Positions 1-64,000 of a stretch of 64,000 bases of DNA are shown in pieces. The position numbers and the translations under genes were made by a program. Numbering within the stretch: the stretch's first letter is position 1; every line of letters begins with the position of its first letter. The stretch is from Gemmatimonadota bacterium. Its GTDB lineage: Bacteria > Gemmatimonadota > Gemmatimonadetes > Longimicrobiales > Gaopeijiaceae. The DNA is taken from contig JAUIEJ010000002.1 in assembly GCA_030428885.1 (NCBI GenBank), positions 126,501 to 190,500 on the forward strand, read 5' to 3'. The notes under the pieces are model-generated. The model was given only the letters and a program-made list of their open reading frames with translations, searched no databases and was not told the origin of the DNA.

Positions 1-718
1 GCTCCCGAGCCCGTCGGGCCGGGGGCGGCGGGTGGGTCAGGTCGTAGAGGGGCTGGTTCAGGTAGTGGAGGGGATCGGGGAGCCGGTCCTCGTTCCATGC
101 GAACCGACAGGCCACCAGGTGATCGCCGTCGGCCACCACCACGTTGAAGCGGAGTCCCTCTCCCGGGGCCCTTCCCTGAAGGGTGGCCACGAGACGCCAC
201 GCCACCTCGTTCAGGGCCCCGGCCATGCGTCGGTGGGCGTTGACCTCCTTCCGGGCCCAGAGGATGTCCAGGAACAGACCGAAGATCAGCTCGGTGTCCG
301 TGGATCCGGCGATCATGGAGAACGCCTCGTCGGACAGGGCCTCGAGCAGCACCCGCCGAACCCGTCCGAAGCCTCCCACCCGTCCGCCGTGGGCGAAGAG
401 GATCCGCCCGTGGCTGAAGGGGTGGCAGTTCACCTCGCTCACGGGCTCCCGGTCCCGGGCGTCCCGGAGGTGGGCCACGAGGCACGGGCTGCTGGAGACG
501 GCCGCCAGGTTCCGGAGGTTGGCGTCGGACCAGGGGGGCCGGATGATGCGCACCACCCCCGGCCTCCGCGACACTTCGGGGACGTACCACCCGATGCCGA
601 ATCCGTCGCCGCCGCCGTTCTCGCCCACGACCGCGGGACGGAACGGCGAGTGGCCCGGGTGGTGGAGCACGTCGGCGAGACGCACCGGGGGCCCGAGATA
701 GGCGAGGAGTCGGCTCAT
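1..718 (-). CDS. class II glutamine amidotransferase (EgtC/YafJ-like), 3' end outside window
   Basis: The reading frame opens at ATG 718 and stays open for 239 codons to the window edge, so the C-terminus is missing. The N-terminus (MSRLLAYLGPPV) matches the EgtC/YafJ class of N-terminal-nucleophile amidotransferases. Typical pieces follow: a GFGIGWY stretch near residue 42, VAHLRDA near 83, and CHPF...ILFAHGG near 97-108. These enzymes normally hydrolyse glutamine or gamma-glutamyl amides using Cys2 after Met removal. Here residue 2 is Ser (AGC), so the usual nucleophile is absent. The gene lies 57 bases downstream of the metallo-hydrolase gene on the same strand and may share its transcript. 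The family call is firm; the substrate is unknown. Confidence 0.85.
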   Translation of the reverse strand, partial: MSRLLAYLGPPVRLADVLHHPGHSPFRPAVVGENGGGDGFGIGWYVPEVSRRPGVVRIIRPPWSDANLRNLAAVSSSPCLVAHLRDARDREPVSEVNCHPFSHGRILFAHGGRVGGFGRVRRVLLEALSDEAFSMIAGSTDTELIFGLFLDILWARKEVNAHRRMAGALNEVAWRLVATLQGRAPGEGLRFNVVVADGDHLVACRFAWNEDRLPDPLHYLNQPLYDLTHPPPPARRARE

Positions 719-775
719 GCCCTCAAGATGGGCCTTCCGGGCGTCGTCCGCACCCCGGCCCGCACGGCGCGGGCC

Positions 776-1786
776 TCACAGGGGGATCCGGAGCCCTTCC
801 CGGGCGATCTCGAACCCCCGGCGGCGCACCTCTGCCTGCTCGGGGCCACCCTCGTCCAGTGCCGGGTTGGAGTTGTTGAGGTGGGTGAAGACCACCCGAC
901 CCTCCCCGGCGTCCACGACGGGCTGGAGCCGGTCCATGGTCCGGCGCATGAGGGGGTGGGGCACGTCGTCCACCGAGCGTCCCGGCAACTCGTCCAGCGA
1001 CCAGAAAGACCCGTCCAGGAGCGCCGCGTCCACCGACCGCACGGCCTCCGCCACATCCCGGTCCCACCGGGCCCAGGCGTTGATGTCCGGAAGGAAGAGG
1101 AGGCTGCCCCCCGGTCCCCGGAAGACGAAGGCCACGGTGTCGGCGAACTCGTCCCGATGGGGCACGGGCCACAGTTCCACCTCCAGGAGGGGGTCGATCC
1201 GGTGCACCACGCCCGGGTCCAGGGGGGTGGGCACGATGCGTCCCTGCTCGGCCAGGAAGGCCCACGGCTGGTTGGATGTGAGGAAATCGGCCATGGCCGC
1301 CGTGCAGTACACCGGCGTATCGCGGATCCCCAGCCCCTCGTTTCCCAGGACCGCCAGCCCCGCGTAGTGGCCGATGTGGGCGTGGGTGAGGAAGATGCCG
1401 TCGAAGGGCCTTCGCTCGCCGGCCCGGCGTCGGAAACCGGGTTCGTCGATGAGGTCGATCTGCCGGGTGATGTCGGGGGTGGCGTCCACCAGGTAGTACC
1501 GCTCCTCTTCGGGCTCCACCAGGGCCAGGCTCGACACGAATCGACCCCGCCCCTCGGCGTGGGCTCGCCGCCCCCGGTCGCACCGGGGCGTATAGCATCC
1601 GACCTGGGGCACTCCCGCGTCCTGCGCCGTGCCGAGCACCAGGGCGTGGAGGGTGGACGCGGACCCGGGGTCCAGGGACCACCCCCGGGAAGGCAGGAGT
1701 AGCCCCGCCCCCAGCGCGGCGAGGAAGGACCGTCGGTCCAGGGCGTCGGGCCGGCGGCACGGCGAGGGAACAGGGGCCCCGTGCAT
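776..1786 (-). CDS. PqqB-like MBL-fold metallo-hydrolase with Tat-like signal
   Basis: A protein of 336 residues. ATG 1786 is preferred because GGAGAG stands about five bases upstream and an RR-x-F-L twin-arginine-like signal (DRRSFLAALGAGLLL) begins near residue 17; an in-frame start at 1951 would put the signal deep inside the protein. The metallo-beta-lactamase core shows THAHIGHYAGL near residue 138, where the usual HxHxDH has Gly for Asp, as in PqqB-like hydrolases. Later come LFLPDINAW and FTHLNNSNP. PqqB itself acts in PQQ formation, but no other pqq gene is present, so a general exported hydrolase is as likely. It diverges from padR. Confidence 0.85.
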   Translation of the reverse strand: MHGAPVPSPCRRPDALDRRSFLAALGAGLLLPSRGWSLDPGSASTLHALVLGTAQDAGVPQVGCYTPRCDRGRRAHAEGRGRFVSSLALVEPEEERYYLVDATPDITRQIDLIDEPGFRRRAGERRPFDGIFLTHAHIGHYAGLAVLGNEGLGIRDTPVYCTAAMADFLTSNQPWAFLAEQGRIVPTPLDPGVVHRIDPLLEVELWPVPHRDEFADTVAFVFRGPGGSLLFLPDINAWARWDRDVAEAVRSVDAALLDGSFWSLDELPGRSVDDVPHPLMRRTMDRLQPVVDAGEGRVVFTHLNNSNPALDEGGPEQAEVRRRGFEIAREGLRIPL

Positions 1787-1891
1787 GGTCTCTCCGGAAG
1801 GATCGTGGTGGGCCGCAGGGGGCGGCGCCGGGGTCATCATGGGCCGAAGCGCCCGAGGTCTCCAGTCCCCGCACGTCTGGCGCTCCTTTCT

Positions 1892-1906
1892 TCTATTTTG
1901 TATAGA
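1892..1906. promoter_or_regulatory. inverted repeat in front of padR, candidate PadR operator
   Basis: TCTAT, a 5-base spacer, and ATAGA form a perfect 5+5 inverted repeat in an unusually AT-rich patch of the divergent region between the metallo-hydrolase and padR starts. PadR regulators bind short AT-rich inverted repeats and often repress their own operon. The patch also holds possible -10 hexamers for both strands (TATAGA forward, TATACA reverse). Its role as operator is inference. Confidence 0.45.
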
Positions 1907-1949
1907 TTGGGTCGAGCCCCCTCGGCGTCCCCCCTGAACGGAGTCCCCC

Positions 1950-2282
1950 ATGCCCCGTGGCGAGCACCTCGGAGAATTCGAACAGGTGGTCCTCCTGGCG
2001 GTCCTTCGCCTGAATCCCGACGGCTACGGCGTGACGATCCGGGCCGAGATCGAGGCCCGCACGGGTCGGGACGCCAGCGTCGGGGCGGTCTACGCCACCC
2101 TGGACCGCCTCGAAACCAAGGGACTGCTGGACTCCCACGCCGGGACGCCCAGCCCCACCCGGGGCGGACGGGCGCCCCGGCATTACCGGATCACCCCCGA
2201 GGGCCGCACGGCGCTGGACGAGGCCCGGCGTATGCTCGACGCCCTGTGGGACGGGTTCGAACCGGGGGCCGGCTCGGCATGA
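1950..2282 (+). CDS. PadR family transcriptional regulator
   Basis: A 110-residue winged-helix protein. The N-terminal FEQVVLLAVLRL helix, YGVTIRAEIEARTG, the recognition region SVGAVYATLDRLETKGLL, and a wing ending PRHYRITPEGRTAL are all PadR hallmarks. The ATG at 1950 has GGAG 8 bases upstream. Its stop overlaps the start of the ADOP permease (ATGA, 2279-2282), so the two are translationally coupled. PadR-ADOP pairs are common in Acidobacteria and Gemmatimonadota, where the repressor presumably controls the permease in response to an exported compound. Confidence 0.93.
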   Translation: MPRGEHLGEFEQVVLLAVLRLNPDGYGVTIRAEIEARTGRDASVGAVYATLDRLETKGLLDSHAGTPSPTRGGRAPRHYRITPEGRTALDEARRMLDALWDGFEPGAGSA

Positions 2283-4948
2283 GCGCCGACGGCGTCGGGG
2301 GACCCCCTCGGTGGGTCCTGCGGCTCCTGGGCGCCGTCGCCCCGGAACACCTGCGGGACGGTGTGCTGGGCGACCTCCAGGAGGAGTACCACGAGCGGTG
2401 CGCCCGCGGAGGCGCGGGGGCCGCTCGACGATGGGCCGCCCGGCAGGCCCTTCGTTCGTCGATTCCGCTGTTGGCCCGCCGCCGGGGCGAGCACACACGT
2501 GGAAAGGGAGGAGGAGGCATGGAGGGATGGATGAGGGACGTGGGCACGGGCATCCGGGCACTGGTCCGCCGGCCCGGGTTCAGCCTGGCCGTGGTGGCCA
2601 CCCTGGCCCTGGGCATCGGAGCGAACACCCTGATCTTCACCGCCGTCGACGGCACGGTGTTGCGGCCGTTCCCCTTCCCCGAGCCCGACCGCATCGTGGG
2701 CGTAGGCACGGGCTACCCCCGGATCGGCCGGGATCTGAGCTGGTTCGAACACGCCTCCCCCGCCGAGTACCGGGACGTGGCCGGGACCAGCCGTACCCTC
2801 CAGGACCTGGTGGCCTTCGACCTGGGCAACCGCCGCATCGCCGCCGGAGGCGTGCCCACCAACACCTTCACGGCCTTCTGGTGGGGTGACGCCCTGCGCA
2901 CCCTGGAGATGCCCGCCTGGCTCGGACGGGGCTTCTCGGACCGGGAGACCGCCGACGGCGACGCCGTGGCGGTGCTGAGCCACCGTCTATGGGCGGAGCG
3001 GTTCGGCGCCGACTCCACCCTGGTGGGCCGCACCGTCCAGGTGAACGACGAGCCCTACACCGTGGTGGGGGTGGCCCCGCCCGGCGTGCTCTTCTATGGG
3101 GCCGACCTGTGGCTGCCCATGCCCATCGCCCCCGACGAGTTTCCCCGGGACCGGCGCCAGTTCCAGATGGTGGGCCGCATCGCCCCGGGAGCCTCGCTGG
3201 AGGGGGTGAATGCGGAGCTTGCCGAGATCACCCGGCGGGTGGCCCGGGAACATGCCGCCGAGTTCCCCGAATACGACGGGTGGCAGGCCGTGGCCCGGAC
3301 ATGGACCGACATCAACGTCGCCGGCGTCCGGACCCAGGCATTGATTCTCCTGGGCGCCGTGGGCTTTCTCCTCCTCCTGGTCTGCACCAACGTGGCCAAC
3401 ATGCTCCTGGCCCGGGCCCGGGGGCGGCGGCAGGAACTGGCGGTGCGCACGGCCCTGGGCGCCGGCCGGGTGCGCCTGTTCCGCCAGCTCGTGGTGGAGA
3501 GCGCCGTCCTGGCGGGCGTGGGGGGGGCCGGGGGCCTCCTCCTGGCGGCCTGGGGCACCCGGGGGATCCGCTCGGTCGTGGCGGTGGCGGGGTTGGGCCT
3601 CCCCGGAGAGGTGGCCCTCGACCTCCGGGTCCTGGCCTTCACAGCGGCGGTGACGGGCGCCGCCGCGCTTCTCTTCGGCGTGGTTCCGGCCGTCCACGCC
3701 GTGAACGCCTCCACCGCCGGTACCCTCCGGACCGAGGGCGCCGGCCTCACGCCGTCCCGCTCCCGCCAGCGCCTCCAGCGCACCTTCGTGACCGTGGAAG
3801 TGGCCGTGGCCCTCGTGCTCCTGGTGGGAGGGGGACTCCTGGCCAACACCCTGGTCCGGGTGTCCCGGGTGGACCCGGGCTTCGACGCCGACGGGCTCCT
3901 CACCATGCGCCTCACGGTTCCCCCCGAGCGGTATCCCGGCGACGCCATGCAGCTCTTCTTCCAGGAGCTGGTGGACGCCGTGGAAGGCCTCCCCGAGGTC
4001 GCATCGGCCGCAGCGACGCTCCAGTACCCCGGGGTGGCCTTCGCCCGCCGCAATTTCTGGCCCGAGGGGCGTGTGGAGGGCGACGCCCCCGTGCCCCGTA
4101 CGCTGGCCACCCTCACCACCCGGGACTACCTGGACGTGGTGGGCATCCCCCTGGTCCAGGGACGGGGATTCACCGTGGCCGACGGTCCGGGGGCCGCGCC
4201 GGTGGCGGTGGTGAACGAATCCGCCGCCCGGCTCCTCTTTCCCGGCGAGGATCCGGTGGGACGCCGCATCCAACTGGAGGGGCCTGCGGCCGACGCCCCG
4301 TGGTTCACGGTGGTGGGGGTGGCCGCCGACGTCCGCAACGTGGGACTCGACACCCCGCCCGCCGCCGAAGTCTACGCCTCCCACGAGCAGGCGGGGCGCG
4401 GCTCGAACCAGCTCTTCCTGGTGGTCCGCACCACCGTCGACGACCCCTACGACGCCCTGGCCGGCATCCGCACCGTGGTCCAGGGCCTGGACCCGGAGCA
4501 GCCGGTGTACTCGGTCGCCACCGTGCGGGAGCGCCTCCAGGCGCGCAACGGCACCCAACGGGCCCTGGCGCTGTTCCTGGGAGCCTTCGCCGCGGCCGCC
4601 CTCGTCCTGGCGTCGGTGGGGATCTACGCGGTGGTGAGCCACGGCGTGGGAGAACGGACCCGGGAGATCGGCCTTCGCATGGCCCTGGGAGCCGGCCGCG
4701 GCTCCATCCGGGGGCTCATGGTGGGGGAGGCTCTTGTGCCGGTGGGGGCCGGGGTGGTGGCCGGTCTCGTCCTGGGGGTCGTGGCGGCCCGGGGACTCGA
4801 GGAGATGCTCTTCGGCATCACGGCCGCCGATCCGGGGACCCTGGCGGCGGTCACGGTCCTTCTCCTGGCCGTAGCGACGACAGCCGCCTGGCTTCCCGCC
4901 CGCCGGGCGAGCCGACTCGACCCGGTGGAGGCGCTCCGGGACGGGTGA
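2279..4948 (+). CDS. ADOP-type ABC transporter permease (MacB/FtsX-like)
   Basis: An 889-residue inner-membrane protein. The first ~80 residues are the ADOP permease prefix (RWVLRLLGAVAPEHLRD, then GDLQEEYHER). A MacB periplasmic core follows the first membrane helix (LAVVATLALGIGANTLIF near 105). FtsX-like helix bundles lie near residues 350-480 (NMLLARARGRRQELAVR) and at the C-terminus (ERTREIGLRMALGAG). Two permease halves in one chain is the ADOP design. No ATP-binding subunit is present in the window, so it must pair with one encoded elsewhere. The start overlaps the padR stop. Export of small molecules or lipids is likely; the substrate is unknown. Confidence 0.93.
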   Translation: MSADGVGGPPRWVLRLLGAVAPEHLRDGVLGDLQEEYHERCARGGAGAARRWAARQALRSSIPLLARRRGEHTRGKGGGGMEGWMRDVGTGIRALVRRPGFSLAVVATLALGIGANTLIFTAVDGTVLRPFPFPEPDRIVGVGTGYPRIGRDLSWFEHASPAEYRDVAGTSRTLQDLVAFDLGNRRIAAGGVPTNTFTAFWWGDALRTLEMPAWLGRGFSDRETADGDAVAVLSHRLWAERFGADSTLVGRTVQVNDEPYTVVGVAPPGVLFYGADLWLPMPIAPDEFPRDRRQFQMVGRIAPGASLEGVNAELAEITRRVAREHAAEFPEYDGWQAVARTWTDINVAGVRTQALILLGAVGFLLLLVCTNVANMLLARARGRRQELAVRTALGAGRVRLFRQLVVESAVLAGVGGAGGLLLAAWGTRGIRSVVAVAGLGLPGEVALDLRVLAFTAAVTGAAALLFGVVPAVHAVNASTAGTLRTEGAGLTPSRSRQRLQRTFVTVEVAVALVLLVGGGLLANTLVRVSRVDPGFDADGLLTMRLTVPPERYPGDAMQLFFQELVDAVEGLPEVASAAATLQYPGVAFARRNFWPEGRVEGDAPVPRTLATLTTRDYLDVVGIPLVQGRGFTVADGPGAAPVAVVNESAARLLFPGEDPVGRRIQLEGPAADAPWFTVVGVAADVRNVGLDTPPAAEVYASHEQAGRGSNQLFLVVRTTVDDPYDALAGIRTVVQGLDPEQPVYSVATVRERLQARNGTQRALALFLGAFAAAALVLASVGIYAVVSHGVGERTREIGLRMALGAGRGSIRGLMVGEALVPVGAGVVAGLVLGVVAARGLEEMLFGITAADPGTLAAVTVLLLAVATTAAWLPARRASRLDPVEALRDG

Positions 4949-5026
4949 CGGCGTGGGGTGGCGCGGCGGGAATTCCAGGGTCAGGTTGACCCCCGCCCAC
5001 CCCCGCCCCCTTCCCTGCAGAGGTCC

Positions 5027-5410
5027 ATGCCCCGCCGGCGCGGCTTCTCCCTCATCGAGCTCCTGGTGGTCATGGTGGTGATCGCCGCCCTGGCGGCCAT
5101 CGTCCTTCCCCGCTTCGTCCGGTCCCGGGAGCGGGCGGTGACGGCCATGCTCATGGCCGACCTGCGCTACCTGGCCACGCTCCAGGAGATCTACTGGAAC
5201 GACCACGGCACCTACTCCACCTCGCCCCAGGACCTGGGGTTCGCCGCGTCGGACGGTGTGGTGGTGGCCATCTCCGCCACGGCCCAGGGGTGGACGGCGT
5301 CGGCCGACCACGACGGGACCCCCGACACCTGCGCCTTCTTCATCGGCACCATCACGCCCCGACCGCCGGCCGTGGGGGCCGGGGCTCCGGAATGCGCCGA
5401 GCTTCCCTGA
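5027..5410 (+). CDS. type IV pilin-like protein with prepilin N-terminus
   Basis: A 127-residue protein starting at ATG 5027 with AGAGG just upstream. It opens with a basic leader and a textbook prepilin cleavage site (RRRG/FSLIELLVVMVV) followed by a hydrophobic helix; the mature protein would begin with Phe. The globular part holds one cysteine pair (DTCAFFIG and the final APECAELP), as in minor pilins and pseudopilins. No pilus assembly genes are adjacent, so it is either an orphan minor pilin or a pseudopilin assembled by distant machinery. Confidence 0.85.
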   Translation: MPRRRGFSLIELLVVMVVIAALAAIVLPRFVRSRERAVTAMLMADLRYLATLQEIYWNDHGTYSTSPQDLGFAASDGVVVAISATAQGWTASADHDGTPDTCAFFIGTITPRPPAVGAGAPECAELP

Positions 5411-5430
5411 CCCACCGCCCAGGAGCGCCC

Positions 5431-5676
5431 GTGCCCACCTACGACTTCACCTGCCGAAGCTGCCAGGCCCGGTTCGAGGACTGGGTCCGCAAGCCCGAGG
5501 ATCGACCCCCGTGCCCCGCCTGCGGCGCCACGTCGGTGGAGCGGGAGATGTCGGTCCCCACGGTCCACTCCAGCACCACCCGGGCCCGGAGCATGCGCGC
5601 CGCCAGGCGCCGCGACGACCGGCAGCAGCACGAAAACATGAAGGCCCGCCTCGAGTACGAAGCCAACCACGACTGA
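5431..5676 (+). CDS. FmdB-type zinc ribbon protein
   Basis: 81 residues from GTG 5431, with AGGAG five bases upstream. It has the FmdB start (PTYDFTCRSC) and a four-cysteine zinc ribbon: CRSC near residues 8-11 and CPAC near 30-33. A basic, charged C-terminal tail follows. FmdB-type ribbons are small predicted regulatory or nucleic-acid-binding proteins with no firm function. The gene sits between the pilin and the YfcC-type carrier on the same strand. Confidence 0.85.
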   Translation: MPTYDFTCRSCQARFEDWVRKPEDRPPCPACGATSVEREMSVPTVHSSTTRARSMRAARRRDDRQQHENMKARLEYEANHD

Positions 5677-5688
5677 CCCCCACCGCCC

Positions 5689-7131
5689 ATGACCGAGCCG
5701 TCCGGCGCCGGAGCGCCGAGGGTGCGTTCGTTCGACACCTCCCTCATCGTCTTCTCCATGATCGTGGTGGCGGCGATCCTCACCTGGATCGTTCCCGCCG
5801 GGGCCTTCGAGAAGGAGGTCATCGATGTGCCCGGCGCCGGGGCGAGAGACGTGGTGGTGCCCGGCTCCTTCGCCCCCGTGGCCGACGCCTCCCCCCAGGG
5901 AGTGGGAGCGGTCCTCAAGGCTCCGATCCGGGGGCTGGTGGAGGCGGCCGACGTGGTGGGATTCGTCCTGCTGGTGGGGGGCGCCTTCGCCGTCCTCCAG
6001 GCCACGGGCGCCATCGACGCGGCCCTGCGCCGGCTCGTTCGGGCCGCCGACCGCTCCCGAACGCTGGAGCGGCTGATCCTCCCCTTCTTCATGGTGCTCT
6101 TCTCCCTCGGGGGCGCCATCTTCGGCATGGCCGAGGAGACGATTCCCTTCGTCCTGGTGTTCGTGCCCCTGGCCCGGAGCCTGGGATACGACGCCGTGGT
6201 GGGGGTGGCGATCCCCTTCGTGGGATCCCAGGCCGGATTCGCCGCCGCCTTTCTGAACCCCTTCACCATCGGGGTGGCCCAGGGCATCGCCGATGTCCCG
6301 CTCTTCTCGGGCATGGGCGTGCGCATCGTCCTCTGGTTCTTCACCACGGCGCTGGCGGTGGGGTTCGTCATGCTCTACGCCCGGCGCATCCGGCGGGACC
6401 CGGCCCGGAGCGTCCTCCACGACGTGGAGGGGCCCGGTGCCGCCCCCGGCCCCGCCGGGCCCATGGCGGTCTCCGACGCCGACGCCATGACCCGTCGGCA
6501 CGGTGCGGTACTCCTGACCTTCGCCCTGGGCCTGGCCCTTCTGGTGGTGGGGGTGGTCCGGATGGGGTGGTACATCGAAGAGATCGCCGCCCTCTTCGTG
6601 GGGGTGGGGATCCTGGTGGGGGTGGTGGGTCGCATGGCCCCGGGCGCCATCGCCTCGTCGTTCATGGACGGCGCCCGGAGCCTGGTGGCCACGGCGGTGA
6701 TCATCGGCCTGGCCCGGGGCATCCTGGTGGTGCTGGAAGACGGCCAGGTCGTGGACACGCTCCTCCACGGCATGGCGGGCCTCCTGGACGGCGTGGGGCC
6801 GGTAGGGAGCGCCCAGGGAATGTTCGCGGTCCAGACGGTCCTGAACTTCTTCGTCCCGTCGGGGAGCGGTCAGGCGGCCCTCACCATGCCCCTCATGGCG
6901 CCCCTGGCCGACCTCACCGGCCTCACCCGGCAGGTGGCGGTCCTGGCCTACCAGCTCGGCGACGGGTTCACCAACCTCATCATTCCCACCAACGCCGTCC
7001 TCATGGGGGCCATCTCCCTGGGCGGCGTCCCCTGGGGCCGATGGGCCCGGTGGATGCTCCCGCTCCAACTGGTGTTCTTCGTGCTGGGGCTGGCGGCCCT
7101 GGCCGTGGTGGTGACCTTCGGGCTGTACTGA
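5689..7131 (+). CDS. YfcC family membrane carrier
   Basis: 480 residues and about 12 hydrophobic segments. The N-terminus (SLIVFSMIVVAAILTWIVPAG) followed by an exported loop is typical of the YfcC/ArcD-like group. Conserved patches are GMAEETIPF, GSQAGFAAAFLNPFT near residue 185, and LNFFVPSGSGQAALTMPLMAPLADL split across the second half, where the NFFVPSGSGQ repeat likely forms part of the substrate site. Members are thought to move basic amino acids or peptides or C4-dicarboxylates; the substrate cannot be read from the sequence. Confidence 0.88.
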   Translation: MTEPSGAGAPRVRSFDTSLIVFSMIVVAAILTWIVPAGAFEKEVIDVPGAGARDVVVPGSFAPVADASPQGVGAVLKAPIRGLVEAADVVGFVLLVGGAFAVLQATGAIDAALRRLVRAADRSRTLERLILPFFMVLFSLGGAIFGMAEETIPFVLVFVPLARSLGYDAVVGVAIPFVGSQAGFAAAFLNPFTIGVAQGIADVPLFSGMGVRIVLWFFTTALAVGFVMLYARRIRRDPARSVLHDVEGPGAAPGPAGPMAVSDADAMTRRHGAVLLTFALGLALLVVGVVRMGWYIEEIAALFVGVGILVGVVGRMAPGAIASSFMDGARSLVATAVIIGLARGILVVLEDGQVVDTLLHGMAGLLDGVGPVGSAQGMFAVQTVLNFFVPSGSGQAALTMPLMAPLADLTGLTRQVAVLAYQLGDGFTNLIIPTNAVLMGAISLGGVPWGRWARWMLPLQLVFFVLGLAALAVVVTFGLY

Positions 7132-7138
7132 CCCTTCG

Positions 7139-8059
7139 TCAGGGCCCCGGCCACGGGATCCGGAGGGCCAGCCCCGGCCCGGCCCCCGATGGGCCGCCCG
7201 GGGACACCACCAGGCGGGGCCCGTCGCCGGAGGCCGGCTCCCGCAACACGACCCGGGAGACCCCCCACCCCCAGGCGGCCCCCATCCAGGCGTCGGACGC
7301 CCAGTGCTTGTCGTCGTCCACCCGCTGGAAGACCACGGTCCCCGCCGCCGTGTAGAGCAGCACGCTGACCCAGGACCGATCGATGTGGTGCGAGAGGATC
7401 GCCGCCACCTGCACGATGGTGGAGGCGTGGCCCGACGGGAACGACGTGCCCTTCCCCCGGATGAACGTCCGGGGCCCCTCTCCGTCGGCGGGGCGTCGGC
7501 GCCCCACGAGGTCCCGCAGCGGGTTGCGGGTGAGCCCGGCGATCCAATGGGACACCAGGAGGTCCCGGGCCGGCGCCCGGAGCCACTCCTGCCCGGTGGC
7601 CCACCCCACCAGGATCCCCCCGGCCCAGAGGGCGTTGGTGTTGCCCATGAGTCCAACGGGCTCGAAGAAGTCCCCCACGTCCCGAAGGGCCGCATGGGGC
7701 TGGTGCCCCGCCTGGCGCCGGGTGGCCCGCTGGATCTCGGCGTCCATGGAGTAGAGCCCCACCCCCACCGCCGCCACCCCACCGAGAGTCGCCCACCCCC
7801 CACCGTCGAGCCGGGTGGGAAACGACACCACCGCCCAGAAGTCCCGAGCGAATCCGACCCCGGCGTCCCGGACGTCGCCCCCGACCCGCGCCCAGCTCCA
7901 GGAGCGGTCCGGCGGCACCGGGGACTGCCGGGCGGCCACGGGCGCGGCCCCGGCACCCATCTGAGCGGCCAGGAGGACCCCCGCCACCGCCGCAGGCCGG
8001 AGTCGGAACCGGCGACGCCGCTTCGGGGGTCGGGGGGGGTTGGGAGGGGGAGGAACCAT
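7139..8059 (-). CDS. PAP2 superfamily phosphatase, exported
   Basis: 306 residues from ATG 8059, with a basic N-terminus and a hydrophobic signal or anchor segment. The three acid phosphatase motifs are present: a variant of motif 1 (R-x6-RP in RDLVGRRRP), motif 2 FPSGHAST, and motif 3 with R-x5-H-x3-D (RVDDDKHWASD). The first Lys is Arg, a common conservative change. Such proteins dephosphorylate lipid pyrophosphates or phosphatidic acid at the membrane. The gene is convergent with the carrier and diverges from heme oxygenase. The start has no clear ribosome site. Confidence 0.88.
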   Translation of the reverse strand: MVPPPPNPPRPPKRRRRFRLRPAAVAGVLLAAQMGAGAAPVAARQSPVPPDRSWSWARVGGDVRDAGVGFARDFWAVVSFPTRLDGGGWATLGGVAAVGVGLYSMDAEIQRATRRQAGHQPHAALRDVGDFFEPVGLMGNTNALWAGGILVGWATGQEWLRAPARDLLVSHWIAGLTRNPLRDLVGRRRPADGEGPRTFIRGKGTSFPSGHASTIVQVAAILSHHIDRSWVSVLLYTAAGTVVFQRVDDDKHWASDAWMGAAWGWGVSRVVLREPASGDGPRLVVSPGGPSGAGPGLALRIPWPGP

Positions 8060-8140
8060 GACACGGGGGGACGGGGTGACCGCGCTCCTTCGAGCGTCTA
8101 TCGTATTCCGTCGCACCCGTCCCTGCCACGACCGGCCCCC

Positions 8141-8797
8141 ATGCCCGACTCCCCCGCCCCCCTCTCGGCGAGATTCCGCCAGGCCACCGCGGACGACCAC
8201 CGCCGCGCCGAGGGACGGCCCTTCGTCCAGGACCTCCTCCGGGGGCGGCTGGACCTCGAGGCGTACGTGTGGCTCCTGCGCGACCTGCTGGAGGTCTACC
8301 AGGGGCTCGAGAGCGGTCTGGAGGCCGCCCCCGAAGGCGCCCTCCCGCCACCCCTGGCGAGTCCCGCGTTGAGACGAGCGCCGGCTCTGGAGTCCGATCT
8401 CCGGCACCTCCACGGCGACGATTGGCGCACCGGGCTGGAGGTGTCCCCACCGGCTCTGGAGTACGGAGAGCACCTTCGGGGGCTGGCCCGGAGTTTTCCC
8501 CAGGGTTTGGCCGCCCACGCCTACGTGCGGTACCTGGGCGACCTGAGCGGCGGTCGGATCGTGGGGAGACAGGTCCAGAAGGCCTTCGGCCTCGCCGAGG
8601 ACCACGGTCTCGCCTTCTACGCCTTCCCCGACATCGACGACGTCGACGCCTTCAAGGCCCGCTTCCGAGGGGCGCTGGACCGCCTGGGCCCGGAGAGCGA
8701 TGCCGAGGCCCTCGTGGAAGAGGCGCGACGGGCCTTCCACCGGAACGGGGCCATCTTCGAGGAACTTCAGCGCCGCCGGGCCGCCCGGGCGCCCTGA
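8141..8797 (+). CDS. bphO: heme oxygenase, probable biliverdin source for the bacteriophytochrome
   Basis: 218 residues from ATG 8141. The proximal heme ligand is His20 in the TADDHRRAEG helix, and the distal helix carries the hallmark YVRYLGDLSGGRIVGR with its flexible double glycine. The family opens heme to biliverdin IXalpha, CO and iron. Its stop (8797) abuts the stop of the bacteriophytochrome gene (8799) on the other strand, so the chromophore-making and chromophore-using genes are convergent, not co-transcribed. The symbol is given on context; the enzyme family is certain from motifs. Confidence 0.92.
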   Translation: MPDSPAPLSARFRQATADDHRRAEGRPFVQDLLRGRLDLEAYVWLLRDLLEVYQGLESGLEAAPEGALPPPLASPALRRAPALESDLRHLHGDDWRTGLEVSPPALEYGEHLRGLARSFPQGLAAHAYVRYLGDLSGGRIVGRQVQKAFGLAEDHGLAFYAFPDIDDVDAFKARFRGALDRLGPESDAEALVEEARRAFHRNGAIFEELQRRRAARAP

Positions 8798-8798
8798 A

Positions 8799-10976
8799 TC
8801 ACCCGTCCCCGTCGACCTCGGCGTCCCGGACGATCTCCTCCAGGAGGCGACGACTCCGCTGGACGGACACCTCCAGCGTCCGGATCGCCTGAGACGCATC
8901 GGCGACCTCGATCCCCTGGGCGAGTTCGAGCGCCGCGAACGCCGCGTTGTCCAGCAGTCCCTCCAGGATCTCGCCGACCTCGGGCGTCCTCGCCGCCGTG
9001 AGGGGATCCCGGGCCGAATCGACGATCCTCTTGAACCGCTCCCGGGCCACGAGGGCGGCGCGCTGGTGCGAGAGGTCGTTGAACATGACCACGTACCCGA
9101 GGGTCTCGGCCGGGCCCGACCCGATGACGTCGGCCCGGACGAACACCGGCCGCGGCGCACCTTCGCCGCTACGCAACGACAGCTCGGACCGACACATGTG
9201 ACGCTGGTCCAGCACCCGGCGACAGAGGCCGAGAAAGCCCTCGGGCGACACGAAGAGGGTACTCAATTCCTCCAGCGGACGTCCCACCCAGGGCCGCTCG
9301 CCGAAGAGCCCCTCGAAGCCCCGGTTGGCCAGGGAGATGCGCCCGTTGGGTTCCACGATGGCGGCGGGATGCCCCGACGCCCGGACCATGTCGTCCACCT
9401 GCCGGAGCTGGTCCCGTGCGATGAGCATCCGGACCGCGCGGAACTGAAGCAGCACGTCGCCGACGGAGTTGCCGGCGAGCCGACCGAACGCCAGATCCGC
9501 TTCCGACCACCGGGCCGAGGTCCCCTCCACGAGCTGGTGCCACTGGGCGAAAGAGCGGCGCGGGGACAGGCTCTTGAAGTCGTGGGCCTCGATGACCGCC
9601 TCCGACGGATCCCCACCCCAGGTCACCGTGTGGACCTGTTCGGGCCGGAACCACATCAGCCAATCGTGCTCCGAGGCCGAGATCCGGGCCGCCATGATCC
9701 CCGCCGCGTGAGAGGCGACGTGGTCGAACGCGGGCCACTCCGAGGCCAGGGACGACGTGGCCACCACGTCGCCCTCGAAGTCCAGACCGGAGAGATGCCG
9801 GGCCAGCGCCTTGATGTCCCGCGTCGCCGGGACCTCCCCCACCACGAACACCTCGTCGTCGCAGAGGAGGGCCGCCCCCGTGGCGGCCACCGGTCCGAGG
9901 AGGTGGGCCGGCTCGTCCAGGAGCGGCCGGCGCCAATCGCCCTCCTCCGAGACCGACTGGGCCATGCGCTGCTCCAGGGTCCGCACCCGCAGCTCGGCCT
10001 GGATCCGGGTGAGGCTCGTCAGCGCCGAGATCCGGACGCCCAGCATCTCGGAGAGGAGTTCGGCCAGTCCGCGCAGGTCCGGCGCCGGGACCCGGGGCGC
10101 GTAGTGGTGGCAGGCCACCAGCCCCCAGAGCTTGCCGTGCACCATGATGGACGCCACCAGCGTCGCGGCCACCCCCATGTTGCGCAGGTACTGGAGGTGG
10201 ATCGGCGACAGGCTGCGGAGCGCGCACATGGACATGTCCAGGGAACGGCCGTCCAGGGGCGACTCCACGGGCACAACCGGCTGCTCCACGTAATCCACGT
10301 CGCCCAGGATCCGCACCCGGTTCCGGACGTAGAGGGCCCGGGCCCGCTGGGGAATGTCCGACGCCGGGTAGTGGTTCCCCAGGAACGGCTCGAGATCGAC
10401 GCGCCGATCTTCGGCGAACACCTCGCCGTGCCCGTCTTCGTCGAAGCGGTAGACCATGACCCGGTCGTAGCCCGACACGTTCCGGAAGAGCTGGGAGAAT
10501 CCGGCGCACAGACTGTCCAGCGACACCGCGGTCGACACGTGGTCGAGCACGGCCGAGAGGGCCGAGAGCCGGTCCGGCGGCTCCTCCGGGGCGGGCTCGA
10601 GTTCCACCGCGACCCCCTGTCCCGGAATGCCGTGGACGGTCGCCACCCACGGGCGCCCCGCCAGGTTCACCCGGCCGTGGACCACGTCGTCGGCATCCCC
10701 GCTGCCCCGGACTTCCCCGACGAGACGGGCCGCATCGTCACCGACGGCGGTGGCGAGGGGGGAACCGAGGACCGCCTCCGGAGGCCGACCGAGAAGGTCG
10801 TCGACGTTGGCGCTGACCTGGACGACCCGGTCGTCGTCGTCCACCACCACGAGCAGACCGTGGGGCTGAATCGACCCCGGAATGTGGATCTGCTCGTGTT
10901 CGCACGTGGCCAGGTCCGCCTGACCGAACGGGGTCTCGGTGGCACCGGGAGGGCGGCTCACCACGGGGTCATCCAC
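8799..10976 (-). CDS. bphP: bacteriophytochrome, PAS-GAF-PHY with PAS output and no kinase
   Basis: 725 residues. The biliverdin-binding cysteine is Cys25 (DLATCEHEQIH), followed by IPGSIQPHG. The GAF domain has PASDIP at 204-209 (Asp207), SPIHLQYL with His260, and ACHH with His290. The PHY tongue is SPRRSFAQW at 471-479. After PHY come a PAS domain (about 525-640) and a C-terminal helical segment; no histidine kinase or ATPase domain follows. That layout matches the BphP1 type that binds PpsR directly. The GTG start at 10976 overlaps the ppsR stop by eight bases, so the two are translationally coupled. Confidence 0.95.
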   Translation of the reverse strand: MDDPVVSRPPGATETPFGQADLATCEHEQIHIPGSIQPHGLLVVVDDDDRVVQVSANVDDLLGRPPEAVLGSPLATAVGDDAARLVGEVRGSGDADDVVHGRVNLAGRPWVATVHGIPGQGVAVELEPAPEEPPDRLSALSAVLDHVSTAVSLDSLCAGFSQLFRNVSGYDRVMVYRFDEDGHGEVFAEDRRVDLEPFLGNHYPASDIPQRARALYVRNRVRILGDVDYVEQPVVPVESPLDGRSLDMSMCALRSLSPIHLQYLRNMGVAATLVASIMVHGKLWGLVACHHYAPRVPAPDLRGLAELLSEMLGVRISALTSLTRIQAELRVRTLEQRMAQSVSEEGDWRRPLLDEPAHLLGPVAATGAALLCDDEVFVVGEVPATRDIKALARHLSGLDFEGDVVATSSLASEWPAFDHVASHAAGIMAARISASEHDWLMWFRPEQVHTVTWGGDPSEAVIEAHDFKSLSPRRSFAQWHQLVEGTSARWSEADLAFGRLAGNSVGDVLLQFRAVRMLIARDQLRQVDDMVRASGHPAAIVEPNGRISLANRGFEGLFGERPWVGRPLEELSTLFVSPEGFLGLCRRVLDQRHMCRSELSLRSGEGAPRPVFVRADVIGSGPAETLGYVVMFNDLSHQRAALVARERFKRIVDSARDPLTAARTPEVGEILEGLLDNAAFAALELAQGIEVADASQAIRTLEVSVQRSRRLLEEIVRDAEVDGDG

Positions 10977-12312
10977 TCGGGGATGAGTCCAGGTCGTAGC
11001 GGGACAACTTGGTGTAGAGCCCCTGCCGGCTGAGCCCGAGCAGTTCGGCCGCGGCCGTCCGGTTGCCCTCGGTCATCTCCAGGGCATCGGCGATGAGCTG
11101 GCGTTCCACGAGGGCGATGGTGCGGGACACCAGCGCCTTCAAGCTCGTCTTGCCGATCTCCCGGGAGAGCCCCTCAAGAGCACCGGCGAGTTCCCGGGAG
11201 GGCGGACGATGTTCCCCGAGGCGCCGGCCCACGTCCCGCAGGAGCAGGGCGAAGCGCGAGGCGTCGTCCCCCACCGCCACGGCCGAGATCTCCACCTCGG
11301 TGCTGGAACCGAATTCTCCCAGCACGTGGGTGGTGAAGAGATTCACGGAGCCGTAGCGCCGGACCATGGACTGGAGAACCGTGAGGTCGGCCCCGGGACG
11401 GCCCAACCACCGGGACAGGTTCTCCCCCAGAGCCTCTTCGGGCGCCCGCAGCTCCACGAGGGTGAGGAAGCGCCGGTTGACCCGGAGCACCTCCCCATCG
11501 TCGGCGATGAACACCATGGCATCGGGAATCCGGTCGAAGAGATCCCCGAGGTCGATGCCGCCTTCGGCCGAAGGCGCGGCGGCGCCGCCCTGCCCCAGAT
11601 GGACGAGAAGCAGCGGGTCCGCGTCTCCCGACATGAGGGCGGCCCGGAGTTCGAACGGCTCGGCATGTCCCACCAGCCGCACCACGAGGGGTGCCGACCG
11701 GCCCGTGTCCCGCGCACGGAACAGGTGGTTCCGGACCCGGACCCGATCCGACACGTGGAAGAACCGGTCGAAGGTGCGCGGGGCGCTGGGACCCGTCTCA
11801 CCCGTGAACTGGAGCAATTCCTCGGCAGCCGGATTGGAGTCGACGATGCGGAGGTCGCTCGAATCCAGAACCACGATCCCTTCGGGCGAACGATGGAAGA
11901 GGAGTCGGTAGCGGGTCTCGATGTCCCGGAGGCGCCAGTGGTCTCGCTCCAGCGCCTGCTGGGCGCTCACCAGACGCTGCTGGAGATCGCTCACCACCAG
12001 GAGGCTGCGCCCCACCGCGATCAGGCCACCCGACGCGTCCACCCGGACCACCGAGTATTCGACGGGGACCTCGGAGCCGCTGGGCATGGTGTGGTTCACC
12101 TGCCGGAAACCCGAGACCCCGCTCTCCCGGGCGTCGGAAACCAACCGCTGGATCTTGGCCCGGGTGGCGTCGGTCACCGTGTCCGCCCAGGGCCTTCCGA
12201 TCCACGAATCGGCCGATTCAGCAGCCAGTGCGACGCCGAAGGCGGCATCGTCGATGATGCCGTCCGCATTCACCCTCAGCGTCACATCTGCACTACCCGA
12301 CAGCGGAATCAT
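10969..12312 (-). CDS. ppsR: PpsR/CrtJ family regulator (tandem PAS, Fis-type HTH)
   Basis: 447 residues from ATG 12312. Three PAS-like regions can be followed: about 5-105, 130-240 (RYRLLFHRSPEGIVVLD) and 262-375 (LFDRIPDAMVFIADDGEVLRV). They are linked by a coiled helix (LQQRLVSAQQALERDHWRL), and the C-terminus is a Fis-type helix-turn-helix (EGNRTAAAELLGLSRQGLYTKL). This is the PpsR architecture, a repressor of bacteriochlorophyll, carotenoid and antenna genes that binds TGT-N12-ACA. It contains no cysteine, so the thiol redox switch described for purple-bacterial PpsR cannot operate. It lies between ppaA-like and bphP genes. Confidence 0.92.
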   Translation of the reverse strand: MIPLSGSADVTLRVNADGIIDDAAFGVALAAESADSWIGRPWADTVTDATRAKIQRLVSDARESGVSGFRQVNHTMPSGSEVPVEYSVVRVDASGGLIAVGRSLLVVSDLQQRLVSAQQALERDHWRLRDIETRYRLLFHRSPEGIVVLDSSDLRIVDSNPAAEELLQFTGETGPSAPRTFDRFFHVSDRVRVRNHLFRARDTGRSAPLVVRLVGHAEPFELRAALMSGDADPLLLVHLGQGGAAAPSAEGGIDLGDLFDRIPDAMVFIADDGEVLRVNRRFLTLVELRAPEEALGENLSRWLGRPGADLTVLQSMVRRYGSVNLFTTHVLGEFGSSTEVEISAVAVGDDASRFALLLRDVGRRLGEHRPPSRELAGALEGLSREIGKTSLKALVSRTIALVERQLIADALEMTEGNRTAAAELLGLSRQGLYTKLSRYDLDSSPSG

Positions 12313-12355
12313 GGCACTCTGATTCGGAAGCCCGAGGTCCGCGCCTCGCAGACCC

Positions 12356-13186
12356 CTACGCTTGAAACTCGGGCTTGTACCTCTGGGGAACAAGCTCCTG
12401 CAACAGATCGAGGGCGGTTTCGGCGTCTCCGGCGACCCCGTCGGCCCCCAACGGCGAGACCCGGTCGGGGGCGGTGGCGGCGAGGGCCCCCCCGACCAGG
12501 ACCACCAGCGACGGATTGGCGGCGCACGCCCGGGCCCGTCGAATCGTCGAACGGGCGGCCGAGAGGCTCCTCTCCGATCCCACCGATACGCCCAGCACCA
12601 CCACACGGGAGTCCCGGAGTCCCGCTTCGACCCGACTCCAGAACGGCGCGACGGGAACCACCGCCCATCCGCGGAACCGCAGCACGGCATGAAAGAGCAG
12701 CGCCCCGAAGGTGTGGTCCTCGCCGGTCGGAGTGACCAGGAGGATTCTCGGCGCGTTCGGCCCCGCCGTCGGCGCCGGAGAACGGGAGAGGATCCGATGC
12801 AGGAGTTGCTGGAGCTTCCCGGTGGCCACCGTCACGTCGACGAAACTCCGGGCGTCCTCCTCCCACAACTCGCCCAGGCGTTGGGCGGCGGGGGTGAGGA
12901 GGCCCAGAAGTACGTCGTCGGCGCGGATGCCGGCGGCCACGAGCTGATCGATGACCGCCTGGATCGTGTCGGAATCGCCCCCGGCGAGGAGGTCGAGGAA
13001 GCGGTCGAGGAGGGCGTCGTCGTCCGACCGCCAGTCGATCCTTCCCTGGGACTCAGCCCGGAGCGCCCCAACCAGGGCTGCCGACAGTGTCGGGAGCACC
13101 GTGGGAGGGGACACGGCCCGCGTCCGGGGCAAGGGAGAGCAGCGCGCGGGATACGCGCGGGGAGCGGCGATGCTCTGAGGATCCAT
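12356..13186 (-). CDS. ppaA: PpaA/AerR-like cobalamin-binding antirepressor
   Basis: 276 residues from ATG 13186, with GAGG upstream. The first ~60 residues look disordered. A helical B12-binding cap follows (residues ~60-150, with GDSDTIQAVIDQL and LLTPAAQRLGELWEED), then a Rossmann-like B12 domain with PTGEDHTFGALLF. The E-x-H-x-x-G there is the form seen in PpaA/AerR-type short B12 proteins, not the D-x-H-x-x-G of methionine synthase. In purple bacteria AerR/PpaA uses light-sensitive cobalamin to counter CrtJ/PpsR. The adjacent ppsR makes that role likely. It is the first gene of the three-gene operon. Confidence 0.87.
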   Translation of the reverse strand: MDPQSIAAPRAYPARCSPLPRTRAVSPPTVLPTLSAALVGALRAESQGRIDWRSDDDALLDRFLDLLAGGDSDTIQAVIDQLVAAGIRADDVLLGLLTPAAQRLGELWEEDARSFVDVTVATGKLQQLLHRILSRSPAPTAGPNAPRILLVTPTGEDHTFGALLFHAVLRFRGWAVVPVAPFWSRVEAGLRDSRVVVLGVSVGSERSLSAARSTIRRARACAANPSLVVLVGGALAATAPDRVSPLGADGVAGDAETALDLLQELVPQRYKPEFQA

Positions 13187-13524
13187 CCGTGCCTCGGTTC
13201 GCTCAGGCCAGGGCGGCGGGGCGGAGGCCCCATCGCGAGCCCCACTATGGGCCGGGGTACCCGACCCCCGCAAGGGACGACGGTCCACGGCGCTGGAGCC
13301 CCCTGGGTACGGAGTTCCCCCAACCCGGAAAGGGGTTCCGAAACGACGGGGGAATCCGACTCCCGGCGGGAGAGGCCCCGGGGCCCGCAACGGCGTGGTT
13401 CTGCGGCATTCCCCGATCCCCGCCAGCGAGTCGCTTCATGGTCCACGCCTTGCACCCCGGGCGGATCGGGCCCCTCCGCACACGGCGTGAGGATCGCCCG
13501 TCGCCTCGTGCACCGCCGACTCCC
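13187..13524. other. divergent intergenic region upstream of ppaA-ppsR-bphP
   Basis: About 340 bases between the ppaA start and the metalloprotease start, without a convincing gene. No TGT triplet occurs, so there is no TGT-N12-ACA PpsR box, and autoregulation by PpsR through the classic site is unlikely here. No clear -35/-10 pair was found in this GC-rich stretch. Confidence 0.5.
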
Positions 13525-16500
13525 GTGCCGAATTCTCCGATCCGCCGGGCCATTCCGCTCCTCGCCGCCGTCGTTCTGGCCTGCGACGGCGCCACCGCTC
13601 CCGACCCGCTGGACGGCACCCTGGACGGGGCCGTCCGGGTGGAGGGTACGGCGCTGTCCGGAGTGGAGGTCCGCCTGGATCTGCCCGATCCGGACCCGGA
13701 CCGGATCGGGATCACCGACGCCCGGGGCGAGTTCGCCTTCCACGGGTTGGAGGAAGGCACCTATCAGGTCACCCTGGGCGGGATCCCCGACCACGTGGAG
13801 GTGGACGGGCGGACATCCGGCGCGACCCTCGATCGAAGCCGTCCGGCGGCCCACCTGGCGTTCTCCGGACGCTTCAAGCGGGATGCGTCGGTGTCGGTTC
13901 GGGTCGTGGTGGGCGGGGAAGGCATCGCCGATCTGGACGTCACCCTCACGGGGCCGGAGAGCCGCAACACCGTTACGGGCCCCGACGGCCACGCCGCCTT
14001 CGACGGCCTGCTCCGGGGCATGTACGAGGTGGCGCTCTCGGGATTCGATCCCGACCGCCTCCTCTTCACCTCCACCACCGGGACCGTGGACACCTACGGC
14101 GCCGTGGAGGCGGACCTGCAGTTCGCCGGAACCGAGGTGCCCCGGGTCCCCGACGCCCCCGGGGACTTCACCGCCACCGCCGACGGCGCCTGGGCCGTGA
14201 CCCTGGCCTGGACCGATGTCGCCGACAACGAAGACACCTTCGTCCTGGAACGGGCCACGGGCCCCGAGGGCCAGTGGACCGCTCTGGCCGAGACCGGGCC
14301 CGACGCCTCCGGCTGGACCGACGACACGGCGATCCCCGCCACCGAGTTCCGCTACCGGGTGCGGGCCTGCAACGAACACGGCTGCTCCGAGCCCTGGCGC
14401 GAAGCCGCCGCCACCACCCCCGACGTGGCTCCGGAAGCACCCTTCGATCTCGTGGGCGGCGCCACCGGGCCCTTCTCCGTGGTCCTCACCTGGTCCGATG
14501 CCTCCACCAACGAGTCCCGCTTCGAGGTTCAGCGACGCCTGGGGAGCGGAGGGGCCTGGAATCCCCGGGCCACAACCGATCCCGACGTCACCACCTGGAC
14601 CGACTCCGAACTGGTGGGGGGCACCACCTACGGCTTCCGGCTCCGGGCGTGCAACGCCGTGGGGTGTTCGCCGTGGACCGACCCGGCCCAGGTGACCACG
14701 GTGGTGACGCCCCCCGGCGCCCCCACCGACCTCACGGCCACGGCCCTCTCCCACGACCGGGTGGAGCTCCACTGGACCGACGCCTCGGCCGCCGAAACCG
14801 AGTTCCGGGTCGAGCGCTCGGCCCAGGGAGGGCCGTGGAGCCAGGAGGCGGTATTGGCCGCGGGCGCCACCGCCTTCGTCGACGCCGCCGTCACCGGCGC
14901 CGCCACCTACGCCTATCGGGTGAGCGCCTGCAATTCGGCCGGGTGCTCCGGGTCGTCCAACGTGGCCACGGTCACCACCCCCGATCCGCCGCCGAACCTC
15001 GACGTGGAAGCCGTCTACATCGTCCAGCGGGTCCAGCGGGCCACGGGCGACGTGCCGCTGGTGGCGGGGATCGACGGCCTGCTGCGGGTGTTCCCCCGGG
15101 GAAGCCGGAGCGGGCTCACCGCCACCGCCGTTCGGGTGGAGCTCTTCCTCGGGGCCACCCCGGTCCAGAACACGGTGGTGCCGGCGCCCATGGGCACCAT
15201 GCCCACGGCCATGGACGAGTCCAGCCTGGGCGAATCGTGGAACGTCGCCCTTCCCGGCGCCCTGGTGCAGCCCGGCCTGGCGATCCGGGTCACGGTGGAC
15301 CCCGACGACGTGTTCGACGAGGGCGACGAGTCCGACAACGTCTGGCCCGGCGGGGGCGCGCCCCTGGCCCTGGACGTCCGGTCCACCCCGCCCTTCGAGG
15401 TGACCTTCGTCCCGGTGCGCCAGAGCGCCAACAACACGGTGGGATCGGTGTCGGCGGGCAGCATGGACAGCTTCCTCACCGACACCCGGCGCATGATGCC
15501 TTTCGCCGACGTGGACGCCCAGCTCCACGCCGAGTTCGTCACCGATCAGCCGGTGCTGTCGTCCGACGGCACGGGCTGGAGCACGGTCCTCAGTGAGGTC
15601 GCCGCCCTGCGTTCCGCCGAGGGAAGCGCCCGGGCCTACTACGGCGTGGTGCCCACCACCTACGGGTCGGGCGTGGCGGGAATCGGCTACGTGGGGTGGC
15701 CCATCGCCCTGGGGTGGGATCGGGGCGGGAAGGCCTCCGTGGCCGCCCACGAGTGGGGCCACAACTTCGGTCGACGCCACTCCCCCGGCTGCGGCGCCGG
15801 CAATCCCGACGGGGCGTATCCCCACGGGGGCGGGCGCATCGGAGCCTGGGGACTCGACGTCGCCACCTCGACCCTGAAGTCGCCCTCCTCCACCTACGAC
15901 CTCATGACCTACTGCGGTCCGGAGTGGATCAGCGACTACGTGTACGAGAAGGTGCTGGAGTTCCGGGGACCGGCCCCGGACGTGGCCGCCGCGTCGGCGG
16001 GAGCCCCGGTGGACGGGCTGCTGGTGTGGGGTCGGGTGGAGGACGGCGAGGTGATCCTGGAGCCGGCCTTCCAGGTCCGGGCCCCGGCCCTGCTTCCCGA
16101 CGCACCGGGCGCCGTGCGCCTGGAGGGCCGCAGCGGCTCCGGAACGGTCTTCGACTTCACCTTCGATCCGGTGGCGGTGGCCGACGCCCCCGGCGACGAG
16201 GGCCACTTCGCCTTCGTGGTGCCCCTGGCCCCGGCCGACGTGAGCCGACTCACCAGCCTGCGGGCGAGCCGCTCCGGACGCGAAGCCGTCCGCACCCGGG
16301 CGCCGGCCCGGGCCCCCGGCGCCCCGGCCCCCGAGACCCGGGTGGTGGCGGCGGGCGGAGGCGCCGTAGACGTCACCTGGGACGCCGCGACCCGCCCCAT
16401 GGCCCTGATCCGGGATGCCTCCACGGGGCAGATCCTCTCCTTCGCCCGGGGCGGGAGCATCCGCCTGTCGCCCCCGGCGGACGACATCACCGTGACCCTC

Positions 16501-16548
16501 TCCGACGGGCTGGGATCGGCGGAGACGCGAAGCGCGCGCTGGCGGTAG
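13525..16548 (+). CDS. secreted FN3-repeat metzincin metalloprotease, lipoprotein
   Basis: About 1007 residues. The start at GTG 13525 places a short basic region and hydrophobic stretch directly before a lipobox cysteine (AAVVLAC, Cys20); an ATG at 13438 would add 29 residues. Two prealbumin-like beta domains come first (residues ~30-200), then three fibronectin type III repeats (~210-495, each with the RVRACN/RLRACN/RVSACN strand). An extended CARDB-like region follows, then the zinc motif [11 protein letters not shown] at about 742-752, the metzincin HExxHxxGxxH. The Met-turn is plausibly in the YDLMTYC stretch. A surface-anchored protease for polymeric substrates is likely. Confidence 0.87.
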
Positions 16549-16569
16549 CCCGGGCCCCGGTGGCGGACG

Positions 16570-16605
16570 GACCCGGGATTGCCCAACGTTGGGCGCTCCC
16601 GGGTC
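16570..16605. terminator. strong two-step hairpin after the metalloprotease gene
   Basis: A 9-base stem (GACCCGGGA / TCCCGGGTC) encloses a perfect 14-base palindrome (GCCCAACGTTGGGC), separated only by two mismatched bases on each side. It begins 21 bases after the metalloprotease stop and ends before the next start. There is no U-run, so it may act as a terminator, a transcript stabiliser or a processing site. Confidence 0.65.
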
Positions 16606-16637
16606 CCCTTCCGCTTCCATCGCAGGACGCGCTCCGC

Positions 16638-17945
16638 GTGACCGATGTCCGCACCACCATCGCCCGCCTGCTGTCCAACATGGCCAGCACGCGGGAGATC
16701 CAGCTCTACCTCCGTCGCTTCTCCCAGGTCGAGGCCGCCCGGTTCGCCGTGGTGAAAGTGGGCGGCGCCGTTCTCCGGGACGATCTGGACGCCCTGGTCT
16801 CGTCGCTGGCCTTCCTCCAACAGGTGGGCCTCACCCCCATCGTGGTCCACGGGGCCGGCCCCCAACTGGATGACGAAATGGACGCCGCGGGCCTGGAGAA
16901 GCAGGTGGTGGACGGCCTCCGGGTCACCACGCCCGAGGTGCTGGCCGTGGTGCGGCGGGTCTCCCAACGGGCCAACCTGGGACTCGTGGAGGCCCTCCAG
17001 TCGTCCGACGTTCGGGCGACCTCGATCCTGTCGGGGGTGTTCGAGGCCGAGGCGGTGGATCCCCAACGGTTGGGGCTGGTGGGTCGGGTCGTCCGGGTCG
17101 ACGTGGCCGGGATCCGCACCGCCATCGATGCGGGGTCGATCCCGGTGATCGCCTCCCTGGGCGAAACCGCCGGGGGCCAGATCCTCAACGTCAACGCCGA
17201 CTGGTCCGCCAACGAGCTGGTCAAGGAACTGCAGCCCTACAAGATCATCTTCCTCACCGGCACCGGAGGCCTGCTGGACGCCGACGGCCGCATCATCGAG
17301 TCCATCAGTCTCAGCACCCAGTACGCCGACCTGATGCGCCAGCCGTGGCTCCACTCCGGGATGCGGGTGAAGATGGAGCAGATCCACGACATGCTCATGG
17401 AACTGCCTCCCAGCAGTTCCCTCTCCATCACCCGACCCGACGAGATGGCGAAGGAGCTCTTCACCCACCGGGGGTCGGGCACCCTGGTACGGCGTGGAGA
17501 GAGGATCCGCACCGTGAGCTCGTGGGACGAGCTGGATCGGGACCGCCTGGCCGAGCTCATCTCGTCTGGGTTCGGGCGTCAGCTCGCCCCCGACTACTTC
17601 GACACGGTGACCCCCCTCCAGGTCTACGTGAGCGAGCACTACCGAGCCGCCATCGTCCTCCTGGAACACGGCGGGCACGTCTACATGGACAAGTTCGCCG
17701 TGGTGGAGGACGCCCAGGGGGAGGGACTCGGTCGAGCCATCTGGGACGTCATGCGGGCCGAACACCCCCGGCTGTTCTGGCGTTCCCGCCGCCGAAATCC
17801 CATCAACGAGTTCTACTTCGCCCACGCGGACGGCGCCGTGAAGCTCGACGATTGGACCGTGTTCTGGACCGGAATGACCGACTGGGAGTCCATTCGGACC
17901 GCCGTGGACGCCGCCCGCTCCCGCCCCGCCACCCTCCTCGCTTGA
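16638..17945 (+). CDS. argB: bifunctional N-acetylglutamate kinase/synthase (ArgB-type kinase plus GNAT)
   Basis: 435 residues. GTG 16638 is chosen because the leader ([22 protein letters not shown]) is conserved in this family; ATG 16680 lies inside it. The kinase half (~30-285) has [20 protein letters not shown] and [12 protein letters not shown]. The C-terminal ~150 residues are the GNAT acetyltransferase domain ([12 protein letters not shown], then [18 protein letters not shown], and [11 protein letters not shown]). This vertebrate/Xanthomonas-like fusion makes and phosphorylates N-acetylglutamate in arginine synthesis. No other arg gene is nearby. Confidence 0.92.
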
Positions 17946-17959
17946 GCGCCCCGTCCCGC

Positions 17960-19261
17960 ATGCGACGCTTCATCCTGCCCGTCTGCTCCGGAGTCCTCGT
18001 GGCCGCCGCCTGTTCCCTCCCGGGCCCCGGCACGGGCCCCTCGCTGCCCTCCGATCCCGGCGCCCGGGCCCAACGCCTGGAGGACCTCCACACCCGCGTG
18101 CGGGTCCCGGGCCTCGACGACCGGCGCTTCGCTCCGGAGGCGTGGTGGTCGACGGTGGAGCCCCACCTCGCCGGCGCCGTCAGCTCCGAGGAGATCGGCC
18201 GGAGCGCCGAGGGGCGGCCCCTGCGACTCCTCCGCTTCGGGTCGGGCCCCACCACGGTCCTGCTCTGGTCCCAGATGCACGGCGACGAAAGCACGGCCTC
18301 CATGGCTCTGGCCGACCTGATCCGGTGGGTCGACGAGAACCCCGAGGATCCGGTGGTGCGCACCATCTCCCGAGGCGCCACCGTCTACCTGATCCCGGTC
18401 CTGAACCCCGACGGAGCGGCGCGCTTCCAGCGTCGGAACGCCCAGGGAATCGACGTGAACCGGGACGCCCGCCGTCTCGTCACCCCCGAGGGGCGCACCT
18501 TGAAGGCCGCCGTGGACCGGCTCCGCCCCGACTTCGGCTTCAACCTCCACGACCAGGATCCGGCGACCCGGGTGGGGGATTCGGACCGGGGGGCGGCCAT
18601 CGCTCTCCTGGCCCCGGCCTTCAACGAGGCCCGGGACGTGGACGACAAGCGGCGCCGGGCCATGCAGGTGGCCTCGCTGCTGGTGGAGGCCATGACGCCC
18701 CTGGTGGGCGATCACATCGCCAAGTACGACGACACCTTCAACCCCCGGGCCTTCGGCGACCTGGTGGGGGCGTGGGGCGCCAGCACGATCCTCATCGAAT
18801 CGGGCGGGTGGGCCGACGACCCCCAGAAGCAGCACCTGCGGCGCACGAATTTCGTGGGCATCGTCACGGCGCTGGAGGCCATCGCCACCGGGCGGTACAC
18901 AGACCGCGATCCCGGGGTGTACGAGGGACTGCCGTTCAACGGGCGGCGCCTGCCCGATCTCCTGGTCCAGGGAGGCACGGTGGCGGTCCCGGGACTCCCC
19001 GAGCTCCGGGCCGACCTCCTGGTGGACTACGCCCGACCGCTCCTCCGGGAGGGCGGGGTGTTCGCCGACATCGGAGACCTGGAGGGAGTGGAGGCCCAGG
19101 ACACCCTGGACGCCTCCAACCTCTACGTGATTCCCTTCGGAGACGCCCTGGACGACCGGGGAGCCCTGGGAACGGGCCGCCCCGCCCGATTCCTCCTGGC
19201 CGAGGATTCGGCGGGAACCCGGGTGCGGCTGCGCTTCGACGGCGGCCCGCCTCGCGACTAA
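17960..19261 (+). CDS. M14 family zinc carboxypeptidase-like lipoprotein
   Basis: 433 residues from ATG 17960. A lipoprotein signal ends in LVAAACS (lipobox cysteine about residue 19). The M14 core shows the zinc H-x-x-E in SQMHGDESTAS near residue 108, PVLNPDGAARF plus DVNRDAR for substrate contact, the third zinc ligand in FNLHDQDP, and the catalytic Glu in TILIESGGW. About 110 residues of extra beta-rich sequence follow. Likely an envelope-anchored peptidase acting on peptides or peptidoglycan. Its stop overlaps the lhgO stop on the opposite strand. Confidence 0.9.
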   Translation: MRRFILPVCSGVLVAAACSLPGPGTGPSLPSDPGARAQRLEDLHTRVRVPGLDDRRFAPEAWWSTVEPHLAGAVSSEEIGRSAEGRPLRLLRFGSGPTTVLLWSQMHGDESTASMALADLIRWVDENPEDPVVRTISRGATVYLIPVLNPDGAARFQRRNAQGIDVNRDARRLVTPEGRTLKAAVDRLRPDFGFNLHDQDPATRVGDSDRGAAIALLAPAFNEARDVDDKRRRAMQVASLLVEAMTPLVGDHIAKYDDTFNPRAFGDLVGAWGASTILIESGGWADDPQKQHLRRTNFVGIVTALEAIATGRYTDRDPGVYEGLPFNGRRLPDLLVQGGTVAVPGLPELRADLLVDYARPLLREGGVFADIGDLEGVEAQDTLDASNLYVIPFGDALDDRGALGTGRPARFLLAEDSAGTRVRLRFDGGPPRD

Positions 19262-20454
19262 CCGTCCAGGTGTCGGGCCGCTCGCGCCGCCACCTCCCGC
19301 CCGATGGCCAGCGAGGCCGTGGCCGCCGGACTCGGGGCGTTGAGCACGTGGACGGCACCGGGCCCGTCGACCCAGTGGAAGTCGTCCACCAGGCGTCCGT
19401 CGGGCCGCACGGCCTGAGCGCGCACCCCCGAGCCACCGGGCTCCAGATCGGCCGCTCCCAGGGCCGGGACCATGCGGCGCAGCAGGTCGACGAACCGTCC
19501 GGAGCCGAACGACCGCGCCAGTTCCTCGGCCACCATGGACCGGTGGCGCAGGACGAACCGCCACAGCCCGGGATAGGTCACCGCCTCCAGGAGATCGGCC
19601 GGGGCCACGTCGGTGCGGCGGTAGCCCTCCCGGGCGAAGGCCAGGACGGCGTTGGGCCCCGCGTCCACCGTGCCGTCGGTGCGTCGGGTGAGATGCACCC
19701 CCAGGAAGGGAAAGCCGGGTCGAGCCACGGGATAGACCAGGTGGCGCACCAGGTGGGCTCGGGCGGGCTTCAGCCGCATGTATTCGCCCCGAAAGGGGAG
19801 GATCCGCACCGCGGGACGGGCGCCGAAGAGGCGCGCCACCCGATCGGCGTGGAGGCCGGCGCAGGTCACCACCACCCGGGCGCGAACGGCGCCCGCCGTG
19901 GTCTCGACCCGCCACGCCCCGCCCTCCCGCACGGCCTCCACGACCCGGGCGCCGGATCGGACCTCGCCCCCCCGGGCCCGGATGTCGGCCACCAGGGCGT
20001 CGGCCACTCCGGCGAACGAGACGATCCCCTCTTCCGGGACCAGGAGCCCGGCTCGACAGACCACCTGGGGTTCCCGCTCCCGAACCTCGCCGGGGGTGAG
20101 GAGCCGCAGCCCCTCGAGCCCGTTGGCCCGACCCCGGTCGGCCAGCGCCTCCAGGCGCGGCACCTCGTCGGGCTCGGTGGCCACCACGAGCTTGCCGCAG
20201 ACCTCGTGGGCGACGCCCCGGTCCCGGCAGAAGTCCACCATGCGCCGGATCCCGTCCCGGGCCAGGCGGGCCTTGGCCGACCCCGGGGCGTAGGCCAGGC
20301 CGGCGTGGAGCACACCGCTGTTGTGGGTGCTCTGGTGGCGCGCCGCGGCGGCCTCCTTCTCCAGCACCCCCACGGCGTCGGTGGCGCCCGAGGCCAGGAG
20401 GGCCCGAGCCGTGGCCAGGCCCACGAGCCCGGCCCCCACCACCACGACGTCCAT
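19258..20454 (-). CDS. lhgO: L-2-hydroxyglutarate oxidase (FAD-dependent)
   Basis: 398 residues from ATG 20454. It begins with a dinucleotide-binding GAGLVGLATARALL and an acidic strand end (VGVLEKE), followed by the LhgO signature HQSTHNSGVLHAGLAY that holds FAD. Further conserved sequence: FRGEYMRL, VYPVARPGFPFLGVHLTRR, and a C-terminal GPGAVHVLNAPSPAATASLAIG. The enzyme oxidises L-2-hydroxyglutarate to 2-oxoglutarate and feeds electrons to the quinone pool. It follows the Lrp-type gene by two bases, so they form an operon. Confidence 0.92.
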   Translation of the reverse strand: MDVVVVGAGLVGLATARALLASGATDAVGVLEKEAAAARHQSTHNSGVLHAGLAYAPGSAKARLARDGIRRMVDFCRDRGVAHEVCGKLVVATEPDEVPRLEALADRGRANGLEGLRLLTPGEVREREPQVVCRAGLLVPEEGIVSFAGVADALVADIRARGGEVRSGARVVEAVREGGAWRVETTAGAVRARVVVTCAGLHADRVARLFGARPAVRILPFRGEYMRLKPARAHLVRHLVYPVARPGFPFLGVHLTRRTDGTVDAGPNAVLAFAREGYRRTDVAPADLLEAVTYPGLWRFVLRHRSMVAEELARSFGSGRFVDLLRRMVPALGAADLEPGGSGVRAQAVRPDGRLVDDFHWVDGPGAVHVLNAPSPAATASLAIGREVAARAARHLDG

Positions 20455-20456
20455 CG

Positions 20457-20732
20457 TTACTCGAATCCCTCCCAGGCCGCGTCCATGTCCTCCTTGGAGA
20501 GCACCCGGAACGCCACCAGGGTTTCGGTGCGCTCCAGCCCCTCCACCTGTGTGATCCGCTCCGTCACCACGTCGGCGATGTCGTCCCATTCGGGAACGCG
20601 CACCGTGGCCACCAGGTCCCACTCCCCGGTGACGGAATACACCTCGGAGACCCCCTCGAAGCCCACGATGGCCCGGGCCGCGGCGGGCACGGTGTCGGGA
20701 TGGCAGCGGATCATGACCAGTGCGACGAACAT
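20457..20732 (-). CDS. Lrp/AsnC-type RAM domain protein without HTH
   Basis: 91 residues from ATG 20732, with an excellent ribosome site (GGAGGTGAG) directly upstream. The whole protein is the ligand-binding RAM fold: MFVALVMIRC, VYSVTGEWDLVATVRV, then VEGLERTETLVAFRVL. No helix-turn-helix precedes it, so it is a stand-alone sensor like the SraA/Lrp-stub proteins, which oligomerise and may modulate full-length Lrp. Two bases separate it from lhgO. Confidence 0.88.
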   Translation of the reverse strand: MFVALVMIRCHPDTVPAAARAIVGFEGVSEVYSVTGEWDLVATVRVPEWDDIADVVTERITQVEGLERTETLVAFRVLSKEDMDAAWEGFE

Positions 20733-20872
20733 CTCACCTCCGGAGGCGCAGGGGGGGACCGATGGCCGCAACGTGGTGGCCCGGGACGCCTCTGAAAAGG
20801 CCACCCGAACAATTCCCACGCCCCTCTCGTAGGATCGGGTGAGCCTTCCGCTCCTCATCCCGGAGATCGCCC

Positions 20873-21766
20873 ATGTACGACGAACTCGAGCGCGCCGCCG
20901 GCGCCCGCCCCCGATCCGGCCCGTCGATCCTCGGCTGGATCGCCGTGGGCCTGACCACCGTGACCCTCATGGGCGCCGCCGGGACCTACCTGGCGTACCG
21001 CTTCGTACGGCACCAGGTGGTCGAGGCGGTGGAGCAGTTCGAGTCGGTGGTGGCGGCCCGGGCCCCCGCCGCCGACCCCCTCGTGGCCGGAACGGTCTCT
21101 CGAACCCTGGGCGAGTTGGGGCTGATTCCGGACGACGAGGTGGGGTCGGTGGCATCGGCCGTGGGCCGGGCCCTCGCCGCGCCGCGACCGGCGCCCGACG
21201 CCCGGGCGCAGAACGCCGGCGACGGCGAGGCAGTGGAGGGGTCGTTCCGCCTCCAGACCGGCGAAGGCGAGTTCATCGCCGACCTCCGGGCCGACGACCA
21301 GGGCGGATCGTTCGTGGTCCGGGGGCCCGACGGGGAGGTCCTGGTGGACCTCTCGGGCGACGCCCGGGGGGGACGACTCCAACTGGGCATCGACGGCGAG
21401 GTGGCCCTCATCGAGGCCGGCGCCGACGCCGAGGCCCCGCCCCGCTGGGTGCCTGCCCCTGCGCTATTGGGCGCCCTCGAGGGGATCGTGGGCGGGAGGG
21501 CCGGAGACGCCACGTTCGGCGCCCTGGCGGGCCGGTCCCCCCGTGACCCCGAAGCCCTGGTGGCCGAATGGCGCGCCGAACTCGAACGCGACGGATGGGA
21601 GGTCCGGGCCGAGCACCGGCTGAGCGGCGACGTGGACGGCCCCAGCGCCTCGGCCGTGGCACGCCATCCCGGCTCCCACCGGGTGGTGGTCCTGGCCGCG
21701 GCCCGGGAGGCGGGCGACACCCACGTGGTGCTGGCCTGGGGCGAGGGGATCGACGGCGGGCCGTAG
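20873..21766 (+). CDS. single-pass membrane protein of unknown function
   Basis: 297 residues from ATG 20873 with GGAG upstream. One membrane helix (ILGWIAVGLTTVTLMGAAGTY, near residues 19-40) separates a short cytoplasmic tail from a long acidic exterior domain. Within it, residues ~120-190 have alternating beta strands (SFRLQTGEGEFIADL, GRLQLGIDGEVALIEA). The last 60 residues resemble a small sensor-like fold (VAEWRAELERDGWEVRAEHRL). I do not recognise the family. It may be a cell-envelope anchored protein. Confidence 0.7.
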   Translation: MYDELERAAGARPRSGPSILGWIAVGLTTVTLMGAAGTYLAYRFVRHQVVEAVEQFESVVAARAPAADPLVAGTVSRTLGELGLIPDDEVGSVASAVGRALAAPRPAPDARAQNAGDGEAVEGSFRLQTGEGEFIADLRADDQGGSFVVRGPDGEVLVDLSGDARGGRLQLGIDGEVALIEAGADAEAPPRWVPAPALLGALEGIVGGRAGDATFGALAGRSPRDPEALVAEWRAELERDGWEVRAEHRLSGDVDGPSASAVARHPGSHRVVVLAAAREAGDTHVVLAWGEGIDGGP

Positions 21767-21793
21767 AGGTCGCCGCGCGGGTCCGCCCTCTAC
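21763..21793. terminator. bidirectional hairpin between convergent genes
   Basis: GTAGAGG and CCTCTAC form a 7-base stem around a GC-rich 17-base loop, and include the stop codons of both flanking convergent genes. A short shared terminator is plausible; the stem is modest. Confidence 0.4.
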
Positions 21794-22581
21794 CCCTCCC
21801 TTCGCACCGCCCGGACGCCGATGATGACGTCGAAGTCCCGGTCCCGGTGCTCCAGTTCTTCCCGGGTGAGTTCTTCCGACGCCAGGCCGTGGAGGGCGCA
21901 GGTGGCGGAGAGGACGTTGCCCCACCCCTCGACTTCGACCTCGCCGTCGAAGTTCCGGGCGAAGAGCTGGCGGGCCGCCTCCTGGGTCAGATGCCAGTAC
22001 TCGGCCCACCCGTCGGTGTCCAGGTGGCGGCCCACCTTGCTGGTGCCGTGGGTGGTCAGGAGGAGCACGCCGCCGGGCTTCAGCATGGCGTGGAGACGCC
22101 GCACCGCCCCCTCGATGTCGTAGATCATCTGGATCGTCTGGGTGCAGACGATGCAGTCGAATCGGCCTTCCGGAAGGGGCGCGTCGCCCGTCAGATCCCC
22201 TACGATGGTGGCCCCGGGCGCTTCGACGTAGCTGAAGACATCCTTCACCTCGACGCCGTCCCCTCCGAACTTGTCCAGGTAGAAGGTGTCGCCGAACTCC
22301 ATGGTCACGCCCCGGATGTCGGCCCTCCGGGCGTCCAGGAATCGCTCGATGTACCAGCGCTCGATGGGAAACCCCCGATCGAGTGCGAACACCGGGCTGA
22401 TGGGGGTCAGGCGCCGGAAACTGCCGAAGCGCACGGTCCCCCGGGGGGGCCACTGGAGGCGCAGGGCACGCTGCAGCTTCACGACCCCGTCCCGAACCCA
22501 TGGAGGAAGGTGATGCTTGGCCAGGTCGATCGCCCGATCCCGAAGGGAGCGGCGCGACGGAGTCGAGTCTGCCGAGGCCAT
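21790..22581 (-). CDS. SAM-dependent methyltransferase
   Basis: 263 residues from ATG 22581. A basic N-terminal stretch precedes a class I methyltransferase core: the FDCIVCTQTIQMIYDIEGAVR motif near residue 157, then LKPGGVLLLTTHG. The glycine-rich motif I is divergent (SYVEAPGATIVGDLTG in place of the usual VLDxGxGxG), as often seen in sugar or glycan methyltransferases of surface-polysaccharide loci. It stands at the edge of the glycan gene block and diverges from the SDR gene. Substrate unknown. Confidence 0.78.
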   Translation of the reverse strand: MASADSTPSRRSLRDRAIDLAKHHLPPWVRDGVVKLQRALRLQWPPRGTVRFGSFRRLTPISPVFALDRGFPIERWYIERFLDARRADIRGVTMEFGDTFYLDKFGGDGVEVKDVFSYVEAPGATIVGDLTGDAPLPEGRFDCIVCTQTIQMIYDIEGAVRRLHAMLKPGGVLLLTTHGTSKVGRHLDTDGWAEYWHLTQEAARQLFARNFDGEVEVEGWGNVLSATCALHGLASEELTREELEHRDRDFDVIIGVRAVRREG

Positions 22582-22646
22582 CGCGCGGGTCTCCGAGCAC
22601 GGGTGGGCGGCGGGTGGGCCCTTTCCCGCGGCCCGGGAGAGGGATC

Positions 22647-23681
22647 GTGGTCGAAGGTAGGGCGGGCGCCCCATCCGGGGAACCGGCCCCCCGTCGGGTC
22701 GCCGCCGTGGTGAGCGCCCCCTGGTCGGACCGCCGGGTCCTCGTCCTGGGAGCCACCGGGTTCATCGGTCGCTGGGTGGCCCGGGCCCTCACGGCTCGCG
22801 GCGCGGACCTGGACCTCGGGGTTCGGGACCCGGCGATTGCTCGCCCCCTCATGGCGGCCTACTCTGTTCAGGGTCGCCTGCATCCGGTCGATCTTGGAGA
22901 TGCGGCGGCGGTTCGGGGCCTCGTGACCCGCACGCGCCCAGCCGTGGTCTTCAATCTGGCCGGGTACGGAGTCGACCCGCGGGAGCGGGACGAAGGCACG
23001 GCCTACGCCCTCAATCGTGACCTCGTGAGCCACCTCTGCGACGCCCTCATCGGGGCTGCCGACGAGTCCTGCCTCGTCCACGCCGGATCCGCCCTGGAAT
23101 ACGGCCACGCTCGGGGCGACCTGAGCGAGGACACGGCCCCGGCGCCCGACACCCTCTACGGCATGTCCAAACTGGCCGGAACCCGGGAATTGACCCGACG
23201 CCGCGCCGCCGACGGCCTGGTGGGCCTCACGGCCCGGCTCTTCATGGTCTACGGCGCGGGAGAGCGCCCGGGGCGCCTCCTTCCGACCGTGCTCCGGGCT
23301 CGACACCACGACGAACGGATCGCCCTCACCGAGGGGCTCCAACGCCGGGATTTCACCTGGGTCGGCGACGTGGCCGAAGGGCTCGTTCGCCTGGCGGACG
23401 CGGCCCGGGAGGCGCCCCCGGTGGTGAATCTCGCCACGGGGCGACTGCACTCGGTGCGGCACTTCGTGGAAACGGCCGCGTCGGTGGCGGGCCTGGCTCC
23501 GGGGCGCCTCGGCTTCGGCGACCTCCCGGGCCGGGCCGAGGAGATGGCCCACGACCCCGTGAACGTCCAGCGGCTCCGGACCGCCACGGGCGGATGGGTC
23601 CCCTCCACCGATCCCGCCGCGGGCATCCGGGCCACCCTGGAGTTCCACGAGTCCGCCCCCGACGTCGGAGTCTCCCCATGA
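22647..23681 (+). CDS. NAD-dependent epimerase/dehydratase (extended SDR), likely sugar ketoreductase
   Basis: About 344 residues from GTG 22647, chosen for GGGAGAGGG just upstream; GTG 22707 or 22710 would also keep the full domain. Nucleotide-binding GATGFIGRWVARAL comes first, then FNLAGYGVD, HAGSALEYG and the catalytic YGMSK. The C-terminal half has RDFTWVGDVAEGLVRL, as in sugar 4-epimerases and 4-ketoreductases. It is the first gene of the CDP-sugar run and overlaps the GT2 gene (ATGA), so it probably reduces the 4-keto sugar made by RfbG and the C-methyltransferase. Confidence 0.85.
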   Translation: MVEGRAGAPSGEPAPRRVAAVVSAPWSDRRVLVLGATGFIGRWVARALTARGADLDLGVRDPAIARPLMAAYSVQGRLHPVDLGDAAAVRGLVTRTRPAVVFNLAGYGVDPRERDEGTAYALNRDLVSHLCDALIGAADESCLVHAGSALEYGHARGDLSEDTAPAPDTLYGMSKLAGTRELTRRRAADGLVGLTARLFMVYGAGERPGRLLPTVLRARHHDERIALTEGLQRRDFTWVGDVAEGLVRLADAAREAPPVVNLATGRLHSVRHFVETAASVAGLAPGRLGFGDLPGRAEEMAHDPVNVQRLRTATGGWVPSTDPAAGIRATLEFHESAPDVGVSP

Positions 23682-24460
23682 CCCACGCCGTTCCCGACAT
23701 CTCCCTCTCGGTCCCCGCCTACAACGAGGAGGAGGTGATCCGCAGCACCGCCACCCGCCTGGTGGACGCCTTCCGGGCCCGGGACATCGCCGTGGAACTG
23801 GTCCTGGTGGACAACGGATCCAGCGACGGTACCGGTGCCCTCATCGACGACATGATCGGCGAAGGTCTCCCCATCCGGAAGGTCCGCATCGACGACAACA
23901 TCGGCTACGGCTACGGGGTGCTCCGGGGGTTGGACGCCTGCACGGGCCGGTACGTGGGGTTCATCTGCGCCGACGGCCAGGTGGAGCCCGCCGACGTCGT
24001 CCGCGTCTACGAGATGTGCGCCGCCTCGAAGGAACCCCGCCTCACCAAGGTGCGTCGGCGGTTCCGCATGGACGGGTGGAACCGGAAGCTGGTGTCCGTG
24101 GCCTACAACGTCCTGACCGCGGGGCTCTTCGGCGGCCTGGGGTCCATCGACATCAACGGCAACCCCAAGGTGTTCCCCCGGGAATTCCTGGCCCCCATGG
24201 ACCTGCGCTCCACCGACTGGTTCCTGGACGCCGAGGTCATGATCAAGGCCAAGCGTCTGAAGCTGGAGGTGCTGGAGTTCAACGTCCTGGCCCAGGCGCG
24301 GGGCGGCGGCACGTCCAACGTGCGGGCCTCCACCTGCTGGGAGTTCCTGGGCAACCTGGCCCGCTACCGTCTGGGCGGGGATCGGGAGCCGCCGCCGGCC
24401 GCCCCCCTCCCCCGCTCCGACGTCTCCACCACCCGGCACCCCGACGGAGGCGAGTCGTGA
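23678..24460 (+). CDS. family 2 glycosyltransferase
   Basis: 260 residues from ATG 23678, overlapping the SDR stop. It has the GT-A start ISLSVPAYNEEEVI, VLVDNGSSDGTGALID, and GRYVGFICADGQVEP, where the DxD is replaced by ADGQ as in polyprenyl-phosphate glycosyltransferases. LRSTDWFLDAEVMIKAKR follows. No membrane helix is evident. It probably attaches a sugar to a lipid carrier for the surface glycan. A GTG overlap couples it to the next gene. Confidence 0.88.
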   Translation: MTHAVPDISLSVPAYNEEEVIRSTATRLVDAFRARDIAVELVLVDNGSSDGTGALIDDMIGEGLPIRKVRIDDNIGYGYGVLRGLDACTGRYVGFICADGQVEPADVVRVYEMCAASKEPRLTKVRRRFRMDGWNRKLVSVAYNVLTAGLFGGLGSIDINGNPKVFPREFLAPMDLRSTDWFLDAEVMIKAKRLKLEVLEFNVLAQARGGGTSNVRASTCWEFLGNLARYRLGGDREPPPAAPLPRSDVSTTRHPDGGES

Positions 24461-25695
24461 GCCACCATCTGCGGTCCACCTGTCGAGGGTGCGGGAACGA
24501 CACCCTGCACCGATTCCTCGAACTCGGACCCACCCCCCTGGCCAACGCCTTCCTGGCCTCGGAGGCGGAGTTCGCCGACGAGGCCTCCTACCCTCTGGAC
24601 GTCTACCTCTGCGAGCGCTGCACCCTGGTGCAGCTCCTGGACGTGGTGGACCCGGAGATCCTGTTCCGGGACTACATCTACGTCACGGGCACCTCGTCGA
24701 CCATCGCGGCCCACAATCGGGAGTACGCCCGCACCGTGGTGGACCTCCTGGACCTGGCCGGCGACGACCTCGTGGTGGAGGTGGCCAGCAACGACGGCAG
24801 TCTCCTCTCCTGCTTCCGGGAACACGGGGTCCGGACCCTGGGGGTGGAGCCCGCCACCAACATCGCGGCCATGGCCACCGCCGCCGGCATCGAGACGGTG
24901 AACCGGTTCTTCGGCGAGGAGGTGGGGCGGGAGCTTCGGCAGGAGCGGGGACCGGCCCGGGCGGTCATCGGCAACAACGTCCTGGCCCACGTGGACGACA
25001 CCCTGGGATTCCTGAAGGGCTACCGGGCCCTCCTGGCCGACGACGGTCTGGCGATCCTGGAGGTGCCGTACCTGGGTGAGTTCCTGGACGGACTGGAATA
25101 CGACACGGTCTACCACGAGCACCTCTGCTACTTCTCCATCCGGGCCCTCCTCCACCTCTGCGAGGCCGCGGGACTCCGCATGGTCCGGGTGGACTTCGTG
25201 CCGGTGCACGGGGGCAGCATCCGCATGTACGCCGCGCCCGCCGTGGCCGGCCGCGAGCACGCCCCCGAGGTCCTGGCTCTGGCCGACGAGGAAGGGGCCC
25301 GGGGATTCGGCGACCCGGCGCGCTACGACCGGTTCGCCCGGGACGTGGAGGCCCAGCGCACGGCCCTGGTGGAGCTCCTCACCCGCCTGAAGCGCGAGGG
25401 GCATTCCGTGGCGGCCTACGGAGCCCCGGCCAAGGGCAACACCCAGCTCAACTACTGCGGCATCGACACCGAACTCGTGCCCTGGACGGTGGACCGGAAT
25501 CCCCTGAAGGTGGGCACGTTCACTCCGGGGTCCCACATTCCCGTGCTTCCGGTGGACACCCTGGTGGAGCGCCAGCCCGACGTGGTGCTGATCCTGGCCT
25601 GGAACTTCGCCGAGGAGATCATGGAGCAGCAGCACGTCTACCGCTCCCGGGGCGGGCGCTTCCTTCTTCCCCTGCCCCACCCTCGACTGGTGTGA
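24457..25695 (+). CDS. NDP-hexose C-methyltransferase
   Basis: 412 residues from GTG 24457, with GGAGG upstream. The N-terminal zinc-binding domain has CRGCGN near residue 9 and CERC near 51, with LGPTPLANAFL. A SAM-binding core follows (VVEVASNDGSLLSCF near 106; GVEPATNIA). C-terminal helices include YEHLCYFS-like EHLCYFSIRALLHL and AAYGAPAKGNTQLNYCGI near 325. This three-part design is the TylCIII-type sugar C-3 methyltransferase family. Beside rfbF and rfbG it suggests a CDP-linked 3-C-methyl branched sugar. Confidence 0.9.
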   Translation: MSHHLRSTCRGCGNDTLHRFLELGPTPLANAFLASEAEFADEASYPLDVYLCERCTLVQLLDVVDPEILFRDYIYVTGTSSTIAAHNREYARTVVDLLDLAGDDLVVEVASNDGSLLSCFREHGVRTLGVEPATNIAAMATAAGIETVNRFFGEEVGRELRQERGPARAVIGNNVLAHVDDTLGFLKGYRALLADDGLAILEVPYLGEFLDGLEYDTVYHEHLCYFSIRALLHLCEAAGLRMVRVDFVPVHGGSIRMYAAPAVAGREHAPEVLALADEEGARGFGDPARYDRFARDVEAQRTALVELLTRLKREGHSVAAYGAPAKGNTQLNYCGIDTELVPWTVDRNPLKVGTFTPGSHIPVLPVDTLVERQPDVVLILAWNFAEEIMEQQHVYRSRGGRFLLPLPHPRLV

Positions 25696-25699
25696 CGCC

Positions 25700-26470
25700 A
25701 TGCACGTCGTGATCCTGGCGGGAGGTTTCGGGACCCGCCTCTCGGAAGAGACGGACCGCCGGCCCAAGCCCATGGTGGAGATCGGGGGCCACCCCATGCT
25801 GTGGCACATCATGGGCATCTACGCCCACCACGGGTTCAAGGACTTCCTGGTGGCCTGCGGCTACAAGGGCGGCATGATCAAGCAGTACTTCCGCACCCGC
25901 TTCTACCACGACAGCGACTATTTCGTGGACCTCCGGGACGGCAGCCTGGAGGTGGTGAACCCCAGCCCCGTGGACTGGCGCATCGGCGTCATGGACACCG
26001 GGCTCGAGACCCAGACCGGAGGGCGGCTGCGACGGCTCTCCCGGTGGCTCTCCGAAGGCACGTTCATGGTGACCTACGGCGACGGGCTCGCCGACATCGA
26101 CATCCGGGCCCTGCTGGACTTCCACCGGAGCCACGGAGGCCTCGCCACCGTCACGGCGGTGCGGCCCCCGGCGCGGTTCGGAGGGCTGAGCCTCGACGGC
26201 GACCGGGTGGACCGCTTCATCGAGAAACCCCAGACCGACGCCGGCTGGATCAACGGCGGGTTCTTCGTCTTCGAGCCCCCGGTCCTGGACTACCTCACCG
26301 ACGACACCACGGTCCTGGAGCGGGATCCCCTGGAGCGTCTGGCCGAGGAGGGGCAGCTCCACGCCTTCCGCCACGAGGGGTTCTGGCAGCCCATGGACAC
26401 CCTCCGGGAGAAGCGGTTGCTGGAGGACCAGTGGACCTCGGGCCGGGCCCCGTGGAAGGTCTGGGCGTGA
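25700..26470 (+). CDS. rfbF: glucose-1-phosphate cytidylyltransferase
   Basis: 256 residues. It opens with the nucleotidyltransferase signature VILAGGFGTRLSEETDRRPKP, and continues with KPMVEIGGHPMLWHIMGIY, GYKGGMIKQYF, and a metal site in VTYGDGLADIDI. The closing WQPMDTLREKRLLEDQW is typical of RfbF. It turns glucose-1-phosphate and CTP into CDP-glucose. It lies 4 bases after the C-methyltransferase and overlaps rfbG by four bases. Confidence 0.95.
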   Translation: MHVVILAGGFGTRLSEETDRRPKPMVEIGGHPMLWHIMGIYAHHGFKDFLVACGYKGGMIKQYFRTRFYHDSDYFVDLRDGSLEVVNPSPVDWRIGVMDTGLETQTGGRLRRLSRWLSEGTFMVTYGDGLADIDIRALLDFHRSHGGLATVTAVRPPARFGGLSLDGDRVDRFIEKPQTDAGWINGGFFVFEPPVLDYLTDDTTVLERDPLERLAEEGQLHAFRHEGFWQPMDTLREKRLLEDQWTSGRAPWKVWA

Positions 26471-27582
26471 CCCCCCTCGAGGCCTTCTATGGGGGCCGCC
26501 GGGTGCTGGTGACGGGCCACACCGGATTCAAGGGCGGCTGGTTGAGCACCTGGCTCGCCCGCATGGGCGCCGAGGTCACGGGCTTCGCACTGCCTCCCGA
26601 AGACGGCCCGTCGTACTTCCGCGACGCCCGGGTGGACGCCGACGTGGACTCCCATCTGGGCGACCTCCGGGACCGGGACGCCGTGGACGCCGTGGTGGCG
26701 GCCGCGCGACCCGAGGTGGTGTTCCATCTCGCGGCCCGCTCCCTGGTGCGACCCTCGTACCGGGATCCGGTGGACACCTGGTCCACGAACATCCTGGGCA
26801 CGGCCCACCTCCTGGAGGCCCTGCGACGGGCCCCCGACCTGCGGGCCGTGGTGGCGGTGACCAGCGACAAGTGCTACGAGAACCGGGAATGGGCCTACGC
26901 CTACCGGGAGAACGACCCGCTGGGAGGCCACGACCCGTACAGCGCCAGCAAAGGGGCTCAGGAGATCCTGGTGGCCTCGTGGCGCCGCTCGTTCTTCGAG
27001 GCGCCGGAGAGGCCCGCGGTGGGCGTCGCCACGGCCCGGGCGGGAAACGTCATCGGCGGGGGCGACTGGGCCGAAGACCGGCTCATTCCCGACGTGGTGC
27101 GGGCGCTGTCGGCCGGGGAGCCCGTGCCCGTCCGGAGTCCCGAGGCGGTGCGGCCGTGGCAGCACGTCCTGGAGCCCCTCTCGGCCTACCTGTGGCTCGG
27201 TCTGCGCCTCCACGACGCGCCCCGGGCGTTCGCCGGCCCCTGGAATTTCGGGCCCGACACCGGCGGCACCGCCACGGTGCGCCGGGTGGTGGATCGGGCG
27301 GTGGAGGCGTGGGGCCAGGGCCGTTGGGACGACGTCTCGGCCGGCGAAGCGGCGGCGCCCCACGAAGCGAAGCTCCTGCGGTTGGATTGCACCCGGGCCG
27401 CCACTCTCCTGGGCTGGCGACCGGCCCTGGACCTCGAGGGCGCCGTGGACGCCACCATGGCGTGGTACCGGGCCCGCGCCGGCGCCGAGGGCACCTTCGA
27501 CGCCCGGGGGTTCACCCACGGGCAGTTGGACGCCTACCAGGCCGCCGCGGCCGGGGCCGGCCTAGGGTGGGCTTCCTCCTGA
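26467..27582 (+). CDS. rfbG: CDP-glucose 4,6-dehydratase
   Basis: 371 residues from GTG 26467. NAD binding by VTGHTGFKGGWLSTWLA; catalytic TSDKCYENREW...YRENDPLGGHDPYSASKG holds the family's YSASK. Further marks are GNVIGGGDWAEDRLIPD and RPWQHVLEPLSAYL. Product is CDP-4-keto-6-deoxyglucose. No rfbH (3-dehydrase) follows, so the branch goes to a 6-deoxy sugar rather than a 3,6-dideoxy sugar. Its end overlaps the next convergent gene by 21 bases. Confidence 0.95.
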   Translation: MTPLEAFYGGRRVLVTGHTGFKGGWLSTWLARMGAEVTGFALPPEDGPSYFRDARVDADVDSHLGDLRDRDAVDAVVAAARPEVVFHLAARSLVRPSYRDPVDTWSTNILGTAHLLEALRRAPDLRAVVAVTSDKCYENREWAYAYRENDPLGGHDPYSASKGAQEILVASWRRSFFEAPERPAVGVATARAGNVIGGGDWAEDRLIPDVVRALSAGEPVPVRSPEAVRPWQHVLEPLSAYLWLGLRLHDAPRAFAGPWNFGPDTGGTATVRRVVDRAVEAWGQGRWDDVSAGEAAAPHEAKLLRLDCTRAATLLGWRPALDLEGAVDATMAWYRARAGAEGTFDARGFTHGQLDAYQAAAAGAGLGWASS

Positions 27583-29733
27583 CGCCGGCGTGGGGGCCGG
27601 CAGCAGCCGGGTCCGATCCGTCACCGGGCCCTGCACCACCTCGAATCCGCCGCCGGTGACGGTGGGCCCGTCCACCACCCAGACCGGCCGGTCGGGGTAT
27701 GCCTCCAGGACCGCCGCTCTCACCTCGGCGCTCCGGTCCCAGGCGTAGATGGGCCCGGCCCCCCGGAGGTCCAGGGGGTTGTAGATGGCCGCCGACGCGT
27801 AGTCCGGGTGGCGGTCGCCCCGCACCAGGACCAGGGCATCGCCGAACCCCCGTTCCTCGGCCAGCACCCGGACGTCGGGGCGCATGTTGCGGTAGTGGTG
27901 GTACTTGTCCACGGCGCGCCACGGCACGAACACGAGCACGGCCCCGGCCACCAGCACCGCCGCCGCCGTCCAGCTCCGGGGTCCCCCCATCTCGTCCCCC
28001 GCCACCTCCTGGAGCCCCCGGGCCGCCAGCGCCAGGCAGGGCAGGAGAATCAGGTACCAGTACCGGGCGCCGAAGTCCGGGCCCCCGCTGAACCAGTAGA
28101 AGGCGTGGGCGCCCACCACGAGCGCCACGGGCCACAGCATCATCCAGTCGCCCCGGCGCATCCGGCCGCCGAAGAGGAGCAGGGCCAGGATCAGGATCGA
28201 TCCCACGGACCACCCCAGCAGCTCCACGTTCACCTGGTAGAGATTGAGGTTTCCGTTCACCAGCACGTCGATGGCGCCATGGCCCGGGAAGGGATCCAGC
28301 CCGGGCCAGCCCAGCCCCTTCTCCGGTCCGAAACCCATGGCGTTGGTCCCCACCCCGTACACCCGATCGGTGTAGTCCATGATGGGGAAATGGGTCGCCC
28401 GCCCGGTGAAGTGCCGGTTGTAGGGGAACACCACGGCCGTCCCCACGAAGCTCCCCACGGCCAGCACCCCCGTCCGGACCACCCGACGGCCCAGGGGCAC
28501 CCCTCCCGACATCAACACCCAGGGGCCCAGAGTGCCCGCCACGATGAGTCCCTCCAGGGGCCGGATCAGGGCCACCACGCCGATGGCCAGTCCGCCCGGC
28601 ACCAGCCAGGCCTCGTGCCCTCCCCGCACGACCGTGCCCGCGGCCCACGCCGCGGTGAGGGCCGCGGCGAAGGTGAGGGTGTGGGTCATGTAGTTCATGC
28701 ACATGAACAGGAACCATGGGGAGGTGGCCAGGAGCACCGTGGCCGTGCGGGCCACCCGCCGGTCGCCGTAGACGGCCTCCACGACCCGGGGGGTGAGGAG
28801 GACGCAGAGCCCTCCCAGGACCGGGTTCACGAGCCAGGGCGCGCCCAGGGCCACCCCCACCGCCAGCGCCGCGGGCCATCCTGGCGGCACGGGGCTGAAC
28901 CACCGGTCCGGATCCACGGTCATGAGATCGAGGTCGAAGCCCGCCAGGACCGGAGGCAGGGGAAGCTCCAGGAGGCCCTGGGCGAAGTACCGGGCATGGA
29001 GCAGGTAGACCACCTCGTCGGGAACGTGCACGTGACGCTGGTAGGCGAACCACGCCAGGACGGCCGAGACCCCCACGGTCCAGGCGGCCAGCAGCCACGG
29101 AAGTCGGTCCCGGGGCCCCTCGTCGGACGGAGTCCAGGGCGCTCCCGGGGAGCGCGCCGCCGCCATCAACACCGTGGCCGCCTGGAGGGCCTGGATCCCG
29201 GTGGCCAGGACGAGCTCGGTGCCGTAGGCCGCGAGCTCCCGCGACAGGGTCGCCGAGGTGATGCCGAACGCCCCGAGAACCGCCAGGGACCCCAGGGCCC
29301 CCAGGCGGGCCCGGGCCACCCGGAGGGCACCCGCCACCACGCCTCGGGCCCGCCCGGCCAGGAGGAGCCCCTGGAGGACCAACACGGCCACCGCCAAGCT
29401 CCGCACGCCCGCCACCAGCTCCGCCCCCTGCCAGAGATGCTGGTAGCGCACCATGGGCCCGGCGTCCACGAGGCTCAGTGCGGCCCCCTGCCCCAGGAGC
29501 GCCAGGGCCATCCACCCCCCGGCGTCCCGCCAGCCCGGGCGGCGCGTCACCGCCAGGGCCAACGCCGCCGCCGCGGCTCCCAGGGGGAGGGCCACGTCCC
29601 CGGTGAGGAACCCCTCGGGGTCCCGGAAGACGGGGAGAGACAGCCCCGCGGTCAAGGCGAGGAGCGCCCCCACGAGGGGGGGCACCGAGGCCCCGGTGAG
29701 TCTCCGGGATCCGGCGGTGGCGGTCGATGCCAT
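27562..29733 (-). CDS. large polytopic membrane protein, GT39/PMT-like
   Basis: 723 residues from ATG 29733 with about 15 hydrophobic segments. The central part carries HVHVPDEVVYLLHARYFAQG (an exterior acidic loop after the first GT helix, as in GT-C enzymes), PDRWFSPVPPGWPAAL, and SPWFLFMCMNYMTHTLT. The C-terminal soluble part is exterior. This fits GT-C glycosyltransferases that use polyprenyl-phosphate sugars; the family is not certain. It diverges from the next polytopic gene and may work on the same glycan. Confidence 0.75.
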   Translation of the reverse strand: MASTATAGSRRLTGASVPPLVGALLALTAGLSLPVFRDPEGFLTGDVALPLGAAAAALALAVTRRPGWRDAGGWMALALLGQGAALSLVDAGPMVRYQHLWQGAELVAGVRSLAVAVLVLQGLLLAGRARGVVAGALRVARARLGALGSLAVLGAFGITSATLSRELAAYGTELVLATGIQALQAATVLMAAARSPGAPWTPSDEGPRDRLPWLLAAWTVGVSAVLAWFAYQRHVHVPDEVVYLLHARYFAQGLLELPLPPVLAGFDLDLMTVDPDRWFSPVPPGWPAALAVGVALGAPWLVNPVLGGLCVLLTPRVVEAVYGDRRVARTATVLLATSPWFLFMCMNYMTHTLTFAAALTAAWAAGTVVRGGHEAWLVPGGLAIGVVALIRPLEGLIVAGTLGPWVLMSGGVPLGRRVVRTGVLAVGSFVGTAVVFPYNRHFTGRATHFPIMDYTDRVYGVGTNAMGFGPEKGLGWPGLDPFPGHGAIDVLVNGNLNLYQVNVELLGWSVGSILILALLLFGGRMRRGDWMMLWPVALVVGAHAFYWFSGGPDFGARYWYLILLPCLALAARGLQEVAGDEMGGPRSWTAAAVLVAGAVLVFVPWRAVDKYHHYRNMRPDVRVLAEERGFGDALVLVRGDRHPDYASAAIYNPLDLRGAGPIYAWDRSAEVRAAVLEAYPDRPVWVVDGPTVTGGGFEVVQGPVTDRTRLLPAPTPASGGSPP

Positions 29734-30061
29734 GGACGAAGGGCGAGAGGTGGAGGGAGGAGGGTCCAATCGGGCCGGCCGCGGCAGGGAGAGCAAGACC
29801 CGGGCCTCGGGGCGTCGGCGGCCCCCCGCACCTTGCTCCCCGGACCGCGGAGGGTCAACATGCCCCGGCCGGAGCCGACGTTCGACCAAGGCCCGGTGGC
29901 CGTCCGCCTCCCCGGGAGTGTGGCGTCGCCGCCACGATCGTTGCGTCCGCTCCCTGCTTCGACGCCCGGAATCGGGCGCCTGGACCGGGTCCGCTTCTTG
30001 CTCGCCTGCACCCCGTTCCCTGGACCGTTCCTCCGTGCCCGGCACCGGGCGAGGTGAGACC
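29734..30061. other. divergent intergenic region with no visible gene
   Basis: About 330 bases separating two large membrane protein genes on opposite strands. No convincing small gene, RNA or repeat was seen. It presumably carries both promoters, but no clear -35/-10 pair stands out. Confidence 0.4.
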
Positions 30062-31594
30062 ATGACCCGAGGTCGACCCACCGATCCCCGCGGCGTGGCG
30101 TGGCGGCTCTTCCTGACCCTGCAGGTCGTCTACTGCACCCACTTCGCCACCGACTTCGTCCGGGAGCACTTCCTCGTCCTCAGCCTCGTGGACGACGGGA
30201 CGGTCCAGCTCGACCCCTACTACGGCATCCACCCCGACATTTTCCTGGCGGCCGACGGTCACGCCTACCACAACGCCAATCCCGGCGTGTCGTACCTGGC
30301 CGCCGTGCCCTACGCCGTCCTCCGACCCGCCGTGGACGCCGTGGTGAATCGGGTCCTGGCGGGGAGGGCGGGCGAGGACGAGGTCGCCTACGACGACCCC
30401 CGGGAGTCTCGCCGGGAGTTCTTCCGCATGGCCCGGGAGAACGGCTGGGACATCCGCTTCGGCCTGGTGGGTCTCATCACCGTGGTGTTCTTCATGGCGC
30501 CCCTCACGGCGTGGAGCGCCACGGTGCTGTACCGCACCCTCCTCCGGGCCGGCCTGCCCCCGGGCCAGACCCTGGCGGCGAGCCTCCTCTACGGCCTGGG
30601 CACCCCGGTCTTCTTCCGCACCGGCTACCTGAACCAGAACCTCGCCGTGGCGGTCTTCACGCTGGTGGCCTTCTGCCTGCTGTGGGACCCGGGAGACCGG
30701 AGCCCCCACCCCCCGCGAGCGCGTCTGCTCCTGGCGGGCCTCCTGGGCGGGCTCGGCGTGTTCTGCGACTACAGCGGCGTGATTCCCCTGGGACTCCTGG
30801 GGCTCTACGCCCTCTGGCGCCGCTGGGACGACGGAGGGCCCGCCGATCTGGTGAGGAGCGGCGCGTGGTACACCGCCGGGGCCGTCCCCCCGATCCTGGC
30901 TCTCTGGGCCTACCAGTGGACCGCCTTCGGACACTTCCTCTATCCGGCCCAGCACCACATGCCCGCCGAGACCCGGTGGAGCGACCTGGGCTACCAGGGG
31001 TTCTCGGCGCCGTCGTGGGAACTGGCGTCCCTCAACCTCTTCGACCCACGATTCGGGCTCTTCATCACGGCCCCGCTCCTCCTCCTGGGCTTCGCCGCGC
31101 TGGTCTGGCGGCGATCCGACCCCCTCCTGCCCCGACGGGAGCGCTGGTTCGCCCTGGGGTTCTTCGTCTGCCTCACCGTTTTCTTCGCCTCGGTGCAGTA
31201 CACGCGCCTCCAGTACAACACCGGCGTGCGCTACATGCTGCCCGCGGTCCCCTTCCTCTTCCTCCTCACCCTCGTGGTGCTCCGGGGACTCCCCCGCGGC
31301 CTCGCCTGGCTCCTGGGCCTGGGCTCCATCGGCTTCGGATGGGTGCAGGCCATGGCCCGGGTCCAGGAACAGGAACCCTCCATCGTGGCCGCCTCAGTCC
31401 GGGTCCTCTTCGGTGGACTGCAGCTTCCCGCCCTGGAGACGCTGGAACGCATGGGAGGCGCCTACCTTCCCGGGGGGTCGGCGGGCATCGCGGCCCTCCC
31501 CGCCCTCCTGATCATGGCCGTCCTGGTGGGGTTCATCTGGACCGTGCGACGGCCGTGGGTGCCCCTGGCCGACGACGACCCCGGGGCGTCCTAG
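30062..31594 (+). CDS. polytopic membrane protein, probable GT-C glycosyltransferase
   Basis: 510 residues from ATG 30062, with about 10-12 hydrophobic segments. An acidic first exterior loop (VDDGTVQLDPYYGIHPDIF, then DGHAYHNANPGVSYLAAVPYAV) resembles membrane glycosyltransferases. The middle has YNLGTPVFF-like GLGTPVFFRTGYLNQNLA and YLNQNL, and LYPAQHHMP. No known gene name fits. It is convergent with the polysaccharide deacetylase (stop overlap). Confidence 0.7.
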   Translation: MTRGRPTDPRGVAWRLFLTLQVVYCTHFATDFVREHFLVLSLVDDGTVQLDPYYGIHPDIFLAADGHAYHNANPGVSYLAAVPYAVLRPAVDAVVNRVLAGRAGEDEVAYDDPRESRREFFRMARENGWDIRFGLVGLITVVFFMAPLTAWSATVLYRTLLRAGLPPGQTLAASLLYGLGTPVFFRTGYLNQNLAVAVFTLVAFCLLWDPGDRSPHPPRARLLLAGLLGGLGVFCDYSGVIPLGLLGLYALWRRWDDGGPADLVRSGAWYTAGAVPPILALWAYQWTAFGHFLYPAQHHMPAETRWSDLGYQGFSAPSWELASLNLFDPRFGLFITAPLLLLGFAALVWRRSDPLLPRRERWFALGFFVCLTVFFASVQYTRLQYNTGVRYMLPAVPFLFLLTLVVLRGLPRGLAWLLGLGSIGFGWVQAMARVQEQEPSIVAASVRVLFGGLQLPALETLERMGGAYLPGGSAGIAALPALLIMAVLVGFIWTVRRPWVPLADDDPGAS

Positions 31595-32325
31595 CCCGAG
31601 AGCACCCGGCGGATCGCGCGCAGGCCGCGCCGGAGGGCGAGGTAGCGGTGGAATCCCCCGCGCCCCCACGCCTCCAGGCGTCCCGGGGCTCGGAAGTAGT
31701 ACATGTCCAGCCTGGGAATGCGGTGGGGATCCTCCGTCGAGCCCAGGACCCGGAGCTCGGTGGTGACCGCCCGATCGAACACCCGGGCCGCCGCGGCCGC
31801 CGTGGCGTCGTCCACGGCGCCGAAGGGATACGCGAAGGCCCGGGGGCGGTGCCCGGTCCGGGCCCGGAGGGCGTGGGCCGACCCCTCCAGTTCGTCGGTC
31901 AGGGCCGCGGGATCCAGCCCCGGAAGGTGGGGGTGGGTGCGGGTGTGGGCGCCGAGTTCGATGCCGGCCTCGGCGGCCCGTCCCAACGCCTCCCAGTCCA
32001 TGAGGGGAAGCACCGGAATGCCCGGCGTGCGCACGCCGCCCCACGCGTTGTCCCTCCCCACGTGGTCGGTGACCACGAAGAGCGTGGCGGGCAGTCCCGC
32101 CTCGGTCAGGGCCGGCAGCGCCACCTCCGCGAAGTTCTCGAAGGCGTCGTCGAAGGTGAGGGCCAGGGCGTCGTCGCCGGCGGGATCGGCCACCAGGTCC
32201 CGGAGCGGGACCACCGGGGGGCCGGCCTCCCCCAGCCATTCCACGTGCCGCCGGAACGCCTCGGGCGCCACCGAGACGGGAGACCCCGAGGGGTCGAGGG
32301 AATGGTAGGTCAGGACCGCCCGCAT
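31591..32325 (-). CDS. polysaccharide deacetylase (NodB homology)
   Basis: 244 residues from ATG 32325. The NodB motifs are visible: TFDDAFENF (motif 1, catalytic and metal Asp pair), a H-x3-H type motif in GAHTRTHPHLPG, and FAYPFGAVDD (motif 3). The opening AVLTYHSLDPSG is typical of soluble bacterial members. It removes acetyl groups from N-acetylated sugars of a glycan. It lies 10 bases after the SDR stop on the same strand, at the end of the minus-strand glycan run. Confidence 0.9.
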   Translation of the reverse strand: MRAVLTYHSLDPSGSPVSVAPEAFRRHVEWLGEAGPPVVPLRDLVADPAGDDALALTFDDAFENFAEVALPALTEAGLPATLFVVTDHVGRDNAWGGVRTPGIPVLPLMDWEALGRAAEAGIELGAHTRTHPHLPGLDPAALTDELEGSAHALRARTGHRPRAFAYPFGAVDDATAAAAARVFDRAVTTELRVLGSTEDPHRIPRLDMYYFRAPGRLEAWGRGGFHRYLALRRGLRAIRRVLSG

Positions 32326-32335
32326 GGCTCGTGGG

Positions 32336-33310
32336 TCAGGCCCGGGCCAACCGGGCTCGTTCGTGCTCCAGGACGTCGGCGATGGTGGTCTCCAGGGGCG
32401 TCCGGGGCCGGAAGCCCACGGTGGCCTCGAGCTTGTCCGCCGAGGGCACCCGGCGCAGCATGTCCTCGAAGCCCTCGGCGTAGGCCTCGTCGTAGGGGAT
32501 CGTCACGATCTCCGACGAACTCCCCGCCGCCGCCTTGACCCGCTCCGCCAGCCGGCGGATGGTCACCTCTTCGTCGGTCCCGATGTTGAACACCTGCCCC
32601 ACGGCCTCGGGCGTCTGGATCAGCCGGATCAAGGCCTCCACCGTGTCCTGGACGTGGCCGAAGCATCGGCTCTGCTCTCCCGAGCCGAAGACCGTGATGG
32701 GATCACCGGCCAGCGCCTGGCGGGCGAAGGTGGGAAGCACCATGCCGTACCGCCCCGTCTGGCCCGGGCCCACCGTGTTGAAGAACCGGCAGATCACCAC
32801 CGGCACACCCTTCTCCCGGTAGTAGGCGAGGCCCAGCCACTCGTCCAGGGCCTTGGAACAGGCGTAGGCCCACCGACTGTGGCTGGTGGGTCCCATGGTG
32901 AGGTCGTCGGTCTCCCGGAACGGCACCGCCTTGCTCTTGCCGTAGACTTCCGACGTGGAGGCGATGACGACCAGCTTCTGTTTCTTGGCCGCCGCGCCCA
33001 GCACCACCTCGGTGCCCCGGACGTTGGTCTCGATGGTGTGGACGGGCTTCTCGACGATGAGGCGAACCCCCACGGCGGCGGCCAGGTGCACCGTGGTGTC
33101 GCACCGGTCCACGAGTTCGGTCACCAGCGGCACGTCGGTGACGCATCCGATGCGGTAGTCGAACCCCTCCCGCCCCTGGAGCGCCTCCAGGTTCTGCATG
33201 GATCCCGTGGACAGATCGTCCAGGACCAGGACGTCGTGACCCTGGTCCAGGAGGGCCTTCGACAGATGGGATCCGATGAATCCGGCGCCGCCGGTGATGA
33301 ACACCTTCAT
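32336..33310 (-). CDS. NAD-dependent nucleotide-sugar epimerase/dehydratase
   Basis: 324 residues from ATG 33310. It has GGAGFIGSHLSKALL, VHLAAAVGV, TSEVYGKSKAVPF and catalytic YACSKALDEW, plus the GSGEQSRCFGHVQDTVEALI region. The pattern is nearest UDP-glucuronate decarboxylase-like and GalE-like sugar dehydratases, but the exact substrate cannot be set. Its start overlaps the GT4 stop (ATGA). Confidence 0.88.
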   Translation of the reverse strand: MKVFITGGAGFIGSHLSKALLDQGHDVLVLDDLSTGSMQNLEALQGREGFDYRIGCVTDVPLVTELVDRCDTTVHLAAAVGVRLIVEKPVHTIETNVRGTEVVLGAAAKKQKLVVIASTSEVYGKSKAVPFRETDDLTMGPTSHSRWAYACSKALDEWLGLAYYREKGVPVVICRFFNTVGPGQTGRYGMVLPTFARQALAGDPITVFGSGEQSRCFGHVQDTVEALIRLIQTPEAVGQVFNIGTDEEVTIRRLAERVKAAAGSSSEIVTIPYDEAYAEGFEDMLRRVPSADKLEATVGFRPRTPLETTIADVLEHERARLARA

Positions 33311-34590
33311 GGGTGTGTCTCCCTGTGGGCCGCGGCGAGGCGGGCAACGTCGGTTCGTCCCCGGTCCTCGGCGGCCCTCTCCACGATTTCGAGGTAGCGC
33401 GGAATCACCGCGCGTTCGGTCCACCGTTCCCGAAACGCCCGGTATCCGTTCCGGGCCAGACGGTCCCGATGGGTCGGATCGCTCTGGATCCGCTCCATGG
33501 CCGCCAACAACTCCTCGTCGGTCTCGAACAGCTCGCCGGCCTCGGCGGCCTCCACGATCTCGGGAAAGGGACCGAGGCGGCGGGCGATGACGGGCGTGCC
33601 CCGGCTGAACGCCTCGATGAGGATGATCCCGAAGGTCTCGAAACACACCGAGGGGACGATCAGGGCCCGGGCATGGCGGTAGTATCGACGCAACACCTCG
33701 AACGGTACACGTCCGACGAATTCGACCCGGGGAGAGTCTCCCGCCAACGCCCGCAGGGCGGCCCCGTGTTCGCCGTCTCCCGCCACCACGAGATCGGCGT
33801 CGGGGAACCGCTCGAAGAGAGGGATCACGTCGTCCAGTCCCTTGATCTTCTCCAGACGTCCCACGAAGAGGAAATACGGGCGTTCCCGGGGCGGGCCCTC
33901 GTCGGGCTCGGTGAACGGGTCTTCGTCTTCGGGAGGGTCGGGCAGGAAGTAGGGGAGCACCTCCATGGGGTGTTCGAACCCGAACTCGTGGTGCTTGTCC
34001 CGGCTGAACCGGCTCATGGCGATGAACCGGTCCACGTGGCGGAGGCGTCGGCCCATGAATCCGGTGGCGCGGTAGAGCTGGGGCGGTCGCCGGTGGGCCA
34101 GGGCGCAACGCACGCATTCCCGCCCCGTGCAACGCTCCCGCCCGTGCCGCCACAGGACATGCATGGGGCACACCAGCCAGTGGTCGTGCGCCATGTACAG
34201 CCGGACCGCGTCGCCCCCGTACGACAGGATTCCGGGCCCGCCCACCAGGGTGACGTTGTGGAAGTTCACCACATCGAAGTCGCCCTCGGCCAGGAGCTTC
34301 CGGATCCGGCCTCCGTTGACCACGGGCCGACCCGTCTGCTGGGTGAGAAGGGTCGAGAGGGGGGCCATCCCCGTGCGGAGTCGCACCACCTCCAGGCCGT
34401 CGGGCTCGGGAGTGGGCGCGGGGTCCTTTCCCGACGAGAGGAGGGTGTAGGCGTCCACGTCGTGGATCACCGTGACGTGGTGCCCCCGGCGCACCAGCCC
34501 CCGGGCGAGGCGCTGGATACCGATCCCGTCGCCGCCGAAGTTGTGCGGCGGATAGAACGTGGTGACGAAGGCGAAACGCAACGGTCTCAC
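33307..34590 (-). CDS. family 4 glycosyltransferase
   Basis: 427 residues from GTG 34590 with GAGGTG upstream. GT-B fold: N-terminal TTFYPPHNFGGDGIGIQRLARGL, then FHNVTLVGG. The nucleotide-sugar half has YFLFVGRLEKIKGLDDVIPLF, VVAGDGEHG, VPSVCFETFGIILIEAF (E-x7-E site) and GTPVIARRLG. A cysteine cluster in the middle (CPMHVLW..CTGRECVRCAL) is common in a subset of these GT4 enzymes. It likely extends the surface glycan. Confidence 0.9.
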   Translation of the reverse strand: MRPLRFAFVTTFYPPHNFGGDGIGIQRLARGLVRRGHHVTVIHDVDAYTLLSSGKDPAPTPEPDGLEVVRLRTGMAPLSTLLTQQTGRPVVNGGRIRKLLAEGDFDVVNFHNVTLVGGPGILSYGGDAVRLYMAHDHWLVCPMHVLWRHGRERCTGRECVRCALAHRRPPQLYRATGFMGRRLRHVDRFIAMSRFSRDKHHEFGFEHPMEVLPYFLPDPPEDEDPFTEPDEGPPRERPYFLFVGRLEKIKGLDDVIPLFERFPDADLVVAGDGEHGAALRALAGDSPRVEFVGRVPFEVLRRYYRHARALIVPSVCFETFGIILIEAFSRGTPVIARRLGPFPEIVEAAEAGELFETDEELLAAMERIQSDPTHRDRLARNGYRAFRERWTERAVIPRYLEIVERAAEDRGRTDVARLAAAHRETHP

Positions 34591-34646
34591 GGCGCACCTC
34601 GGTCGACCCGGACCCGGGGGGGCGAAGAACGGGAGAAGGGCATGGC

Positions 34647-36044
34647 TCAGACCGTCAGCGCGGGAGAGGGACGCCAGCGCACGCCCCCCAGGAGGGTGAG
34701 GGCACCGGCGAACACGGCGGCCCCGGCCAACGTGGGGAGTACGACTCCACCCAGGGGCAGCCAGAGGAGTGCCGCGGCCATGGCCGCCGATGCCACCGTC
34801 GCTTTCATGAGGCGGCCCGGGGTCACGAAACGCAAGCCGTCCCGGGACGCCCGCCGGAGCATCCACAGGCAGATCAGGACCTCCGTGGCCACCGTGGCCG
34901 CTCCGGCGCCCAGGATCCCGTAGCGGGGAATCAGGACCAGGTTCAGGACGAAGTTCACCACCACCGCCGCCGCCATGATGCTGGTGAGCACCCCGCCCCG
35001 GGCCCGCGCCACCAGACCGTACCAGGCGAGATTCCGGATCACCATGACGGGGATGGACACGGCCAGGAGCTGGAGAATCGCCACCGAGGGCTCGTACCCC
35101 TCTCCGAATCCCAGCCCGATGATCCCCTCGGCCAGGAGGAACGCGCCCACGGCCACGGGAAGGGCGACGGCCCAGGCCTGGGCGATGCCGGTGCGATACA
35201 GCGCCTCGTCGCCGTCGGCCCCCCTCCCCGCCCGGGAGAGGGCCGGAAGCAGACTCATGCCCCACGCCATGCCCAGGTTGGCCATGAAGCTCACCAGGGC
35301 GTAGGCCGCGGCGTACCACCCCACGTCGGCCCGATCCCGGAGGACTCGCAGGAATACCACGTCGGAGTTGTAGATCAGCAGTCCCAGGAGCACCTGCACC
35401 AGGAGCGGGAATCCCCGCCGGAACACGGGGAGCGCCCGCTCGGGGTCCCAGCGCACGCGGAAGCGATATCCCCGGCGGATCAGGACCCCCAGGAGCAGCG
35501 TCGACACCACCACTTCCCCCGCGAACTGGACCACCGGGACCACCCACAGATCCTCCATGCTCGACACGAAGGCCACGGTGGCCGCCAGCACGCCGAGTTC
35601 GGCCACGATGCGGGCCAGGCCCACGGGCCGGGCGTCTTCAAGGCCCATGTGGATCCACCGGGTGCTTCCGGCCACGGGGAGGAGCGTCAGGGTGAAGAGG
35701 GCCAGGACCGGCCCCTCCGGCGCCGGCAGGAAGAGCAGGCTCGCCAGGGCGGCCACCACCATGACGAGGGTGGCCAGGAGGAGGCGAAGGCTGAGGACCG
35801 CCGAGCCCAGCGCCTCCACGGCCTCGGGGTCGTCGGACACCTCCTTGGTGCCGGCGGTCTCGATGCCGAAATCGGCCACCTTGGCCAGATAGAGGTTCAC
35901 CCCCATGGCCAGGGCCAGCACGCCGTACCCGTCGGGAGTGACGATGCGGGCGAGGTAGATCGTGACCCCGAAGGCGATGAGGCGGGCCACGGCCTCGCCG
36001 GCGCCCAGGGCCAGGAAGTTGCGGGCGACTCGGCGCCCGGTCAT
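34647..36044 (-). CDS. oligosaccharide flippase (MATE/RfbX-like)
   Basis: 465 residues from ATG 36044 and about 12-14 hydrophobic segments. The start (NFLALGAGEAVARLIAFGVTIYLARIV) followed by GVLALAMGVNLYLAKVADFGIE is the typical Wzx-type opening of polysaccharide flippases. It would move a lipid-linked oligosaccharide across the membrane. It overlaps the methyltransferase stop (ATGA). No Wzy polymerase is evident in the run. Confidence 0.9.
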   Translation of the reverse strand: MTGRRVARNFLALGAGEAVARLIAFGVTIYLARIVTPDGYGVLALAMGVNLYLAKVADFGIETAGTKEVSDDPEAVEALGSAVLSLRLLLATLVMVVAALASLLFLPAPEGPVLALFTLTLLPVAGSTRWIHMGLEDARPVGLARIVAELGVLAATVAFVSSMEDLWVVPVVQFAGEVVVSTLLLGVLIRRGYRFRVRWDPERALPVFRRGFPLLVQVLLGLLIYNSDVVFLRVLRDRADVGWYAAAYALVSFMANLGMAWGMSLLPALSRAGRGADGDEALYRTGIAQAWAVALPVAVGAFLLAEGIIGLGFGEGYEPSVAILQLLAVSIPVMVIRNLAWYGLVARARGGVLTSIMAAAVVVNFVLNLVLIPRYGILGAGAATVATEVLICLWMLRRASRDGLRFVTPGRLMKATVASAAMAAALLWLPLGGVVLPTLAGAAVFAGALTLLGGVRWRPSPALTV

Positions 36045-36688
36045 GGGCGGCCCGTCACCGTCAGCCAGCCGCGGCCCCGCTCGGGAAGGCTCACCACCTC
36101 CACCCCGCCGAATCCGGCCTCCCGCATGAGAGCCTCCAGATCGTCGCCGCCGTAGAGGGTGTAGTTCAGGGCCCGGGCGGCCTGCTCCAGTTCCTCGCGC
36201 TGCGGGGACTCCCGGCTGGCATCCACGGTCACCACCACGCGGCCGTGGGGCGCCAGCACGCGGAGGAGTTCTCGGAAGGCGTCCACGGGACGGGGCCAGA
36301 AGAGCACGGTCTCGATGGCGATGGCCCGGTCGAACACGCCGTCGTCGAAGGGGAGAGCCGCCACGTCGGCCTCCCGCACCTCCACCTGCCCCGCCCGGAT
36401 CGCCCGGGCATTGCGGCGTCGCGCCTGGCGCACCATGCGCGGCGCGTAGTCCACGGCCGAGACGGCCCCCCGGGGCACCCGCTCGGCGATGCGCCGGGTG
36501 GACAACCCGCCCCCGCACCCCACGTCCAGCACCCGGTGCCCCGGCTCCAGGTCGGCGAGGTCCAGGCACCACGCCGTGAGGGCCCGGTGTTCCAGGGCCA
36601 TTAGGTGACCCAGCAGTCCGCCGATCCACCCCGAGGGTTCCCGGATCTGGCGGGCGAGGGTCGTGCGGAGGCGACTCCGGATCGACAC
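36041..36688 (-). CDS. class I SAM-dependent methyltransferase
   Basis: 215 residues from GTG 36688. Motif I is clear (HRVLDVGCGGGLSTRRIAE near residue 52), then AVDYAPRMVRQAR, ADVAALPFDDGVFDRAI and LRVLAPHGRVVVTVD. A short N-terminal helix (SRLRTTLARQIREPSGW) precedes it. It lies 5 bases after the UPF0104 gene and overlaps the flippase. Target unknown; a glycan or lipid is likely. Confidence 0.88.
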   Translation of the reverse strand: MSIRSRLRTTLARQIREPSGWIGGLLGHLMALEHRALTAWCLDLADLEPGHRVLDVGCGGGLSTRRIAERVPRGAVSAVDYAPRMVRQARRRNARAIRAGQVEVREADVAALPFDDGVFDRAIAIETVLFWPRPVDAFRELLRVLAPHGRVVVTVDASRESPQREELEQAARALNYTLYGGDDLEALMREAGFGGVEVVSLPERGRGWLTVTGRP

Positions 36689-36693
36689 GGCGG

Positions 36694-37692
36694 TCAGGCC
36701 CGCTCCGGAGTCCCCTCGAGGACCCCCAGGAGGAATGCGATGCCGCCCCCCACCAACCCGCCGCTGATGATGACCCCCTGGAACACGAGCCCCGCGGCCA
36801 CCGCCAGGACCGGCTCGACGCCGAAGGGCGACAGGAGCGCGGCGAGGGCGGCCTCCCGGACGCCGAGCCCACCCTGGGTCAGGGGCACCAGGGCCGAAAG
36901 TTTGGCCATGGGCCAAGCGAACAGCCACGCGGTGACGGGGATCTCGATCCCGCACGCCACCCCCAACCAGGCGTTCAGGAACACCAGCAGGAGTTGGAGG
37001 CTGATGCCCAGGAGGAGCGCCAGGGCCACGTGAGCCGGACGCCGGGCCATGGCCCGGACCGACCGCCGCACCTTGACCAGGATCCGGCGGATCCGCCACG
37101 GCACCCGCCGCGCCGGAAACCACGCCGCCAGGGCCAGGGCCGCCGCGCCCCCCACGGCCAGGAGGACCAGAAGGACCCAGAAGACCTGGCGGTTGCGGGG
37201 ATCGAGGGCGGTGGGAAGGAAAAGGACGCCGAGGCCCGCCACCGACGCCAGGCCCAGGACATCCAGGGTGCGGTCCACCACGCTTCCGATGACCACCCCG
37301 CTGGGATTCTTCGCCAGGCGCAGGGCCAGACCGGCCCGGACCACGTCTCCGCCCACGAGGGACGGGAGGAAGGTGTTGCCGAACAGGCCGTAGTAGTAGC
37401 AGCGCGCGGCGCTCCGGAACGCGAAGCCGCCGTCGGCGGCATTCACCATGAGGCGCCACTTGGTGATGCCCAGGAGATGGAGGCCAAGGTAGAGGGGCAC
37501 CGAGAGGGCCCACACCGGACCCGGAATCCGGCGCAGCGCCGCCACCAGCTCCTCGAAGGGCAGGAACGAGAAGAGGAGGGCCAGGACGACGGCACTGCCC
37601 GCAAGCCGCAGGAACCACCGGCGCCGGGCCCGGCGACGATCCACCTCCGGGTCCGCCTCCCGGGCCACGGAGGGGGTGGCGACGGCGCTCAC
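36694..37692 (-). CDS. UPF0104/lysylphosphatidylglycerol-synthase TM family membrane protein
   Basis: 332 residues from ATG 37692, 8 or so hydrophobic segments. The conserved [28 protein letters not shown] and [13 protein letters not shown] sit near residues 105-150, and [20 protein letters not shown] near 265. This is the flippase-like LPG_synthase_TM family, typical beside polyprenyl-phosphate glycosyltransferases. Start overlaps the GT2 stop (ATGA). Role as lipid-carrier partner is inference. Confidence 0.88.
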
Positions 37693-38678
37693 GAGGCCTC
37701 GTCCTCCCGGGCATCCTCTCGATCCCCTCGCAACGCGTCCAGGGCGAGTTCCATGCGCTTCACCCGGTAGATCGTATCCTCCTGGATCCGGCGGCTGGCG
37801 CTCATGAGATCGGCCAGGAGCCCGATGAGCAGGACCTGGAAGCCCACGATGGTGAGAATCGCCGAGAGGATGAGCGATTGGACGTGGCCCACCCGGTCAC
37901 CGCTGACGTAGAACCAGACGAATCGCAGGCCCGGAAGGATGCCCAGGAAGACCAGGAGCGCGCCGATGGCGGTGAACACCCGGAGCGGGCGGTACATGGC
38001 GTAGGCCCGGACGATGGTCGCCCCGGACTTTCGGATGTACTCGGGGATCCCCTTCATGAGGCGGGAGGGCCGGGTCATGGCGTTGACCTTGATGGGCACG
38101 AACTCCACCGGCGTGCCGTGGCTTCCCGCCTGGATGAGGGTCTCCAGGGTGTAGGAGTAGTTGGAGAGCACCAGGGTGCGGAGCGCGGCATCGCGGGTGA
38201 AGGCCCGGAAGCCGCTGGTGGCGTCGGTGGTCTCCAACCCCGAGGCCTGACCCACGACCCAGCTTCCCAGGCGCTGGAGCCGACGCTTGAAGGGCTTGAA
38301 GTGGGAGAGGGTCCCCACCCCACGGTCGCCCACCACGATGGCGGCCCGGCCGGCGAGGATGGGCTCCACCAGCTTGGGGATGTCGCCCCCGTCGTACTGG
38401 TTGTCGGCGTCGGTGTTGACGATGATGTCGGCCCCCGCCGCCACGGCGGCCTCGAGACCCGCCCGGAAAGCCGCCGCGAGCCCCCGGTTGCGGCCGAACC
38501 GCACCACGTGGTGCACGCCCAGTTGCCGGGCGACCTCGGCGGTGCCGTCGGTGCTCCCGTCGTCGATGATGAGCAGCTCGACCTCGTCCACGCCCTCGAT
38601 GGTGCGGGGAATGGCATCGAGGGTCGCCGGGAGCGTCGTGGCCTCGTTGAGGCAGGGAATCTGGATGATGAGCTTCAC
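37689..38678 (-). CDS. DPM1-like family 2 glycosyltransferase with C-terminal membrane helices
   Basis: 329 residues. GT-A start [35 protein letters not shown], and [17 protein letters not shown] supplying the acidic metal site. Two C-terminal membrane helices follow ([21 protein letters not shown] and [20 protein letters not shown]). This layout makes polyprenyl-phosphate sugars that feed GT-C enzymes such as the neighbouring GT39 protein, which overlaps it by four bases. Confidence 0.92.
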
Positions 38679-40159
38679 GCGTCACTCCCGGACCCGCGGG
38701 TCGTGGAGGGGATGCGGCACACGTACACGTCGCCGTCGCCCACGGTGCCCCGGAACCGGACGGGGTCGGGACAGGCGTCGCTCAGCGTCGCCCAGATCTC
38801 GGGATACGTGGCCGAGGTCAGGCGGGGCATGGCGTACACCACCCAGGTATCGGCACTCGAGCCCGCCGGGGCCAGATTTCCGGGCGAGTCCAGGACCGCC
38901 CAGTCCAGCCCCCACAAATCGCGGTAGGGGCGTTCGGTGGCCCCCAGGACGTAGACCGGGTCGCCGGGAGACCGGCGTTCCTCGACGTAGCGACGCCCCC
39001 CCTCGAAGTCCTGCTTCGGAAACCGGTAGTTGAACGAGAGGCTCACCGCCGAGCCGGCGATGAGCACCCCGGCGAAGACCGCCCCCAGGCCCGCCGACCA
39101 CGCCGGACGGCGCCCCGCCACCCGACCCACCACGGCGGCCGCCTGCATGGCGCCCTCCACCAGGATCAGCACGGCGAACCCGGCCATGAAGAAGAAGAAG
39201 CGGGGATACATGGTGCCCCGGGCCAGCGTGGCGCCCACCACCACGGCCACGGCGGGGGCGGTGAAGAGGGCGAAGGCCACGGGAGCCCGCCGCACCAGCC
39301 GGATCACCCCTCCGGCCAGGAAGCTCAGCGCCACGGCGGCCCCGGCCCACGCGCCGAACCCCACCTGGAGTTGACGCAGCGTCTCCAGGATCGCCCAACG
39401 GCGGGTGGACACGCCCACGAAGCGCGACGGCGTGTTGAGGAAGTAGTCCATCACCTGGGTCAGGACCGGAGCGTAGAGCAGCAGCGTCGCTACGGCGCCT
39501 CCTGGAAAGGCGATGGCCAGACCGGTCCAGTTCGGCCGCCACCCCCGGGGGGGGAACAGGACGACGGCCACGGCCACCCCCGCCTGGGCCACGGCCAGGA
39601 AGACCATGGTGAGGTGGGTGTAGGCGCCCAGGCCCGACAGGACCGCGTAGAGCACGAACGGCCCCCGGCGCCCCGTGCGCAGTCCCCGAAGCAGAGCCCA
39701 GGTCGCCACCACGGCGAAGAACGCCAGGGCCGTGTAGCCCCGGGCGTTCTGGGAGAACCAGACGTGGTGATACGACACGGCCAGGAGGCCCGCCGCCAGG
39801 AGGCCCTCCCGCTCCCCCACGGTCTCCCGCCCCAGGGCGTACAGCGCCGGCACCGTGGCGACGCCGAAGAGCACGGCCGGAAGCCGGATCGTCCACGGGG
39901 ACTCGCCGAACAGCCCCAGACTCGCCCGGGCCGCCAGGGAGTAGAGGGGATGCTGGTTGTCGCTGACGTACACCGTGAGGAGGTGTCCGAAGGGCTGGCG
40001 GAAGGCGTCGAGAAGGGAATACACCTCGTCGATCCACAGTCCGGCGTCGAGACGGATCAGCCGCAGCCCCAGGGCCAGGGCCGTGATCGTCCCCAGCGCC
40101 ACCCACGCCACGGGGGCGCGATGGTCGTCCGCGGATCGGGCGTCCGGGCCTGGGCCCAT
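38675..40159 (-). CDS. family 39 glycosyltransferase (ArnT/PMT-like)
   Basis: 494 residues with about 11 membrane segments. The first exterior loop holds the acidic pair in [14 protein letters not shown], the hallmark of GT39, and [23 protein letters not shown] follows. A soluble C-terminal stretch ends the chain. It uses a polyprenyl-phosphate-linked sugar as donor, plausibly the product of the overlapping DPM1-like gene, on the outer face of the membrane. Its start lies seven bases from the stop of the flavoprotein gene. Confidence 0.9.
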
Positions 40160-40165
40160 GGGTGG

Positions 40166-41578
40166 TCAGTCCTCGACGACGTGGGTGGAGAAGACCTCCC
40201 GGTACTCCGCCCAGCGAGCGGCGTCCCAGCCCCCCTGATCCGTGAGGCAGTTCACGGCGGCGTAGGCCATGAAGAGGGCGTGGTGGGTGTTGTCGTGGGC
40301 GAAGAGCCCCTGGCGACCGTAGCTGAGGAACCCGTCGAGCTCCGCGAGCCATCCGTCGATGCGGGCCAGCGGCTCTTCGTACCCGGTGAGATAGATGGGG
40401 TACGCCTGGGGCAGACGCCGGGCGAAGACCGACCGGGGGGCACCCACGTCCGGGAGTCCGGCACGGCGCATGTCCTCCATGACCATCTCCTGGAGGGTCT
40501 GGTCGTCGGCCTCCCAGATGTCGTCGCCCCGCATGCAGGGCAGCTCGGCGCAGAGGGTGGTCCGGCCCCGGGGCTCGCTCACGCCCCAGTAGTTCTTGGG
40601 CTCGGAGAGCCGGGTGGTCCGGATCTGGGCCTCGGGGAAGTAGTGGGCGTCGGTGGTGGTGAACTGGTCCACCTCCATCTCCAGGTAGACCAGCACCATG
40701 GACCGGTATTCGATCCGGGTCGTGGCCTCCAGGACCTCCTGGGGCGGTGCGGGATCCATCATGCGGGCCACCAGGGTCACGGGAATGGTCGACCACACGT
40801 GATCGGCCTCGATGTCCCGCTCCTCTCCGTCGGGGCCCGTGGCCCGGACCGTCCAGCGGCCCCCGGCCTCGGCGGGGCGCACCAGCCCCGCCGCCGACCA
40901 CCCTTTCAGCATCTCGGCCCCGGAATCGGCGGCCGCCGCCCCGTAGGCTTCACTGATCTGCCCGTAGCCCTCCCGGGGGTAGTAGAACTTCCCGGCTCCC
41001 GGCGGCTTGGCCAGGCGCTTCACGAGCTTCGAGAACGTTCCCGCCGTCACCCGCTTCCGGGCCTGGATCCCCGACAGCTCCTCGGGCTCCCGTCCCCAGA
41101 TCTTGCGGGCGTAGGGAAAATAGAAGTGCTCGCAAATGGTGGGACCGAGGTTGGCCCGAAGCACCGTGGCGAAGCTCCCCTCGCCGTCACCGCCCCCGGG
41201 CAGGGCGCGTCGGACCATGTCCAGCGCCGCCCCGAAGGCGAACGCCTTGTCGAGGCGGAGCAGGAGATCCACGGGCTTGAGGGGAAAGTGAAGCCACTTG
41301 TTGCGCAGACGGATCCGACCGTGGCGGACCCGATGGGCCAGATCCCCGTCCAGCAGGCGCTGGATGTCGGCCAGGATCTCGGGGTCGCAGGCGGCGTGGA
41401 GCCGGTGACTCCCGTAGTCCAGCCACTGGTCGTTGGCGAAGAAGCTCCCGGCGTTGCCTCCGTAGACGGAGTTGCGCTCGAGGAGGGTCACGGTGGCACG
41501 GCCGTGGCGGCGGAGCTGGTAGGCCGCACCGACACCGGCGGGGCCACCACCCAGAATGACGACGTGGGGAGTGCTCAT
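40166..41578 (-). CDS. FAD-dependent UDP-galactopyranose mutase-like protein
   Basis: 470 residues from ATG 41578. FAD is bound by VVILGGGPAGVGAAYQLRR near residue 5, with SVYGGNAGSFF and LDYGSHRLH. Mid-protein parts (YFPYARKIWGREPEELSGIQ, FYYPREGYGQISEA) resemble the UGM/protoporphyrinogen-oxidase superfamily as seen in polysaccharide loci. Chain length and the C-terminal YGRQGLFAHDNTHHALFMAYA match that group. It may isomerise a nucleotide sugar or oxidise a lipid-linked sugar. It starts the long minus-strand glycan run. Confidence 0.82.
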   Translation of the reverse strand: MSTPHVVILGGGPAGVGAAYQLRRHGRATVTLLERNSVYGGNAGSFFANDQWLDYGSHRLHAACDPEILADIQRLLDGDLAHRVRHGRIRLRNKWLHFPLKPVDLLLRLDKAFAFGAALDMVRRALPGGGDGEGSFATVLRANLGPTICEHFYFPYARKIWGREPEELSGIQARKRVTAGTFSKLVKRLAKPPGAGKFYYPREGYGQISEAYGAAAADSGAEMLKGWSAAGLVRPAEAGGRWTVRATGPDGEERDIEADHVWSTIPVTLVARMMDPAPPQEVLEATTRIEYRSMVLVYLEMEVDQFTTTDAHYFPEAQIRTTRLSEPKNYWGVSEPRGRTTLCAELPCMRGDDIWEADDQTLQEMVMEDMRRAGLPDVGAPRSVFARRLPQAYPIYLTGYEEPLARIDGWLAELDGFLSYGRQGLFAHDNTHHALFMAYAAVNCLTDQGGWDAARWAEYREVFSTHVVED

Positions 41579-41679
41579 GGATCTACGGTAGGGGAGGCGG
41601 GGGCCATGGACGCGACAGGGCCGACCCGAAGGGTGCGCCTCCGGGAGTCTCGACCCACCCCCCGTCGGGATTGAGGACC

Positions 41680-42390
41680 CTACTTGATGGCCAGGAAGCC
41701 CTCGAAGCAGATGTACTTCATCATGGTGGCGATGTCGGTGAAGCCGGCTCGCCGCAGCAGCCCCAGATTCCCGGCGGTGGAGAAGGGCTCCAGCACGCCC
41801 TTGAGACTCTGGGTCTTGTTGAGGATCTCCTCGGCGCTGAACCCGTTCCGGGCCTTGAAGTCGTTGTACAACGACACCGAGATGTCCTGGAATCGGGCAT
41901 CGGGCCCCCGGACCTTCTCGAACAAGATGAAGGCGCCCCCCCAGTTCAGCCGCTCGTAGATGCGGTTGATGAGTTCCTGCCGCTGCCGAGGCGGGACGAA
42001 CTGGACCGTATAGTACGACACGATGAGGTCGGCCTTCTCGAACTCCCAGGTGAGGGCGTCGCCCACCTCGAGTTCGACGTTGGCGATCCCGTCGCAGTGG
42101 GCCCGGGCCTTCTCGATCATCTCCGGGATGGGGTCGATGCCCACCCACCGGACGTCGGGCTTGTGGGTGTGCCATTCGGCGAGCTTCCGGAGGAGCTGGC
42201 CCGTGGAGACGCCGATCTCGTAGCAGACGCTGTCCTTGTGGACGAAGTAGTCGCTGAGACCACAGATCAGGTCGTGCCCCGCGTCGTACCAGGGGACGGA
42301 CTGACGGACGTGGTCCACGAACGTATCGGCCACGGCGCCGCTGAAGCTCCAGTCACCGCGGCCCGTCTCGATGTTCTGGCCGACCTTCAT
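41680..42390 (-). CDS. CmoA-like SAM-dependent methyltransferase
   Basis: 236 residues from ATG 42390, with GGAGG upstream. The N-terminal FSGAVADTFVDHVRQSVPWYD, then HDLICGLSDYFVHKDSVCYEIG and GTSTGQLLRKLAE-like sequence, followed by RWVGIDPIPEMIEKAR and LIVSYYTVQFV, all follow CmoA, which makes carboxy-SAM for tRNA wobble modification. No CmoB partner is adjacent, so CmoA function is not proven. It diverges from the DAHP synthase gene. Confidence 0.8.
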   Translation of the reverse strand: MKVGQNIETGRGDWSFSGAVADTFVDHVRQSVPWYDAGHDLICGLSDYFVHKDSVCYEIGVSTGQLLRKLAEWHTHKPDVRWVGIDPIPEMIEKARAHCDGIANVELEVGDALTWEFEKADLIVSYYTVQFVPPRQRQELINRIYERLNWGGAFILFEKVRGPDARFQDISVSLYNDFKARNGFSAEEILNKTQSLKGVLEPFSTAGNLGLLRRAGFTDIATMMKYICFEGFLAIK

Positions 42391-42563
42391 GGTGTCCTCC
42401 GGGGTGTGGGGCACACCGACGAACGCCGATGTGGGGGATTCCGGTGGGGTCGCCACGACTGGCCGAGCACCCGCCCGGCGTCCCATATTGACCCTGCAAT
42501 CCACTTTAGGGCCCTCCGCAGAGAGGCGCCACCCTGCCCCGCCCCCACAGTTCTAGGACCGAC

Positions 42564-43688
42564 ATGGACATCCCGGTCAACGCCATGGTCCGTTGGTCCG
42601 GCGTGGAGGGACGCCCGCTGATCATCGCCGGCCCCTGCGCCGCCGAGAGCGAGGCCCAGGTTCTGGAGGCGGCCGACCGGCTGGCTCCCAGCCGGGTCGA
42701 CTACCTCCGAGCCGGCATCTGGAAGGCCCGCACTCGCCCCGACAGCTTCGAGGGCATCGGCGCCCCGGCCCTGGCGTGGCTCCGACGGGCGGGCGACCGC
42801 CACGGCATGCGCACCGCCACCGAGGTGGCTCACGGCGACCACGTGGACGCGGCCCTGGAAGCCGGCATCGACCTGTTGTGGATCGGCGCCCGGACCACGG
42901 TGAACCCCTTCTCCGTCCAGGAACTGGCCAACGCGCTCCGGGGCACCGACGTCCCGGTTCTGGTCAAGAACCCCACGGCGCCGGACCTGGGCCTGTGGAT
43001 CGGGGCGCTGGAGCGGATGTCCCGGGCCGGCATCCGAGACCTGGGCGCGATCCACCGGGGCGTCTCGGTGGCCAACGCCGCCCCGTACCGCAACGCGCCC
43101 ATGTGGAGTCTGGTGCTGGAACTCCGGCGCCGCCTCCCCGACCTCCCGATCCTCACCGACCCCAGCCACATCTGCGGCCGGAGGGACCTCCTGGCCGGGG
43201 TGGCCCAGCGGGCCATGGACCTGGGCCTGGACGGCCTCATGATCGAGGCCCACCCGAACCCGGACCAGGCCTGGAGCGACGCGGCCCAGCAGGTCACCCC
43301 GGAGCGCATGGGTGAGATCGTCGCCGAACTCGCCGTCCGCCGGCACGACGAGGACGCGGCCTTCGCCGCGTCGGTGGAGGGGCTGCGGGAGGAGATCGAT
43401 CGCCTGGACGAACACCTCCTGGACCTGGTGGCCCAACGCATGGAGGTGGTGGACCGGATCGCCGGGCAGAAGCGCGACCGAAACGTGGCCCCCCTCCAGT
43501 TGCGCCGGTGGATGATCGTGCTGGAGAACCGCCTGGCCCGGGGCCGGCAACTGGGCCTGGACGAGGCGTACGTCAAAGGCCTGTACGACCTCATCCACCG
43601 GGAGTCGATCCGGCGGCAGAGCGTCCTCATGTCCGGCACCCTGGCGGGCGAGGACGGGCCCGACCCCGCCCCGCCCACCGGGGAGTAG
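42564..43688 (+). CDS. DAHP synthase-chorismate mutase fusion
   Basis: 374 residues. The first ~265 are a KDOP-type DAHP synthase: LIIAGPCAAESEAQVLEAA, RAGIWKARTRPDSFEG, IGARTTVNPF, VKNPTAPDL, and TDPSHICGRRD. The last ~90 residues are an AroQ-type chorismate mutase helix bundle (LREEIDRLDEHLLDLVAQRMEVVDRI and GLYDLIHRESIRRQS). The pair controls entry into aromatic amino acid synthesis, with the mutase end often giving feedback control. The fusion order is common in Bacteroidota and relatives. Confidence 0.93.
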   Translation: MDIPVNAMVRWSGVEGRPLIIAGPCAAESEAQVLEAADRLAPSRVDYLRAGIWKARTRPDSFEGIGAPALAWLRRAGDRHGMRTATEVAHGDHVDAALEAGIDLLWIGARTTVNPFSVQELANALRGTDVPVLVKNPTAPDLGLWIGALERMSRAGIRDLGAIHRGVSVANAAPYRNAPMWSLVLELRRRLPDLPILTDPSHICGRRDLLAGVAQRAMDLGLDGLMIEAHPNPDQAWSDAAQQVTPERMGEIVAELAVRRHDEDAAFAASVEGLREEIDRLDEHLLDLVAQRMEVVDRIAGQKRDRNVAPLQLRRWMIVLENRLARGRQLGLDEAYVKGLYDLIHRESIRRQSVLMSGTLAGEDGPDPAPPTGE

Positions 43689-43691
43689 AGG

Positions 43692-44183
43692 TCAGCCCGG
43701 CTCGTCGGCCGACGGACCGTAGGTGGCCGGCACGGGCCGATCCAGAAGGCGGAGGTAGACCCCGAGCTGGGCCCGATGGTGGATGGTGTGGTTCATGACG
43801 AAGCCGCGAAGCACCGCCACCTTCGGCATGCTCAGCACTTCCTGACCATCCTGCTTCATGGTCCAGGTGCCCATGAGGGTGGGGCCGTCGGCTCCGGCCA
43901 GGATCTCCCGGGCCGACGCCACGCTCCGATCGAACACCTCCAGGAGCTGCTCCACGGTCTCGGCCTGGGGCGGCTGGTACGGGCCGTCCATCTCGAAGAC
44001 GTCCTGATTCACCGTGACATCGACCCAGTTGGGAATGTCGGCCAGATGGACGGCGAGTTCCTTCACCGACATGGACTTCTCGTGGGGCTTCCAGTCCGCC
44101 CGGTCGAAGGGCACGCGCTCCAGGGTCCTGCGGGTGAGGGCCGCTTCGTGCTCGAACTCGGGCAGCATCATCGATCCATCCAT
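43692..44183 (-). CDS. DinB family protein
   Basis: 163 residues from ATG 44183, with GGGAGGTGG upstream. The four-helix DinB pattern appears as FEHEAALTRRTLERVPFDRADW, MSVKELAVHLADIPNWV and a C-terminal MNHTIHHRAQLGVYLRLL, giving the three-His metal site. Functions in the family range from thiol-transfer to unknown. It is convergent with the DAHP synthase gene. Confidence 0.87.
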   Translation of the reverse strand: MDGSMMLPEFEHEAALTRRTLERVPFDRADWKPHEKSMSVKELAVHLADIPNWVDVTVNQDVFEMDGPYQPPQAETVEQLLEVFDRSVASAREILAGADGPTLMGTWTMKQDGQEVLSMPKVAVLRGFVMNHTIHHRAQLGVYLRLLDRPVPATYGPSADEPG

Positions 44184-44269
44184 ACCACCACCTCCCGGTT
44201 GAAGTAGACAGGCACCAACGCTACCGAAGAAACACCGAAACGGCAAGGGCCGCACCGGTCACGGTTCCG

Positions 44270-44869
44270 TCACGCGCCCGGGGCGGCGTCGAGGTCGCCC
44301 ATCCGCTCCACGATGCGCCCCACGAGCCCGTACTCCCGGGCCTCCTCGGCGCTCATCCAGAAGTCCCGTCGAGTGTCCCGGACGATGGTCTCGAGGCTCC
44401 GACCCGTGGCACGGGAGAAGGCCCGGTTGACCCGGTCCCGCATGCGCAGGATCTCCCGGGCGCCGATCTCCATGTCGGCGGCGGCCCCCTGCACACCGCC
44501 CGAGGGCTGATGCAGCAGGAAGCGCGTGTTGGGGAGGCAGAACCGGTCCTCTCTCGGTACGGCGACGAAGACGAGAGCCGCCGCGCTGGCCACCCACCCG
44601 GTGCCCACGATCCGCACCCGGGGTCGGATGAACCGAACCACGTCGTGGATGCTGTCGCCCGACTCGACGTGCCCTCCGGGGGAACTGACGATGAGCTGGA
44701 CGGGGTCGTCGCTCTCGGCCGAGAGCGCCAGGAGGCGGGCGACGACGGCGGCGGCCCGGTCGTGATCGATGGAGCCGGTGAGGAGAACGGTGCGGGCGCG
44801 GAACAACCGCTCGTCTACGAGGTCGACGGGGGCGGGACGGGTCGAGACGTCGGAGGGGGACACGAACAC
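44270..44869 (-). CDS. ClpP-class serine protease
   Basis: About 199 residues from GTG 44869 (GTG 44863 is also possible). The crotonase-like fold carries the triad: Ser in GWVASAAALVFVA, His in RFLLHQPSGGVQG, and Asp in RDTRRDFWMSAEEAREYGLVG. LIVSSPGGHVESG near the N-terminus is typical ClpP. No ClpX or ClpA ATPase is nearby, so it may be a second, non-housekeeping copy. Confidence 0.88.
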   Translation of the reverse strand: MFVSPSDVSTRPAPVDLVDERLFRARTVLLTGSIDHDRAAAVVARLLALSAESDDPVQLIVSSPGGHVESGDSIHDVVRFIRPRVRIVGTGWVASAAALVFVAVPREDRFCLPNTRFLLHQPSGGVQGAAADMEIGAREILRMRDRVNRAFSRATGRSLETIVRDTRRDFWMSAEEAREYGLVGRIVERMGDLDAAPGA

Positions 44870-44904
44870 ATCCGGTGAGGGACTCGGGGGGGCGACCTCC
44901 CACC

Positions 44905-45360
44905 CTACCGGGGTTCGGGCCGGTCGTCTTGTACGATCGTGCCCTGGCGCCGGTACCGGCCCGGCGTGGTGCCCGTGACCCGCCGGAAGATGCGGGTGAG
45001 GTGGCTCTGGTCGTAGAACCCGCTCTCCAGCGCCGCGTCGGACGGACCGGTCCCCTGCTCCAGGAGTTCCCGGGCGCGATGCACCCGGCGGGTCAGAACG
45101 TAGTCCCATGGAGACACCCCCTCCCTATCCCGGAACAGGCGGGTGAAGTGGCTCCGGGACAGACCCGCCTCGCGGCTCAGATCTCCCACGTCGAAAGGCT
45201 CGGCGAGATGGTCGTCGACGAACCGCTTGGCGGCCTCCACGGGGTCACCGGAATCGTCGGCGCCGAGGCACCAGATCCCGGTGGAGGGCATCCACCCCAC
45301 GAGGGTGGCCTCGAGGCCGGGAGCGGGGTCGGGGGCGGCCACCGGGCAGAAGGCGCGCAT
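44905..45360 (-). CDS. AraC family transcriptional regulator, short
   Basis: 151 residues from ATG 45360. The C-terminal two helix-turn-helix units are clear: AEPFDVGDLSREAGLSRSHFTRLFRD and LLEQGTGPSDAALESGFYDQSHLTRIFRRVTGTTPGRYR. Only about 45 residues precede them, too few for a normal AraC ligand domain. It diverges from the serine hydrolase gene and may regulate it. Confidence 0.88.
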   Translation of the reverse strand: MRAFCPVAAPDPAPGLEATLVGWMPSTGIWCLGADDSGDPVEAAKRFVDDHLAEPFDVGDLSREAGLSRSHFTRLFRDREGVSPWDYVLTRRVHRARELLEQGTGPSDAALESGFYDQSHLTRIFRRVTGTTPGRYRRQGTIVQDDRPEPR

Positions 45361-45493
45361 TCGGGAATCCGGGGTGCAGGAGGAACGATCGACGGGGGCA
45401 CATACGGGCCATGCCCGATGTCATGTCCAACCCCTCGAGCCTCGAGCCTGTCTGGAACGGAGACGCCCCTCGCCTTCCTTCCGACGGTCCATC

Positions 45494-46612
45494 ATGCCCC
45501 GCCCCTTCCCGGCCCCCTCCCGCCGCCTCGCCGCCGGGCTCCTCGCCCTGGCGGCCCCGGCGGCGCCTGCCGCGGCCCAGCTCCCCACGGTCGACGAGAT
45601 CTCGGCCCTCGAGACCCGCATCCGGGCACGCCTGGAGTCCAACAACATCCCCGGCGCCGCGGTGGCCGTGGTGCGCCGGGGCGACGTGCTCTACGCCGGC
45701 ACGTTCGGGCTCGCCGACGTGGAGTCCCATACCCCCGTCACCGATTCCACCGTCTTCGAGATCGGTTCGGTGACGAAACAGTTCGCCGCAGCGGCCGCGC
45801 TCCAGCTCGTGGAGGAAGGGGCCCTGGACCTCGACGCCCCCATCCACGCCCTTCTGGACTGGCTGCCCGGCGAGTGGCGCGGGGTGACGGTCCGGCAGCT
45901 CCTGAATCACACCTCCGGGATTCCCGACTACGAGGCCATCGCCGGGTACGGCATCTACGACCGGCGGGCCACCGCCCAGGAGATCGTGGCCATCGCCCAT
46001 ACCCGAGGCATGGACTTCCCGCCGGGCACGGGCTTCGAGTACAGCAACACGGGGTACTACCTCCTGGGGTTGATCCTGGAGGCGGTCGAGGAACGGCCCC
46101 TGGGCGAGGTGCTGAATCGGCGCATCTTCGCGCCCCTGGGCATGACCTCGACGCGCATGGCCGACCCCGAAGCCGTCGTTCCGCACCGGGCCGAGGGGTA
46201 CTATCAGGACCGCAACCGGACCCTGATCAACACCCCGGCATCGCACCCTTCGGCGACCCTCGCCGCCGGAGGGCTGGTGTCCACCGTGGGCGATCTGGCC
46301 CGGTGGGACGCGGCGCTCTATGGAGCCGACATCGTCAGCGACGAGATGAAGCGCCTCATGTGGGCCCCCACGGTGCTTCCCGACGGCCGGACCGTGGACT
46401 ACGGCTTCGGCTGGCGGGTGGAGCCGTACGACGGCCGGCGGCAGCGCTACCACTACGGCATGACCCACGGGTTCATCGCCAACGTGACGCGGCTTCCCGA
46501 CGACGGCCTCACGGTGATCGCCCTGGCGAACCGGTACCGGGAGGACCTGGGCCGCATCGTGGTGCCGGTCCTGGACCTCTTTCTCGAGGCGGCAGGGCGG
46601 CCCGGGCCGTGA
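45494..46612 (+). CDS. serine hydrolase, beta-lactamase/DD-peptidase family
   Basis: 372 residues from ATG 45494. A signal peptide ends near APAAAQ. The active-site set is SxxK in GSVTKQFAAAAAL, YxN in EYSNTGYYLLG, and a HGF triad position (MTHGFIAN) in place of KTG. This is class C beta-lactamase-like/esterase family. Exported hydrolysis of an ester, peptide or lactam is expected; the substrate is unknown. Confidence 0.9.
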   Translation: MPRPFPAPSRRLAAGLLALAAPAAPAAAQLPTVDEISALETRIRARLESNNIPGAAVAVVRRGDVLYAGTFGLADVESHTPVTDSTVFEIGSVTKQFAAAAALQLVEEGALDLDAPIHALLDWLPGEWRGVTVRQLLNHTSGIPDYEAIAGYGIYDRRATAQEIVAIAHTRGMDFPPGTGFEYSNTGYYLLGLILEAVEERPLGEVLNRRIFAPLGMTSTRMADPEAVVPHRAEGYYQDRNRTLINTPASHPSATLAAGGLVSTVGDLARWDAALYGADIVSDEMKRLMWAPTVLPDGRTVDYGFGWRVEPYDGRRQRYHYGMTHGFIANVTRLPDDGLTVIALANRYREDLGRIVVPVLDLFLEAAGRPGP

Positions 46613-46630
46613 GGGGGGGCCGGCTCCCGC

Positions 46631-47146
46631 CTACCGGGGGTCCCCCGCCACCCCCCGGAGGATGCCCGCCGTGGCCACGACCTGTCCCGCGTGGCGCCGG
46701 GCGTGTTCGGCGGCGTGGAAGAGCAGGCCCTGGACCGTGCTGGGCAGCCCGGCCCGGCCCACCGCGCGGGGTTCGAGGAGCGTATCGGGGTCGGTGGTCC
46801 GGTAGGCGTCCAGGGTGCGGTCGCGGGCGGCCCGCAGGTCGGCCAGCAGTGGTTCCAGCGCCGCCGGCGGATCGCCCGGCTCGGCTTCGCCGGGAATCGC
46901 GGCCCGCTGCTCCCGGGTCAGGGATTCCCCCCGGGCGTAGGTGAGCAGCCGCTCGAGGCTCCCCGCTACGTGGCGCAGATGGAATCCGATGGAGGCCACG
47001 CCCCCGGGCCGGCGCCAGAGCAACGACGGGTCCAATCCCGCAACCGCCCGCTCCATGTCGGCCACGGCGTCGATCAACGAATGGGCCGCGGGCATCAGGA
47101 GATCCGGAACGCCGGCGACGGGCCCCTCCAGCCACGCTTCCGCCAT
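46631..47146 (-). CDS. DinB family protein, last gene of the nitric oxide/low-oxygen operon
   Basis: 171 residues from ATG 47146. DinB helix pattern with AVADMERAVAGLDPSLLWRRPGG, IGFHLRHVAGSLERLLTYARG, and a C-terminal LLFHAAEHARRHAGQVVATA giving the metal histidines. It follows the SufR-like gene by one base. Function unknown. Confidence 0.85.
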   Translation of the reverse strand: MAEAWLEGPVAGVPDLLMPAAHSLIDAVADMERAVAGLDPSLLWRRPGGVASIGFHLRHVAGSLERLLTYARGESLTREQRAAIPGEAEPGDPPAALEPLLADLRAARDRTLDAYRTTDPDTLLEPRAVGRAGLPSTVQGLLFHAAEHARRHAGQVVATAGILRGVAGDPR

Positions 47147-47147
47147 G

Positions 47148-47783
47148 TCAGTCCTCGCCGTTCAGGGTGTAGCAGCACGCCGCGTCGCCCGACGGGATGT
47201 GGCTCACGCGAACGGGTCGTTCGCCCAGCAGTTCCCGGACGAACCGCAACTCCGACCGGCACGGCGCCCGTGTGACCTCGACGAGGTTCTGCATCGGGCA
47301 ATTGCACAGTCGCAGGACCGTGCGTCCGTCGGCGTCGGTCTCGACGTGGGCCATGAAGCCCTCCTCCGTCAGCACCCGGGCGACCTCTTCGATCCGGGCC
47401 TCGCCCTCGAGACCCTCGAGGCGCCCACGCACCGCCACCCGGCGGCGCTCCACCTGGGCATCGAAGAACGCCCGCACCAGGTCGCCATGCCCCCGGTGTT
47501 CGAGATACGAGGCCAGGTCCTGCAGCAGTTGCCCTTCCTGGTTGGGAAACAGTGCATCGGCAGCCCCCGTGAGCCCATACAGGATCTCCGGCCGACCGGG
47601 GCCGCGGCTCCGGCTCCCCCGGCGCTCCACGAGCCCCTCGCGACGCAGGGCCTTCATGTGGGTGCGGATCGTCTCGACGCTGAGGTCGAGGCTCGCGCCC
47701 AGGTCCGGAATCGTCCCTGAGCCCCGGCGCTTGAGAAGCTCGAGCATCCGACTCTGGCTCTCGCCGATACGGGCCTGGATCAT
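47148..47783 (-). CDS. SufR-like HTH regulator with predicted Fe-S site
   Basis: 211 residues from ATG 47783. A winged helix-turn-helix comes first (MLELLKRRGSGTIPDLGASL, then SVETIRTHMKALRREGLV), followed by a wing RGSRSRGPGRPEILYGLT. The C-terminal half has Cys-x12-Cys (CPMQNLVEVTRAPC) and a late CC pair, as in the Fe-S binding SufR family. It lies inside the operon (overlapping the preceding DinB gene by four bases), so it probably senses O2, NO or Fe-S status and controls the operon it belongs to. Confidence 0.83.
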   Translation of the reverse strand: MIQARIGESQSRMLELLKRRGSGTIPDLGASLDLSVETIRTHMKALRREGLVERRGSRSRGPGRPEILYGLTGAADALFPNQEGQLLQDLASYLEHRGHGDLVRAFFDAQVERRRVAVRGRLEGLEGEARIEEVARVLTEEGFMAHVETDADGRTVLRLCNCPMQNLVEVTRAPCRSELRFVRELLGERPVRVSHIPSGDAACCYTLNGED

Positions 47784-48310
47784 GGCTCGGGACTCCCGGG
47801 CTCCGGAAGGGGAACGGCGTGGGCCCAGGCCACCGCCGGCATCCCACGACGGCGCCGCCAGGCCGTGAGGCGTCCCGCATGATGGCCCTCGTGATACGCC
47901 AGCGCGTGAAGGTGATGCCGAAGCGTGGGCTGGGCACGAGCCAGCGTGGGGTCCGGCAGCGGCCGATCCAGATCCGCCTCCACCGCGTCCCGTAGGATCT
48001 CGTCGCGCCGCCGCCCCGTGAACCTCAAACCCTCCGCCAGGATCTGGAGCGACGGGTACCGGGCCGCGTCGGCCACGGGAGCCGCGTCGGGTCCATGCCG
48101 CTCGAGGAGGAGGTCGAAATCGCCGGCCAGCGGGTCCCCCAGAAGGGAGAGCAGATATCGGTCGGACAGCAGGAGGTGCCCCACGGTCCAGGTCGGATGG
48201 GGTTCACCGGGTTCGGCCTGATGGCACGCCTCCTCCGGAGCGATCCCCTCCACCAGATCGAGGGTGCGCCGGCGGGCCGTTCGCAGACTCCAGCGCAGGA
48301 CGTCGATCAC
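47780..48310 (-). CDS. DinB-like protein of the nitric oxide/low-oxygen operon
   Basis: 176 residues from GTG 48310, which overlaps the preceding stop as GTGA. A DinB-type helix set is visible: LRWSLRTARRRTLDLVEGI, WTVGHLLLSDRYLLSLLG, and the C-terminal HHLHALAYHEGHHAGRLTAWRRR with the metal histidines. It stands between the small DUF2249 protein and the regulator. A metal-bound thiol or NO-related role is possible but unproven. Confidence 0.8.
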   Translation of the reverse strand: MIDVLRWSLRTARRRTLDLVEGIAPEEACHQAEPGEPHPTWTVGHLLLSDRYLLSLLGDPLAGDFDLLLERHGPDAAPVADAARYPSLQILAEGLRFTGRRRDEILRDAVEADLDRPLPDPTLARAQPTLRHHLHALAYHEGHHAGRLTAWRRRRGMPAVAWAHAVPLPEPGSPEP

Positions 48311-48552
48311 GAGGGCACCGGTGCCTTCTTCGTGACGTCGACGCACCAGGTCTCGGGGCCCGCCTCCCGGTAGTCGAAGGCGAAGGCGTGTTCGCCCCGG
48401 GTCGCCTTGAGCGTGTAGTACATGCATTGGGGGTCGTGATCGACGATGAGGCGCAGGACTCCGCCCTCCCGGAGTCCCTCGTACGCACCCATGATGCGCT
48501 CGAACCGATGTCTCGGCTCGACCGGTCGCACGTCCAGATCCATGCGGTCCAC
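48307..48552 (-). CDS. single-domain DUF2249 protein
   Basis: 81 residues. GTG 48552 has GAGGAGG six bases upstream and is preferred over ATG 48543. One DUF2249 domain: MDLDVRPVEPRHRFERIMGAYEGL, then GGVLRLIVDHDPQCMYYTL and a final beta strand with TWCVDVTKK. The domain is related in fold to SirA/TusA sulfur carriers and often occurs with hemerythrin or denitrification genes; its chemistry is unknown. It has one Cys after HDPQ and one in TWC. Confidence 0.85.
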   Translation of the reverse strand: MDRMDLDVRPVEPRHRFERIMGAYEGLREGGVLRLIVDHDPQCMYYTLKATRGEHAFAFDYREAGPETWCVDVTKKAPVPS

Positions 48553-48563
48553 GGTGGCCCTCC

Positions 48564-49283
48564 TCAGGTGTCGGGGGTAGTGAGGTTCACGAGTTCGCCG
48601 GAGCGGGCCGCGCCCCCGCAGCCCCACCCGCCCCGCCGCCCCAGCCAGGCCTGCCAGGCGATTCGATGGGCGGTGGAGGCGGGGGTCAGGACCACCGGGC
48701 CGTCGTACCCGGCCAGGGCCAGGCGTCCCGCCATGCCCCCGATCCCCCGTCCCTCCTGAAGCGCAGATTCGGGACCGCCCCCGTGGAGGCGAATGTGGCG
48801 CAGGTGTGGACCCACCGCAGCCAGCAGGTCGGAGACGGTGCGATGCGGGGCTTCGTCGGACCGATCCACGTCCCAGGCCACGTCGATTCCCCGCCCTGCG
48901 ACCTCACGGGCGGCCGGGACCGCACCGGGGCCTCGAACCACGACGGCCACGCGAGTGCCGTGGCCGACCACGCGGGTCGCTCGGGCGATTCTGGATGAGA
49001 GCCCGGCCGGGCCACCCACGAGGATCGGCACATCGAGTAGTTCCGCCACCCGGGCCAGCCGGAGGGCCGACCCGGCCCCGCGGTCCCGGAACGCCGACAG
49101 CGCCACGCCCCGGATGCGCACGCGATCGAGGGCGGCGGCGGCGAAAAGGGGCCGCTCGGTGTCGACCCCGTGGGCGTCTCCGGCCCGCAGCTCGAGCACG
49201 GCGAGACCTCGGCGCACCACCGCCTCGACCAGGTCGTCGAGGGAGGCATCGGGAAGCGCTCCCGAGCAGAGACCGAGTGTCAC
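48564..49283 (-). CDS. TIM-barrel protein (xylose isomerase/AP endonuclease-like)
   Basis: 239 residues from GTG 49283, overlapping the DUF2249x3 stop as GTGA. It looks like a compact sugar phosphate isomerase-like barrel: SLDDLVEAVVRRGLAVLELRAG, ILVGGPAGLSSRIARATRVV, IDVAWDVDRSDEAPHRTV, and LRHIRLHGGGPES, followed by GYDGPVVLTPAST. Metal ligands appear reduced compared with full family members. Function in the operon is unknown. Confidence 0.75.
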   Translation of the reverse strand: MTLGLCSGALPDASLDDLVEAVVRRGLAVLELRAGDAHGVDTERPLFAAAALDRVRIRGVALSAFRDRGAGSALRLARVAELLDVPILVGGPAGLSSRIARATRVVGHGTRVAVVVRGPGAVPAAREVAGRGIDVAWDVDRSDEAPHRTVSDLLAAVGPHLRHIRLHGGGPESALQEGRGIGGMAGRLALAGYDGPVVLTPASTAHRIAWQAWLGRRGGWGCGGAARSGELVNLTTPDT

Positions 49284-50143
49284 GCCCCACCCCGCTTGCC
49301 GATCTGGACCCTCCACACCGTGGGGCCCGCCTCCAGGTACGACCAGGTGAACTCGTTCTCGTGCTCGAACTGGAACTGATAGCGCAGCGGGAGTGGATCG
49401 TGGTCGTTGACGAGCACGAACGACGTGCCGGGGTCGAGGGCCTCGAAGAGACCGAAGATGGTGGGGTGCTTTTCCCGCGGCGGGATGATTCGAACATCGA
49501 GAATCCGCGCGGCGTCCACCACGCCCGATCCATCGGCGACGGGGTTCTCCCCCTCGACCCGTCGAATGAACACGCGCACCAGTCCGGGGGACTCCTCGCG
49601 AACCTCGTACCCGAATCCCCTCGCCTCGAGCTCCGGCAGCAGGAACCGGGGCACCCGGACGTTCAGTTGGACCAACGTGTGGCCATCCGGGAGGGACTCG
49701 AGAGCCGCCAGTGTGCGGACCATGGGTTCGGGGGGCTCCAGGCCCCGCACGTCGAGGACCACGACGTCCTCGCCCACCTCGTCGCCGGCGGTCTCTCCAT
49801 CGCCGGCGACGCCGGCGTCGAGCCCCGTCGAGGGCTCACCCGATGCGTCGTCGTCACCGGGGTAGAACCAGACCCGCCAGTCGTCGCCCCCCAGCCGCTC
49901 GGTGTAGTGACCGAAACCGTGGCGGCCCATCACCCCGTAGAGGGGCACCGGCTCGAAGATGGCCCGGAGGCACAGTGCTCCGCCGGGGGGCACTTCACGA
50001 AGGGCCGTCATGATCCGGTCGAACGGCTCTCGACCCGACCGAAGATCCTCGCGGACGTCGACATGCACCGTCTTGTCCTCAGGGATCGCCTCGAGGGCGG
50101 CGGGCCGCCCCTCCTCTCCGCCGTCGCTCGGTCGCATCACCAT
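49280..50143 (-). CDS. triple-DUF2249 protein
   Basis: 287 residues from ATG 50143, with GGAGGGAGC upstream. Three DUF2249 domains in a row: [20 protein letters not shown] (about 20-90, its second half [14 protein letters not shown]), [21 protein letters not shown] (about 120-190), and [23 protein letters not shown] (about 210-285, with HDPLPLRYQ). Linker between the first two is acidic. A triplicated DUF2249 is unusual and suggests a scaffold or multi-site carrier. It overlaps its neighbours on both sides. Confidence 0.85.
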
Positions 50144-50445
50144 GCTCCCTCCTGGATCATCCCCGGGTGCCAGCGTGGATCCCAGACCAGTTCCGGCACC
50201 ACGCGCTCGACTCCCGGGACGGCCGAGACGGCGTGCAGAATGGCGTTGGTCAGATGTTCCTCCATGGGGCAGCCCGGCGTGGTCAGGCTGAAGACCACGA
50301 TCGCCTCGCCGCCCGAGATCCGCAGGTCGTAGATCAACCCCAGGGTCACGAGGTCGAGGCCGATCTCGGGGTCGATCACGGTCCGGAGCGCGTCGCGCAC
50401 CTCCCGTTCCGACGGGCCGGCCCCGCGGCGCACACCGCCGGTCAC
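50137..50445 (-). CDS. MIP18/PaaD-type metal-sulfur cluster assembly factor
   Basis: 102 residues from GTG 50445, which overlaps the upstream membrane protein stop as GTGA. The family signature is [27 protein letters not shown] near residues 14-40, with [20 protein letters not shown] giving the conserved TTPGCP cysteine. Members help insert Fe-S clusters. Here it fits with RIC and the SufR-like gene in one operon. Confidence 0.9.
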
Positions 50446-51740
50446 GCGGGCCTCCGCCGCGCCAGGCCCAGCATCTGGAGCGCCTCCAACCCCACACCTG
50501 CGGTCAGCACTCCGGCGGCGGTACGAACGACGGTACCGTGGCCGAGAAGCACGCCCGACACCACACCGACCACCCCGAGAGTCAGCAGCACGGCGGCCCC
50601 GTAGGCGGTGGGCGCGTGGTACAGCTCCGACACCCGGGGAACCGGGCCTCGACCGGCCAGCGGTCCGAACCGGTGATACCACACCAGAAACGGCACAATC
50701 TTGTAGTAGTGGGCCGCCACGAAGAGGCTGATGCCGCCGACGATCAACGCCACGTAGGCCGTGGCGAGCCGCGGGTCGCCCCCCCCCACGACCACGGGGC
50801 CGGCCAGCACGAGGCCCACGGCGAGGAGCGCCAGGGCCACGGCGGCGAGGCGCATGCCCGGATCGAGGGACCGGCGGACCCGGTTCCGGTACAGTCGGGC
50901 CGCCTGGACGAGGAAGCACGCGAGGCCGGCTCCCATGAGCAGCGCCGGCCCCCAGCGGGAGAGGGGCTCGGAGGCGTGGTGGAACATCGCCAGCGCTCCG
51001 GCCCCGGAGGCGATCAGCCCCACGGCCCACCGCACCGGTGCCTCACCCACGCCGTGGCTGAGCAGGAACATCGGCAGCAGCCGGTGGCCCACACCGACGA
51101 TCACCAGCCCCACCCACCCGCCCAGGGCGAGGTGGAGGTGGACGCCCAGCGCCAGGAATCGATGCTCGCCCAGGAACCCCGACCACAGGTTGGTCGCAAG
51201 GGCCAGTCCCACGATCAGGGTGAGCAGGAGAAAGAACGCCGCCCCGGCCAACGCCCACCACGTCACGTCGCGCCGGGGGGCCCGGGCGAGGGTGGCGCCG
51301 AGGTTCGTCAGGAAGAGGCCGACTCCCACCGCCAGGGCGAGGGCCCCGACCAGGGCGGCCGCGGTGCGGCCGACCAGCAGTCCCCCGACGAACAGCGACA
51401 ACCCCGCCCCGTAGATGGCGAACGTCCAATGGGCCAGCCGCACCGACCGGATCGACCGACCCAGGGCCACGGGCACGAACTGGTACAGGGCCCCCATGAT
51501 CGAGGTGGTGATCCAGCCGAGGGTGAAGAGGTGGGTCACGCCGATCACACGAACCGAAGGATAGGCGCCCACCGCGAGTTCGGGGGCGACGACGACCAGG
51601 CCGACCGACCCGAGGGCGAGAAACACCAACGCCGCGGCGAAGTGCTCGCCCGGGAGCCGGAACGGCGGCGGCGGCGCCGTCACCCCAAGGGGATCGATCG
51701 GCGAGGCGGCCGGGCGGGTATCGAGCGACGGGCCGGGCAA
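50442..51740 (-). CDS. NnrS/COX1-like polytopic membrane protein
   Basis: About 432 residues, 12 or so hydrophobic segments; TTG 51740 (AGAGG upstream) is used, with GTG 51683 as an alternative. Histidines lie in membrane helices in [38 protein letters not shown], and [14 protein letters not shown], and in [16 protein letters not shown]. That pattern resembles NnrS heme-copper proteins, which protect against nitric oxide, and distant COX1-like subunits. The exact family is not certain from sequence alone. It is located between osmC and the Fe-S assembly gene. Confidence 0.75.
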
Positions 51741-51748
51741 GGGGGCCT

Positions 51749-52183
51749 CTAAGCGGACGACGTGTCCGTGAGTCGCGCCGAGGCCAGTTGGATATCCACC
51801 GCGCCCAGGGCCTTCGAGACGGGGCAGTTCTCCTTCGCCAGGTCCGCGATCCGCTGGAACTCCGCCGGGTCGGCCAGATCGGAGACGACCGCCCAGGTAT
51901 CCAGGGTGATCCCCGTGATTTCCAGCGCTACCGGATCGAACCGTACCGTAGCGGTCGTGCGGACCTCGTCGGGCGTGAAGCCGTGCTCCCCGAGAATGAG
52001 CGACAACGCCATGGAGAAGCAGCCGGCATGGGCCGCCCCGATCAGCGCCTCCGGCGTGGTCCCGTCGCCGTCTTCGAAGCGGGAGGCGAAGGAGTAGCCG
52101 CTCTCGAGGGCCCCTGCTCGGACGGCCCCTTCCCCGCCCTTCAGGGCACCCGTCCATCGAGCCTGCGCCGTCCGGACGATCAT
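51749..52183 (-). CDS. OsmC family peroxidase-like protein
   Basis: 144 residues from ATG 52183, overlapping the RIC stop by four bases. It has the OsmC pair of active cysteines in AAHAGCFSMALSLIL and ENCPVSKALG, and TTPEALIGAAHAG. The family reduces organic hydroperoxides with a thiol partner. It adds peroxide protection to the nitric oxide/iron-repair operon. Confidence 0.92.
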   Translation of the reverse strand: MIVRTAQARWTGALKGGEGAVRAGALESGYSFASRFEDGDGTTPEALIGAAHAGCFSMALSLILGEHGFTPDEVRTTATVRFDPVALEITGITLDTWAVVSDLADPAEFQRIADLAKENCPVSKALGAVDIQLASARLTDTSSA

Positions 52184-52905
52184 GCCTGGGCTCCCGGGGT
52201 ACCAGTGCTCCCAGACCCCAGCGCCTCGAGGGCCCGGGGGAACAATATGTTGTTCTCGACATGAACATGGCGGTGCAGGTCCTGCTCGAATTCCTGCAGC
52301 AGGGCGAACGTGGCCCGATACGTGGTGCAGGCATCGGCCGGCGGCGTGAAACCGTTCGTGAGATCCCGGATCCGCCGCATCGTCGCGCCCGCGTGGTCGT
52401 GGTCATCTTCCAGGGCCTTCACCACCGAGTCGGATACCGGACCGTCTTCATCGGCGGAGGTCGCGATCGCCGCCACCCGCGGGAACAGCACTGCCTCCTC
52501 GTCGTCCAGATGTCGGGTCATCTCATCCGAAAGCCCTTCGAAGAGGCCGCGGATCTCGACCAGCTCCGGATGTCTCGCGCCGTGGACGCGGGCTACCTTC
52601 TGCGTCCATGCGTCGAGTACGGGCAGCGTGCGCCGTACGTAGGTGTGGTGTTCGTCGACGATGTGTTCGACCAGCCGACCGAGCGGCCAGGTCCGGGGGT
52701 CGGACGCACCCCCCTCGTCGCGCCGGGCATCGACGGCCGACAGGGCATCGACGAGACGCTCCGGAGCCACGCCGGCCGCGGCGCAGGCCCGGGCCGCCGA
52801 TCGGCCTCCGCCGCAACAGAAGTCGATTCCGAGTTCCGTGAAGACCGCCGCCCGAGCGTAGTCTTCGGCGACGAGTTCGCCCACCGTGCGATCGAGGTAG
52901 TTCAT
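52180..52905 (-). CDS. RIC/YtfE-ScdA type di-iron Fe-S repair protein
   Basis: 241 residues from ATG 52905. The N-terminal DUF542/ScdA domain holds the double cysteine FCCGGG (Cys30-Cys31). The hemerythrin-like C-terminal bundle supplies iron ligands in LVEHIVDEHHTYVRR, MTRHLDDEEAVLFPRV, LEDDHDHAGATMRRIRDL, and LHRHVHVENNILFPRAL. RIC proteins repair Fe-S centres damaged by nitric oxide and peroxide. It is the first gene of the ten-gene minus-strand operon. Confidence 0.95.
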   Translation of the reverse strand: MNYLDRTVGELVAEDYARAAVFTELGIDFCCGGGRSAARACAAAGVAPERLVDALSAVDARRDEGGASDPRTWPLGRLVEHIVDEHHTYVRRTLPVLDAWTQKVARVHGARHPELVEIRGLFEGLSDEMTRHLDDEEAVLFPRVAAIATSADEDGPVSDSVVKALEDDHDHAGATMRRIRDLTNGFTPPADACTTYRATFALLQEFEQDLHRHVHVENNILFPRALEALGSGSTGTPGAQA

Positions 52906-53036
52906 GCCGTGTCTCGCTGTCGTGAACGGGGCTCGACCGTGATCCGGTCGAAAGGCTTGCGCGACTCAACCATCGACCCCACCCTTCTTATTGTCAAGAC
53001 ATCCCTCATGATAATGCGGTCCGTTGCGTCCTTTTC
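52906..53036. promoter_or_regulatory. divergent promoter region of the ric operon and a CopD-like gene
   Basis: The 131 bases between two starts include an AT-rich patch at 52981-53020. It holds TGTC-AA-GACA (52992-53001), an inverted repeat overlapping a consensus TTGACA -35 on the minus strand (52992-52997), and GATAAT (53010-53015), a possible plus-strand -10. The TTGTCAA heptamer (52991-52997) recurs in the promoter region upstream of the second SufR-like gene. Regulator assignment is inference. Confidence 0.5.
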
Positions 53037-53534
53037 ATGGCCCCTCTGCACTTCACCAACGTCTCGATCCACGTCCTCGCGGCCATCGTCTGGCTCGGGG
53101 GCATGTTCTTCTTCGCCCTGGTCGGCGCCCCCGTCCTACGCGGGGTGGATCCGCCCTCCTTGCGCACCGCGCTCTTCGAGGCCCTGGGGCGTCGCTTCCG
53201 GCGGATCGGCTGGGTCCTTCTGGCGATCCTCGTCGGCACGGGACTCACGAACCTCTGGTTTCGGGGACTCCTCGACGCCGATCTCCTGGGGTCGGCGCAG
53301 TTCTGGAACTCGCCGATGGGACGGTCGCTGGGCTGGAAGCTGGTTGCGGTGACAGCGATGATCGTGTTCAGCGCACTGCACGACTTCGTGTGGGGACCCC
53401 TGAGCGGTCGTCTTCCCGCGACGTCGGGCGAAGCCCGCCGTACCCGGCGCGTCGCGGCCTGGATCGGACGCGTGAACGCTCTCGCCGGCATCGTGACGGT
53501 GTTGGCGGCCGTGCGCCTCGCGCGCGGCGGATGA
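53037..53534 (+). CDS. CopD-like integral membrane protein
   Basis: 165 residues from ATG 53037, four membrane segments. The opening FTNVSIHVLAAIVWLGGMFFFALVGAPVL has the family's helix His and WLGGMFF. Later helices include RRIGWVLLAILVGTGLTNLW and GWKLVAVTAMIVFSALHDF, with another His. CopD/DUF2269-like proteins bind copper or heme in the membrane. It diverges from ric. Confidence 0.82.
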   Translation: MAPLHFTNVSIHVLAAIVWLGGMFFFALVGAPVLRGVDPPSLRTALFEALGRRFRRIGWVLLAILVGTGLTNLWFRGLLDADLLGSAQFWNSPMGRSLGWKLVAVTAMIVFSALHDFVWGPLSGRLPATSGEARRTRRVAAWIGRVNALAGIVTVLAAVRLARGG

Positions 53535-53562
53535 CCCTTTCCCACGGCACGCGTACCACGAC

Positions 53563-53964
53563 GTGAACAAACCGGATTCGAACCGCCCCACCGTAGGTTG
53601 GCTGTACCGCCCCTCCCCGGCGACGGCACGGCGAGGCGCGCTCCGTCACCGGGGTCCCCGGGTGCTGATGGCCCTCCACCACGACTGCGCCGTCTGCCTA
53701 AGACGGCGACGTCGCGAACTCGAACGGATGGCGCTGATGATCGGGGATTGGGGAGGACGATTCGAGACAACCTCGCCAGCGGGGAAAGCGCCGGGTCCCG
53801 ACGCGTGGCTCGCCGTCGTCGACGAATGGGATCGGGTGTTCCACGTCGCTCACATCGAACCCGGGCACACGTATCCGGATCCCGCCGAGCTCGTGGAGTG
53901 GGTCCGGTTCGTGGCGATCCAATGCGAGGAGTGCGAGGGACCGGAGGGACCGTGGCGCCCCTGA
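53563..53964 (+). CDS. thioredoxin-fold-like protein with CxxC motifs
   Basis: 133 residues from GTG 53563. Residues ~36-125 suggest a small thioredoxin/redoxin-like fold: ALHHDCAVCLRRRRREL with a CAVC active-site-like motif, AWLAVVDEWDRVFHVAHI, and a late second CEEC. The basic N-terminal stretch may not be translated; a GTG near residue 34 is an alternative start. It overlaps the folD-like gene by 13 bases. Family call is tentative. Confidence 0.6.
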   Translation: MNKPDSNRPTVGWLYRPSPATARRGALRHRGPRVLMALHHDCAVCLRRRRRELERMALMIGDWGGRFETTSPAGKAPGPDAWLAVVDEWDRVFHVAHIEPGHTYPDPAELVEWVRFVAIQCEECEGPEGPWRP

Positions 53965-54878
53965 TCCTCGACGGTCGCGCGCTGGCTGCGGCGCGCCACC
54001 CGGCGATCCGGGCACGGGCGCGGGCAGTCGCGACGCGACGGGGCCGCCCGCCCCGTCTCCTGATCCTGGCCTTCGAGGGGCCGAGCGGACGCGCGCCCTG
54101 GATCGACGGCAAACTGCGCGCCTGCCGGGAGGCGGGCGTCGACACCCGCACACTCGTGCTTCCCCACGGCGTGGGGACGGCGGAGACCCGGGCCAAGTTC
54201 AAGGCGTCCGTGGCGGCGGACGAGGCCGACGGGGTCTTTGTCCAGTTTCCCTTCCCTCCGGACGTCGACAGCGCCGGCGTGTCGGGCGTCATCCCGGCCG
54301 GGGCGGACATCGACGTGATGCGCCCCGACCGGGTGCGAGAGTACCTGGCTGGGACCGGCCCGACGCCGCCGCTGACCGTCACCGCGATCCTCGCTCTGCT
54401 CGACGCGCACATCGTCGAGCTCACGGACGAACCCGCCGTGGTGATCGCCGAAGGCACCGAATTCGATCGCATGCTGGCCGAGGCGTTGCGGCGACGGGGA
54501 GCCCAGGTGCGGATCGAACACCCCGACACCTCCGGACTGCGGGATCGCCTAGTGGGAGCGCGGGTGGTGATCACCTCCCTCGCCCGCCCCAGCGTCGTCC
54601 GGAGCGGGCACGTGGCGCCCCGCTCGGTGCTCGTGGACGGCGGCTACTTCAACCCCGGGGGGCGGGGAGACGTCGACCTCACCGACGGCATCGACCATCT
54701 GCGCGCCCTCGCCCCCGTGCCCGGCGGTGTGGGCCCCATGACCGTGTCGGCCCTCGTCGACGCCGTGGTGGACCGAGCCGAGCGGGCGGACCCGGAGGGA
54801 GCTCCCGCGGAACGCACCTCTGCTGACCCCGGTACTCTAGTTGGCGGTCGGTCTCTACGTTCCGACGGACACGAATGA
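53952..54878 (+). CDS. FolD-like protein with a degenerate NADP-binding site
   Basis: 308 residues from GTG 53952, with GGAGGG upstream. FolD-like marks: a substrate Lys in APWIDGKLRACREAG, the Gln in VFVQFPFPPD, ADIDVMRPD at the place of DVDGF, and a closing PVPGGVGPMT. The NADP-binding GRSxIVGxP motif is missing, replaced by VVIAEGTEFDRML, so the usual dehydrogenase is doubtful. A long, unusual C-terminal tail ends in an ATGA overlap with the stress protein gene. It may be a divergent paralogue with a new role. Confidence 0.75.
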   Translation: MAPLILDGRALAAARHPAIRARARAVATRRGRPPRLLILAFEGPSGRAPWIDGKLRACREAGVDTRTLVLPHGVGTAETRAKFKASVAADEADGVFVQFPFPPDVDSAGVSGVIPAGADIDVMRPDRVREYLAGTGPTPPLTVTAILALLDAHIVELTDEPAVVIAEGTEFDRMLAEALRRRGAQVRIEHPDTSGLRDRLVGARVVITSLARPSVVRSGHVAPRSVLVDGGYFNPGGRGDVDLTDGIDHLRALAPVPGGVGPMTVSALVDAVVDRAERADPEGAPAERTSADPGTLVGGRSLRSDGHE

Positions 54879-55354
54879 TCTCCCGAATCCTGGTCCCGAT
54901 CGATCACTCCGAGCATTCCCGCCGAGCGGTGACGTTTGCGGCGGACCTGGCCGTCGGTTTCGGAGCGTCCGTTCGATTCCTGCACGTCCTGACCAAGGTC
55001 CTTGGGCGCCAACAACTGACGAGGTATGCAGATCTTCTCGGGACCACGCCGGAGGCGGACGCGAGCGAGCTCGCGGAAATTCGTGAGAAGCTGGCCGCGT
55101 CAGGCGAGGTGGAAGGGCTCGAATTGCTCGAGCAAGCCCGCAGCCACGCGGTGCACGCCGGTGTGAGCGAGGTTGAAACCACGCTGGACGATGGGGACCC
55201 CGCAACAGTGATTCTCCACCAGGTCTTTCTGGGACAGCATGATGTCGTCGTGCTGGGTCGCCGGGGAATGGGGAATCTGAAGGGACTCCTGGCCGGAAGC
55301 GTTTCGCAGAAGGTCGCGGCGTGGGGGCGGTGCACGGTCATCCTGGTGAAGTGA
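54875..55354 (+). CDS. universal stress protein
   Basis: 159 residues. Single UspA domain: MISRILVPIDHSEHSRRAVTFA at the start and an ATP-binding type motif near the end (GRRGMGNLKGLLAGSVS, G-2x-G-9x-GS). Its start overlaps the folD-like stop by four bases. The base composition from here to about 57 kb is less extreme than in the neighbouring genes. Confidence 0.92.
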   Translation: MISRILVPIDHSEHSRRAVTFAADLAVGFGASVRFLHVLTKVLGRQQLTRYADLLGTTPEADASELAEIREKLAASGEVEGLELLEQARSHAVHAGVSEVETTLDDGDPATVILHQVFLGQHDVVVLGRRGMGNLKGLLAGSVSQKVAAWGRCTVILVK

Positions 55355-55382
55355 ATCGGTCGAGCTGAAGAGGAGCACCTCG

Positions 55383-55740
55383 GCTCAGGATCCCGGCAAC
55401 TCGGGTCTGCCGCCGCGGTAGGCGGAAAGGATCGAGAAACTGCCCGGGTCCCAACGGTCTCGCCCCGGTCCGGCCGGCACGGTCCAGCGTCGCCGTCCGC
55501 CAGACGATCGGGGGCCTGGCGTCGTTGGACGAAGAGGTCGACGAGACGGGCCGGCTTCGACAGCCCCACGACCGCCGTGCCCGGGAGGTACGCGACATAG
55601 GCCCGGCCACCGAAGGTCACGAGCCCGTGTCGACAGGGTCTCGGCCGCACTCCACACGTAGACATACCTGGATCTCCCGGGCCGGCCCCCCGAGGTGGAC
55701 GAGGAGCGACGGCAGCATTGGCACCACCGGGCCGGATTGT
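55383..55740 (-). pseudogene. relic of GTP cyclohydrolase I (folE), copy 1
   Basis: Translation of the minus strand gives recognisable FolE pieces spread over different frames. One frame has CRHGLVTFGGRAYVAYLPG then VVGLSKPARLVDLF, corresponding to the zinc-binding and core region of FolE. Upstream, in another frame, LPSLLVHLGGPAREIQV resembles the same point of copy 2 (56988-57547). Downstream, FLDPFRLPRRQTRVAGIL in another frame aligns with FLGAFRLPLWRTRLAAML of copy 2. The GYG core of the enzyme is lost. It is a decayed gene. No stop-free start exists. Confidence 0.7.
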
Positions 55741-56002
55741 CGAAGCGTCGCCCACGGTGCCATGGTTGGAGTGGGCAACCGACGCGGTCGGGTGGTCTCT
55801 ACTGGAGAGCCGTGTAGGAGTTGACGATCGAACCGAGCGAGCGCACCTCAGGCGCGCGACGATTCGCGGTTCCGCTCTCCCACCTGGAGTGTAACGATGA
55901 TGGATCTCCTGACGACCGTTCGAGAGACTCCCCTGACAGAAGAGACGTACTTCCGCCGCGAGACTAGATATCGCCTGTCAGGTCCCTCAACCGGGAACAT
56001 TC

Positions 56003-56878
56003 GTGACATCGATCCTCAATGCCCGCGCTCAGGTCGTATTCGCTACGGACCTGCACGGCCGCTCTCGCGTGCTCCTCGAAACCGTGCGCGATCTCGCGCG
56101 TGTGTCCGGCGCCCAGGTCACCCTCGTCCACGCCGTTGAGCCGAGATCCGACCGCCGACTCTCCAGAGCCGCCCGACGAGACTTGCACGAGCGGGACAAA
56201 GCCGAGGCCGAGAGGGCGCTCGCCCTTCAGCTTCGCGACCTCGTCGGGGCCGGCGTCGAGGTGGGGGAACCTGTCCTCATCAGTGACCAGTCGGCGCATC
56301 GCGCGATCCTGACGACGGTTGCAACTCTGGGTGCCGAGTTGGTCATCGTGGGGAATACCGCCCGGACAGGCAAAGGCCATCGGATCGGGTCCACCGCAGA
56401 CCGCCTTCTGCGGGCCTCGCCTGTACCGGTTCTCGTCATTCGAGGCCAACCGCAGGTCCCCTTCACCTCGGTGGCGTTCCTCACGGACTTCTCGGCCCGG
56501 TCGCGGCGTGCGCACGCTGCCGGCGCCCGTTTCATCCCTATGGCCGACGGTGCGACGATCGAACTTCTACACGCCGGCGACGTGACCCTCCGGGTGCTCG
56601 ACCCGACCTACAAGGAGCGGACGCTCGCCGACACACAGGACGAAGCACGAAGGTTGGATGACACCCTCGGGCTCTCCGAAGGGCGGACTCGCCCCCAGGT
56701 CATCTGGGGCCGTGATCCCCTCGACGTTCTCCTCCCTGCGATATCGTCGAACTCATACGATGTCCTGGTGCTCGGCACGCACGGTCACGGGCCGATCCGC
56801 CGCGCCCTCATCGGTAGCGTGGCGATGGGACTGACCCAGAGCGCCCCCTGTTCCGTCATGGTCGTGCCGGGGCGTTGA
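56003..56878 (+). CDS. tandem universal stress protein
   Basis: 291 residues from GTG 56003. Two UspA domains: residues ~8-150 with VVFATDLHGRSRVLLETV and a degenerate nucleotide motif (GNTARTGKGHRIGST), and ~155-290 with a good G-2x-G-9x-GS (GTHGHGPIRRALIGS). Tandem-domain Usps respond to starvation or respiration stress. It has no close same-strand neighbour; two folE relics flank it on the other strand. Confidence 0.9.
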   Translation: MTSILNARAQVVFATDLHGRSRVLLETVRDLARVSGAQVTLVHAVEPRSDRRLSRAARRDLHERDKAEAERALALQLRDLVGAGVEVGEPVLISDQSAHRAILTTVATLGAELVIVGNTARTGKGHRIGSTADRLLRASPVPVLVIRGQPQVPFTSVAFLTDFSARSRRAHAAGARFIPMADGATIELLHAGDVTLRVLDPTYKERTLADTQDEARRLDDTLGLSEGRTRPQVIWGRDPLDVLLPAISSNSYDVLVLGTHGHGPIRRALIGSVAMGLTQSAPCSVMVVPGR

Positions 56879-56987
56879 TCAGGCAGGGTGGACCCGGACC
56901 GACGGCAGCCAACCGCCGGAAGACCGGCCCCGGTTGCCCTGTCGCTCGACGCTTCGTCGTCAGGCGAGCGGAGGAGGTGCACAGAGT

Positions 56988-57547
56988 TCAGAGCATCGCG
57001 GCAAGCCGCGTACGCCAAAGCGGCAATCGGAATGCGCCGAGGAACGCCTGGGTCACCACCGTTTCCCCCCGGCCCACGCCGCACCTTTCGGCCTCGATCC
57101 GTACCCCCACCCCCTCCGCTCCGAGGCTCTGCTGCACCGCCTCCGCTACGTCGGCGGTGAGACTCTCCGGCTCTGGAGCCGATGAGCGACGAGTTCGACC
57201 AGACCGGCCAGCTTCGGGAACCCCACCACCAAAGGTCCCAGGAGGTAGGCGACGTGGGCACGGCCCCCGAAGGGCACGAGTTCATGTCGACAGAGTGACG
57301 TGAAGGGAATGTCGCGCACCACGACCGCCTCACCGCGTGCCTCGGCGAAGCCGGCGTCGCCGATGAGGTCCCGGGGATCGGTCCCGTAGCCGCTAGTGAG
57401 GCGCCTAAAGGTCTCGGCCGCACCCCGTACGTCGACGGCCTGGGTCTCCCTGGCCGGTGCCCCGATGCAAGCGAGGAGCGCCGGCAGCGCCTCGACCACG
57501 GGGTCGGGCTCGTCCCGCGACTCCCGGGGCGTGTCGGCCTCCGACCG
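56988..57547 (-). pseudogene. frameshifted GTP cyclohydrolase I (folE), copy 2
   Basis: Most of FolE can be read: DTPRESRDEPDPVVEAL, then FRRLTSGYGTDPRDL, EAVVVRDIPFTSLCRHELVPFGG (a zinc-ligand region in which the second His of CEHH is Glu) and AHVAYLLGPLVVGFPKLAGLVEL. After HRLQSR the frame is lost and hits a stop at 57146, but another frame continues the family's C-terminus: SLTADVAEAVQQSLGAEGVG and TQAFLGAF, ending at 56988. Upstream it runs in frame with a flavoprotein remnant. A broken gene. Confidence 0.75.
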
Positions 57548-57955
57548 GACCGTACCCGAGACTGCCCTCACGATGCGCCCCGCCGCTCGGTCCCGTTCGA
57601 TGTGGAGGGCGTCCCAGTCGGCGGTGGTCCGAAGAGGAAGCCATTCCTCCGGCGCAGTCCCGGCGAGATCGTCCTTGGAGAGGTTGGGACGGTCGTAGGG
57701 CGCCGCGGGATCGGGGTCGATCAGGATCAGTTCACCCCGATGTCCCGCCTCCCAAAGGGCCAGGGCCGCCGCTGTTACCGCTGCCCCGGCAGGGCAAGTC
57801 GCCTGAACGGCATGGACGCCTTCTTCGGTCCGGAGCAGGAGGAGCGCCTCCTCGCCCACCCTTCCCGCCACCGTGCCGTCGGCGGGGAGGGAGGACGAAG
57901 GCAGGCCCTGCAGGAGGTCGGGGAGCGTGTGGGAATCGATGCTCGTCGAGCCCAT
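57548..57955 (-). pseudogene. internally deleted Rieske-flavoprotein (AIF-like) remnant fused to folE
   Basis: From ATG 57955 the first ~130 residues resemble Rieske-containing AIF-type oxidoreductases: MGSTSIDSHTLPDLLQGLPS, GEEALLLLRTEEGVHAVQATC. Right after that Cys the sequence jumps to the later part, AAVTAAALALWEAGHRGELI and APYDRPNLSKDDLAGTAPEEW, so the Rieske ligands and the GxGxxG of FAD binding are gone. It then runs in frame into the folE copy. The reading frame is open but the product cannot bind its cofactors. Confidence 0.72.
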
Positions 57956-57960
57956 GGCGC

Positions 57961-59105
57961 TTACAGACTCTTCAGGTATTCGATCAGGTCGACCCGCTGC
58001 GACGCAGACAACCCGAGATCGAGGCACGACTCGTAGTGATCGACCACTTCCGCCACGGTCGCGGCACTCCCGTCGTGGAAATAGGGCGCATGCTGCCAGA
58101 GCGCCCGAAGCGGAGTGGACCGGTACATCCCGGTCGCGGCACGCTGCGACAGCGTAGCGTCCATGCAGGTCTCCGATGGCTCGTGGCGTCTCTGGGCGGC
58201 ATCGGTGAGTAGCGGCCCCGAATGGCAATCGGCGCAGCCTACGTCCTCGAACACCCCGCGGCGGTGCGGTCGAACGACCTATCGGGGGGCCGGGGAGCCG
58301 CCAGGCTCAACTGGTACTCGAGGAGCGTCCCGAGGAGCGGGCTCACCAGGTCCTCGTCCCAGTCCACCGCCACCCCGATGCGGGGGTCCTCGAAGTCGCC
58401 GTGGCCGTGCATCTGGGTGACGGCCACGTAGGCGTTCCAGTACGAGACAGACCCGTCGCCCGTGTACGTCTCCAGCGCCACACCGTCGAGCCCGTAGGCC
58501 GGGGGAATCACGACGGGGTCGCTGATCCCGTCGATGTTGAAGCGGGGGTCGAACATCCCCGCCCCCCACGACGTGAGGACCGCCTGAGCGGAGGGGTCCT
58601 GGAAGAACGGCGACAAGGAGACGATGAGGCCCGGGTTGAGGTCGACGTTCGCCCATCCGTCGAGGCGGCGTCCGATCCCGGGCATCACCGCGTCGTCGAC
58701 CGTTGAGTGGCAGAGAGCGCACGTAATTCCCATGCGGGTGAGATTTCCCTGATCGTCGACTTCTCCCTTCACCCCCAGTACCGCGTCGAGGCGGATCAAC
58801 TCCACCGTGGTGGCGGGATCGGTGAGGTCGACGGTCGCCAGGATGCCCTCGGGAAGGGCATCGGCGTCGACCTTGAGACCCACCGCCAGTGCGGTCACCG
58901 GATCCACGGCGGCCTGGATCACCTGATTCATGGCCAGGGTGTCGGTCCACCAGGTTTCGTTGCCGAAGGTCTCGAACCGAAACACCTCCCTGGGGTCGGG
59001 CGGCGGATCCGGGTCTTCGCCGCCCATGGGCGAGTCGTCGCAGGCGGTGGAGAGAAGAGCGGCGAGGGCGGCCGCCGAGAGCAGAAGGAGGGTACGGGTG
59101 TTCAT
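57961..59105 (-). pseudogene. multiheme c-type cytochrome/peroxidase-like gene, frameshifted
   Basis: Two frames make one gene. From ATG 59105: lipoprotein-like signal (LAALLSTACDDS), then a CxxCH in GITCALCHSTVDDAV and the LLEYQLSLAAPRPPDRSF stretch, which runs into a stop at 58239. The next frame, from about 58250, continues with VFEDVGCADCHSGPLLTDA (a second CxxCH) and the C-terminus MYRSTPLRALWQHAPYFHDG. One missing base in GCGGGG near 58256 would restore the frame, so either the gene is broken or the base was lost in the data. It is part of the run DUF4142-cupredoxin-cytochrome. Confidence 0.78.
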
Positions 59106-59473
59106 CGGTCCGACTCCGAAGCGGAAGAAGAGGCCTCGACCACGAGGCGGGCCTCCATGACGGGATGGAAGGCACAGATGTAGGTCCCGGTCCCGGGAGC
59201 GCCGGCCACCATCCGCCAACGCTCATCCCGGGCCAGGGGCGGAGATGTCCAGGCCGAATCACGGGCCGTGGCCGTGTGAGGCACGAAGTCGCGGTTGATC
59301 CAGACGATGGTGTCGCCGGGGCTCACCTGGAGGTCCGGCGGATGGAACGCCATCTCGCGGATCTCGACCGTATGCGTTCGGCGTGGCGCCGGCCCGCCCT
59401 CGCCGGCACAGCCGACGAGGACGGGAGCCGCCCACAGGATTCTCCACACGGGACGCGTCCGTCTCGGGCTCAC
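59102..59473 (-). CDS. cupredoxin lipoprotein (plastocyanin-like)
   Basis: 123 residues from GTG 59473, overlapping the DUF4142 stop as GTGA. A lipobox lies in APVLVGCAG. The blue-copper set is visible: His in FVPHTATA, then Cys-x2-His-x2-Met in YICAFHPVM. It would carry electrons at the cell surface and fits the neighbouring cytochrome. Its stop overlaps the cytochrome start by four bases. Confidence 0.9.
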   Translation of the reverse strand: MSPRRTRPVWRILWAAPVLVGCAGEGGPAPRRTHTVEIREMAFHPPDLQVSPGDTIVWINRDFVPHTATARDSAWTSPPLARDERWRMVAGAPGTGTYICAFHPVMEARLVVEASSSASESDR

Positions 59474-60003
59474 CGGCTCGCAAGCTCGGCGCTCAGCCGC
59501 CGAGCGTGCTCCAGGTGCGCGCGCAGGGCGGGAACGACCGCCTGCAGTAGTCCCTTGAGCTCGTCGTTCGAGGCGTTCGGGACGAGGGTGCTCTCCACGG
59601 CGCCGATCACCGTCTCGTGAAAGGCCACCTCGTTGTCCATGTACGCCTGATCGAAGGCGGTGCCACGAAGCCGGCCCAACGCGTCCCGAACCTCCTGCGC
59701 GCGCGACGCCAGGCCGCGACTCGTGTCGTTGTCCATGGGAGTCACGCCGAGGCGTTCGGCCAGGGCGGCAGCCTGCTCGATGACTCCGTTGTGGTCGCGG
59801 ATCATGGTCTCGGCGAAGGCCCGCACCCGAGGGTCCGCCGCTCGCTCCAGGGCCTGCTCCGCGCCTACGACGTCGAGATGATTGGCGGTCACCGCGATGT
59901 GGGCGATGGTCGGATCGTCGAGTCCCTGTGCTGCGGCCGCGGTGGTCGTGCCCGCACCCATAAGGGTGCCGAGAAACAGAAGGGTCTGCACTCTGCCGTT
60001 CAT
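59470..60003 (-). CDS. DUF4142 family exported protein
   Basis: 177 residues from ATG 60003, with AGGAG upstream. A signal peptide (RVQTLLFLGTLMGAGTTTAAAAQ) precedes a ferritin-like helical domain: IAHIAVTANHLDVVGAEQALERA, VRAFAETMIRDHNGVIEQAAAL, and FDQAYMDNEVAFHETVIGAVESTL. DUF4142 is common in exported stress proteins. It is the first gene of the run with the cupredoxin and cytochrome. Confidence 0.88.
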   Translation of the reverse strand: MNGRVQTLLFLGTLMGAGTTTAAAAQGLDDPTIAHIAVTANHLDVVGAEQALERAADPRVRAFAETMIRDHNGVIEQAAALAERLGVTPMDNDTSRGLASRAQEVRDALGRLRGTAFDQAYMDNEVAFHETVIGAVESTLVPNASNDELKGLLQAVVPALRAHLEHARRLSAELASR

Positions 60004-60087
60004 GTTGAGTCTCCTCGCTCGTCCCGAGCGGTTGGAGGGGAGGGATATCGATGTCGATGAACGGCAAGATGGCGCCCATTCACCCCT

Positions 60088-60117
60088 TTGTCAATTATTT
60101 CATTGTGTAAATATATT
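60088..60117 (+). promoter_or_regulatory. AT-rich promoter of the second SufR-like gene
   Basis: TTGTCA (60088-60093) and TATATT (60112-60117) are 18 bases apart, in the most AT-rich stretch of the window. The heptamer TTGTCAA also occurs in the divergent region of the ric operon. On the opposite strand it reads TTGACA, a possible -35 for the DUF4142 run. So both flanking units may be controlled from here. Confidence 0.5.
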
Positions 60118-60204
60118 TTATGCTCATCATGGGTCATTCAGGGAACCCCACGGGGCTTCCTCAAGTATCCCATGGTGTATCCGACTTCCACTCGTCCCCT
60201 TGTC

Positions 60205-60846
60205 ATGTCCGCTCAATCCCCCGTGCTCGATCGCCTCATGGGCGGCACCCGTCTTGCGGTCCTGGAACTCCTTCTGAGGACCGATCGAACGGTGCAGGAG
60301 ATCGCTGAGGAAATCGGTGTCAGTTCCAACGCGATCCGCGGACACCTGGCCGCGCTGGAACGAGACGGCCTGGTGATCCAGGGCGACGCCCGTCGCGACA
60401 CCGGCGGAAAGCCGGCCGCCGTCTATTCCCTATCCAGAGAAGCGGACGAGCTGTTTCCGAAGGCCTACGCGTTCGTGTTGGAAGGACTGCTGCGCGTACT
60501 CGACGAACGGGGCGGTTCGAACGAGGTCCGGTCCGCCCTGGAGGAGGTCGGGAGCCGGGCCGCAACCCCGGCCTCCGGATCCGAGAGGGACCGGGTCGCC
60601 GCCGCCGCCGAAGCGCTCCGAGGGCTGGGGGGCACGGTGGAAGTGCGGCGGGAAGGCGACCACTGGCGCATCCAGGGATTCGGTTGCCCCCTCTCGGCGG
60701 TCACCTCCCGGGACGCCCGGGTATGTGGCCTGGCGCAGTCTCTGGTGGAAACGACGACCGGAGGAACCGTCACGGAGGTCTGCGAGCGGGGCCGCAGATC
60801 CCGTTGCGCGTTCACGATCCGTTTTCCGGCGGATCGGCCCGGCTGA
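60205..60846 (+). CDS. second SufR-like HTH regulator with Cys-rich C-terminus
   Basis: 213 residues from ATG 60205. A winged helix-turn-helix (LAVLELLLRTDRTVQEIAEEIG, then SSNAIRGHLAALERDGLVIQ) is followed by RDTGGKPAAVYSLSREADEL. The C-terminus has Cys-x12-Cys (CPLSAVTSRDARVC), then CERGRRSRC, the Fe-S layout of SufR. It diverges from the DUF4142-cupredoxin-cytochrome run, a natural target. It resembles the regulator in the ric operon. Confidence 0.85.
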   Translation: MSAQSPVLDRLMGGTRLAVLELLLRTDRTVQEIAEEIGVSSNAIRGHLAALERDGLVIQGDARRDTGGKPAAVYSLSREADELFPKAYAFVLEGLLRVLDERGGSNEVRSALEEVGSRAATPASGSERDRVAAAAEALRGLGGTVEVRREGDHWRIQGFGCPLSAVTSRDARVCGLAQSLVETTTGGTVTEVCERGRRSRCAFTIRFPADRPG

Positions 60847-60875
60847 CACACCGCCCGGCGACGGAGCGTGAAGAG

Positions 60876-60914
60876 GTCGGTCGCGGCGACCCCGATGGGG
60901 CCGCCGCGACCGAC
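60876..60914. terminator. strong bidirectional hairpin
   Basis: A perfect 13-base inverted repeat (GTCGGTCGCGGCG / CGCCGCGACCGAC) with a second stem CCCC-GAT-GGGG inside its loop. It lies between the stops of two convergent genes, so it is very likely a shared terminator. Confidence 0.8.
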
Positions 60915-60919
60915 GCCGA

Positions 60920-63900
60920 TCAGCTGATGATGCGTCGAATGGTGATGGGATCCAGGCCCTCTTCGCGCAGCAGCTCGTTGAGGCGCGCCAGGTCCTGATC
61001 GATGATGACCTGGAGCCGGGTCATCTCTTCCTGGAGGAGGCCGTCGAGGCGGTCGAATACCTGACGCGACTGCTCCGTCGGCGGGAAGTCGCCACGGGAC
61101 ACACCATTGAGGAGCGCGGCGAGCTTGTTGTTGATCTTGATGGGGAAGTTGAGCGGATCCTGCCGGCTTTCGTTCTTCACCTGATAGATCTCCGACTCCA
61201 CGCCGCCGAGTTTGTCCTTCACCAGGTCGCCCTGTTCCTGGATCTCGGGGTTGGTGGTGCGACCCTGTCGGTCGTCGACCTCGCCCTTGATGGCCCGGAT
61301 GTCGATCACGGCCTCGTTGGCCTGGGTGACCCGATTCCGGACCTCGAGGGCCATCTCCAGCTGGGCCTGGAGCTGGGCCACCGTCACCGGCTCGTTTCGG
61401 GGATCGAGCTTCACCTCGAACGAGCGCGTCTGCGTCTCGCCGTTGGCCGTGAGGGCCACCGTGTAGCTGCCGGGCAGCACCACGGGCCCCTGATTCGCCC
61501 CGGACCAGAAGATCATGCCTTCGAAGTCCACGAAACCCGGATAACGCAGGTCCCAGAGGAAGGTGTGCGCCCCCGCCTGTCCCGAGGGTCGGGTGGGCCC
61601 GCCGCCTCCGAATCGTCGGCGGCCCTGACCGGGCGCCGACTCCGCCACCGTGGCGTCGCCTTCGTACGACTCGATGAGCGTACCCGCCTCGTCGTAGAAG
61701 TCGAGGCGGACGTCGGCGTCGTCGCGGAGGAAGTACCGGACCTGGACACCGTCGCTCACCCCCCGGTAGGTGTCGATGGGCGCATAGAGATGCACGTCGG
61801 CGGCCACGACCTCCGGGCTCATCTCCCGGAGCGGCGTGATGTCGCGCATCACCCAGAACGACCGCCCGTGGGTGCCGATCACCAGATCGTCGTTCTTCAC
61901 CACCAGATCCGACACCTGCACCACGGGGAGGTTCTGGGAAAGGGGCTGCCAGTCCGCGCCGTCGTTCCACGACACGTAGACGGTGCGCTCCGACGCGGCG
62001 AACAGGAGCCCCGGCGTCCGGGGGTCTTCCCGCACCGCCCGGACGAAGTCGTCGGCTGGAATGCCGTCGACGATCTTCTCCCACGACCGGCCGTAGTCTT
62101 CCGTCTTCCAGACGTAGGGCGCGCGGTCGTCGTCCACGAGGTAGCGGATCCCGGCCACGTACGCCTTCCCGGGCGTCGTGGGCGACGCCTCGATGGTGTT
62201 GATGCGCACGAAGTCCGGGGCGTCGGGCGGGGTCACCTCGGTCCAGGTGGGTTCGGCCGCCGAGGCGTCACGGGTGACGTGCACGAGCCCGTCGTCGGAC
62301 CCGGCCCAGATCACGTCCGGATCGTGGTAGGAGGGCGCCAGGGCGAACACCGTGGCGTAGACCTCCACGCCGGTCTGGTCCTTGGTGATGGGCCCTCCCG
62401 ACTCGATCATGGTCATGGGGTCGGCCCGGGTGAGATCGGGACTGATCCGCGTGAAGCTCTGCCCCTCGTTGGTGGTCTTCCAGACGTGCTGGCTGGTGGT
62501 GTAGAGCACGTTGGAGTCGTGGTGGCTGAAGACGATGGGGAACGTCCACTGGACCCGTTCCACCAGCGACGCCGACGACTGACCCATGGGGTTCTCGGGC
62601 CAGACGTTGATGGCCCGCTCCTGACCGTTCTCCTGGTTCTTACGCGTCAGGGTGCCCGAGTGGGACCCGGCGTACATGATGTGGGGCCGGTCGGGATTGG
62701 AGGCGATGTATCCGCTCTCGCCACCGCCGGCGTCGTAGAGGTAGCGCTCGGCGGCGTCGCCGCCGTAGAGGTGATCCCACCCGCCGCTGGGCACGCAGGC
62801 CGTGGAGTTGTCCTGCTGGGCGCCGCAGATGTGGTAGGGGAAGTGGTTGGTGGTGGTCACGCGGTAGAACTGGGCGGTCATGAAGTCCTGATCCGTCCAG
62901 CTCTCCCCCCCCGTGAACGAGACGTTGGCGCCGCCGTCGTTGGCGTTGATCATGCGGTCCGGATCGTCGGGGGCGATCCAGAGATCGTGGTTGTCCCCGT
63001 GGGGCACCCCGATGCCCTGAATGGTCGCGCCGGCGTCGGTGGACCGGTACAGACCGGTATTGAGGGCGTACATGACGTCCCGGTCCTGGGGATCGGCGTA
63101 GACCCGGGTGTAGTAGAAGGCCCGCTGACGAAGATTCCGGTCGGGGTTGACCAGATCCCACGTGAGCCCCCCGTCGTCGGACCGGAACAGCCCGCCCTCG
63201 GCGGCCTCGACCTGCGCCCAGACGCGATCGGGATCGGCCGGCGACACGGCGACGCCGATCTTTCCGATGACGCCCTCGGGCATGCCCGGCGCCCGGGTGA
63301 GTTCGGTCCAGGTCTCGCCCCCGTCGGTGGACTTGAACAGCCCGCTGCCGGGCCCGCCCGAACTCATGCCCCACGACTTCCGCCAGGCCTCCCAGAGAGC
63401 GGCGTACAGCACGTCGGGATCGGTGGCATCGAGGCTGATGTCCACCGCGCCGGTGCGTTCGTCGCGCTGGAGCACCGGCCGCCACGTCTGCCCGCCGTCC
63501 GTGGTCTTGTAGACGCCCCGTTCGGGGTTGGGCGCCGAGTGTTTGCCGAAGGCCCCCACCCAGGCCACGTCGCAGTCGTCGGGGTGGACCCGGATCCGGG
63601 AGAAGTTCTGCGACGACGCGAGCCCCAGGTGGGTCCAGCTCTCCCCGCCGTCGGTAGAGCGGTACACGCCGTCGCCCTGCTGGATGTTGCCCCGCAGCTG
63701 GGTCTCGCCGGTGCCGATGTACACCACGTCGGGATCGGCCTCGCAGACCTGCACGGCCCCCACCGACGAGCTCCCGATCTGACCGTCGGTGACGTTGGAC
63801 CAGGTCGTGCCGGCGTCCACCGACTTCCACAGGCCGCCGCCGGTGGCTCCGAAATAGTACTCCAGGGGGCGCGCCCGGCTGCCCGCCACCGCCGTACTCC

Positions 63901-64000
63901 GACCCCCTCGGGCCGGGCCGATGTTCTCCCAGCGGAGGTTCTCGTAGAGCTCGGGGGGAACGGTCTGGGCGTCGGCGCCCGCGCCGGCGGCCAATACGGC
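60920..64000 (-). CDS. BNR/sortilin-like beta-propeller exoprotein, 5' end outside window
   Basis: At least 1026 residues; the frame is open to the window edge, where the start and signal peptide lie outside. Repeated Asp-box/BNR motifs (STDGGESWTHLG, TTDGGQTWRPVL, STDGGETWTELT, and SDDGGLTWDLV) form a large sortilin/VPS10-like propeller. After the repeats come a region with RSFWVMRDITPLREM, a beta-sandwich (GPVVLPGSYTVALTANGETQ) and a helical C-terminus. Such exported proteins are frequent in Gemmatimonadota and Bacteroidota and are often labelled glycosyl hydrolases, without proof. Confidence 0.92.
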   Translation of the reverse strand, partial: AVLAAGAGADAQTVPPELYENLRWENIGPARGGRSTAVAGSRARPLEYYFGATGGGLWKSVDAGTTWSNVTDGQIGSSSVGAVQVCEADPDVVYIGTGETQLRGNIQQGDGVYRSTDGGESWTHLGLASSQNFSRIRVHPDDCDVAWVGAFGKHSAPNPERGVYKTTDGGQTWRPVLQRDERTGAVDISLDATDPDVLYAALWEAWRKSWGMSSGGPGSGLFKSTDGGETWTELTRAPGMPEGVIGKIGVAVSPADPDRVWAQVEAAEGGLFRSDDGGLTWDLVNPDRNLRQRAFYYTRVYADPQDRDVMYALNTGLYRSTDAGATIQGIGVPHGDNHDLWIAPDDPDRMINANDGGANVSFTGGESWTDQDFMTAQFYRVTTTNHFPYHICGAQQDNSTACVPSGGWDHLYGGDAAERYLYDAGGGESGYIASNPDRPHIMYAGSHSGTLTRKNQENGQERAINVWPENPMGQSSASLVERVQWTFPIVFSHHDSNVLYTTSQHVWKTTNEGQSFTRISPDLTRADPMTMIESGGPITKDQTGVEVYATVFALAPSYHDPDVIWAGSDDGLVHVTRDASAAEPTWTEVTPPDAPDFVRINTIEASPTTPGKAYVAGIRYLVDDDRAPYVWKTEDYGRSWEKIVDGIPADDFVRAVREDPRTPGLLFAASERTVYVSWNDGADWQPLSQNLPVVQVSDLVVKNDDLVIGTHGRSFWVMRDITPLREMSPEVVAADVHLYAPIDTYRGVSDGVQVRYFLRDDADVRLDFYDEAGTLIESYEGDATVAESAPGQGRRRFGGGGPTRPSGQAGAHTFLWDLRYPGFVDFEGMIFWSGANQGPVVLPGSYTVALTANGETQTRSFEVKLDPRNEPVTVAQLQAQLEMALEVRNRVTQANEAVIDIRAIKGEVDDRQGRTTNPEIQEQGDLVKDKLGGVESEIYQVKNESRQDPLNFPIKINNKLAALLNGVSRGDFPPTEQSRQVFDRLDGLLQEEMTRLQVIIDQDLARLNELLREEGLDPITIRRIIS

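Follow-up and report, generated by a model that had tools for sequence, protein, structure and literature searches.

The 64-kb window analyzed here (the whole stretch of 64,000 nucleotides from a Gemmatimonadota bacterium) harbors four genes, bphO, bphP, ppsR, and ppaA, that together form a light-sensing regulatory set of a type known from purple photosynthetic bacteria. We consider it likely (probability of about 0.8) that the host is a phototrophic gemmatimonad in which the core of the photosynthesis gene cluster (PGC) was left unassembled and in which a PpsR2/BphP1/AerR switch acts on bchJ-bchE (bchJE) and on a pucBAC operon encoding LH2. The four genes are as follows:

8141..8797, plus strand: bphO, biliverdin-producing heme oxygenase (218 aa; Pfam PF01126, 167 bits, residues 7-208)
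8799..10976, minus strand: bphP, type-3 bacteriophytochrome (725 aa; PAS-GAF-PHY-PAS followed by a C-terminal helical stretch, no kinase)
10969..12312, minus strand: ppsR, PpsR2-type PAS repressor with a Fis-type HTH (447 aa; TIGR02040)
12356..13186, minus strand: ppaA/aerR, cobalamin-binding antirepressor (276 aa; PF02310 and PF02607)

The genes ppaA, ppsR, and bphP are arranged head to tail on the minus strand in that order, with ppaA as the first gene of the operon; 43 bases separate the end of ppaA from ppsR, ppsR shares 8 bases with bphP, and a single base lies between the stops of bphP and the convergent bphO. A preliminary description of this locus had named the same four genes at 8141-13186 and proposed a ppaA-ppsR-bphP operon with a convergent heme oxygenase; Pfam, TIGR02040, and PDB relatives confirm the identities, and coordinates and strands confirm the arrangement. 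It had also noted, correctly, the absence of bch, crt, puf, and puh genes, none of which is seen in the 64-kb window, and an Rfam scan of the window returned no match. The module is a standalone unit on the chromosome, outside any PGC. This location, the joining of ppaA to a PpsR2-BphP1 operon, the gemmatimonad host, and the link to an LH2 operon are its uncommon features.

The window PpsR matches the PpsR-CrtJ model TIGR02040 over its full length with 408.5 bits (cut-off of 275.4), harbors PAS_4, PAS_8, PAS, and C-terminal HTH_8 domains (Pfam), and has PpsR 4hh2 as a relative in the PDB. We sought its relatives in one genome per species, covering 84,980 species, and in a quick tree, in which it sits on a long branch, it is placed in the bphP-linked PpsR2 clade (SH-aLRT of 96); the PpsRs of Gemmatimonadota PGCs are separate from this clade. 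The protein contains no cysteine and thus lacks the redox-active cysteine associated with the PpsR/CrtJ family. Because most PpsR2 proteins are likewise devoid of cysteine (PMC6899989), this points to the PpsR2 subgroup and does not argue against the family. Judged by its sequence, the window PpsR belongs to the PpsR2 subgroup of the PpsR/CrtJ family and is predicted to bind DNA and to repress.

BphP has the Pfam architecture PAS_2-GAF-PHY-PAS_4 and no kinase domain. Its top PDB relatives are the RpBphP1 structures 4gw9 and 5oy5 (560 and 486 bits), with the next family at 296, and its Cys25 and a cysteine of 4gw9 align within a shared N-terminal motif. It groups with proteobacterial BphPs and not with the four Gemmatimonadota type-3 BphPs. 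We assign it as a type-3, kinase-less BphP1, predicted to bind PpsR2 in a light-dependent manner. Both PpsR and BphP lie on long branches in the trees, and any transfer would therefore be old. BphO is assigned by its heme oxygenase domain together with its convergent linkage to bphP. PpaA, encoded next to ppsR, harbors two B12-binding domains (PF02607 and PF02310) and has AerR 7te2 as its best PDB relative (73.9 bits); none of the NCBIfam models scores it above its cut-off. In the alignment with AerR 7te2, PpaA His158 falls on the GEQH histidine, taken as His145; long AerR has His10 and His145 as its two cobalt ligands, and the N-terminal stretch of PpaA is devoid of histidine. The placements of PpsR and PpaA leave both within the PpsR and AerR/PpaA families, and the phylogenetic objection foreseen in the preliminary description did not materialize.

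Photosynthesis genes are found on contigs other than that of the module, contrary to the implied absence of such genes from the genome. Contig C2 carries bchJ (153 bits; cut-off of 74) and bchE (796 bits; cut-off of 481). On contig C18, two small genes correspond to LH2 beta and alpha, each with an LH2 chain as its best PDB match (83 and 78 bits), and the operon runs pucB-pucA, an orf of no assigned function, and pucC (476 bits). The antenna and bacteriochlorophyll genes expected of a purple-type phototroph are thus represented by pucBA and pucC and by bchJ and bchE; all five genes are intact, with box-bearing promoters. The order of bchJ, bchE, and an oxidase gene is conserved in G228, a genome of the same genus that possesses a reaction centre and whose BchE is 77% identical. 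All 10 other bchE-bearing genomes among the 295 in the class have a reaction centre. In the single-contig genome G090, bchE lies ≈3 Mb from the reaction-centre genes, and a bchE outside the PGC is therefore normal in this class. The suggestion that the genome carries photosynthesis genes outside the window holds for bchJ-bchE and pucBAC, both with PpsR boxes, and not for the PGC core, which is not in the assembly; no reaction-centre, DPOR/COR, bchL, bchH, or acsF gene was found.

To place PpsR boxes, we used the pattern TGTMA-N8-TKACA, learned near the photosynthesis genes of related Gemmatimonadota, and searched the whole genome with one mismatch allowed. The pattern is not enriched genome-wide (12 sites versus 20 for a control pattern), but it picked out boxes at the bchJE and pucB promoters. 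A weight matrix trained only on the boxes of other genomes, and scored on 1.08 Mb of own sequence that was partly picked via the earlier pattern matches, ranks the sites in the bchJ-bchE and pucB promoters first (24.6 and 23.4; the next site scores 16.2), with the second bchJ box in fourth place. The box at C2:4778 lies upstream of bchJ-bchE, with the second box 7 bases further on, and these tandem TGT boxes (C2:4778-4820) cover TTGACA-N17-TATGTA, i.e., the −35 and −10 elements. The box at C18:41619-41636 starts 127 bases before pucB-pucA, covers the −35 element of pucB-pucA-orf-pucC, and matches a G228 PGC box at all but one base. G228 has tandem boxes in the same position upstream of its bchJ, and boxes also precede bchE in G135, G260, and G257. 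We regard the sites at the bchJE and pucBA promoters as predicted PpsR/CrtJ-type boxes. No box was found near crtB-crtI, the ppaA promoter (the module's own), or bphO, and self-regulation is therefore not predicted. A separate search of the genome for paired perfect TGT-N12-ACA boxes gave four pairs, which we rejected as candidates; the most convincing lies in the hipBA promoter and the other three inside predicted coding frames.

The assembly (95.4% complete, 23 contigs, estimated contamination of 1.6%) contains neither a reaction centre (PF00124) nor DPOR/COR (PF00148). In a joint search, bchL, bchG, bchP, acsF, bchH, hemA, and hemB gave no match in the genome; the same search matched all seven genes in G228 and G260 and matched hemA and hemB in the non-phototroph G050. 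That hemB and the PGC are both missing argues for missing sequence, though it is not proof. The absence of hemA is weaker evidence of a gap because the near-complete genomes G006 and G230 also give no hemA match. The only hemA of G228 sits on its PGC contig, and the hem cluster that G056 carries has no counterpart at the syntenic place in contig C1. With hemA and hemB missing as well, the absent pufLM/bch core reflects either a gap or a loss and is no clean negative. The contig ends carry no cut PGC genes. We also asked whether the crtB-crtI junction marks the site of a deleted PGC, since these two genes flank the PGC in G260; we rejected this because the phototroph G228, of the same genus, has crtB and crtI adjacent and its PGC elsewhere.

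Several readings of these data were weighed. The PGC core may have been lost very recently, with the regulators, bchJE, and pucBAC as leftovers not yet decayed; the genome would then harbor a half-dismantled photosystem, with no reaction centre or bacteriochlorophyll core, in which the PpsR2-BphP1-AerR switch still controls the LH2 operon and bchJE. The core genes are indeed absent from a fairly contiguous assembly, the same-genus genomes G050 and G056 lack a reaction centre, and G195 illustrates that PGC decay does occur in the class. However, bchJ, bchE, pucB, pucA, and pucC remain intact behind box-bearing promoters, bchE without a reaction centre is found in no other genome of the 295, and losing phototrophy does not explain the missing hemA and hemB. 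We consider recent loss, and the half-dismantled photosystem that it would leave, unlikely, whereas an unassembled PGC core accounts for these observations with good probability.

The preliminary description had also raised the prospect that the module was kept or repurposed in a non-phototroph, where it would control other genes, e.g., the nearby glycan or stress genes. The lack of photosynthesis genes in the 64-kb window is compatible with this, as is the occurrence of orphan PpsRs in G230 and G156, which harbor neither reaction-centre nor DPOR/COR genes. TGT-N12-ACA is not enriched in the window, with two sites against 4.1 expected by chance and one of the two inside ppsR itself, which leaves the glycan and stress genes without support as targets, and the highest-scoring boxes in the 1.08 Mb scored are those of the photosynthesis genes bchJE and pucBAC. 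We therefore find repurposing very improbable here. Of the 295 genomes sampled from the class, 27 encode a PpsR above the cut-off and 22 a reaction centre. Five genomes have PpsR and no reaction centre; two of these, G066 and G195, carry parts of a PGC, and the other three, G000 (the source genome), G156, and G230, have PpsR outside any PGC. The related genomes G230 and G156 are better candidates for repurposing. Where proteobacterial ppsR-bphP loci have no PGC genes in view, the genomes nonetheless have reaction centres, with the exception of L124. Least probable of all is that the bchJE, pucBAC, or module contigs stem from another phototroph in the bin. The resemblance of pucBAC to an alphaproteobacterial locus (L101; see below) could be read in this way, but the contigs are 740, 367, and 616 kb in length, estimated contamination is low, and both the BchE identity and gene order shared with G228 and the near-identity of the puc box to a G228 PGC box argue against it.

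The identities and order of the genes, the PpsR clade, the boxes, bchJE, and pucBAC are shown by the sequence. Under the favored reading, a phototroph with an unassembled PGC core, we infer a light, bilin, and B12 mechanism by analogy with R. palustris, Bradyrhizobium, and Rhodobacter, as well as the direction in which regulation runs and the presence of the missing core in the organism. In the known systems, far-red light yields the Pr form of BphP1, which turns on photosynthesis genes through the binding of its HOS helices to PpsR2 (PMC6899989); cobalamin-loaded AerR alters the way in which CrtJ occupies promoters (PMC5362033, PMC6199135). Here, BphO would make the biliverdin that BphP binds, and far-red light would place BphP in the Pr form, which would bind PpsR2 and lift repression. 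PpaA/AerR with cobalamin may further modulate PpsR2. PpsR2 itself would occupy the TGT-N12-ACA boxes at bchJ-bchE and pucB-pucA-orf-pucC and presumably also boxes in the PGC.

At its core, the finding is probably an ordinary one, a known regulator set in a phototroph. What it adds is that a gemmatimonad carries, outside any PGC, the far-red switch described in Bradyrhizobium and R. palustris, and that the predicted binding sites of this switch lie at bchJE and an LH2 operon. The phylum may thus be able to acquire light regulation and antenna genes independently of the core cluster. Furthermore, where the core is unassembled, a phototroph can be miscalled if only reaction centres are searched for. 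In a limited check of the literature, we encountered no mention of LH2 genes of the proteobacterial type in Gemmatimonadota.

Many proteobacterial loci, the majority of which lie among PGC genes, carry ppsR, then a type-3 bphP, and then a convergent bphO, and the PGCs of Bradyrhizobium, Rhodoplanes, and Pelagibius have the same ppsR-bphP-bphO order as the module. RpBphP1/RpPpsR2 of Rhodopseudomonas palustris shares with it a kinase-less type-3 BphP and the PpsR clade. Relative to this purple-bacterial PpsR2-BphP1-BphO block, the module lies outside a PGC, has ppaA first in its operon, and resides in a gemmatimonad, and its proteins are only ≈40-47% identical. The CrtJ/AerR system of Rhodobacter capsulatus resembles it in the TGT-N12-ACA sites at bchE and puc that CrtJ binds, in tandem boxes over −35 and −10 (there at bchC; PMC5362033), and in an AerR-type partner. 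CrtJ, in contrast, senses redox via cysteines, which the window PpsR lacks, and long AerR has His10 (PMC6199135), for which the N-terminal stretch of the window PpaA offers no histidine. In the PGC of the cultured Gemmatimonas phototrophica, where regulation of the photosynthesis genes is minimal (PMC11406998), ppaA precedes ppsR as in the module, but both genes are inside the PGC, no bphP lies beside ppsR, and the window PpsR belongs to another clade; Gemmatimonadota PGCs carry ppaA-ppsR-bchG, with no bphP adjoining ppsR. Finally, the LH2 operon is closest to L101, from a Methyloceanibacter MAG, with the same pucB-pucA-orf-pucC order and identities of 82, 70, 35, and 68%, respectively; the L101 operon shares its contig with bch genes and ppsR, whereas pucBAC stands alone on C18 here.

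The chromosomal site of the photosynthesis gene cluster (PGC) varies inside one family: crtB and crtI flank the PGC in G260, a genome of the class sample (contig C34, loci L045-L048), and are adjacent both in the window's own genome (L159, contig C1, about 118.6-130 kb) and in the same-genus phototroph G228. The window's contig contains 2500 consecutive N (L213, C8:1-20000), distant from the bphO and ppaA-ppsR-bphP module; these may mark a gap in the scaffold or sequence that was masked. Elsewhere in the same genome, two 18-base sites form an almost perfect inverted pair that matches the PpsR-box pattern (L153 1501-1546, C2:346653-346698). This pair is located at the start of a hipB-hipA gene pair, a position that makes it probably a HipB operator.

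Among relatives, G230, which is 99% complete and in which no reaction-centre, DPOR/COR or bchE genes were found, is a stronger candidate for repurposing than the window's module. This genome harbors an orphan PpsR (L043) and, on a separate contig, a type-3 (kinase-less) BphP with a convergent BphO (L183 9722-12508). An orphan PGC-type ppsR is also found in G156, divergent to a crtI-like gene (L040 12401-15500), with no TGT-N12-ACA box between the two genes; neither reaction-centre nor DPOR/COR genes were matched in this genome. The 6-14 kb region of L042 in G195 looks like a PGC in decay, retaining ppaA followed by an ≈187-residue bchH piece and bchL, without bchN and bchB, and the genome gave no match to the reaction centre or to DPOR/COR. 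A type-3 bphP near a PGC in G257 (L182, contig C80, about 611-2760) contains a TGA within the match and is possibly a recent pseudogene.

L090 holds a ppsR-bphP pair on a contig labelled Solirubrobacterales bacterium 70-9 (phylum Actinomycetota); both proteins are nested within proteobacterial sequences in their trees, and the pair reflects either transfer or a mislabelled contig. The window's own genome also carries, on contig C18, antenna genes in an operon:

L198 10746-13173 (C18 about 41.7-44.2 kb), pucB-pucA-orf189-pucC, LH2-type operon

The nearest relative of this operon is found in an alphaproteobacterial Methyloceanibacter MAG (L101), with 82, 70, 35 and 68% identity, respectively, and an identical gene order, a sequence relationship which suggests that the gemmatimonad antenna genes were horizontally transferred.

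Follow-up and report, generated by a model that had tools for sequence, protein, structure and literature searches.

Gemmatimonadota is a phylum prominent among partial denitrifiers. Several bacteria have DUF2249 genes adjacent to nar, nir or nor. In Thermus thermophilus, drpAB encodes a single-DUF2249 protein (DrpA) and a protein of DUF1858 plus two DUF2249 domains (DrpB), beside the nitrate respiration genes (PMC6282519). In denitrifying H. mediterranei, all four DUF2249 proteins are induced during denitrification, and one of the genes is part of an Fe-S carrier ATPase; a genomic link of the HCOH families of membrane proteins with denitrification and DUF2249 is cited there as well (PMC11218638). 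The M. tuberculosis regulator SufR (Rv1460) possesses the cysteines C203, C216 and C244 (PMC6034842), and damage of its cluster by NO and ROS lifts repression (PMC9045647). Finally, nor-DUF2249-nnrS-nirK clusters occur in Rhizobium and Agrobacterium.

The window, the whole 64-kb stretch of Gemmatimonadota DNA analysed here, contains a ten-gene unit that partly resembles these systems. Its core is conserved but previously unstudied; it probably shields metal centres against nitric oxide. This core is present in at least three phyla, often beside nitrite- or nitrate-respiration genes. The unit is like drpAB in its DUF2249 proteins, whereas the Thermus loci viewed have no TIM barrel, NnrS-like, MIP18 or SufR-like gene annotated adjacent. 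It gives the DUF2249 proteins fixed partners and a predicted operator, and points to a SufR-type Fe-S sensor controlling NO-linked genes in Gemmatimonadota.

The ten-gene unit and its predicted operator

The ten genes, all on the minus strand, are tightly packed between positions 46631 and 52905. They encode, in the direction of reading, RIC, OsmC, an NnrS-like membrane protein, MIP18, a protein with three DUF2249 domains (D3), a TIM barrel (TIM), a single DUF2249 domain (D1), DinB-a, a SufR-like regulator and DinB-b. Overlaps of 4 bases are found at the RIC/OsmC, NnrS-like/MIP18, D3/TIM, D1/DinB-a and DinB-a/SufR-like junctions, and one of 7 bases at MIP18/D3. Gaps measure 11 bases at TIM/D1, a single base at SufR-like/DinB-b and 8 bases at OsmC/NnrS-like with a TTG start at 51740 (65 with GTG at 51683). 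A codon-usage gene caller, independent and blind to the finding, picked the identical ten ORFs with one different start, in agreement with the layout described in the sequence-only reading. An Rfam scan of the whole window returned no RNA element.

The SufR-like winged-helix regulator (47148..47783, minus strand) scores 59.7 bits with TIGR02702, below the cut-off of 178.8, and is hence not a full SufR equivalog. Of 11 unit copies, 10, including that of the window, have the cysteine spacing C-x12-C-x27-C, which is also that of Rv1460 (PMC6034842), and one has x28. Like SufR, it combines the winged helix and this motif with a predicted repressor-type site over the promoter (PMC6034842, PMC9045647). 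Unlike SufR, it is predicted to control an operon linked to NO and respiration, not suf.

In most relatives a palindrome, TTATCAAGG-N6-CCTTGANAATA, lies ahead of the unit, as it does ahead of RIC in the window. The predicted operator (52989..53014, TTATCATGAGGGATGTCTTGACAATA on the minus strand) is the best site of the window for a matrix trained on relatives only, and its right half overlaps TTGACA. Three copies with two mismatches or fewer exist genome-wide, the window site among them; the other strong sites precede a Rieske-HCOH-cbb3-like operon and an ApbC gene. No site was found upstream of nirK or eNOR, so that an operator shared with either is not supported. The site is not convincing in every relative, and the matrix scan gave no good one upstream of the unit in L055, L039 and L033. 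These conclusions rest on the matrix scan; the strict pattern catches few genomes across the order, as the precise sequence of the site varies from lineage to lineage. The unit seems to be switched on through an Fe-S sensor protein.

The conserved core and its proteins

The sequence-only reading took the ten genes as a single system, and named a gene set confined to this genome as grounds for giving that up. The full set was indeed found nowhere outside the source genome, but the core is conserved. Its order is SufR-like regulator, often ApbC/Mrp, the NnrS-like membrane protein, MIP18, double DUF2249, single DUF2249, TIM barrel and DUF2249. This order is kept in 13 Gemmatimonadota genomes and one Thermoleophilia MAG, as well as in Myxococcota with other regulators. 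RIC, OsmC and DinB-a are local additions.

RIC (52180..52905, minus strand, 241 aa) is a full member of the RIC/YtfE/ScdA family of di-iron Fe-S repair proteins, with ScdA_N and hemerythrin domains and 239.8 bits for TIGR03652 (cut-off, 204.7), and is the only RIC of its genome. However, RIC occurs in 2 of 10 genomes of the order with the unit vs. 14 of 144 others (p = 0.28), and without a statistical link it is rejected as a core member; elsewhere, stand-alone ScdA_N proteins recur in its place. The OsmC family peroxiredoxin (51749..52183, minus strand, 144 aa; TIGR03562, 146.6 bits) and DinB-a (47780..48310, minus strand, 176 aa; PF12867, E 9e-16) are absent from all other units examined.

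The membrane protein (50442..51740, minus strand) had been read as NnrS/COX1-like. Its sole Pfam match is COX1 (E 0.002), and the NnrS model PF05940 is not matched, which rejects a classical NnrS. The AlphaFold model (pLDDT 86) has 12 helices in a heme-copper-oxidase (HCO) fold; its best Foldseek match is the cbb3 subunit CcoN (TMq 0.75, E 2e-7), and NO reductase subunits are matched as well. A relative with an HCO fold is therefore the better description. The HCOH families, NnrS included, reportedly share this 12-helix fold, as Pei et al. are said to have described in 2014. The present protein is like them in fold but forms a distinct subfamily, fixed beside MIP18 and DUF2249. Its gene is found in 10 of 154 genomes of the order, and the invariant H33, H70, H201, H203 and H229 are candidates for heme binding.

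MIP18 (50137..50445, minus strand, 102 aa; PF01883, 74 bits) is a DUF59 Fe-S assembly factor. The motif DPE-X26-31-T-X2/3-C that defines SufT-MIP18 proteins (PMC9045647) is present in the window's protein and in 15 of 16 unit copies. D3 (49280..50143, minus strand; PF10006 three times) joins a DrpB-like double domain and a DrpA-like single one in the same protein, and in most relatives its counterpart is split in two genes. D3 lacks DUF1858 and is hence not a DrpB, whereas the relative L056 carries DUF1858 above the cut-off, as in the DrpB architecture, with L175 just below it. The middle domain of D3 matches the TusA model (E 8e-7) but has PPEP instead of the CPxP with the catalytic Cys, which excludes it from TusA. 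Identity of the DUF2249 proteins to those adjoining nar on a Thermus plasmid is ~46%.

TIM (48564..49283, minus strand, 239 aa, conserved C-terminal GWGCG) matches no Pfam family. The TIM barrel proposed earlier stands as a fold, from the predicted structure of a relative (pLDDT 82) that resembles xylose isomerase and D-tagatose 3-epimerase. Xylose isomerase-like sugar epimerases have a Glu/Asp/His/Glu metal site. In 15 copies of TIM, the Asp, Glu, His and Cys residues conserved to at least 90% are limited to E31, E172 and C222, with no His; the metal site does not fit, and the fold alone does. TIM is conserved in 14 Gemmatimonadota genomes, and a DUF2249 gene follows it directly in every case observed; in the window this is D1 (48307..48552, minus strand; PF10006, 76.6 bits), with the conserved motif DHDP-x-CMYY. 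In Myxococcota, the two are fused. This constant adjacency and the fusion argue for a working partnership, and TIM-DUF2249 is a minimal pair suited to expression and assay. A plasmid search returned no TIM homologue. Searched by sequence against the PDB, the NnrS-like, TIM, D3 and SufR-like proteins had no convincing relatives.

Nitrite respiration and the role of the core

NirK is encoded in all ten genomes of the order with the unit (in one of which, G034, the core lacks TIM and D1), compared to 25 of 144 without it (p = 1.2e-7). In G048, contig ends truncate the unit. The association persists when counted by genus (p = 1.8e-4) and with NirK over the curated cut-off only (p = 2.7e-4). In the source genome, a NirK that exceeds the cut-off and a reductase of the eNOR type lie 20-25 kb from the unit; in the reductase, Gln replaces the catalytic Tyr, and a cupredoxin subunit is upstream (criterion, PMC8756737). 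One Myxococcota genome has nar genes, the unit and nirK in that order within a 16-kb stretch. A TIM-less version is found on a Rhizobium plasmid, with DUF2249, HCOH, double DUF2249, MIP18, NnrS and nirK beside the nor genes; in R. phaseoli, DUF2249, an HCO-fold protein (31% identity) and MIP18 (41%) stand between nor and nirK. Unlike the unit, the Rhizobium and Agrobacterium clusters lack the TIM barrel and SufR-like genes, and encode Crp/Fnr regulators along with a classical NnrS as a protein of its own. Some unit carriers have no NirK: G188 and G227 (both 99-100% complete) lack it, as does G375, and none was found in the Thermoleophilia MAG or in G430, the Myxococcota MAG with the fusion. 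The internally encoded Fe-S-type regulator and the tie to NO chemistry, both proposed earlier, are supported by NirK in all unit-bearing relatives of the order, the conserved upstream palindrome and the DUF2249 membership.

We consider it reasonably probable that the core, frequently accompanied by ApbC/Mrp, forms a conserved module, common among nitrite respirers, whose task is to keep metal centres functional while the cell produces NO or is exposed to it. Beyond the established gene order, TIM-DUF2249 fusion, palindrome and NirK association within the order, we infer five functional steps. The SufR-like repressor, with an Fe-S cluster, would bind the palindrome that overlies the unit's -35 region. 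NO or cluster loss would release it, as in mycobacterial SufR, and the unit would be transcribed. The HCO-fold protein may bind heme and, by analogy with NnrS, handle NO or iron-nitrosyl species. MIP18 and ApbC/Mrp, in the source genome also RIC, would rebuild Fe-S centres, judging from their families. The TusA-fold DUF2249 proteins may be carriers of sulfur, iron or signals, the last one acting jointly with the TIM barrel. More tentatively, TIM and its partner could form a new enzyme/carrier of the NO response that uses the conserved Cys of each (GWGCG, DHDPxCMYY), for example by dismantling iron-nitrosyl centres or passing iron or sulfur to the HCO-fold protein, under a previously undescribed SufR-type NO-sensing regulon.

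Some of the same surroundings would suit a maturation or assembly set for heme-copper enzymes (cbb3-like oxidase, eNOR) at low oxygen, with an indirect link to NO. Apart from the unit, strong operator sites are found ahead of the Rieske-HCOH-cbb3-like operon and the ApbC gene; the unit of G188 sits directly downstream of a cbb3-like oxidase operon with a perfect palindrome; near the unit, one repeatedly finds heme A synthase, CopD and small HCO-like proteins; and some carriers lack NirK. We regard this as rather unlikely, as the NirK association is complete within the order, and the Myxococcota and Rhizobium copies are located in nar/nir/nor islands.

It is less likely still that the unit serves mainly in signalling, its DUF2249 proteins being nitrate/nitrite sensors as proposed for DrpA/DrpB. 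Relatives do share the DUF1858-DUF2249-DUF2249 architecture (PMC6282519), next to the identity with the Thermus plasmid proteins. The operon, on the contrary, encodes a DNA-binding regulator of its own alongside a TIM barrel, a heme-type membrane protein and Fe-S assembly proteins, and no partner for signal output, such as a kinase, was observed; moreover, DrpA is reported as periplasmic, while the DUF2249 proteins here have, by inspection, no evident export signal. A chance string of stress genes in the operon of one lineage, with no common function, is very improbable as an account of the unit: the absence of RIC, OsmC and DinB-a from the other units leaves chance possible for these three, but the core order across three phyla, the TIM-DUF2249 fusion and the shared operator-like palindrome refute it for the core.

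Accessory genes

DinB-b (46631..47146, minus strand, 171 aa; PF12867, E 1e-16) is a recurrent accessory. Both DinB proteins exceed the PF12867 cut-off (58.9 and 61.7 bits vs. 24.8). A check of the metal-binding His triad of DinB showed that DinB-b keeps H56, H59, H144, H148 and H152 in all three copies. In L057 and L040 its homologues are located inside the unit or next to it, and they adjoin SufR in G001, of the same genus. A gene for a CopD-like membrane protein (53037..53534, plus strand; PF05425) diverges from the same operator region as the RIC end of the unit, and homologues are found near the unit elsewhere. Further along, a FolD-like gene (53952..54878, plus strand; PF02882/PF00763) has counterparts in or near the unit in six loci, and in G001 it is divergent from an operator-like copy.

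A conserved core within the ten-gene operon

Ten genes succeed each other on the minus strand at 46631-52905 of the window, which belongs to contig C8 of a Gemmatimonadota assembly (5.39 Mb, 95% complete). The sequence-only reading described a string with overlaps or tiny gaps; open reading frames bear it out, and a codon-usage gene caller picks the same ten genes. Neighbouring genes overlap by 4-7 bases or lie no more than 11 bases apart, a figure that holds if the third gene indeed starts at its TTG. The genes are probably read as a single transcript. Family scans identified RIC (the di-iron Fe-S repair protein), OsmC, a COX1-like membrane protein, MIP18/DUF59, a triple DUF2249 protein, a protein without Pfam family (the TIM-barrel protein, TIM), a single DUF2249 protein, two DinB proteins (DinB-a and DinB-b) and a SufR-like regulator.

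Relatives were gathered by DUF2249 and profile searches in the order Longimicrobiales, the phylum and the contigs of named genomes. Their gene maps show a fixed order: SufR-like regulator (not in every copy), often ApbC/Mrp, then NnrS-like protein, MIP18, double DUF2249, single DUF2249, TIM and DUF2249. Variable genes follow: a cupin, a small COX1-like protein, DinB-b and a FolD-like protein. The core from the NnrS-like protein to DUF2249 is conserved in 13 Gemmatimonadota genomes of several families, including that of the window (in one genome, the last core gene is cut by a contig end). A Thermoleophilia MAG has the core in the same order, and Myxococcota have NnrS-like protein, MIP18, DUF2249 proteins and TIM-DUF2249. 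The triple protein of the window, a fusion of the double and single DUF2249 genes, recurs at three loci (L057, L033 and L177). In the literature searched, a fixed core across phyla was not found.

Of the ten genes proposed to form one system, RIC, OsmC and DinB-a were seen inside no other unit in these maps. RIC lies 3 kb downstream of the unit at one locus only (L060), and its presence across the order shows no link to that of the unit; RIC was therefore rejected as a core member. Small stand-alone ScdA_N proteins, corresponding to the N-terminal domain of RIC, recur near the unit in relatives, often with a cupin.

In G001, a genome of the same genus, one locus (L162) carries two SufR-like genes, one with DinB-b and the other with a cupin, and lacks the NnrS/DUF2249/TIM core, which was either lost there or gained in the window's species. 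A third DinB-family gene lies outside the unit, 2.5 kb away (43692-44171); a similar gene is found near SufR-DinB in G001 (L162:1240-1737). The FolD-like protein (53952-54878), near the unit in six loci, scores far under the NCBIfam FolD cut-offs.

The membrane protein and the TIM-DUF2249 pair

The 432-residue product of the third gene has the predicted 12-helix fold of a heme-copper oxidase subunit (pLDDT 86) and five invariant histidines. The closest solved structure is CcoN of cbb3; NO reductases match too. The NnrS model was not matched, and membership of the classical NnrS family was rejected. The picture agrees with the HCOH (heme-copper-oxidase-fold) families reportedly described by Pei et al. 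in 2014. A role in heme or NO handling is plausible.

A DUF2249 gene of one type directly follows TIM in 14 of 14 Gemmatimonadota TIM genes with strong scores, and in one genome (L124) nothing but SufR, TIM and DUF2249 is present. Myxococcota have the two fused into one protein at four loci (L063, L175, L176 and L177). The DUF2249 partner retains the motif DHDPxCMYY; DUF2249 proteins may act as sulfur or iron carriers. No TIM partner of DUF2249 came up in the literature searched. The predicted TIM structure (pLDDT 82) is similar to D-tagatose 3-epimerase and further xylose-isomerase-like barrels. When Asp, Glu, His and Cys positions are compared across 15 copies, only E31, E172 and C222 are at least 90% conserved, and no histidine is; the metal site typical of such enzymes is thus missing, and a role as a sugar epimerase is unlikely.

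The SufR-like regulator and its predicted operator

Ten of the 11 regulator copies carry C-x12-C-x27-C, the spacing of C203, C216 and C244, which are needed for the function of Mycobacterium tuberculosis SufR (PMC6034842). Damage of that protein's cluster by NO abolishes repression (PMC9045647). Several SufR-like paralogues exist in the window's genus, so the putative binder of the operator is assigned by gene position in relatives. The literature searched yielded no SufR-type regulon of this kind.

The palindrome TTATCAAGG-N6-CCTTGANAATA precedes the unit in seven relatives, its right half overlapping a TTGACA-type -35 box. With a matrix trained on these seven sites, window excluded, the best site in the 64-kb window is at 52989-53014, 83-109 bases ahead of RIC, even though the window's SufR gene lies near the opposite end of the operon. 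This site scores 21.0 (leave-one-out training sites, 17.7-26.7; highest maximum in 20 simulated 64-kb sequences, 17.9), and only one other intergenic region among 61 upstream regions exceeds 9. The palindrome is common to these relatives and the window. Whole-genome matches with at most two mismatches fall in three places: the unit, a Rieske-HCOH-cbb3-like operon and an ApbC/Mrp gene; since the pattern was drawn up after these own-genome sites were seen, its rarity counts for more than the match itself. G188 has a perfect palindrome ahead of a cbb3-like operon that continues into SufR and the unit, and the core-less G001 has a copy between FolD and cupin-SufR.

The cbb3-like operon of the window's genome (L119:4444-8596), preceded by an exact copy of the predicted operator, begins with genes for the Rieske protein and a 151-residue COX1-like protein. 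In the window, a weaker second copy of the operator-like palindrome (60086-60111) scores 18.8 and is flanked by a DUF4142 gene (59470-59991, minus strand) and another SufR-like/ArsR-type regulator (60223-60846, plus strand).

Association with nitrogen oxide reduction

Among 154 genomes of the order, with the unit scored by its NnrS-like gene, NirK (E at most 1e-30) occurs in 10/10 carriers vs. 25/144 others (p=1.2e-7, shared ancestry not fully removed, as for the p values that follow). By genus, the figures are 9/9 vs. 17/52 (p=1.8e-4), and with the curated NirK cut-off, 7/10 vs. 21/144 (p=2.7e-4), three of the ten carriers having sub-cut-off matches only. Outside the order, three Gemmatimonadota carriers lack NirK, and searches found none in the Thermoleophilia MAG (L058) or the Myxococcota MAG G430, which counts against an exclusive role in denitrification.

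The window's genome encodes NirK at C8:203497-204558. A heme-copper subunit 1.8 kb before it has GHSSQQ in place of the cross-linked Tyr of oxygen reductases (judged by eye, not by tree), with a cupredoxin subunit directly upstream; both features mark eNOR (PMC8756737). This two-subunit eNOR-type reductase, outside the window, lies at L118:11392-13736, with nirK directly downstream at 15498-16559. Ordinary annotation would call it a cytochrome c oxidase.

In Myxococcota G534, nar genes, the unit and nirK follow each other, adjoined by a sigma-54 activator of the NtrC/NorR type. A Rhizobium phaseoli plasmid carries, between nor and nirK, DUF2249, a relative with the heme-copper oxidase fold (31% identity), double DUF2249 and MIP18 (41%); a TIM-less form is thus wider than the Gemmatimonadota unit. 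DUF2249 near denitrification genes was already known (PMC6282519, PMC11218638). The unit may serve in NO sensing and Fe-S repair.

Just downstream of the unit at L176 are a class III alcohol dehydrogenase (GSNO reductase type) and an S-formylglutathione hydrolase. Elsewhere in the window, the gene at 57146-57955, whose C-terminal part resembles GTP cyclohydrolase I, comes after a short fragment bearing a RoxA-like cytochrome c motif (57961-58164); the pair (57146-58164) is possibly the remains of a di-heme peroxidase-type gene.
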